26,412 bases of DNA from a virus. The translations under genes were made by a program, and so were the position numbers. The number at the start of each line of letters is the position of its first letter. Within the stretch, counting starts at the first letter, position 1. The stretch spans positions 1-26,412 of the IMG/VR virus record IMGVR_UViG_3300011114_001071; one strand, given 5' to 3'. This document shows positions 1 through 26,412 of this stretch, in pieces. The notes under the pieces are model-generated. The model made no database searches and had not been told where the DNA came from. It worked only from the letters and a program-made list of their open reading frames with translations.

Positions 1-655
1 TATATATGCCTAAGTACTGATATTTGTTGTCTCTTATACCTGTTGGCAGTTGATCAATTACTGCTGGATCAACCCATGGCAATAATGATTTGATTTGCTC
101 CTTGGATAACAGATCCCTTGTTGATGCCTGGTCACAGTCAGATAAGTCTCTTTTGGTAAAATATGGATCTAGCATTAACGCATTGAATGGCTTCCAATAC
201 ATCTTTATGTCACCATTCACTTTATCACGTGAATAATCCATGTATATGCCAATGATTGACAATCCCGTTTTCAATGAATGTTCAAATGCTTCTGAAATAA
301 CATAATCAGCATTAGCCTTCTCATAGACGTAGTACATTATGTCGGAAAATTGATCTGCTGTTTGAACGTCTGATCCTTCAATAGGCGCACAGACTGTGGC
401 TGTTCTGTTTTCACGCTCATAGCCTGAATATAAGTTAACAACGCGTCTGATCTTATTAAGCTCCAAGATCATGCGATTCTGCTTATTCAGCTTAGTCTTT
501 TCAAGATTTGTCCAGTTATCTCCAGCATAAGCTCGAAGGTCTCTGTATGCAGAGGCATAGTATACTCCATAAGTTCTGTACGCATCATAAAAGAATTGAT
601 TAAATTGAAATACTTTTTCATTGTGCGCCCCTGAAAGTGTTATTGCATTATTCAT
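1..655 (-). CDS. Phage portal protein, N-terminal part (cut by window edge)
   Basis: Starts at ATG 655..653 and stays open to the left edge, giving about 218 residues of a longer protein. Portal proteins form the dodecameric ring at the capsid vertex through which DNA is packed and ejected. The visible part resembles P22-type portals: a segment on forming and numbering like LNKIRRVVNLYSGYEREN (about residues 67-84), an EGSD..TADQFSD stretch, then SEAFEHSLKTGLSIIGIY followed by a GDIKMYWKPFNALMLDP region and KEQIKSLLPW. Its start overlaps the stop of the terminase large subunit by ATGA, the classic packaging-gene order. The identification rests on motif order remembered from the family; the C-terminal barrel and clip are outside the window. 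Confidence 0.88.
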   Translation of the reverse strand, partial: MNNAITLSGAHNEKVFQFNQFFYDAYRTYGVYYASAYRDLRAYAGDNWTNLEKTKLNKQNRMILELNKIRRVVNLYSGYERENRTATVCAPIEGSDVQTADQFSDIMYYVYEKANADYVISEAFEHSLKTGLSIIGIYMDYSRDKVNGDIKMYWKPFNALMLDPYFTKRDLSDCDQASTRDLLSKEQIKSLLPWVDPAVIDQLPTGIRDNKYQYLGIY

Positions 656-2142
656 AACCACTCCCTACGTAGACGCGCCCATTCTTCAGCTGACAAGCCT
701 GCGGAGCTTCCAGTTTTTTGAACCGCTTCTGCACAATAAATCAAGGCTTTTGATCCATGTGATGCCCAGTCGTGATAGCTTTTTTCACGGTAACAACCCA
801 GTTTTTCATTCCATTCTTTTCTAAATGATTCAACAGCTTTAATGCCTTTAACACATTTTGTTTGATCAAAAAAGAACCGGGGAAGCATATTTCTCAAACA
901 TTCAATGCCAAACATTTCATTCGAATCACGCGGAATGATGTCAACTTTTAAACCTGTGCCACGTGCTATGTCTGCTAGACTTTTACCCGTTTGAAGTGAT
1001 CTGGATTCGGCATCATGTGGCATAAAATGCTTCTCATAGTTATACGGTTTATTCTTTAGCCAATTTATGTAATGCGCCAAAGGCTCATCACTGTTTTCAT
1101 AGTAATCAATGCAATGCACTTCACGGCCAACCAGTTGAAATACCCAAATGGCGTTCATATCGCCTATGCCGATGTCCCAAGCAGTATATGTTTTTGCATG
1201 TTCGTCATACGGAAGATGGCAAATGCGATGTTCTTGTCTGGCAGTTGATATCATCTTCGCAAAGTAATAACCTTCATTTGCAGTTTCAAACGCCTCTTCG
1301 GGTGTGGAGGGATATTCCCTCTTCATGTATTCACCTTGCGTCAGCATTTTTTTGATATACCAGGCTTTCTGTTCGGAATTTAAAATAATATCTTTACTCT
1401 CTAAATCCTCAAAATACTCCTGCATCTCTTTAGTAATCAAGACATTTTTTGAATCTAATACATAATCTGGATGCTTCCACCATGGGAAGAACCACAACTT
1501 CCAATCAAGTGTTCCCAATGCATGACCATGATCTTGCATGTCTTGAGCCGCCTTGCATAGGTTATAGAAGTGACCATCCCTGCCTCTTGCAGTCGATTCC
1601 ATGCATACAAACTGGCCGGCTTGCACTGCATTAAGCGCTCCAGAGATAATTTCATTTGCTTTGGTTGGATTCTCTTGACATACCTTTGCGAATTCAGTGA
1701 TATGTAAAAGTTGAATGGTCCCACCACGAAGTGATGTTGCCACACGAAAGACGGAGCCATTGGAAAAACGCATTTCATGTACGTTATCCCTGTATGCATG
1801 GCACATGTCTCTAACAAATTGTGGCAGGTTGTCATATGCAAACTTTACCTTATCGACGAAGATTTCCCTGGCTATGTCTTTGTTGTCTGCAACAATGGCA
1901 GCGTTTGTGTTGGGCTGAAATAAGCAGTAATCCAAAAAACGCAATGCATGAAATGTTGTCATACCAAGCTGTCTAGCCTTGAGAACAATGTTTAAATTTT
2001 CTGCATTCAAAAGTGTTTTTTGTGCCCAGTTTGGTTTGAAATCAACAACATTTCCCTCTTTGTCTTTTATCTTGTACAGATTATTCAGTCGCCATTCTTG
2101 TGATCTAAGAAGTTGAAATGCAGATTCTTGTGTTTTGGTCAT
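652..2142 (-). CDS. terL: Terminase large subunit (packaging ATPase/nuclease)
   Basis: 496 residues, the usual length for the family. It drives DNA translocation into the prohead and cuts the concatemer. The N-terminal ATPase shows a degenerate Walker A at residues 51-63 (NIVLKARQLGMTT), as in many P22/T4-like terminases. A Walker B with catalytic Glu lies at 145-150 (LLHITE), and an ATPase coupling segment MESTARG at 181-187. The C-terminal RNase H-like nuclease has its acidic residues in AWDIG (D323), PHDAES (D377) and YHDWASHG (D458). Its stop overlaps the portal start by ATGA. There is no obvious Shine-Dalgarno ahead of the ATG. Unusually, the likely small subunit lies about 7 kb away rather than next to it. 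Confidence 0.96.
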   Translation of the reverse strand: MTKTQESAFQLLRSQEWRLNNLYKIKDKEGNVVDFKPNWAQKTLLNAENLNIVLKARQLGMTTFHALRFLDYCLFQPNTNAAIVADNKDIAREIFVDKVKFAYDNLPQFVRDMCHAYRDNVHEMRFSNGSVFRVATSLRGGTIQLLHITEFAKVCQENPTKANEIISGALNAVQAGQFVCMESTARGRDGHFYNLCKAAQDMQDHGHALGTLDWKLWFFPWWKHPDYVLDSKNVLITKEMQEYFEDLESKDIILNSEQKAWYIKKMLTQGEYMKREYPSTPEEAFETANEGYYFAKMISTARQEHRICHLPYDEHAKTYTAWDIGIGDMNAIWVFQLVGREVHCIDYYENSDEPLAHYINWLKNKPYNYEKHFMPHDAESRSLQTGKSLADIARGTGLKVDIIPRDSNEMFGIECLRNMLPRFFFDQTKCVKGIKAVESFRKEWNEKLGCYREKSYHDWASHGSKALIYCAEAVQKTGSSAGLSAEEWARLRREWL

Positions 2143-2244
2143 GATACATGTTGTTAAATTAAAATTTAAATTACATTTTTTTTTATTTATTTTCTATACA
2201 AATGTGTAAGTTTTTTGTATTCTGTATGAAAAAAGAAGGCATTC
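2143..2244. promoter_or_regulatory. Divergent promoter region, terminase versus alpha-CTD-like gene
   Basis: AT-rich spacer between two divergent genes. On the minus strand, AATACA (2221..2216), a 17-nt spacer containing an A-tract and CTTACAC, and TATAGA (2198..2193) form a promoter-like arrangement facing the terminase. The same A-tract-TTACA core occurs ahead of other transcription units (6907-6934, 8756-8783, 16298-16326). On the plus strand a good Shine-Dalgarno (AAGAAGG) sits just before ATG 2245. Confidence 0.45.
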
Positions 2245-2649
2245 ATGGAAAATTTAACTCTGGACACTTTACAGCTTTCCTTTAGAACAGAAAAAGCATT
2301 GAAAAGTTGTGGAATAGATGATTTGCAAGGCTTATTAAAAAAATCAGCCGGTTCACTAATGAAAATTCAGACTTTTGGAAAATCATCATTAAAAGAAATA
2401 AGAGAAAAGTTATCATTCTATGGCTTATGTTTATCAGGAGATATTTTGGTTAGATCTCCTTTAGGCGTTTCTCTTGCTTATGATATTCCAAAACTATGTG
2501 AAGGACTTTGTGAATCTATTAGAGAAATCAATGGTTCAATCAACTTTTTAAATGAATCAATCAGAGAACTTCAGTTTAAAGTGAAAGATATGGAAGAAAC
2601 AATTTCTAGAATAATATCAGAAGAAAGTTATAAAAATGACAACAATTGA
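2245..2649 (+). CDS. RNA polymerase alpha C-terminal-domain-like protein with coiled coil
   Basis: 134 residues. Residues 6-64 follow the alpha-CTD of bacterial RNA polymerase closely: QLSFRTEKALKSCGI corresponds to the ELTVRSANCLK helix, and FGKSSLKEIREKL with GLCLS to the LGKKSLTEIKDVL and GLSLG segments. The Arg matching E. coli alpha R265, the main UP-element contact, is present (R14), and so are the Gly and Ser of the GKKS loop (G45, S48). The positions matching N268 and K298 are changed (K17, S47). Residues 88-130 look like a coiled coil. There is no alpha N-terminal domain. I infer a role in DNA or RNA-polymerase binding; function unproven. A strong Shine-Dalgarno supports the start. 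It overlaps the following phosphoesterase gene by 14 bp. Confidence 0.72.
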   Translation: MENLTLDTLQLSFRTEKALKSCGIDDLQGLLKKSAGSLMKIQTFGKSSLKEIREKLSFYGLCLSGDILVRSPLGVSLAYDIPKLCEGLCESIREINGSINFLNESIRELQFKVKDMEETISRIISEESYKNDNN

Positions 2650-3283
2650 CTGCATCTCAGACTTACATGGCTATCAGCCCACCTTACCAGGCGGTGATTT
2701 GTTGATTGTTGCAGGCGATTTGACTGCTAGAGATAAGCCACATGAATATGATCATTTTTTTAAATGGCTGGAATATCAAAAGTATAAGAAAATCATATAC
2801 ATTGCAGGCAATCATGATGGATTGATTGAAAAAAACAACATTCATTTAAGCACTCTTCATGATATTCATTATCTTTTTGATTCCATGACAATTTTTGAAG
2901 GCTTAAAGATATGGGGCAGCCCATGGACGCCCACATTTCTAAACTGGCATTTCATGAAAAACAGAGGCCAGGAAATAAAAGAAAAATGGGATTTGATACC
3001 AGATGACATAGACATTCTGATAACACATGGCCCTCCCTATGGTGTTCTTGATAAAGCGCCGCTATCTTCCAGAGCAGATAAATTCAAACATTGTGGCTGT
3101 GAAGAATTAAGACTAGCCCTTGAACGCATTAAACCAAAGCTGCATGTCTTTGGCCACATCCATGGTGAAGGCGGAAAAACAATGCTATTCAAACATTTAG
3201 GCCCAAACACAATATGTGTTAATGCATCTATAATGGATGAAGATTATAATCCTGTTAACCAGACAGTAAGAGTGATTTTATGA
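2636..3283 (+). CDS. Calcineurin-like metallophosphoesterase
   Basis: 215 residues with the complete dimetal phosphoesterase signature in order: SDLHG (D9, H11), GDLT (D28), GNHD (N59, H60), THGPP (H131) and GHIHGEGG (H174, H176). The compact length and spacing resemble the small metallophosphatase-domain proteins related to MPPED1/2. The substrate cannot be told; phosphodiesters, nucleotides or phosphoprotein are all possible. It overlaps the alpha-CTD-like gene upstream and the zinc-ribbon gene downstream (ATGA), so the three are probably translated together. All metal ligands are present, so an active enzyme is likely. Confidence 0.92.
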   Translation: MTTIDCISDLHGYQPTLPGGDLLIVAGDLTARDKPHEYDHFFKWLEYQKYKKIIYIAGNHDGLIEKNNIHLSTLHDIHYLFDSMTIFEGLKIWGSPWTPTFLNWHFMKNRGQEIKEKWDLIPDDIDILITHGPPYGVLDKAPLSSRADKFKHCGCEELRLALERIKPKLHVFGHIHGEGGKTMLFKHLGPNTICVNASIMDEDYNPVNQTVRVIL

Positions 3284-3507
3284 AAAAATGTGAAGAATGC
3301 AATCAAGAAACAAAATACGATCATGAATATGATGCTTTTTTCTGTGCCAATTGCAAGGAATGGACAGAGAGAAAGTGTTCAGATCCAACATGTGAATTTT
3401 GTGCAAAAAGACCTGAAAAGCCTATGCCGGTGGAAAAACAGGCACTCCAGGCGGAGGAAAGTGAGACGGATTCACACACGTTACCAGCGGACCACTCAAA
3501 ACCATAA
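3280..3507 (+). CDS. Small zinc-ribbon protein
   Basis: 75 residues. Cys pairs at positions 4/7 (CEEC) and 22/25 (CANC) suit a zinc ribbon, with further Cys in the CSDPTCEFC stretch. The C-terminal 30 residues are polar and low in complexity. It is coupled to the phosphoesterase by an ATGA overlap. Its last 86 bp run convergently over the 3' end of the minus-strand gene that stops at 3422. No function is recognised; this could be a nucleic-acid-binding partner of the two genes before it. Confidence 0.6.
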   Translation: MKKCEECNQETKYDHEYDAFFCANCKEWTERKCSDPTCEFCAKRPEKPMPVEKQALQAEESETDSHTLPADHSKP

Positions 3508-3862
3508 GCCCACCAGAAATATATGTTGTATATCCAGTTCCATCAATTGCATAGCCTGAAGCATTCCATAATTCAAATGTATCCGCAGTAGCCTGTTGAA
3601 CATAAAATGTTTTGTTATTTAATTGCTGCATGCCTGTCAAGACATTGAATTTGATGAAACGCAAGGCTTGTCCATTTAAAAAGCCATGATCTGTCAATGT
3701 AACAACAATCGGCCATGTTTTTGTTATGGCTTCTGGAACAAATTGTCTAATTGTGAAATGCGATAGAGATGAATCCGGGCTGCATGGATATTCATCCTCA
3801 GGCTGTGTATCAATGAATTGATACAAAACACTATTTGGATCTTGCGGATTTGGTTCACTCAT
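3422..3862 (-). CDS. Putative virion protein with FCCH-like domain
   Basis: 146 residues. The middle resembles the domain annotated as ubiquitin-activating E1 FCCH in many phage tail or capsid-decoration proteins: VTLTDHGFLNGQALRF, then MQQLNNKTFYVQQATADTFEL, here 61 to about 110. The C-terminus is Pro-rich (FPPPGVPVFPPA). A structural role is inferred from that domain's usual context. It is the last gene of the long minus-strand small-gene block. No clear Shine-Dalgarno is seen before ATG 3862. Confidence 0.7.
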   Translation of the reverse strand: MSEPNPQDPNSVLYQFIDTQPEDEYPCSPDSSLSHFTIRQFVPEAITKTWPIVVTLTDHGFLNGQALRFIKFNVLTGMQQLNNKTFYVQQATADTFELWNASGYAIDGTGYTTYISGGLMVLSGPLVTCVNPSHFPPPGVPVFPPA

Positions 3863-3904
3863 GATAATATTTTTTTATATGTAATCATACACCAAACAGG
3901 ATAT

Positions 3905-4054
3905 ATGGTAAAAAACAATAAAGGCGAATACGAAAAGTCTATCAGAATTACACCCAAACCAAAAAAAGAAGGTATCATGCCTTCTTATTCAGATGGACAG
4001 AAACAATCAAAAGTGCCTAGGCCGAAGTCTCTGACTCCGCTGAAGAAGAAGTAG
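3905..4054 (+). CDS. Small basic protein, hypothetical
   Basis: 49 residues, Lys-rich, ending in LTPLKKK. ATG 3905 has a short AGG just upstream. An internal ATG at 3977 has a better Shine-Dalgarno (AAGAAGG) and would give a 25-residue peptide starting MPSYSDGQ. It overlaps the 3' end of the convergent minus gene by 38 bp. Short basic peptides of this kind also occur at 18511-18880. No homology is recognised, and expression is uncertain. Confidence 0.4.
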   Translation: MVKNNKGEYEKSIRITPKPKKEGIMPSYSDGQKQSKVPRPKSLTPLKKK

Positions 4055-4262
4055 CCTCAGTATTTAAAATAGACCTGTATTGTATATCTCCTGCACCCCA
4101 GATAACAACAAAGCCTTCTGTGCGATTTACCGATTGTAAAAGTTTCTCCTCAGTAAGTTTCTGCAATTCTTCGTTGTCGTAGATAGATGCATCTACACGC
4201 ATGCCTTGCGTTACACTGCCATCATCAAAAAAAATCTGTACCCATACTTTAATGTTATCCAT
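4017..4262 (-). CDS. Hypothetical protein, 81 aa
   Basis: No family recognised. The N-terminal half reads like a small beta-rich domain (VWVQIFFDDGSV), and the C-terminus is a Ser/Glu/Ala tail. It is coupled to the upstream gene by an 8-bp overlap (4255-4262), in line with one minus-strand operon. Confidence 0.6.
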   Translation of the reverse strand: MDNIKVWVQIFFDDGSVTQGMRVDASIYDNEELQKLTEEKLLQSVNRTEGFVVIWGAGDIQYRSILNTEATSSSAESETSA

Positions 4263-4572
4263 TTTTCTCCATAAACATTTGTTTTATTTCTTCTGCTAAT
4301 TCATTGTCAGACATTAATTCTGTTAAACATTCTCTGATGGAATCTTGCCATTGCAACATGCTACATCCTTCACCATAAATGCGTCTGTTTGTTACAGGAG
4401 TTTCTATATAGCCAGACCATTTTTTATGCGTTGGCGACCAAACAGTAGGCACTTTTAATGTATATTTTGTTTCACCGATGTTTAAAAACACTTCTCCCTC
4501 ACCGATGTTATCTTTCATATAAGCCTTTATGATTGTGTGGACCATATCTAGCATACGCTCTATATGATCCAC
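4255..4572 (-). CDS. Hypothetical protein, 105 aa
   Basis: No family recognised. It has acidic N- and C-terminal helices and a central beta-rich stretch (TKYTLKVPTVWSP). It overlaps the next gene by 8 bp. A 24-bp perfect inverted repeat (4587-4610) lies 15 bp upstream of its start and may control it. Confidence 0.65.
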   Translation of the reverse strand: MDHIERMLDMVHTIIKAYMKDNIGEGEVFLNIGETKYTLKVPTVWSPTHKKWSGYIETPVTNRRIYGEGCSMLQWQDSIRECLTELMSDNELAEEIKQMFMEKNG

Positions 4573-4586
4573 AATGTATTTTAGAC

Positions 4587-4610
4587 CATATCGTTGAAAT
4601 CAACGATATG
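4587..4610. repeat. Perfect inverted repeat ahead of the 105-aa gene
   Basis: Arms CATATCGTTG and CAACGATATG around the 4-nt loop AAAT. No T-run follows on either strand, so it is not a normal intrinsic terminator. It sits in the only noncoding gap of this part of the operon, so an operator or a leader/processing hairpin is likely. Confidence 0.7.
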
Positions 4611-4622
4611 TTCGACAGCATA

Positions 4623-4760
4623 TTAACGAGCCACACAACCTGATTTATCAACTGTGTATGTTGAGCCATCTGGACTCATTGTCACACAGCATTCATGCTC
4701 TATTGCATGTATGCAATTTGCTACACACATAACAGCTAATAGCATCATCATTTTTTTCAT
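4623..4760 (-). CDS. Small secreted Cys-containing protein, 45 aa
   Basis: Starts MKKMMMLLAVMCVANC, a short signal-peptide-like hydrophobic segment with possible cleavage near CIHA. The mature part is about 26 residues with a CC pair and one further Cys. A clear Shine-Dalgarno (GGAG, 5-nt spacing) precedes ATG 4760. It lies 13 bp after the preceding gene in the same direction. Function unknown; phage-encoded exported peptides of this size can be lysis or host-envelope factors. Confidence 0.6.
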   Translation of the reverse strand: MKKMMMLLAVMCVANCIHAIEHECCVTMSPDGSTYTVDKSGCVAR

Positions 4761-4773
4761 TTCTTCTCCTTTT

Positions 4774-4932
4774 TTAAAATGGACGTGTGTTGTTTATAAT
4801 CACGTCCGAATTGTTTTTTGGGTGATTTGCATCTACCCATTCCCACTTATTATCTTTGCTTACTAAAATTTCACCTACTTCACCTTGTGAAACGAACTTT
4901 AGTCTTATCCATCTAACGAAATTTTTAAACAT
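4774..4932 (-). CDS. Hypothetical protein, 52 aa
   Basis: Starts MFKNFVRWIRLKF, an amphipathic basic/aromatic helix that could sit on a membrane, followed by a polar tail ending NNTRPF. AAGG lies 7 nt upstream of the ATG. It begins one base after the stop of the secreted 99-aa gene, which supports translational coupling. No family recognised. Confidence 0.55.
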   Translation of the reverse strand: MFKNFVRWIRLKFVSQGEVGEILVSKDNKWEWVDANHPKNNSDVIINNTRPF

Positions 4933-4933
4933 T

Positions 4934-5233
4934 TTAATACCTTGAAGGACAAGAAGGATTATTACAAGCTTGTCCCTCTGGATAATTTATATGACAATAC
5001 GGACATTTCCAATGCTTTACCCAACCTTTGTCGGTGCATTCCATTTCACTTTCTAAAATGTAAATACCTTTTTTATTTGAATGCACATTTTTAACTTTCA
5101 TGAGTTCATTATTTCCCATATCCAGATAAATCTCATTCGTTTGCATATCAAGTTTTGTGCTATCAATATACATTTTTTCAGCACCGCATACAGTTGATGC
5201 TAAAGCTAATATACAAATAATAAATCTATTCAT
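4934..5233 (-). CDS. Secreted small protein with C-terminal Cys cluster
   Basis: 99 residues. A standard signal peptide (MNRFIICILALASTVCGAEK) predicts export with cleavage after CGA. The middle is beta-rich. The C-terminal 30 residues carry four Cys in two pairs, CPYCHIN and CNNPSCPS, as in a rubredoxin-like knuckle or zinc ribbon, which is unusual for an exported protein; disulfides are the alternative. Its start overlaps the stop of the 36-aa gene by ATGA. Role unknown. Confidence 0.72.
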   Translation of the reverse strand: MNRFIICILALASTVCGAEKMYIDSTKLDMQTNEIYLDMGNNELMKVKNVHSNKKGIYILESEMECTDKGWVKHWKCPYCHINYPEGQACNNPSCPSRY

Positions 5234-5340
5234 TTTTTCTCCATTTTTTTTATTTTATCTATCACATCTTGCTGTTTTTTCTTGTCGATCTCTACCATTC
5301 TAGCCAAAAACTTTTTAATCCATTTTATTATCAAATGCAT
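5230..5340 (-). CDS. Small basic amphipathic peptide, 36 aa
   Basis: MHLIIKWIKKFLARM followed by a Lys-rich helix. It overlaps the upstream gene by 26 bp and ends in an ATGA overlap with the secreted gene. That arrangement supports it, although no good ribosome site is seen. The character is that of a membrane-active peptide; no function is claimed. Confidence 0.4.
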   Translation of the reverse strand: MHLIIKWIKKFLARMVEIDKKKQQDVIDKIKKMEKK

Positions 5341-5521
5341 CAGATTTTTCCATCCCTTTGTAAAGGTTTTCCACAAGCGTTATAATGTTTGCTTGGTCTT
5401 TAAATATTTGACTGACAGATTCTTCCAGGTGGGAAATTCTTTTTTCTTGAATCCAAAGCCAATAAACATGCAACGAACCCCAACACATGCCCATTAAAAT
5501 ATATAAAATATTAATGATCAT
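5315..5521 (-). CDS. Small single-span membrane protein with coil, 68 aa
   Basis: A hydrophobic N-terminal span (IINILYILMGMCWGSLHVYW) is followed by a charged helical tail. The layout is shared with the small membrane proteins at 10489-10707 and 25634-26373. Holin, spanin or superinfection-exclusion roles are possible; none can be assigned. Confidence 0.6.
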   Translation of the reverse strand: MIINILYILMGMCWGSLHVYWLWIQEKRISHLEESVSQIFKDQANIITLVENLYKGMEKSDAFDNKMD

Positions 5522-5801
5522 GTTTTATTCCCAGCCTCTTCTCTATTTCAGCAACTTTTTCAGTAATTCTTTCAACAAATATTTCATGATTTAGGCTTAG
5601 TTGTTCATCCCATGTTTCGCTAAGGCGTTGAAGGCATTCCTCCTTGTCAAAGGAGTTGCCAATAAGGTTAGCCACTAAAAGCGACTCCAGAGCAGACATG
5701 CCAACAGAAAATGATTCTAAATCCAATATGTTTTGGATAATTCGGCACATATTTTTGGCTCTAGCAATAAAATCTTCGTAATCATCATCTTTTTCATTCA
5801 T
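5511..5801 (-). CDS. Hypothetical acidic helical protein, 96 aa
   Basis: No family recognised. Predicted mostly helical and acidic, with a His-rich C-terminus (KHDH). It overlaps the genes before and after it by 8-11 bp, in keeping with a tightly packed operon. Confidence 0.6.
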   Translation of the reverse strand: MNEKDDDYEDFIARAKNMCRIIQNILDLESFSVGMSALESLLVANLIGNSFDKEECLQRLSETWDEQLSLNHEIFVERITEKVAEIEKRLGIKHDH

Positions 5802-6051
5802 GTTGTTGCAAAAGAGCTGAAATGTCCATCAATTCGTCTTGGATGTATGATAATTTCATTCGTAAATCATGCAATTTATCACCATCTTCGTCTTTATCCC
5901 ACCATGGATTATGTTTTGACAAATTTTGGAAGATGTTGTCATCAATTAAATGATTGATTTTTTCAATGCATCTGCCTGTATTAACCAATGATTTGAATAT
6001 TTTATTGTCTAGAGATAGACAATGTTCATCTTCAAAGCAATCACCACTCAT
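5794..6051 (-). CDS. Hypothetical protein, 85 aa, MSG-type N-terminus
   Basis: ATG 6051 is chosen over the in-frame ATG at 6072. It makes an ATGA overlap with the preceding gene and has GAGGG four bases upstream. The protein begins MSGDCFEDEH, recalling the MSGGS start of the genes at 7704 and 7994, and is otherwise an acidic helical protein with an NPWWDKDEDGDKL stretch. It may be a divergent member of that group. Confidence 0.6.
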   Translation of the reverse strand: MSGDCFEDEHCLSLDNKIFKSLVNTGRCIEKINHLIDDNIFQNLSKHNPWWDKDEDGDKLHDLRMKLSYIQDELMDISALLQQHE

Positions 6052-6248
6052 GTTTCCCTCGTTTTTATCCACAGTTCTTTCATTGCTACTGCATCTACTC
6101 CTATGACCCCATCTGGCGTTAACATTAAGTCTTCGCCATGTCTTTCATTCCACGCATTCATAAGAGATAGATGGTCTTTTAATGACCGAAAGTCATCACC
6201 AAATGCCCATACAGCAAATTCTTCATCATTAACAAAAATATCTTTCAT
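6048..6248 (-). CDS. Hypothetical protein, 66 aa
   Basis: No family recognised. Acidic, with aromatic residues in the first third (EEFAVWAFGDDF). Coupled to the next gene by ATGA; 18 bp after the previous gene. Confidence 0.55.
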   Translation of the reverse strand: MKDIFVNDEEFAVWAFGDDFRSLKDHLSLMNAWNERHGEDLMLTPDGVIGVDAVAMKELWIKTRET

Positions 6249-6266
6249 GATTATTCAGATATTCAC

Positions 6267-6512
6267 TTATATGGTTTCTTCAACTGCCGGAACAATGCCT
6301 TCTGTTGGCTCGCAACATGTTTTGCATGGAGCTTCATTCTCAACAATCGGTTGTTGCGTTTGTTCAACATGTGGTTTAGGGCTCAATAGAACTTGATGAT
6401 TTGGATCATTTGTTAAGTCTTGTCCAATCACTTCAACATATTGAATTCCAGGCATTACCCTTGATAGGAATGCAATTTGTTCATCTGTTACCATCAATAA
6501 ATACTGTTTCAT
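6267..6512 (-). CDS. Hypothetical protein, 81 aa
   Basis: No family recognised. An N-terminal small fold (MKQYLLMVTDEQIAFL) followed by a Pro/Gln/Glu-rich tail with a CKTCC motif. Coupled to the gene before by ATGA. Confidence 0.58.
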   Translation of the reverse strand: MKQYLLMVTDEQIAFLSRVMPGIQYVEVIGQDLTNDPNHQVLLSPKPHVEQTQQPIVENEAPCKTCCEPTEGIVPAVEETI

Positions 6513-6814
6513 TTTATCACCTTATATGTTTTTATGTTTTCCATGATCATATCAACTTGCGCATCGGATATATGTTTTAAGAAATGCAAGGCTCCCAACA
6601 AACATGTTAATGCACCAACAACTTCTGTAATTTCCATGCCTTTAGAAGCCATAAACTCAGAAATGTCAGCAGCATGTTCTTTAATGTGTTGCGGCACTTC
6701 TCTATAGTCTGATAAATCGGTTTTTTCGTTGGATTCTTCCAACTCTTCCATTTTTATTCTATCCTTTACCAAATCCACAATACGTCTCACTTCTTCATCT
6801 GTTAAATCCATCAT
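6509..6814 (-). CDS. Hypothetical helical protein, 101 aa
   Basis: No family recognised. The N-terminal half is acidic and charged; the C-terminal half has a hydrophobic helix (VVGALTCLLGALHFL). Translation may start at ATG 6814 or 6811; both directly abut the stop codon of the 27-aa membrane peptide gene. Confidence 0.62.
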   Translation of the reverse strand: MMDLTDEEVRRIVDLVKDRIKMEELEESNEKTDLSDYREVPQHIKEHAADISEFMASKGMEITEVVGALTCLLGALHFLKHISDAQVDMIMENIKTYKVIK

Positions 6815-6898
6815 TCACCCGAATAATAACATAGATGTCATGAAAAATATCATAAACATGAACATAAACATTAAAATTAAGCCTATATTTTCTTCCAT
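6815..6898 (-). CDS. Met/Phe-rich membrane peptide, 27 aa
   Basis: ATG 6898 to TGA 6815 encodes a 27-residue peptide that is almost all hydrophobic after MEEN, with seven Met. Its stop directly abuts the next start (TGAATG), which favours translation. It lies just downstream of a promoter-like element (6907-6934). No Shine-Dalgarno is evident. Possible holin-like or regulatory micropeptide. Confidence 0.4.
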   Translation of the reverse strand: MEENIGLILMFMFMFMIFFMTSMLLFG

Positions 6899-6906
6899 GG
6901 TCAAAT

Positions 6907-6934
6907 CATATATATTGTAAGTTTTTTTTGTCTA
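6907..6934 (-). promoter_or_regulatory. Promoter-like element with TTACA core
   Basis: Minus strand: TAGACA (6934..6929), 16 nt including an eight-A tract and CTTACA, then TATATG (6912..6907). It has the same layout as 8756-8783, with a good -35 and a weak -10. It would start a transcript just ahead of the 27-aa peptide. Confidence 0.45.
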
Positions 6935-6958
6935 TGGTTTTTCATTAGAATCAAAGAT

Positions 6959-7090
6959 TTATTTTGCCAATAAAAAGGCAGATTTGTCTTCATCATGCCA
7001 ATGCAATATTTCTTTTATCATGTCGGATTCTGTACGCGTAAGCTTGGACAACATAGACAAGAAATGCTGGACTCTATCACCCATGTTCAT
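6959..7090 (-). CDS. Hypothetical protein, 43 aa
   Basis: ATG 7090 is chosen because it overlaps the stop of the DUF551 gene by ATGA; a longer in-frame start would run deep into that gene. Helical; residues MIKEILHWHDEDKSAF in the C-terminal half. No family recognised. Confidence 0.5.
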   Translation of the reverse strand: MNMGDRVQHFLSMLSKLTRTESDMIKEILHWHDEDKSAFLLAK

Positions 7091-7311
7091 ATAGTTGGCT
7101 TTTCCGGTAATGGCATCCAATGTGTTGGATTTAATATAGCCCCACAACATCCACATGTTGTTGTATATTCACTCCAATAACAATGTTGTGGAGTTTTTGA
7201 GTGATGATATGTAGCAACCAACACACCATAATCACAATATATGAGAACCTTTTCTGATTCATCATATTCATCTGTGGGCGGCATTTGTGTTTTACAATCA
7301 ATCCAATTCAT
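7087..7311 (-). CDS. DUF551 family protein
   Basis: 74 residues beginning MNWIDCKTQMPPTDEYDE and ending with the family's signature THWMPLPEKP. A CGCCG motif before the signature is an addition. DUF551 proteins are common in phages and prophages, with no established function. It ends in an ATGA overlap with the next gene. Confidence 0.85.
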   Translation of the reverse strand: MNWIDCKTQMPPTDEYDESEKVLIYCDYGVLVATYHHSKTPQHCYWSEYTTTCGCCGAILNPTHWMPLPEKPTI

Positions 7312-7325
7312 GTATAACTCCGATT

Positions 7326-7496
7326 ATGAACACATGCGTTTTTTGTTTGATGCCTGCCGTTGTTGTCGTTTGTAAAGACATTTACATTAAACACAAATGC
7401 ACCAAGTGTGGAACCAAACGCATTGAGTATGCCGATGACAAAATGAAAGTGGTGAAACAGGTTTGGGATAAGATCACTCAAGCTTACCGCCCATGA
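7326..7496 (+). CDS. Small zinc-ribbon protein on the opposite strand
   Basis: 56 residues with paired Cys, CVFC (4-7) and CTKC (25-28), then a Lys-rich C-terminal helix, as in a zinc ribbon. It fills the only gap of its size in the minus-strand block, lying head-to-head with the DUF551 gene (14 bp apart) and overlapping the convergent gene by 23 bp. No Shine-Dalgarno is seen. The minus-strand reading of the gap (7308-7526) gives a less protein-like sequence, so the plus reading is preferred. Confidence 0.5.
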   Translation: MNTCVFCLMPAVVVVCKDIYIKHKCTKCGTKRIEYADDKMKVVKQVWDKITQAYRP

Positions 7497-7710
7497 TTTC
7501 CAATATTTTACATCCGTCTGATTCATAAGCCTGTATCAGCAAGTTCTTTACATCAGCAATGGGTAAGTCATTCACAGATGTAAATGTAATCACATCTTTT
7601 ACAGCAATGCCATCCATACCCAAGTCCAATTGTTTCATTAATTTGGTAACATTTTGCATTAATGCATTTGCATACATCACTTCAAACCGGTAGTGGAATT
7701 TATTCACCAA
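7474..7710 (-). CDS. Hypothetical protein, 78 aa
   Basis: No family recognised. Predicted alpha/beta, with a KLMKQLDLGMDGIAVKDV stretch. Overlaps the upstream MSGGS gene by 7 bp. Confidence 0.55.
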   Translation of the reverse strand: MVNKFHYRFEVMYANALMQNVTKLMKQLDLGMDGIAVKDVITFTSVNDLPIADVKNLLIQAYESDGCKILEIMGGKLE

Positions 7711-7997
7711 TCCCGAGCCTGTAATAACAATGCATTCAATTCATCAATCAATTTCTGAGCATGTTCAGCTGTCACATTCAACACATCTCTTGCATTAATG
7801 CATTTCATGATGGCTTCTCTATCGTCCGGTTCAGACATGTCACCGCTGTCACACCATTCAACATCATGCATGGCAGAGGCGCATCGAGATAACAATGCAC
7901 CAAATGCACGCCTGTAATCAGGCTGATGTTTTTTCATCAGAGTGCGTGCAGCATCTTCCATCTTATAATACAGATAATCATATGATCCACCACTCAT
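7704..7997 (-). CDS. MSGGSYDYLY-family small protein
   Basis: 97 residues. The N-terminus MSGGSYDYLYYKMEDAA, the central RRAFGALLS and the following AMHDVEWCDSGD belong to a widespread family of small uncharacterised bacterial and phage proteins that I recognise by pattern. Function unknown. It follows another MSGGS gene with an ATGA overlap, which suggests duplication. Confidence 0.72.
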   Translation of the reverse strand: MSGGSYDYLYYKMEDAARTLMKKHQPDYRRAFGALLSRCASAMHDVEWCDSGDMSEPDDREAIMKCINARDVLNVTAEHAQKLIDELNALLLQARDW

Positions 7998-8224
7998 GTT
8001 TCATCTCCATAATATTCTTCAATTGATTTTCTCATTTCTTTGTGAAATTCATCCAACAGATCAATGATAGTCTGTTTTTCTCCACATACCGCGCATACTC
8101 GTAGAACCGCATCCGTCAGGCTATAACATGCAGTCAACATGGGTATTGTTGGATAACCATTCATTGCATTAAGACATTTTCCAACCATTTCAGCAACCAA
8201 ACGGTCATCTGATCCACCGCTCAT
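7994..8224 (-). CDS. Second MSGGS-type small protein
   Basis: 76 residues starting MSGGSDDRLVAEM. Only the N-terminus resembles the neighbour; the rest is helical with a CAVC pair. It is flanked by ATGA overlaps on both sides. A diverged paralogue is the simplest reading. Confidence 0.6.
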   Translation of the reverse strand: MSGGSDDRLVAEMVGKCLNAMNGYPTIPMLTACYSLTDAVLRVCAVCGEKQTIIDLLDEFHKEMRKSIEEYYGDET

Positions 8225-8514
8225 GTTTTCTCCTGGTTTGTCTCATAAATCTCTTTAGCCCATGGGAATTGCTTTAAATACTCAGCATATGTTGCATCTG
8301 TTATATCTATTAAGCCATCCATGTAATATATATCATCCATGATTCCGCCATCATTAACCAATGTAAAGTTGTAACCATAGGCATTCTTCATCATGACCAT
8401 ATTTGGAAACGGAGATGTTGGATGAAATATGCCGGGACATTTAATGCTGAATTGAAGTGGAGGCGATATCTTCAACTTGTTCTGTATGTCTATTGCACAA
8501 TAATATGTCGCCAT
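8221..8514 (-). CDS. Hypothetical protein, 97 aa
   Basis: Start taken at ATG 8514, which overlaps the preceding stop as TGATG; a start five codons upstream is possible. It begins MATYYCAIDIQNKLK and has a C-terminal acidic helix with YLKQFPWAKEIYE. No family recognised. Confidence 0.58.
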   Translation of the reverse strand: MATYYCAIDIQNKLKISPPLQFSIKCPGIFHPTSPFPNMVMMKNAYGYNFTLVNDGGIMDDIYYMDGLIDITDATYAEYLKQFPWAKEIYETNQEKT

Positions 8515-8735
8515 CACTCCCCCATCCAAGCATCAACCATTTCACCAAACCGTTGTTTCATGCCATCACTGTCCAACATTACCACAGATTGGTATCCAGA
8601 CAACAACATGCGTTCCAACGTCAAAACCGAAACCACAGGCGCATAGTCTTCTTCTTCCAACAAATCAAATATGCGCACAGCCAACATATGCATTTGTTTG
8701 TTCATTATCTGTGTCAACAGATCTTCATTCATCAT
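8514..8735 (-). CDS. Hypothetical helical protein, 73 aa
   Basis: First gene of the long minus-strand small-gene block, about 20 bp downstream of the promoter-like element at 8756-8783. Acidic and helical, with LLEEEDYAPVVSVLTLERML in the middle. No family recognised. Confidence 0.58.
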   Translation of the reverse strand: MMNEDLLTQIMNKQMHMLAVRIFDLLEEEDYAPVVSVLTLERMLLSGYQSVVMLDSDGMKQRFGEMVDAWMGE

Positions 8736-8755
8736 TCACCCAACATTTCTTCCAT

Positions 8756-8783
8756 CATATATGTGTAAATTTTTTTTTACAAA
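8756..8783 (-). promoter_or_regulatory. Promoter-like element with TTACAC core
   Basis: Minus strand: TTTGTA (8783..8778), a 16-nt A-rich spacer ending in TTTACACA, then TATATG (8761..8756). It has the same layout as 6907-6934 and sits directly ahead of the first gene of the block. Confidence 0.5.
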
Positions 8784-8870
8784 TTTTTTGGCGGGATTTT
8801 TTTTTTGGATGTGGGTTGGTTGTGTTTTTCATGTGTGGCATGCATTTAGCATTCTGGATTTGTAATGTAA

Positions 8871-8985
8871 TTTTTTTTATTCAGAAGTAGCGGTTTCATT
8901 CAGAGGGGGCATGGGATGTGCCAGACTTGTGGTGTATTTTTTTTTATTTGGAAGTAGAAGTCTCTTTCAGGTGGAGCATGAGAAG
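8871..8985. repeat. Two imperfect 48-bp direct repeats
   Basis: Copies at 8871-8918 and 8938-8985 (67-bp period) match at 37 of 48 positions by eye. Each has an eight-T run, ATT, GAAGTAG, a TTTCA-containing middle, and a G-rich GGAGCATG-like end. Confidence 0.65.
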
Positions 8986-9155
8986 ATAATAATAATATAA
9001 CCAGTACTTGTTAAGGTCATGCCCCCCTCATCTTTCCAGCCTGCCAGGATTGGGATGAGACTCTATTAACAAATGCATTGAACGATGCAATTCAAATCAA
9101 TTGTATATGTTTATAACCATGCCCACGCATCGTTATGTAGATGATATGTCTATTA

Positions 9156-9605
9156 CTATGATGGATATGGCTTGTGGCTGGCTTGTGAGGCTGATTCAGA
9201 CTGGGCTTGCTTTTCAACTATGAATGCGAATGCAGCTGTGGCTATGTCTTTGGCAGCATTCTTAGACTCATCTTGATCCCAACCTCTGTGCCTTGCTTGA
9301 GTCTTAAGCACAAAGCATTGCAAAGCTGTGTCTGTTGAATCTGCGGCTCTTGATAACACGCTTAGTTCAATATCATCTAACCAACGTTCTCTTGCATCTT
9401 TTAATGCTTCAGCAAGTTCAGCATCATTATCACATCTATGTCTTAAACAACTTCTTGTAGTACCCATGCAATCTGCCACTCTTGATAAGTTGCCATTATG
9501 CTCTTTTATCAGTGTAAGCATGGTATCTTTATCTAATGGTATACCTGGCCTTGGTTGTTTGGCTTTTTCACCTAGCTTGGCTTTGCCCTTTGGATATCCT
9601 GCCAC
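9156..9605 (-). CDS. Terminase small subunit-like DNA-binding protein
   Basis: 149 residues from a GTG start with AGG six bases upstream. A basic N-terminus is followed by an HTH (NGNLSRVADCMGTTRSCLRH, about 37-56), a charged helix, and the stretch FVLKTQARHRGWD, which I associate with phage small terminases of the phBC6A51/homeodomain type. Small terminases recognise the packaging site and regulate the large subunit. The separation from the large subunit by about 7 kb is unusual, so a general phage HTH protein remains possible. Confidence 0.68.
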   Translation of the reverse strand: MAGYPKGKAKLGEKAKQPRPGIPLDKDTMLTLIKEHNGNLSRVADCMGTTRSCLRHRCDNDAELAEALKDARERWLDDIELSVLSRAADSTDTALQCFVLKTQARHRGWDQDESKNAAKDIATAAFAFIVEKQAQSESASQASHKPYPS

Positions 9606-9665
9606 ATCTAACCTATTGTTTAACCTGTTGATTATGCTATAACCAAACCATTTACCTATGCTTCT

Positions 9666-9683
9666 CCCGCTGACGCGGGTTTT
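9666..9683. repeat. GC-rich hairpin in the small-terminase leader
   Basis: CCCGC-TGAC-GCGGG followed on the plus strand by only four T. It is a weak terminator candidate on the plus strand, or a leader hairpin for the minus-strand gene starting at 9605. Confidence 0.5.
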
Positions 9684-9708
9684 GGCTCAAGGCTGATTAT
9701 ACCGTCTG

Positions 9709-9737
9709 TTGTACTCTGTCAAATAAAAACTTGTCAA
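9709..9737 (-). promoter_or_regulatory. Sigma70-like promoter for the small-terminase gene
   Basis: Minus strand TTGACA (9737..9732), a 17-nt spacer, TACAAC (9714..9709). It predicts a leader of about 95 nt that would contain the GC hairpin. Confidence 0.5.
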
Positions 9738-9805
9738 GTTCTCCCCTAAAATATATGTAAATATATTTGTTGACATATAATCATTTATTTAATTCATTCT
9801 GGCTA

Positions 9806-9834
9806 TTGTATTAATATTAATCATGTGATAAGAT
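9806..9834 (+). promoter_or_regulatory. Sigma70-like promoter for the rightward genes from 9922
   Basis: TTGTAT, a 17-nt spacer, TAAGAT on the plus strand; the spacer opens with the dyad TAATATTA. The rest of the gap 9606-9921 shows no gene. Confidence 0.4.
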
Positions 9835-9921
9835 TAAATTATTGAACACACATTAACCATGCATGCTATGCGCTGTATGTGCTACCTGTTAGTAAATGCT
9901 AAACATAAAAAAGAGATAAAG

Positions 9922-10077
9922 ATGTTAACACAACAAACGACTGATTATTATAAAACTGGCAAGCTATACCCCAAGCTTGACGCATACATGATGGATAATG
10001 GACATTATGTGTCCTATCTGGGCTCATCATGTCAATTTAAGAATGCTAAAAATTACAAATATAGAGGCTTAAAATGA
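9922..10077 (+). CDS. Hypothetical protein, 51 aa
   Basis: ATG 9922 is preferred over 9859 because a purine-rich GAGAT lies just upstream. Tyr-rich and basic, beginning MLTQQTTDYYKTGKLY. It is coupled to the next gene by ATGA. No family recognised. Confidence 0.5.
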   Translation: MLTQQTTDYYKTGKLYPKLDAYMMDNGHYVSYLGSSCQFKNAKNYKYRGLK

Positions 10078-10496
10078 ATTATTCACAATTTTTTGCACAC
10101 ATGGTGCGACCAGATAGTACCGATTCACTTGTGGGTGTTAAAGACAATGCACCTGAAAAACTGATTTTGCTTATAAAACAAATTCACCATCAACATTTTT
10201 ATAGATGCGCTCAAAATGATTGGATATATAAAACAATTTGGGAGGCATTTGCAGATTTGGAAGAAAATTCCATCGACGAATGTAATATTAAATCTGATAC
10301 CTGGAATAACCAAATAACATTATGGCTACATAAAAATTGCAATGCTTTTGCATTGGAATTATGTGAAGAATGTCAAGAAAACTGCGACAATGAAAACACA
10401 GACATATTAACAATTATTGGTGAAGCTCAATGCCTAGCCAAACACAGGATTTACCATGCCGTCAATGATTTTATGAAAGAGAGAGAAAATGTCTAA
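10074..10496 (+). CDS. Hypothetical protein, 140 aa
   Basis: No family recognised. Acidic, predicted helical, with a Cys-rich acidic stretch CEECQENCDNEN at about residues 97-108. Flanked by ATGA/short overlaps, so co-translated with its neighbours. Confidence 0.62.
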   Translation: MNYSQFFAHMVRPDSTDSLVGVKDNAPEKLILLIKQIHHQHFYRCAQNDWIYKTIWEAFADLEENSIDECNIKSDTWNNQITLWLHKNCNAFALELCEECQENCDNENTDILTIIGEAQCLAKHRIYHAVNDFMKERENV

Positions 10497-10707
10497 CATA
10501 AACGAATTAACCGCAATCATAACCATTCTGGGCGTATTTATTGCAAATGCTGCACTCATAATTCCATTGTTTTTATGGGTTCGTTCAGAATCCAGAGCTG
10601 ATATCAGACATATGGATGCAAAAATGGAATCCACAAGAGAACTTGTCCGAGCCATTCATGATGAAATGATTGATTTTCATGCACGTTTAACAGAAATCAA
10701 GAAATAG
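10489..10707 (+). CDS. Small membrane protein with C-terminal coil, 72 aa
   Basis: A single hydrophobic span (LTAIITILGVFIANAALIIP, residues 7-26) is followed by WVRSESRADIRH and a helical tail ending FHARLTEIKK. The layout and the FHxRLxxI-type end match the proteins at 25634-26373. Function unknown; a holin accessory, an envelope factor or an exclusion protein is conceivable. Confidence 0.68.
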   Translation: MSNINELTAIITILGVFIANAALIIPLFLWVRSESRADIRHMDAKMESTRELVRAIHDEMIDFHARLTEIKK

Positions 10708-10747
10708 ACAGATAGATTTATATCTTGATAAATGTTATGATAAATAC

Positions 10748-11044
10748 ATGATTGAAAAAACCAAACACTTATTAAAAAAGCAATGGGGTGATATTGCGGA
10801 TTCTTTGGATTGTTATGCCGAAGTAAAATTCATTGATCCCCAATCATCGTGGGCATGTTATGTATATGCCATGAATCCAGAAAATGAAGATGAGATTATG
10901 TGTTTAATCGTTGGCAGAGTCATTGAAACATGCCAATGGACATTAACCGAGCTATTTAGAGAATACAATAGCCATGGTGAACACCCTGTGATTGATACAG
11001 ATTACAGGCGAATTAAATTAAGGAGTATATTTAAACGTTTATGA
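10748..11044 (+). CDS. DUF2958-like protein
   Basis: 98 residues. AEVKFIDPQSSWACYVYAMN, then a GRVIETCQWTLTEL stretch and a C-terminal RRIKLRSIF, have the order expected of DUF2958 proteins, which are frequent on plasmids and phages and have no known role. The match is by remembered pattern and is tentative. Overlaps the XRE gene by ATGA. A repeated TGATAAAT lies just upstream of the start. Confidence 0.55.
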   Translation: MIEKTKHLLKKQWGDIADSLDCYAEVKFIDPQSSWACYVYAMNPENEDEIMCLIVGRVIETCQWTLTELFREYNSHGEHPVIDTDYRRIKLRSIFKRL

Positions 11045-11250
11045 CTGCTGATGAAATAACAAATTTAAGACGCTCTTTAGGCGTTTCACAAGAAAAGTTT
11101 GCCCATATGTTAGGTACAACTTTATGCACTGTTAATCGGTGGGAGATGGGTCACGTAAAACCCTCACGCTTATACATTAAAGAACTTAAAAACTTAAAGA
11201 GTGCACATGGATCATACTTATGTCGATGCGAAGAACCTAAAAACGCTTGA
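11041..11250 (+). CDS. XRE/Cro-CI family helix-turn-helix regulator
   Basis: 69 residues, little more than one HTH domain: ITNLRRSLGVSQEKFAHMLG, then TTLCTVNRWEMGHVKPS, matching the Cro/CI fold with recognition helix around TVNRWE. There is no protease or dimerisation domain, so it is Cro-like or a plasmid-type regulator. Its place just ahead of a serine recombinase suggests control of lysogeny or of its own operon; that is inference. Confidence 0.88.
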   Translation: MTADEITNLRRSLGVSQEKFAHMLGTTLCTVNRWEMGHVKPSRLYIKELKNLKSAHGSYLCRCEEPKNA

Positions 11251-11536
11251 GCAATATGCAGTTGCGTTAATTTCTGCATTTATGTCACTGAAAACACTTG
11301 AATCTTTTGAAGCTAAGGCCGTTGATCTTGGCATTTTAACAGAAGATTTATCATGCAGAGCCAATACAATTGTCTGGGATTTACGCAGGCTTATGGCTAT
11401 TTACTTGGCACAGGCTGAAACAACCCTGCAATTGATTAATCCAGAAGAAATGGACGTACAAAAAATTATTAATGACTTACAAAAGTCTGCCTTAACCAAG
11501 GCTAGACAAATAACTAGAAAAAAGAGAGAAAAATAA
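11207..11536 (+). CDS. Hypothetical helical protein, 109 aa
   Basis: ATG 11207 is chosen, with AAAGAG five bases upstream; a GTG at 11201 is in frame. It overlaps the HTH gene by 44 bp. Nearly all helical, ending in a basic tail (TKARQITRKKREK). Its stop touches the recombinase start (TAATG). No family recognised. Confidence 0.6.
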   Translation: MDHTYVDAKNLKTLEQYAVALISAFMSLKTLESFEAKAVDLGILTEDLSCRANTIVWDLRRLMAIYLAQAETTLQLINPEEMDVQKIINDLQKSALTKARQITRKKREK

Positions 11537-12279
11537 TGTTTTTTATATATTCTCGTGTGTCAACTGAGGAGCAAGATACTCAGACACAAATTGATTTATG
11601 CAGAAAATTAGTTGAACAAAGACCGCACCATAAAATTAAATATTTTACCGATGAAGATTCTTCAACTTCTTATATTCCAATGCAAGACCGCATAGGCTTA
11701 CAAGAAATGATATCACAGTTAAGAAAAGGCGTTACTGTTGTTATTTATGCACTGGACCGTCTTGGACGTGACATCATTGAAGGCGTTACAATTTACAGAC
11801 AGATTGCAAATGCCGGCGCATTTTTAATATCTGTTGATAATCCACTCGGTGAAACTGACTTTTCCATGAATATTAAATTTGCAGTTGCTCAAGAAGAAAA
11901 GAGAATGATCAGTGAAAGAACTCGTTTTGGCCTTAAGCAAAAACAGTCCCGATTTGAGAGGGTAGGCGCTGTATGGTTTGGCTATCAGCTTGATGAAACA
12001 AAACTACAAACCTCAAAAGAAAAAGCACCTTCTTTTGGCAAGCCTTATATGCTTATTCCGCATCCTGAAGAAATGAAAATTGTTGTTCAGGCAATCAAAT
12101 TGCGTGAAGAAGGCCTTTCATATGACAAAATAGCAGATAAATTAAATGAAGATGGCCATTTTAACAGGAATGGAAAACCATTTCAGACAATGACTGTATA
12201 TCGCATTCTGTCAAATCGAGACAACAGGTATCCAGCTCATATGCTGCAACAAGCGGGCCTGTCTCTTCAATCCATATGA
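11536..12279 (+). CDS. Serine site-specific recombinase
   Basis: 247 residues. The N-terminal resolvase domain has YSRVSTEEQ with catalytic Ser at residue 9 and Arg 7, and ALDRLGRD (72-79) with the active-site Arg pair. The regulatory helix follows (QEEKRMISERTRFGL). Residues 143-228 resemble the start of the recombinase domain of large serine recombinases, ending in an HTH-like TMTVYRILSNRDN. The coiled coil and zinc domain of large integrases are missing, so it is either a short phage integrase or an invertase/resolvase. The last 119 bp overlap the convergent RusA gene, which is large for two conserved genes. Confidence 0.9.
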   Translation: MFFIYSRVSTEEQDTQTQIDLCRKLVEQRPHHKIKYFTDEDSSTSYIPMQDRIGLQEMISQLRKGVTVVIYALDRLGRDIIEGVTIYRQIANAGAFLISVDNPLGETDFSMNIKFAVAQEEKRMISERTRFGLKQKQSRFERVGAVWFGYQLDETKLQTSKEKAPSFGKPYMLIPHPEEMKIVVQAIKLREEGLSYDKIADKLNEDGHFNRNGKPFQTMTVYRILSNRDNRYPAHMLQQAGLSLQSI

Positions 12280-12652
12280 CAGTTTTAGGGTTTGGATTGT
12301 ATAATTTCATGCATGGCCCCAACGAAACAATTTGATCGCCTGTAAAAAATATACCATCCATACAATCCAAATAAAACTTTATCAAATTATCTACATCAGG
12401 TTTTTTTGTGTGTTTAACAATGCCAGAATTGTATAACGGTAAATCTTTTTTCCTGGTGCTTTTGCAAATTGGCATTTGAAAAATAAATGAGATCCGTGGA
12501 TAATTAAATTGTTTTTCATCAAGCGATAATAATAATTTCTTTATAATATTTTTTTCTTTTGCTTGGGGATCGTAAACATTTACAACCCCCTTGCATTGGT
12601 AATATCTAGGCCGACTTTGTTGTATTGGTATGCCTGGAATGATGATTTTCAT
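12161..12652 (-). CDS. rusA: RusA-type Holliday junction resolvase
   Basis: 163 residues. RusA resolves Holliday junctions and branched replication intermediates before packaging. The signature KKPDVDNLIKFYLD carries D86, D88 and K92, followed by a GDQIV motif (D106), matching the RusA catalytic acid set, then a final strand VIWIEE. About 30 residues beyond the usual end (GPLVAAYEL onward) are encoded opposite the 3' end of the recombinase gene and may be nonfunctional read-through. The start overlaps the SpoVG-like gene stop as TAATG. Confidence 0.92.
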   Translation of the reverse strand: MKIIIPGIPIQQSRPRYYQCKGVVNVYDPQAKEKNIIKKLLLSLDEKQFNYPRISFIFQMPICKSTRKKDLPLYNSGIVKHTKKPDVDNLIKFYLDCMDGIFFTGDQIVSLGPCMKLYNPNPKTVIWIEETGPLVAAYELDTCCLDLTECDIQSLSEMVFHSC

Positions 12653-12975
12653 TAAAATGGAAGCTCTTCTTGTTCCACTATCACATCATCCGGCTTCATT
12701 TCTGGATTTTCCAACAAATATTTGTCTATTGCTTGCATAATTTGTGCTCTAAATCTGTTTTTAACTGCCTCATTGTCAAAAGAAATCATTTCAATATACT
12801 TCTTTTCTCCCATTTCTGTTTGAATTTCTTTTGATGGCAATGAAATCCATCGGTTTGTGCCTTTTTCAAAAATTTTCACATCTCTCAATGTTAATTTCCA
12901 TGGCACAATGCGCACATCGCATGTGGCCAATAGACTGCCTTTGTTGACTGCATTTATGTTTTGTACTTCTATCAT
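12652..12975 (-). CDS. SpoVG-like protein with SSB-type acidic tail
   Basis: 107 residues. ATCDVRIVPWKLTLRDVKIF, then WISLPSKEI and a later AQIMQAIDKYL, resemble the compact SpoVG fold, a nucleic-acid-binding family. The C-terminus EQEELPF mimics the acidic tip of bacterial SSB (DDDIPF), which recruits repair and replication proteins. Between the helicase loader and RusA this fits a phage single-stranded-DNA-binding protein; that role is inferred. AAGGA lies six bases before the ATG. Confidence 0.62.
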   Translation of the reverse strand: MIEVQNINAVNKGSLLATCDVRIVPWKLTLRDVKIFEKGTNRWISLPSKEIQTEMGEKKYIEMISFDNEAVKNRFRAQIMQAIDKYLLENPEMKPDDVIVEQEELPF

Positions 12976-12984
12976 ATTTTTTCC

Positions 12985-13806
12985 TTATGTTATGGGGGCT
13001 TTTCTTCTAGATTTTTCATCAAAAATCATCATTTGTCCTGTATAAAGGCGATCACTTAGCGCTTCACCACAGTAAGTGCTAAGGCTTTCTTCATTCAAGT
13101 TGGTTGTTATAATTGTTCCTCTTTCTTTCCATTGCATCCGACTGTTGATTAAGTCCATAAAAAATGACATGAAACCGGGAGATGGTTCTTTTGTTCCAAA
13201 ATCATCAATGACTAAAAGAGAAACAGAGTTTAACTTTTGGATAAAATCATTTTGATTGCTAGTATTATCCAACCAATCACTCATCATTTTTTTTTGAGTT
13301 ATAAATAAACATGAGCGATTTGCACGTGTAAATAATTCGCAAACCGCCATGGACGAATAAGTTTTTCCTGTGCCAGCATTTCCATACATCAAAACAATTC
13401 CGGATGGCTTGCATGCAAATTGCCTTAAAAACTCTAATTTTGCATTCGATTGATTCAGCTTTTCAAATGAGACATCATGATGCACATCGCCAATATCGTT
13501 TTTTTCGCAAAATAAAGGCCATTCTATGCATCTGCGAGATATGACCTGTGTATCCATAGCTCCCCATTCATTTTTGATGCCAGAACGCACGCATGTTGTT
13601 CCGCCACATATCCATACCCTTTTTTGTGAATGCGGAGGATTTACATACGGGGCATAGTGTTCTTTTCCATTGCATTTGGGGCAAACTATGGTTGATGACA
13701 TGGCCGGAATGTCTAATTTTGTCCATTTTCCGGAAGAAACATAATGCACTAACACATCTTTTTGTGTATGTAACATGTTCTTAGCCACAAACTTAAGTAA
13801 TTTCAT
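12985..13806 (-). CDS. DnaC/IstB-type helicase loader with N-terminal zinc motif
   Basis: 273 residues. The C-terminal AAA+ domain has Walker A GNAGTGKT (142-149), Walker B LLVIDD (197-202), a sensor-1-like TTNLNEESL (234-242) and an Arg-finger segment SDRLYTG (251-257). The N-terminal part has Cys at 42, 45, 67 and 72 (CPKC and CGGTTC), a likely zinc finger that E. coli DnaC lacks. Such proteins load the replicative helicase at a phage origin, usually the host helicase when none is encoded nearby. It overlaps the initiator gene by ATGA, as with lambda O and P. Confidence 0.92.
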   Translation of the reverse strand: MKLLKFVAKNMLHTQKDVLVHYVSSGKWTKLDIPAMSSTIVCPKCNGKEHYAPYVNPPHSQKRVWICGGTTCVRSGIKNEWGAMDTQVISRRCIEWPLFCEKNDIGDVHHDVSFEKLNQSNAKLEFLRQFACKPSGIVLMYGNAGTGKTYSSMAVCELFTRANRSCLFITQKKMMSDWLDNTSNQNDFIQKLNSVSLLVIDDFGTKEPSPGFMSFFMDLINSRMQWKERGTIITTNLNEESLSTYCGEALSDRLYTGQMMIFDEKSRRKAPIT

Positions 13807-14738
13807 ATGGCATTTTCTCTCATAGATTTCAGTCTCTCATGTGCGACATTGTCGTTTGAAGAAGGAGCAAATTTTCTCTTTGGCTTGCTGTTCATTTGAG
13901 AGTGTATTTTGGAAAAAGCCTCTCTGAAATTCTGTGCAGGATTAGTGGCTTTACCGCCTTTTTTGTTTGTCACAATGACGCTTTGCCAGCCTTTAAAGTC
14001 TCCCCTTTGTTCGTTGTCGGACACTGCCCATGTGAATGTTTTTAACAAAACAATGGTATTTTGCTTCTCTACTTCGACCATTTGTTTAACTTGGTACATG
14101 AATTTATTCATGTCAGTTGGCGGTCGATAAACAGGGTTGTGTTCGGCTAATATTGCCAGCATTTTCTGGGTTATCTCATGGACAAGTGGAGAAAATTCCT
14201 GTTGCTTCATTTTTTTAGAAGAAGAATTAGAAACACCAACCTCATCGGCGATAGCCGATATCGGCGAAGCCGTCTTTTTTGTGCACAGCTTAGACTCATT
14301 TGAATCATGGGTAGGTATTGTATATATTCTTTCTTCTTTACTTTCTTCTCTATATATAGAAGGGAGTGCAGGATCCTGCACATGAGGTGTGCACTTTTCC
14401 GCACTACTGCTGTGCACTTTTCCGCACACCTCATGTGCACTCACATATTCAATTTCTGGAACAATTGCTTTTCTGACTGTCCTTCTTCCATCAAAACTGA
14501 CCACCTCTAAAAGGTTTAAATCTCTTAATTCAGCCAAAAGTTCATAAAACCTTCTTCTTTTAAGCTGCATGAATTCGCATAAATATTCTTCACTTGCATA
14601 ACATCCTCCTGCTTTTGGGCAATGAAGAGAACGAAGTTCTGCCCACAATGCTTTTGCTTGCATAGACAAATCTCTTCTAAGCCAAATTTCTGATGGAATA
14701 AGCACATGTGTAAAATGACGTGATAAAAGTTCAGACAT
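13803..14738 (-). CDS. Winged-helix replication initiator
   Basis: 311 residues. The N-terminal 90 residues form a winged helix typical of phage and plasmid initiators: HVLIPSEIWLRRDLSMQAKA, CYASEEYLCEFMQLKRRRFY and a RDLNLLEVV wing. A low-complexity linker (about 95-185) is followed by a helical domain with a DFKGWQSVI motif, then a basic tail. Gene order with the helicase loader matches lambda O-P. The linker is encoded by a dense set of GTGCAC-type repeats (14366-14440), which is where lambda O carries its origin. I infer that this protein binds them. Confidence 0.82.
   Translation of the reverse strand: MSELLSRHFTHVLIPSEIWLRRDLSMQAKALWAELRSLHCPKAGGCYASEEYLCEFMQLKRRRFYELLAELRDLNLLEVVSFDGRRTVRKAIVPEIEYVSAHEVCGKVHSSSAEKCTPHVQDPALPSIYREESKEERIYTIPTHDSNESKLCTKKTASPISAIADEVGVSNSSSKKMKQQEFSPLVHEITQKMLAILAEHNPVYRPPTDMNKFMYQVKQMVEVEKQNTIVLLKTFTWAVSDNEQRGDFKGWQSVIVTNKKGGKATNPAQNFREAFSKIHSQMNSKPKRKFAPSSNDNVAHERLKSMRENAI
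14366..14440. repeat. Candidate origin: GTGCAC repeats and inverted repeat inside the initiator gene
   Basis: Contains a 16-bp perfect palindrome GTGCAGGATCCTGCAC (14366-14381), a direct repeat TGTGCACTTTTCCGCAC (14388-14404 and 14411-14427) and 16-bp perfect inverted arms TGCACATGAGGTGTGC / GCACACCTCATGTGCA (14377-14392 and 14424-14439). The GTGCAC-type boxes lie about 10-13 bp apart. An AT/pyrimidine-rich stretch (about 14318-14360) adjoins it. The arrangement parallels lambda ori within gene O. Confidence 0.7.
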
Positions 14739-14979
14739 TTGTATTCTCCTCTAAATAGAAAGAATCCAAAAAATCTTGCTCTTCTTTTATTAATATAAAG
14801 CTTGACGGATCATTTTCTTTTTCATATTTGCCAATGTTATTTTTCACTAATTGATTGACTTCTTCATCTGTTAATTTATGTATATTTTGATGATAAGCAG
14901 ATAAATTACAGGCTAATTCAACGCCTAATAAAGATATGAAATGATGAGGGACATGTAATCCTTTAAAATCTTTATGCAT
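14731..14979 (-). CDS. Hypothetical protein, 82 aa
   Basis: No family recognised. Helical, with LTDEEVNQLVKNNIGKYEKE and an acidic C-terminus. It overlaps the initiator start by 8 bp and shares one base with the gene before it, so all three are likely on one message. Confidence 0.6.
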   Translation of the reverse strand: MHKDFKGLHVPHHFISLLGVELACNLSAYHQNIHKLTDEEVNQLVKNNIGKYEKENDPSSFILIKEEQDFLDSFYLEENTNV

Positions 14980-15161
14980 TATGAGTCTCCTTTTATCAGT
15001 TTTTTCATAATCTGTATTTTTGCTTCACTTGAAATGTCAGTTGATCTAATCAAAGATTTTGGCACAATTATGTATTGAAATATTTTGTCTTCTGAATCTA
15101 TTGAAATTTGATCAAAATCATCTTGATCATTGACAGGTAAATTTTCTCTTTCTATACTCAT
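14979..15161 (-). CDS. Hypothetical acidic protein, 60 aa
   Basis: ATG 15161 is chosen, with AAGGA seven bases upstream; an in-frame ATG at 15191 lacks a ribosome site. The start codon lies at the edge of the first 18-bp iteron, so whatever binds the array may also control this gene. Acidic N-terminal half, basic C-terminal helix. No family recognised. Confidence 0.55.
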   Translation of the reverse strand: MSIERENLPVNDQDDFDQISIDSEDKIFQYIIVPKSLIRSTDISSEAKIQIMKKLIKGDS

Positions 15162-15321
15162 GGATATATCCTTATAGTTAGGTGTATTCATTTATTTAGG
15201 TACATTCCTTTATTTAGGTGTATTGATTTATTTAGGTATTCCTTTTTGCATGGGTATATCCTTATACTTAGGTGCATTCCTTTATTTAGGTATTCCTTTT
15301 TGTAAGGGTGTTTAGGTGTTC
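15160..15321. repeat. Nine-unit array of 18-bp iterons
   Basis: Plus-strand units begin at 15160, 15178, 15196, 15214, 15232, 15250, 15268, 15286 and 15304, an exact 18-bp period. The consensus is TTAGGTGYATTCCTTTAT; the first, sixth and last are more diverged. Units from 15159 and from 15249 match over about 44 bp, showing a 90-bp higher-order duplication. Two further ATTCATGGATATTCC-like copies lie at about 15334 and 15358. Iterons of this size bind Rep proteins in plasmids and phages; an operator array is the alternative. Confidence 0.82.
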
Positions 15322-15391
15322 CTTGTTCAATAGTATTCATGGATATTCCTTGTTTTTATTCATGGATATTTCCTTTTTGTTAGTAGTTTTT

Positions 15392-15416
15392 AAATGTACG
15401 CTAGTTACGTACATTT
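15392..15416. repeat. Perfect inverted repeat beside the iteron array
   Basis: AAATGTACG, a 7-nt centre, CGTACATTT. There is no T-run on either side. It lies between the iterons and the zinc/HNH-like gene, within the noncoding stretch 15162-15425, and may be an operator or part of the origin. Confidence 0.65.
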
Positions 15417-15425
15417 GGTTTATAT

Positions 15426-15755
15426 TTATGATTTATTCCAAGGCCTATCCAACTGGGTAGGCTTTTTTTCTGCACTTTTTTTGGCATACTTTTCATGTGG
15501 ATATCTCTTGTAATAATCAGGATGTCTTTGTTTAAATCTTAATCTGTACTCTGCAAATTGTTTTTTATGCTCGGCATAATAATGTCTCTGATAAATTTTT
15601 CTCTCTTCTCTATCAACGGACTTGTTCGCTTTTTTTTGATATATTGAATTTCTTTTAATCGTGCATTTCTTGCATTCGCCTCTTATTTTGCCTCCACAAA
15701 CATAAAAATCTGTATCAGGCTTTCTTTTTCCACATATCTTGCAATTCTTAGGCAC
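15426..15755 (-). CDS. Zinc-finger protein of the phage HNH-associated type
   Basis: 109 residues from GTG 15755, chosen for the strong GGAGG five bases upstream. Two Cys pairs (CKIC and CKKC) bracket KPDTDFYVCGGKIRG, the zinc motif common in phage HNH endonucleases and their relatives. It is followed by a Lys/Arg/Tyr-rich helix with YYAEHKKQF and YYKRYPHEKY. A full HNH catalytic core (His-Asn-His) is not evident, so a DNA-binding protein is as likely as a nuclease. Its last codons also encode a plus-strand terminator (15443-15469). Confidence 0.62.
   Translation of the reverse strand: MPKNCKICGKRKPDTDFYVCGGKIRGECKKCTIKRNSIYQKKANKSVDREERKIYQRHYYAEHKKQFAEYRLRFKQRHPDYYKRYPHEKYAKKSAEKKPTQLDRPWNKS
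15443..15469 (+). terminator. Intrinsic terminator, plus strand
   Basis: GCCTATCC-AACT-GGGTAGGC followed by seven T; the stem is complete with one G-T wobble. It is embedded in the 3' end of a minus-strand gene, so it would stop plus-strand RNA that has crossed the iteron array. Confidence 0.75.
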
Positions 15756-16023
15756 ACTTTCCTCCACAGAAATAATGCCCCTCATTATCTTTTTTTAGTC
15801 CATTTAACTTAATAACAATTTCACTTAATGTGTCGATTGTTGAAATAAATCCCAACTTTTCGAGTAAATCATATTCAAAATGTTCAATTGGCTTCATTCT
15901 TAAAATCATATTATCTGAATTTGTTAACTCACATGCATTCAACCAAAACTTGGCAGCACCGACATCTATTGCAGCAATGCGACCAAAACATGCAGAACAA
16001 CAAGACGCTTTATTCTTCTTCAT
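15748..16023 (-). CDS. Hypothetical Cys-containing protein, 91 aa
   Basis: The N-terminal CCSAC and C-terminal CGGKC suggest a metal site joining the ends; the middle is helical (FEYDLLEKLGFI). Overlaps the upstream gene by 14 bp and the next by 8 bp. No family recognised. Confidence 0.6.
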   Translation of the reverse strand: MKKNKASCCSACFGRIAAIDVGAAKFWLNACELTNSDNMILRMKPIEHFEYDLLEKLGFISTIDTLSEIVIKLNGLKKDNEGHYFCGGKCA

Positions 16024-16282
16024 TATTCTCCATCAAAGTTATGGATAAACCGCCATCAAATGGGTGCCATTCTAACAGATTTTCTATGGCTAATTTTTTG
16101 ATTGCATTTTTAAATTTGGTGAAACCAAGAGACATGTCATCTTCAATTGTTTGCCTGGAAAAGTAAACGGTGCCTTTAGAGCCAGCACGGTTTATGCATT
16201 GTAAATATGCAAATAAAGAATCAGGGCAATGTCTGGATATTCTTTCAAGAATTTCTTGTGTTGTTATTCTGTATATGTCCAC
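16010..16282 (-). CDS. Small HTH-like protein, first gene of the leftward replication operon
   Basis: 90 residues from GTG 16282 with AGGAAG upstream. A longer ATG start at 16363 would translate through regulatory DNA and gives a Cys/His-rich segment that does not look native. TQEILERISRHCPDSLFAYL, then TVYFSRQTIEDDMSLGFTKF and KNAIKKLAIENLLEW, look like a winged helix of the replication-initiator/DnaD-like kind. It may act as regulator or accessory initiator. Confidence 0.6.
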   Translation of the reverse strand: MDIYRITTQEILERISRHCPDSLFAYLQCINRAGSKGTVYFSRQTIEDDMSLGFTKFKNAIKKLAIENLLEWHPFDGGLSITLMENNEEE

Positions 16283-16297
16283 TTTCTTCCTGTATGC

Positions 16298-16326
16298 TAG
16301 ACAAAAAAAGTTACACCATATACAAT
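16298..16326 (+). promoter_or_regulatory. Strong sigma70-like promoter for a small RNA
   Basis: TAGACA, exactly 17 nt, TACAAT: five of six matches in each hexamer. The spacer carries the A-tract and GTTACAC seen in other promoter-like elements of this window. It points away from the HTH gene, into noncoding DNA. Confidence 0.65.
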
Positions 16327-16332
16327 TGATGA

Positions 16333-16456
16333 TACACTTGTGGAAGTGTTGATGTATTATCATCGTTTGGTTAGTATTTTGTGATACTTTCCATTGTATA
16401 TGTTTTTATTTATGTAACTTTTCTTGTCCTCGGCCTAAAAGCCGAGGGTTTTTTTT
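16333..16456 (+). ncRNA. Candidate small RNA, about 124 nt
   Basis: Bounded by the promoter above and a strong terminator, with no credible ORF between. Stem-loops: GATGATACACTT/AAGTGT...ATCATC (16328-16364, with a 9-nt bulge), AGTAT/ATACT (16373-16388), and the terminator hairpin. It runs antisense to the leader and promoter region of the HTH gene that starts the replication operon, so it could regulate replication as antisense RNAs do in plasmids or lambda OOP. The exact 5' end is inferred from the promoter. Confidence 0.55.
16428..16456 (+). terminator. Intrinsic terminator, plus strand
   Basis: CCTCGGC-CTAAAA-GCCGAGG, a perfect 7-bp stem, followed by G and eight T. The minus-strand reading has no T-run, so it acts on rightward RNA only. 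Confidence 0.9.
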
Positions 16457-16457
16457 G

Positions 16458-16802
16458 TTATTCCATTAAGGTAACTTTTGTCTGTGTTTTCTGTCTTGTC
16501 TTTTTTTTATTTAATTTAAAATTTTTGTTCATTTCAATGGCTTTTTCGAGTGTGAGATCCATTTCTTTCATGACAAGTGTTAAAATTAAATCTTGAAAGC
16601 CACCTGAAATTTCTGGAGTTGGCCACCAACAAAATCTTTTTTTCTTTGTTTCAGTTACCCAGATTTCAGGCATCCTTATCCAAAGCTTTTCACGTTTGTA
16701 GAGACATAAATCACATGATATTATCAGGTCATAGTATCTAACTTTGACTAAAGCGAGTCTAAGCGGGCTTTGTGCTTTATGTATTTTGTGAATTGATAGC
16801 AT
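16458..16802 (-). CDS. Hypothetical protein, 114 aa
   Basis: GGAG five bases before ATG 16802 supports the start. VRYYDLIISCDLCLYKREKLWIR is beta-rich and is followed by MPEIW, FCWWPTPEISGGFQDLIL and a basic tail. The LWIRMPEIW to FQDLI spacing recalls SpoVG-like phage proteins, but I am not sure. It is transcribed away from the nuclease/RecT operon. Confidence 0.6.
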   Translation of the reverse strand: MLSIHKIHKAQSPLRLALVKVRYYDLIISCDLCLYKREKLWIRMPEIWVTETKKKRFCWWPTPEISGGFQDLILTLVMKEMDLTLEKAIEMNKNFKLNKKKTRQKTQTKVTLME

Positions 16803-16910
16803 TTTTTCTCCTGTAACATGCGAAAAAACTTGTCACATGCTTTATATTGTGGTAAGTTCAAATAAATATTTACCATGTGCCACACCGCACTTTAAGAGAA
16901 AATTTACACT
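16803..16910. promoter_or_regulatory. Divergent control region with inverted repeats
   Basis: Lies between the 114-aa gene and the recombination operon. TGTCACATG (16831-16839) faces CATGTGCCA (16874-16882), and GGTAA (16851-16855) faces TTACC (16870-16874). ACATGC is repeated at 16817 and 16835. TTTACAC recurs just before the GTG at 16911. Operators for the early switch are likely. Confidence 0.5.
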
Positions 16911-17456
16911 GTGTCAAATAAAATAGATAGAGAAAAGTACATGCGAATCACAACAATTCTTTATCCATTCTCAGGTTTAGACAAAATAAATCCTGATATA
17001 GTGGCAAAAGCGGCAGAAAGAGGCACAAAAGTGCATCAAATATGTGAAGGCATTGTATCAGGACTAGGCGAAATTGGAATAGATGAAGAAACATCTCCTT
17101 ATGTTGAATCATTTAAAAAATGGTTTTGTGCTCCAGACATAATAGAAATGGAAAAACGCTTTTGGGATGATGAGCATGAAATTACAGGCCAAGTTGATTT
17201 TATTGTAAAAACACCAGAGGGATTGGCAATTGTTGATTTGAAAACTTCTTCTAAGCCATCAAAAACATGGCCAGCCCAGGGTTCTGCATATGCATACTTG
17301 GCCAAAAAGTCTGGATACAACATAAAAAAAATTCTATTCATTCATTTATCAAAATATGGCAAAGAACCAAAAATCTATGAATATCCTGTGGATGATTCTT
17401 TTTTTTTAAGCATCTTACGTACATTCAATCACTTTTTCAGAGGAAAAAATGGATAA
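16911..17456 (+). CDS. PD-(D/E)XK exonuclease (recombination nuclease)
   Basis: 181 residues from GTG 16911; an in-frame ATG at 16941 (MRITTILYPF) is a plausible alternative start. Motifs of the RecB/Cas4/lambda-exonuclease fold: AAERGTKVHQICE with H42, GQVDF (D96), VDLKTS with D109 and K111, and QGSAYAYL (Q123, Y127). Followed with an 8-bp overlap by a RecT-like annealing protein, it fits the exonuclease half of a two-component phage recombination system that makes 3' single strands. Confidence 0.86.
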   Translation: MSNKIDREKYMRITTILYPFSGLDKINPDIVAKAAERGTKVHQICEGIVSGLGEIGIDEETSPYVESFKKWFCAPDIIEMEKRFWDDEHEITGQVDFIVKTPEGLAIVDLKTSSKPSKTWPAQGSAYAYLAKKSGYNIKKILFIHLSKYGKEPKIYEYPVDDSFFLSILRTFNHFFRGKNG

Positions 17457-18222
17457 ACAATTAACCATACAGAAAGAACATGATGTTGCCATCCTAAATA
17501 AAGGGTTGCCATCCGAACATGAATTAATGGTATTCAATACCATTTCGAAACAAGCAGCTGACAGCAAAATGTATAATCATTACGGCGGACAGGCCGGAAT
17601 TATGATGACTATATTGGCTGCACGAGAATTGGGTATTCCCCCAATGTTAGCAATCAATGGTGGCATATCAAACATCAATGGCAAATTAGAAATATCTGCC
17701 AGGCTTATGAATGCCATGATGAGAAGAGCCGGCATTAAAATAAGCATCAAAGAAAGCACAGACGAGCGCTGTACGTTGATTGGGCAGCGTGGCGAAGGTG
17801 GAGATAGGGCTGAAGTGTGTTATACGATAAATGATGCCAAACTTGCAGGATTGATCAAATCTGGTGGAGGCTGGGTAAAGAATCCAAAGGACATGTGTTT
17901 TGCCAGGGCTATTTCGCGTTTGGCCAGACAGATTGCTCCAGACATTATTGGTGGTTGTTACATTGAAGGCGAAATAAAAGCGACTGAGTCTGCTCCACAA
18001 TTTGATATAGCAGAAATTGAAGAAATGATATTACCTGAGACAAACGAAAAGACGTTGTTTGATATGTTTCCGGAGTCAGATCATTCCATACTCAGAGAGT
18101 ATATTCAGACAGTAAGCATGCATTTTAAATGGAGTGAAGGCGAAACAATAAAAAAATTCATCGCAGAGAAAAGTATTGTTGATAAATTTAATGCCTGGAA
18201 AGGCAAAAGGAAAGAATCATGA
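17449..18222 (+). CDS. RecT-like single-strand annealing protein
   Basis: 257 residues. The core runs from GGQAGIMMTILAARELGIPP through GGISNINGKLEISARLMNAM, a KNPKDMCFARAISRLARQI segment and GGCYIEGEI. This is the order seen in phage RecT-family annealing proteins, in which the selected-for-reading CFARAxSRLARQ helix is typical. It would coat 3' tails made by the upstream nuclease and anneal them. The C-terminal 70 residues are an acidic helical extension. GAGG five bases before the ATG supports the start. ATGA overlap with the next gene. Confidence 0.82.
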   Translation: MDKQLTIQKEHDVAILNKGLPSEHELMVFNTISKQAADSKMYNHYGGQAGIMMTILAARELGIPPMLAINGGISNINGKLEISARLMNAMMRRAGIKISIKESTDERCTLIGQRGEGGDRAEVCYTINDAKLAGLIKSGGGWVKNPKDMCFARAISRLARQIAPDIIGGCYIEGEIKATESAPQFDIAEIEEMILPETNEKTLFDMFPESDHSILREYIQTVSMHFKWSEGETIKKFIAEKSIVDKFNAWKGKRKES

Positions 18223-18383
18223 AATTTTTAATGATTATGTGTGGTCTGTTTATGTGTAGCTGTGGATATGTTAATCAATATTTAGGTATAAAAGATGATA
18301 ACATAGGAGAAGAAATTGCCGAAGAAGTCATAAAAAAAGAAACAGGTTTAGATGTTGACTTAACACCAGGCAGTCCTGAATGA
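18219..18383 (+). CDS. Small putative lipoprotein, 54 aa
   Basis: MKFLMIMCGLFMCSCGY is a lipoprotein-style signal with the likely lipidated Cys at 15 (a Cys at -2 is unusual). The mature part is acidic and contains [16 protein letters not shown] overlaps on both sides place it in the recombination operon. A spanin outer subunit or an envelope factor is possible; not assigned. Confidence 0.65.
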   Translation: MKFLMIMCGLFMCSCGYVNQYLGIKDDNIGEEIAEEVIKKETGLDVDLTPGSPE

Positions 18384-18520
18384 AAGACTCCACATTTATT
18401 CCATTGTTGATCATGGTTTTTTTAACAATTATCATTTTGATTTCTTTTTTGTTTTCAAAATGTAATTCATACATCATAAAGAGGTTAACGCCTCAGATCA
18501 TGGAGGAAATATGCCATTAA
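18380..18520 (+). CDS. Single-span membrane peptide, 46 aa
   Basis: Residues 6-26 form one hydrophobic span ([20 protein letters not shown]), followed by a short basic tail. It lies right after the lipoprotein gene with an ATGA overlap, an order seen in some lysis cassettes, though spanin inner subunits are usually longer. Its 3' end overlaps the next start by 10 bp. Confidence 0.55.
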
Positions 18521-18648
18521 AAAGTGGTAAATCCAAAAAGGTTATATCCCAAAACATAGCCACTGAAGTAAATGCAGGAAAACCACAGAAACAGGCAGTA
18601 GCCATTGCATTCAGCAAGGCGCGCCAATCAAAAGGAAATAAAAAATGA
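18511..18648 (+). CDS. Small basic phage peptide, MPLKSGKS type
   Basis: 45 residues starting [20 protein letters not shown] with [15 protein letters not shown] in the second half. I recognise this as a small protein found widely in phage genomes, function unknown. The GGAGG four bases before the ATG is the best ribosome site of the operon, suggesting high expression. Confidence 0.78.
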
Positions 18649-18773
18649 AAGCTTCTGAGAAAAAAACATTAATCAAACACATCAATAAAGATGATAAAGA
18701 ATTCCGAAGCCAGATCAAAGATGATCAAAAGCTTAAAAAGGAAATTTTATCAAAACCAAAGGTCAAAAAATGA
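18645..18773 (+). CDS. Small Lys-rich peptide, 42 aa
   Basis: Highly charged and helical: [20 protein letters not shown] and a Lys-rich tail. ATGA overlaps with both neighbours are the main support. Unknown function; may bind nucleic acid or scaffold. Confidence 0.55.
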
Positions 18774-18880
18774 AAAAAGAAAAATCATCTGCTAAAGAAA
18801 AAAAACATGAAGCCAGAGAGTCAAAGGCTTATGAGAAAAAAGAAGATAAGAAAGAGATTAAAAAAGAGAAGAAGAAATGA
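18770..18880 (+). CDS. Small Lys/Glu-rich peptide, 36 aa
   Basis: Almost entirely Lys and Glu in a helical pattern. Last gene of the rightward operon, coupled by ATGA and followed by two terminators. The low complexity makes it uncertain. Confidence 0.45.
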   Translation: MKKEKSSAKEKKHEARESKAYEKKEDKKEIKKEKKK

Positions 18881-18892
18881 TGAGTGTGATAT

Positions 18893-18923
18893 AAAAAACA
18901 CAGAGAACTTAATCTCTTTTTTT
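18893..18923. terminator. Bidirectional intrinsic terminator
   Basis: AGAGA-ACTTAA-TCTCT (18902-18917) with T6 after it on the plus strand and A6 before it (18893-18898). It can stop the recombination operon and, from the other side, the fibre operon. Confidence 0.65.
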
Positions 18924-18930
18924 GTTTCAC

Positions 18931-18961
18931 GCAGGTAGGTTCATAGCTACCTGCTTTTTTT
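18931..18961 (+). terminator. Intrinsic terminator, plus strand
   Basis: GCAGGTAG, 8-nt loop, CTACCTGC, then seven T. A second, stronger terminator for the rightward operon; it just touches the stop of the fibre gene. Confidence 0.88.
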
Positions 18962-19892
18962 ATGGGGTCATTGTGGTGTATAATATGCTATATGAAATTG
19001 TATTGTTATTCGCTGCGTTTCCAGATATTTCAGTAACTGACGAATTATATGCTACTACTGCCAAGTTAGTGTTACTTGAATATAGAGAAGAAGAAATCGC
19101 CCCTGATGCAACGTTCATTCGACTAGAAGCTGCGACTAACTGTCCGGTAGGCATAAACGTTGCTGCTGCCGTGTTTGTAGTGTTAGAGTAGGATAATATA
19201 ACCCCAGCACTCCCACCATCTGTAAATATGTTCGTACCCCCATAATTCATAACAGCAGTGGCTTGTAAAATTACAATCACTTTTCCGGCTCCCGGAGCTG
19301 CTATTAATGTTATAGGAGTAGCATGTAGAGCTTTAATCTGAGAATTTGTTAACGTTCCTGTCACCTGTAAAATTGCCGATCCTGCTGCCGGCGCTGCACT
19401 TGTCCAGTTTGTACCATCAGAAGTTAGAACGTTTCCGCTTGTGCCTGCTGCCGCTGGATAAGTCGGAGTTGACCAAGAAGGGGTGGTAGAAGCTCCAGAC
19501 ATTAGCACCTTATTAGCAGTTGCTGTACCTGCTAGTATGGCACCTGCTGTTGCAGTTGAATAGAAAATACCACCATCTGAAGCGGTAAGAGAAGCATTGG
19601 TTCCCCCATCTGCTAAAGCAATGTCTGTACCATTCCAAACACCTGTTGCAATAGTGCCTAATGTGGTAATGGATGATTGACCAACATAAGAAGCTGAAAT
19701 ATCAACAACAGGAGTAGCCCCTCCAGTTGATGTAATTCTATTTGTTGTCCCGGAAACGCTAGTGACCTTTGTTCCTATTTGAGTACCAACGTATGTGACA
19801 ACAGCTGCCTGAGATGGGACAACTTGATTTGAATTTAGGGACATTGTTCCGTCAGTATCTATCGGAACACCTTTTGTTGTGCCTTGTGTCAT
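18960..19892 (-). CDS. Tail fibre/receptor-binding-type protein, 310 aa
   Basis: Gly/Ser/Thr/Ala-rich with beta-fibre motifs: ATGVWNGTDIALADGGTNAS, GTSGNVLTSDGTNWTS and a SGASTTPSWSTPTY segment, all common in phage fibres. The first 45 residues (MTQGTTKGVPIDTDGTMSLN) look like an attachment segment, and the last 140 form a distinct beta-rich tip. It starts directly at the stop of the upstream gene (TAAATG), so the two are coupled. Last gene of the fibre operon. Confidence 0.78.
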   Translation of the reverse strand: MTQGTTKGVPIDTDGTMSLNSNQVVPSQAAVVTYVGTQIGTKVTSVSGTTNRITSTGGATPVVDISASYVGQSSITTLGTIATGVWNGTDIALADGGTNASLTASDGGIFYSTATAGAILAGTATANKVLMSGASTTPSWSTPTYPAAAGTSGNVLTSDGTNWTSAAPAAGSAILQVTGTLTNSQIKALHATPITLIAAPGAGKVIVILQATAVMNYGGTNIFTDGGSAGVILSYSNTTNTAAATFMPTGQLVAASSRMNVASGAISSSLYSSNTNLAVVAYNSSVTEISGNAANNNTISYSILYTTMTP

Positions 19893-21113
19893 TTAAACAT
19901 CCTCATTCCAATTTAATGCTGCTTGAATACTTGCTGAAGTAGCTGAAAATGCAGTTACGGTAATAGTTTGTCCTGGAGCAATAAAAATATTAAATGGTGT
20001 TAAATCGTAGTTCACATTAGTATTTCTGGCCAAACATAAGTTGAAAATTAATGTACCTGTAGTTCCTGTTCCAGCTACATCTACAGATGAGATTGAGTTT
20101 CCAGATGTAATTGTAACGCCTTGATCCGCTGTACTACCATTAATAGGTGAAAAAGATGGAGAACCTCCAATGGTAACCCCTGTTTTTAACCTAATTGTAG
20201 CTAATCCGTTTCCATTGTCTGTTGCTGCAGATAATGATCTTAATCTTATTAATCCTGAGTTTGTCACACCGTTATAAGTTGTACAATTGCGTAAATTAAG
20301 AAGGTTTGCTTCTGTTGTGATTGTATTTTTTAATGAATCTGTAGACCATTGTGCCGCTAAAAACTCTCTTTCACCTGAAATAAAAATACCTACGGAACCA
20401 CAGTACATTGTAAGATTTGTAGTGCTTCCCGAGTTAACAACATTTGCAAAAAATGGAAATGATGGATTTGATACTTGTACTGCAGCTGATGAATTTGTGT
20501 ACCTAATAGTATGACATAGAATCCATGATCCATCGGAACTGTTCTCTACCCAAAATGTGATATCTCCATACCCTAGATATGGATATTTGATTTGCATAAC
20601 GTTTCCAAACGTTTTGTTCCAGTTAAAACCAGAAGCACCTGTTCCATCACATTTATCACCATTCCAGGCTGTTTGAGCAACCCAGCCATCAGAACCACCG
20701 TTGCGACGGCTAATTCCAAAAGCTGTTCCGTTATACCCAAAAAAATATCCAATTTGACTTCCTCCCACACCAACAATCTGAGTTGAACTTGCAGCGCTGG
20801 TGGTCCATACAGCTGTAAATCTAGCAACCATTCCTTCGCCTGCTCGATATCTAGCAATTCTTGTTGATGTGAATGATGCTGCTCCAGCTGCCCCAACACC
20901 TGTTTGTAATCTAAGTCTAGACAAGTTTGTATCAGCAACTCCAGTTGTCACTATCGCTGTAGATCCTGTTTGTGTGTTAATGCCATAGACCCAATCTAAT
21001 TGAATCACAGGCTTCAGTGAAACAGCTATCAAGTCATTAAAAGCAGAGACGTTCGACCCACCTATACCAACGACGCTACTTAAGATATTTACCCCGACTG
21101 CACCTTGTGTCAT
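19893..21113 (-). CDS. Virion/tail protein, 406 aa
   Basis: Beta-rich with low Lys. It begins MTQGAVGVNILSSVVG, sharing MTQG with the next fibre protein. The region around residues 65-240 (IARYRAGEGMVARFTAVWTT onward, with WVENSSDGSWILCHTIRY) looks like a lectin- or jelly-roll-type domain as found in virion baseplate or capsid-fibre proteins. No enzyme motif seen. The structural call rests on composition and context. Confidence 0.68.
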   Translation of the reverse strand: MTQGAVGVNILSSVVGIGGSNVSAFNDLIAVSLKPVIQLDWVYGINTQTGSTAIVTTGVADTNLSRLRLQTGVGAAGAASFTSTRIARYRAGEGMVARFTAVWTTSAASSTQIVGVGGSQIGYFFGYNGTAFGISRRNGGSDGWVAQTAWNGDKCDGTGASGFNWNKTFGNVMQIKYPYLGYGDITFWVENSSDGSWILCHTIRYTNSSAAVQVSNPSFPFFANVVNSGSTTNLTMYCGSVGIFISGEREFLAAQWSTDSLKNTITTEANLLNLRNCTTYNGVTNSGLIRLRSLSAATDNGNGLATIRLKTGVTIGGSPSFSPINGSTADQGVTITSGNSISSVDVAGTGTTGTLIFNLCLARNTNVNYDLTPFNIFIAPGQTITVTAFSATSASIQAALNWNEDV

Positions 21114-21442
21114 TATGAAGCCTCCTGTCCAAATAAATTAAAAGAAAGAGTTGACAGCGTGGCATATACAGACACGACATCCGTAGTTGCAAGCGTGATT
21201 CCAATAGTGGCAATAAACGTATCATTTCCTGCTATTGTAACATCATAATACAAGTAATGCTGGTTAGCTAACCCAGCTCCTGCAGGCTGAACGGCTATGC
21301 GAAATGATGTTGCTGTTGCTGATCTGTTGCATACAACAATACTTGAACACACTGTGCTTGTTGAAGCTGGAACGGTATATAGAGTTGTTTGTGAAGCAGC
21401 TCCCGGTGATGACTGACCTAAAACCTTTATTACATTTGCCAC
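21113..21442 (-). CDS. Small virion structural protein, 109 aa
   Basis: GTG start with GGGGG six bases upstream. LGQSSPGAASQTTLYTVPAS, then STVCSSIVVCNRSATATSFR, match a small beta-sandwich phage structural family often annotated as a tail or head fibre protein. It ends with a TAATG overlap into the next gene. Confidence 0.74.
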   Translation of the reverse strand: MANVIKVLGQSSPGAASQTTLYTVPASTSTVCSSIVVCNRSATATSFRIAVQPAGAGLANQHYLYYDVTIAGNDTFIATIGITLATTDVVSVYATLSTLSFNLFGQEAS

Positions 21443-23409
21443 TACATTCCCCCTAGCATAAATGATAGTTTATAATCTAAATTTAAATTATCTGACCAAG
21501 AGGGGCTAACACCTGCTCCTCCACTGACTAAAACCTGTCCTGATGTACCAAAACCAAGTGAACTTAATTGACCACTTGAATTGATGCCAACCGGAGCCGA
21601 TGATGCAACAGTAACTCCTGTTACTCCTGCCACAAAAGCTCTATTATGCTGTCCCGATCCTGATCCCTGAGTGCCGATTCTAATTGTATTTGAATCTCCT
21701 GCAGTGCCTGAGTTTCCGATATCAATATTCGATGAATCTGCAACGGTATGAGAACGACCTGCACCATAACCCATGGCTATATTGTAAAAACCTGTGGTGA
21801 TTACACTCAAAGAATCTGTTCCGCATGCTGTATTGTTAATTCCTGTAGTAAGAGCAGCTAACGAAGAAGCGCCTAGACATGCATTGCTTCCAGATCCATC
21901 GCCGCCAGTTGTGTAAGTGCCTAAAGCGCCGTGACCAACAGCTGTATTTAATATACTAATTGTTGTTAACGCACCACAACCCGATCCTATAAATGTATTT
22001 GCGCCCCCTTGTGTAATAAATTTTCCTGCTCCATATCCAATTATGACACAACCTGTAGCCCATGTAACGGATTGAAAAGCTAGATTTCCAATAGCTACAT
22101 TTTGACTCCCCGAAGTTAATGTCCCCATAATTGTGGGGCCAATTCCAACATTAGCAGTCCCTATAGAAAGAGAAGGTAAAGAACTACCTAAAACAAGGTT
22201 TGCGATAGAAAAATCTTGAGTTAAAGTTGAACCAGATCCAACAAATTTAACAGTAGAATTATCAGTTAAAATATTCCAATTTCCAGAAGTGGGACTTAAG
22301 GCGCCACCACTATTTCCTGTAATTGTCTGACCAACCGATGAACCATTAACAGCTATAGAAATACTATTTGATCCATTTGTTATTGAAATTCCACTTCCCG
22401 CTGTTAGTGTTGCTGCGGCAGGTACTCCAGCTGTAGAACCTATAATCAATTTACCATCTGTTGCTAACGAAGTTAACGTTGGAACTCCTGTTGCGCCTGT
22501 TGTTAGTACAGAGTTATTTGAAGATGCAATTACACCCAGTTGTCCCGTAGAGCTATTAATTGTAGTTAAAACAGGATTAGATACAGTTACTCCAACAATT
22601 CCTGCCATATATGCTGTATTTTGTTGACCAGCGCCAGAGCCTTGAGTTCCTATCCTGATTGTGTTTGATTCACCTAATGTGCCTGTTGAAAGCACACATA
22701 TATTACTAGATTCACTAGATGTATAACTGTTTCCTGCCAAATAACCTAAACAAGCGTTTGTGCTTCCTGTTGTTAATCTATTTAAACTATACGCACCGAT
22801 AGCAGTATTATTAGTATCCTGTGTAAGAGCGTAACCAGAGTTTGAACCAAAACACGAAGTTTTTTGTGAAGTTTGTGTTTGATACATTGATGCATAACCA
22901 ATACCCACGCTTTCAGCTGAAGAATTGGATAAAGTTCCGGCGAATCTACCTAGAAAAATGTTATATGAGGCGTCTGACAAAGTAAACGTTGATATTGTCC
23001 CACTATTTGTAAAATAGACAGAAGAACCTGTTCTTCTTGTTGCATTATTTGCATAAATTGTTATTGAAGATCCTGTTACAGAACCAGAATCACCTGCAAT
23101 TGTTACTCCTCCGACTCCGCTGTTAATCTGCACGAATCCATTTGCATCCACTGTAAATTGAGAAGAATCGAAAGCAGCAAGTCCGACTTTTGTTATATCA
23201 GAAGCAGCCACTTCATCTGCTATCTGAACGGCAATAGTGACTGTATTTCCAGAAGCGGTTGTTTCAACTGGAATGCTATGTGCAGACACTTCTGTTCCAA
23301 GAATTTCCAACACATTTAAAATAGGCGTGGCATCATTATCATCCGTTACAAAGGTTGTGGGTATATCAGGGTTTGTTCCCAGAATATCAATATCACCGGC
23401 TTGAGACAT
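21442..23409 (-). CDS. Large repetitive tail fibre, 655 aa
   Basis: Long beta-fibre of short repeats such as NTAIGAYSLNRLTTGSTNAC and NIAMGYGAGRSH, the hexapeptide-like style of trimeric adhesins and phage fibres. A module NTIRIGTQGSGAGQQNTAYM occurs twice, each time followed by AG-x2-GVTV and a GQL motif, so the gene contains an internal duplication. The N-terminus has GDIDILGTNPD, echoed in the 362-aa fibre. The C-terminus (SPSWSDNLNLDYKLSFMLGG) may be the tip. TAATG overlap with the upstream gene. Confidence 0.8.
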   Translation of the reverse strand: MSQAGDIDILGTNPDIPTTFVTDDNDATPILNVLEILGTEVSAHSIPVETTASGNTVTIAVQIADEVAASDITKVGLAAFDSSQFTVDANGFVQINSGVGGVTIAGDSGSVTGSSITIYANNATRRTGSSVYFTNSGTISTFTLSDASYNIFLGRFAGTLSNSSAESVGIGYASMYQTQTSQKTSCFGSNSGYALTQDTNNTAIGAYSLNRLTTGSTNACLGYLAGNSYTSSESSNICVLSTGTLGESNTIRIGTQGSGAGQQNTAYMAGIVGVTVSNPVLTTINSSTGQLGVIASSNNSVLTTGATGVPTLTSLATDGKLIIGSTAGVPAAATLTAGSGISITNGSNSISIAVNGSSVGQTITGNSGGALSPTSGNWNILTDNSTVKFVGSGSTLTQDFSIANLVLGSSLPSLSIGTANVGIGPTIMGTLTSGSQNVAIGNLAFQSVTWATGCVIIGYGAGKFITQGGANTFIGSGCGALTTISILNTAVGHGALGTYTTGGDGSGSNACLGASSLAALTTGINNTACGTDSLSVITTGFYNIAMGYGAGRSHTVADSSNIDIGNSGTAGDSNTIRIGTQGSGSGQHNRAFVAGVTGVTVASSAPVGINSSGQLSSLGFGTSGQVLVSGGAGVSPSWSDNLNLDYKLSFMLGGM

Positions 23410-24074
23410 TATTTATCCTCTTTAAGACGTTCAATTAATGTGTAAATGTTTTCAAAGCGCTTTTCTGTATAATGTGCAGATTTCTTTAACAATGAAATTT
23501 CTTTTATAAGTCCTTCGCAATCAACACGTAATGCACTTAGTATTTCATCTACTTTTTGTTTTATTGGATCGAATTCTTGTGGAGGAACAAACAATTCTTG
23601 TTTAACTTTTTGTGTTTCGCTTTCAATTTTTCCATGTATACATCCAAGAGATGTGTTTACATGGTTAAATAAACCTTCAAATGACTTCTTAAAACCTTCT
23701 AATTTGTATGTTAAGTTGTTGATGCTATCTTCAAATACATCATTTGACACACAGTGTTTGTCTAATTCATCAATGTTTGATTGAATTTGATTGATTCTGT
23801 CTGTAAAATCCTTATCAAATATACTATATTTTTGGCCAAAACCAGACAGAGTTTTTTGACATAAAGCTTCAAGATTTTCAAATTTAATCTCTGTGTTTTT
23901 TAATCGGCTAAACAGAGATGCTGTCAACTTTTCGTGTTGAATAGAAAGATTAACAAGCGCAAAGTTGAGATTTTGAATCGCCTGATTAGTCTGAAACATG
24001 AAGTCTTGATGATTTTTAAGTTCTTGTGCAACTTTTAAATCAACTTCTGATTTTTTATGCGTAGACAAATTCAA
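23409..24074 (-). CDS. Coiled-coil structural protein, 221 aa
   Basis: Starts at a TTG (24074) with GGCGG upstream; no ATG is available without losing the N-terminus. Almost wholly heptad-like helix (for example FTDRINQIQSNIDELDKH), so a long trimeric or dimeric coiled coil. Between fibre genes it could be a fibre shaft, hinge or assembly factor. It overlaps the gene before it by 20 bp. Confidence 0.68.
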   Translation of the reverse strand: MNLSTHKKSEVDLKVAQELKNHQDFMFQTNQAIQNLNFALVNLSIQHEKLTASLFSRLKNTEIKFENLEALCQKTLSGFGQKYSIFDKDFTDRINQIQSNIDELDKHCVSNDVFEDSINNLTYKLEGFKKSFEGLFNHVNTSLGCIHGKIESETQKVKQELFVPPQEFDPIKQKVDEILSALRVDCEGLIKEISLLKKSAHYTEKRFENIYTLIERLKEDK

Positions 24075-24399
24075 TATATACCGCCCCGCTTACTGGTGCT
24101 GTAACTTGTTTAACATAAAACTGTGTGCCTAAAGCGAGTACAAAATTATCGTCTTTTCCAGGCACCAGATTTGCTGTTAAGTCAAATAATTTAAATGTAC
24201 CAGCAGGTAAAAACAGCTGACCACTAGCATTTGTATTGTCAACGCTAAAGATCATTGCGCCTTGAGTATTGTTTGTGATGCACATAATGCGTGGATTTAC
24301 GGTTAATGGTGTACCTACTGCTGCATATGATGCAGAAATACCTCCAAACGCTAATGTACGCAAAGTGTCAAAGTAAACTTTTTTAGCAATGGCTGTCAT
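24055..24399 (-). CDS. Small virion structural protein, 114 aa
   Basis: LRTLAFGGISASYAAVGTPL, IMCITNNTQGAMIFSVDNTN and the end GTQFYVKQVTAPVSGAVYIE form a pattern I recognise from a small phage structural family adjacent to tail or fibre genes. Likely a beta-sandwich. AGAGGA before the ATG supports the start. Confidence 0.76.
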   Translation of the reverse strand: MTAIAKKVYFDTLRTLAFGGISASYAAVGTPLTVNPRIMCITNNTQGAMIFSVDNTNASGQLFLPAGTFKLFDLTANLVPGKDDNFVLALGTQFYVKQVTAPVSGAVYIEFVYA

Positions 24400-24407
24400 A
24401 TGTCCTC

Positions 24408-25496
24408 TTAGTTAATAATCATGTATCCAACAACAGAAACATCCGTTGCAGCCAATGCAGTGGCATCGGCAGTTAGGTTGGAATTAATTACAAAAGATGT
24501 TGAATCAACAATGGTTCCGTGGCATAGATGACCAAGAGCGGCTGCACCTGTTGCGCCTACTGTTTGTCTCCATATAACAATTAGAGAGCCTGTTTTAACA
24601 GCTGTTGTGCTTACTGTGGCTGTACCCCCAACAAGAGTGACAGAACCAAAAGAATTGGCTCCTGCTGTTGTTGTTGTTCCTACAGAAGTAGACATGATTT
24701 TGTTTCCAGCAGTACCAAGAACTAAGTTTCCATTTGTTGCAGTAATAGAACCAAGAGTGGCTGTTAGCGTTGTTGTAGCAGTCAATGAACCTGTAACAGC
24801 TGTATTGCCTGTAGCATTTCCGATATTAGTTGCACCTGTTCCGCCTGTGCCTATGGAAGTGACTCCAGAGCCTGAAGTGTTTATATTTGAAGTTCCAGTT
24901 GCTGTGATACCACCTGTTGTTGCAACTAAACCTGTTGATGCAGTTAAAGATCCCGTAACAGCAGTGTTTCCAGTTGTATTACCAATGTTAGTGGCACCAG
25001 TTCCACCGGTATTAATTGTAGTAATGCCAGCACCAGAAGCGTTTATAGATGTGGTTCCAACAACTGTTGTAGCTTTAAGGCTTGATGTTCCAGCAGTAAC
25101 TGTGAATCCATTTCCAGCAGTTAATGAAGTCACAGTTGTCAGTGAGCCTGGAGCTGTAATTGCAGCAGGTAAAGATAATGTAATTGTTCCAGCAGTACCA
25201 GCAGAGGTAATCTGATTTGCTGTGCCTAGAATATCAATATTTCCGCCTACAGGAGAAATAGCTCCTCCAGATCCACCTGTGAGACTGACAATTGCTCCTG
25301 TTGTTCCAGAACCTAATGTTATCCAATTTCCTGAACCTGGATACATATAAGAAGTATCAGCACTTGTATCAAGCCATAACGTTCCAGCTACATATGCTTT
25401 ATCATTTGATGTAGGTGCTCTTGTGGCCTTTTGAAGGTCGGGTGGTAATATGGCTCTAACGCCTGTATACTGACGTGGTGATCTGGCTAATGACAT
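24408..25496 (-). CDS. Repetitive tail fibre, 362 aa, first gene of the fibre operon
   Basis: The N-terminal domain ends in AGTLWLDTSADTSYMYPGSG, typical of phage fibres. The shaft holds a 54-residue tandem duplication (from 151 and from 205): INxSGxG, then GGTGATNIGN and GNTAVTGSLTA. The last 100 residues form a beta-rich tip (SLIVIWRQTVGATGAAALGH). AGGA five bases before the ATG. The plus strand is also open over 24607-25215, but that is an effect of the repeats. Confidence 0.8.
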   Translation of the reverse strand: MSLARSPRQYTGVRAILPPDLQKATRAPTSNDKAYVAGTLWLDTSADTSYMYPGSGNWITLGSGTTGAIVSLTGGSGGAISPVGGNIDILGTANQITSAGTAGTITLSLPAAITAPGSLTTVTSLTAGNGFTVTAGTSSLKATTVVGTTSINASGAGITTINTGGTGATNIGNTTGNTAVTGSLTASTGLVATTGGITATGTSNINTSGSGVTSIGTGGTGATNIGNATGNTAVTGSLTATTTLTATLGSITATNGNLVLGTAGNKIMSTSVGTTTTAGANSFGSVTLVGGTATVSTTAVKTGSLIVIWRQTVGATGAAALGHLCHGTIVDSTSFVINSNLTADATALAATDVSVVGYMIIN

Positions 25497-25633
25497 ACAA
25501 GTCCTGTGTAAAGTTTTAATTTAAATTTACACTATCACATATGTACAGAAATGTATACAAATTACTTGAAATTGACAAAATACTGGGTGAGATGATATAT
25601 ATAGATATAAATAATATAAATCAGGAGATAAAA
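25497..25633. promoter_or_regulatory. Divergent promoter region of fibre operon and small membrane genes
   Basis: AT-rich. TTTACAC occurs on the minus strand (about 25505-25511) facing the fibre operon, and again on the plus strand (about 25523-25529) facing the membrane genes, each in A/T-rich context. These match the core of the other promoter-like elements. No gene; the in-frame ATG at 25541 is not favoured. Confidence 0.4.
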
Positions 25634-25825
25634 ATGAATGAATCAAAAATAAGTTTTTTAAAAGATCATGCAGACACAGTCGCTATCATAGGTGTTAACA
25701 TAGCTATTGCAGCAATCTTACTTTCAATTTGTTTAACAAATATGGCTAGTGTTGCAGCTGCTAACGCGCGTATAGATTCATTGCATGTAATGTTTTATGA
25801 TCTGCTGAAAGAGGGGAGGAAGTAA
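25634..25825 (+). CDS. Small membrane protein with coil, 63 aa
   Basis: ATG 25634 has AGGAG six bases upstream, which decides against the longer start at 25541. A span at about 16-36 (TVAIIGVNIAIAAILLSICL) is followed by ARIDSLHVMFYDLLKEGRK. The C-terminal motif recurs in the next genes. TAATG overlap with the next gene. Confidence 0.7.
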   Translation: MNESKISFLKDHADTVAIIGVNIAIAAILLSICLTNMASVAAANARIDSLHVMFYDLLKEGRK

Positions 25826-25992
25826 TGGATTGGCTACATACATTATCAATCATGGCTACTGTTATCGGTTCTGCATATTATTTTGCCAGAGACATAAGAG
25901 AAGACATGAAAGTGCAGACTGCACGCACAGACAGGCTTTATGAAATGTTTATTGATTTGATTAAAGAGGGGAAAAAACATGGAAATAAATAA
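25825..25992 (+). CDS. Small membrane protein with coil, 55 aa
   Basis: MDWLHTLSIMATVIGSAYYF is a short span, followed by a linker and ARTDRLYEMFIDLIKEGKK, clearly related to the ends of the genes before and after. GAGG lies close upstream. TAATG overlap with the previous gene and a 14-bp overlap with the next. Confidence 0.68.
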   Translation: MDWLHTLSIMATVIGSAYYFARDIREDMKVQTARTDRLYEMFIDLIKEGKKHGNK

Positions 25993-26170
25993 TTCTATAT
26001 TAATTCCTGCAATTTTTATTTGCATATTCTCAATCATTCTGTTGTCTGTTCATGTGTCCATAAATTCAAGCAAGATGGAAAAAGCGGAAAAAGATATAGC
26101 CGTGTTGAAGACTGTTCTTATAATGAAACAAATAATGCCAATAGAATTGGCTAATGAGGATGTAAAATGA
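25979..26170 (+). CDS. Small membrane protein, 63 aa
   Basis: N-terminal span (ILIPAIFICIFSIILLSVHV) and a coil (MEKAEKDIAVLKTVLI). It lacks the RTDxLYxMF motif, so it is a more distant member of the cluster or a partner. ATGA overlap with the next gene. Confidence 0.66.
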   Translation: MEINNSILIPAIFICIFSIILLSVHVSINSSKMEKAEKDIAVLKTVLIMKQIMPIELANEDVK

Positions 26171-26373
26171 ATGACACAAAAAACATAACTTCCCATGTTG
26201 AATTCATGGTTCTACTTGTCACTTTGATAGGCGGTTTCTATTTGTTAGATGGTAAAATTGAACGCCAAGGCGAAAGAACAGATAAACTTTATGACATGTT
26301 TGTTCAGGTACAACATGAGATTAAAGATCTACATGGAAGATCATGCATAATCGAAACAAAGATAGGAAAATAA
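26167..26373 (+). CDS. Small membrane protein with coil, 68 aa
   Basis: A span (FMVLLVTLIGGFYLLDG) followed by GERTDKLYDMFVQVQHEIKD and LHGRSCIIETKIGK. It combines the RTDxLYxMF motif of its neighbours with the HxRxxxIE end seen in the gene at 10489-10707. Confidence 0.68.
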   Translation: MNDTKNITSHVEFMVLLVTLIGGFYLLDGKIERQGERTDKLYDMFVQVQHEIKDLHGRSCIIETKIGK

Positions 26374-26374
26374 A

Positions 26375-26412
26375 ATGATTACGTTTTGGCTTCTAGGATT
26401 TTCATTAATTAG
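26375..26412 (+). CDS. Start of a further small hydrophobic protein (cut by window edge)
   Basis: ATG 26375, one base after the previous stop, opens MITFWLLGFSLI and runs off the edge. The hydrophobic start fits another member of the membrane cluster. Only 12 codons are visible. Confidence 0.4.
   Translation, partial: MITFWLLGFSLI

Follow-up and report, generated by a model that had tools for sequence, protein, structure and literature searches.

A SpoVG-fold phage protein with an SSB-like acidic tip as a probable non-OB analogue of SSB

Can the interaction tip of single-stranded DNA-binding proteins (SSBs) be carried by a protein that lacks their OB fold? The question is raised by a small gene in the replication operon of the virus record IMGVR_UViG_3300011114_001071, which was analysed whole (26,412 bases, hereafter the window). 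The encoded protein resembles SpoVG. In the literature SpoVG proteins figure as regulators that bind RNA and, site-specifically, DNA (PMC4959528, PMC3688583), those of S. aureus and Borrelia being reported as site-specific DNA binders (PMC3688583). For Listeria SpoVG, weak and non-specific binding of single-stranded DNA, with an apparent Kd of 1.2 uM, is reported without significant binding of duplex (PMC4959528). Podoviruses of C. perfringens have a SpoVG-like gene, the role of which is described as unknown (PMC3362512), and in the limited literature collection searched we found no proposal of an SSB role for phage SpoVG. Here we explore fold, tail, relatives and locus of the window protein in order to identify its likely function.

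Operon, tail and predicted fold

The operon runs from the initiator via the DnaC-like loader and the SpoVG-like gene to RusA, and the exonuclease and RecT-like genes are divergent from it (Table 1). A gap of nine bases separates the loader stop from the SpoVG-like start, and the SpoVG-like stop overlaps the RusA start in a TAATG junction. The profile matches of loader and resolvase confirm that the gene lies between helicase loader and RusA, as a preliminary description of the sequence had it. On the far side of the operon rusA and a convergent serine recombinase gene overlap antisense at their 3' ends (12161-12279 in the window), which was seen in 13/13 loci that have both genes.

Table 1. 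Features of the SpoVG-like locus and of the recombination module in the window.
Feature	Position	Strand	Remarks
SpoVG-like gene	12652..12975	-	107 aa, ATG start; C-terminal EQEELPF
Predicted SpoVG-fold core, residues 1-96	12688..12975	-	six strands, then helix 69-89
Disordered acidic tail, residues 97-107	12655..12687	-	pLDDT <50; final PF invariant in alignment A2
EQEELPF, residues 101-107 of the SpoVG-like protein	12655-12675	-	read from translation
AAGGA, likely ribosome-binding site	12982..12986	-	upstream of the SpoVG-like ATG; overlaps the loader-gene stop
DnaC-like helicase loader	12985..13806	-	directly upstream of the SpoVG-like gene; phrog_50 E 8e-29, IstB 33.4 bits
Replication initiator / DnaD- or O-like protein	13803..14738	-	HTH_36 34 bits; phrog_270, phrog_186
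RusA Holliday-junction resolvase	12161..12652	-	Pfam RusA 54.4 bits
PD-(D/E)XK exonuclease, recombination module	16911..17456	+	phrog_298 E 1.4e-22
RecT-like single-strand annealing protein, possible partner of the tip	17449..18222	+	phrog_4171 E 5e-16

The core is mildly basic (residues 1-96, pI 7.81, 15 K+R vs 14 D+E) and the tail lacks K and R. Only one other of the 121 window ORFs of at least 50 aa ends in PF, without adjacent acidic residues.

The window protein matches Pfam SpoVG (PF04026) with 22.5 bits (E 1.3e-4), below the curated cut-off of 29.6 bits, which two of its relatives exceed (L161, 31.0 bits; L080, 107.1 bits). SpoVG was matched by all 11 members of alignment A2 (E up to 0.1), and a profile comparison of the window family with classical SpoVG sequences gave a probability of 11%. 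An AlphaFold2 model built with the 11 A2 sequences reached a pLDDT of 82.8. SpoVG structures take the first eight places among the 259 PDB fold matches of this model (probability 1.00, E about 0.003-0.01), and the ninth match has a probability of only 0.09. VIA gave Z scores of 8.7 (rmsd 2.6 over 85 residues) and 8.5 against SpoVG, with 5.3 for the first unrelated entry, and the top viral-model match is the 'Putative SpoVG protein' of Clostridium phage phiCP7R (E 1.9e-4). Given these PDB, VIA and viral fold matches, the earlier reading of the protein as SpoVG and not OB stands as a prediction. The window protein is predicted to have the SpoVG fold and falls outside the curated family by the Pfam cut-off.

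Sequence searches were less informative. The PDB search gave chance matches only, NCBIfam and PHROGs no useful match (phrog_27338 was not matched), tblastn against named phages nothing useful, and no close copy of the gene was found in the genome contigs searched. A Pontibacter match was rejected as a chance run of nine residues within an unrelated ORF of 734 aa. A Sinorhizobium plasmid match, the neighbouring ORFs of which were judged by eye to be primase-like and ATPase-like, was excluded because it has no PF04026 match.

S. aureus SpoVG has a basic doublet, K50 and R51, both residues of which are reported to be required for DNA binding (PMC3688583). The corresponding position, as set by the weak alignment to classical SpoVG (the 11% comparison), holds K49-E50 in the window protein; E50 is invariant in 11/11 A2 members and RK is found in some wider relatives (L107, L151). 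Residues K12, W26, K34, K38, R42, W43, K58, K72 and R76 are invariant in A2 and could form an alternative binding surface.

Conservation of the tip and of the replication slot

Viral contigs were searched with the window protein and then with profiles built from it. This identified 14 contigs, 13 of them with a complete gene, at 61-73% identity. The SSB-style acidic tip noted in the preliminary description is conserved in every complete relative, the C-terminus being PF in 13/13: EQDDFPF, ESEDLPF, EDDDLPF (two contigs), EDDNLPF, NSDAFPF, EDDLLPF, EDEELPF, ASDSVPF, QDGDLPF, DDDEMPF, EDEQLPF and PEDDVPF. P106 and F107 do not change within A2, unlike the residues immediately before them.

A census was made by profile scans for loader and RusA, yielding 116 loci on 99 contigs with 2862 distinct ORFs of at least 60 aa; an acidic tip was defined as PF preceded by at least two acidic residues within seven. 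PF is the C-terminus in 25/25 SpoVG-like ORFs (acidic tip in 22) and in all ten ORFs of a second family, X (acidic tip in seven), vs 22 of the 2827 other ORFs. Fourteen of these others have an acidic tip, and 9 of the 14 are OB-fold SSBs (PF00436), leaving 5/2818. As a control for circularity the profiles were cut before the tail and the census was re-run; PF was again found in 24/24 distinct SpoVG-like and 9/9 family X sequences. The unfiltered run gave two further ORFs without PF (E 0.006 and 0.0097), which lie away from the slot and were not counted. Many of the sequences are close relatives, so these tip counts are not independent events. The acidic PF tip of the window protein is beyond chance. 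Tip-bearing ORFs in the 99 contigs are almost all SpoVG-like, family X or OB-fold SSB. If the protein is indeed an SSB analogue, unrecognised proteins of this kind could be sought by a simple rule, namely a small protein of the replication module with acidic residues before a terminal PF.

The setting is conserved as well. RusA is found downstream of the SpoVG-like gene in 14/14 loci (the window and 13 relatives) and a DnaC-like loader directly upstream in 13/14. The exception, L014, has a Toprim and DnaB-type primase-helicase at the loader position, and L151 likewise has a primase-helicase, further upstream. In this swap of the replication start module (L014:607-2058, L151:703-2157) the primase-helicase replaces the initiator-loader pair and the SpoVG-like gene is constant. 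Since the gene is kept where the loader is exchanged, it appears to follow the fork rather than one loader, and the replication-module location that had been described thus holds where the helicase gene has changed. The 20 closest loader relatives (L090-L109) include 11 loci with the SpoVG-like gene and six with family X. L090 is the contig end at which L023 had yielded the first 27 residues of a SpoVG-like protein; L094 and L108 have neither family, and the RusA match is also absent from these two loci.

Family X consists of small proteins (96-105 aa) between loader and RusA in related phages, for instance L102:4808-5122, L092:4858-5169 and L105:1168-1458 (alignment A6). All nine aligned members end in PF, with tips DEEIPF (twice), EGQFPF, DIQFPF, NDDLPF, NQDLPF, EENPPF, DDELPF and EEEMPF. 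In the four members scanned the Pfam matches fell short of significance (best E 0.024) and those in PHROGs were at E 0.02 or worse; a search in named phages gave no match. The family X model is of low confidence (pLDDT 63.9). Among PDB structures SpoVG matches it best (probability 0.93, E 0.26), with a Z score of 7.3, which is under the tool's level for a clear match. Our first reading, a non-homologous displacement, became the less likely one in view of this best match and of a profile comparison between A2 and A6 of 21.8%. Family X is either a very divergent SpoVG or a different fold in the same role, its tip being constant; a distant SpoVG-fold branch seems the more likely of the two.

SpoVG proteins elsewhere show that the tail is not a general trait of the family: among 23 SpoVG matches from 395 genomes drawn from Bacteroidota, the phylum of G011, a single one, the chromosomal L031 protein (STDLPF), has the tip. 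Among 100 kin of G025, 6/15 SpoVG matches end in PF after a linker (L031/L056, L057, L061, L062, L068 and L070, with ends ETDLPF, DSDLPF and PEMPF) and the other nine are without PF. The L031 protein led to phage contigs L051-L054, the SpoVG proteins of which end in SDSDSLPF, NFELPF, SDSESLPF and ESDSLPF. The L052 gene has a Sak annealing protein (151.8 bits) on one side and a DnaD-like replisome organiser on the other, past which comes a DnaB helicase; ssb is reported to adjoin annealing genes commonly in Firmicutes phages (PMC8093625), which is the place that SpoVG takes here. The L080 protein, a strong SpoVG with the end CELPF, is encoded with a replisome organiser on one side and RusA on the other. 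PF also ends the proteins of L161, L164 and L171, which are more weakly SpoVG-like and the genes of which lie close to those for DnaB helicase, ERF or RusA; the L171 protein had no match in a Pfam scan. Tip-bearing SpoVG proteins hence occur in two clearly distinct types of phage, within their replication or recombination modules.

Other tails were also seen. The tip-bearing phage SpoVG proteins of L051 and L080 match phrog_27338, the function of which is listed as unknown. SpoVG-like proteins L086 and L088 have long tails rich in Ala, Lys and Pro that end in SDEWETD, which is acidic and lacks PF. The contigs that carry L088 and its near twin L085 measure 145,919 and 174,107 bases. Human-faecal and Staphylococcus phage records were read as mostly bacterial SpoVG without tips, and 0/5 C-termini inspected from these records end in PF.

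A probable stand-in for SSB and its alternatives

PF00436 was found in 0/11, 0/9 and 0/23 records, i.e. in none of 43 distinct records, that of the window included, and 41 of these 43 carry SpoVG-like or family X proteins. Among 45 control records that bear RusA and have neither protein in the fetched locus, 12 have PF00436 (0/41 vs 12/45, Fisher p 2.4e-4, uncorrected for relatedness and with many records being fragments). In the other 33 controls neither an OB-fold SSB nor, in the fetched locus, a SpoVG-like protein was detected; an encoded SSB is therefore not obligatory and the argument from absence is weak. A PHROGs scan of ten further window ORFs called none of them SSB. The OB-fold SSBs of related phages also end in acidic PF.

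The tail and the place among replication genes are kept in related phages, so the protein is probably an unrecognised stand-in for SSB. This builds on the computational results for fold class, tail disorder, tip conservation, place in the replication module and absence of OB-fold SSB. We regard it as likely that the window protein is a non-OB, SpoVG-fold analogue of SSB, serving as the phage's hub for single-stranded DNA binding. The SSB replacement claimed in the preliminary description thus gains indirect support, from the lack of PF00436 matches and, by analogy, from the single-strand binding reported for Listeria SpoVG (PMC4959528). The core, probably a dimer as in the crystals of B. subtilis SpoVG (PMC4959528), would form a coat on single-stranded DNA, at the phage's fork as well as on recombination intermediates, and host SSB would be replaced during infection. 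The free EQEELPF tail would dock into partners with a pocket for the SSB tip. These partners may come from the host (replication and repair proteins), from the phage (the RecT-like annealing protein, for example) or from both. The preliminary description had named host partners; these are only one option, since the tip of the HK620 phage SSB is reported to be required for the phage partner Sak4 (PMC5928155).

Were the protein an adaptor rather than an SSB, its core would bind the phage loader, the RecT-like protein or RusA and host SSB would coat the DNA, the tip tethering phage replication or recombination factors to the host readers of SSB tips or competing with host SSB. Such a role would agree with the position between loader and RusA, with K49-E50 in place of the DNA-binding doublet and with the nearly balanced charge of the core. 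We consider it rather unlikely, since the gene is retained where a primase-helicase replaces the loader, which argues against a fixed loader partner, SpoVG homologues are reported as nucleic-acid binders (PMC4959528, PMC3688583) and OB-fold SSB is absent from the 43 records.

The functions reported for SpoVG proteins (PMC4959528, PMC3688583) would also suit a phage copy of an ordinary SpoVG-type regulator, binding DNA or RNA and acting on host or phage transcripts, with the tail as a side feature. A tip that is invariant in all complete relatives and present in only 1/23 SpoVG matches of the Bacteroidota-drawn genomes, and a place in the replication module that is kept, make this improbable. 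Least credible is that the PF ending is an accident inherited within one phage clade, without any role in interaction. Many of the counted sequences are indeed closely related (61-73% identical), but PF is constant while the preceding linker varies, and the ending is seen again in family X, in the proteins of L051-L054, L080, L161, L164 and L171, as well as in some SpoVG proteins encoded on chromosomes.

With the SSB analogue as the preferred reading, the chances are about even that the SpoVG fold with an SSB tip represents a second, widespread design of phage SSB that includes the divergent family X and has tip-bearing chromosomal counterparts in some bacteria. Several SpoVG lineages would then have acquired or retained the tip, which would mark proteins of the SSB network that have no OB fold, and cellular SpoVG may itself be an SSB-like factor at root. 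If true, the tail by which SSB engages its partners can be borne by a nucleic-acid-binding fold of another kind, phrog_27338 and the unnamed family X obtain a testable function, and the root function of bacterial SpoVG is touched upon.

Comparison with known systems

The SpoVG-like proteins of the C. perfringens phiCP7R group and of phrog_27338 are, like the window protein, phage proteins of about 100 aa; the window protein has no match to phrog_27338. With SpoVG itself (PF04026; 2IA9, 2I9X, 2I9Z) it shares the predicted fold, core length, strand order and C-terminal helix. It differs in its score below the Pfam cut-off, in having NRW and K-E for the NGLF and basic-doublet motifs, in its acidic PF tail and in its setting in a phage replication operon. 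The SSB of HK620 (DUF669 type) is likewise phage-encoded and has a tip, NDYPPF, reported to act on a phage annealing protein (PMC5928155). That protein is described as a distant homologue of known phage SSBs with measured single-strand binding (PMC5928155), whereas the window protein has a predicted SpoVG fold. From OB-fold SSBs (PF00436) it is set apart by the lack of a predicted OB fold and of a PF00436 match in its record, and it resembles them in its disordered acidic PF tail and in the position of its gene in a replication or recombination module.
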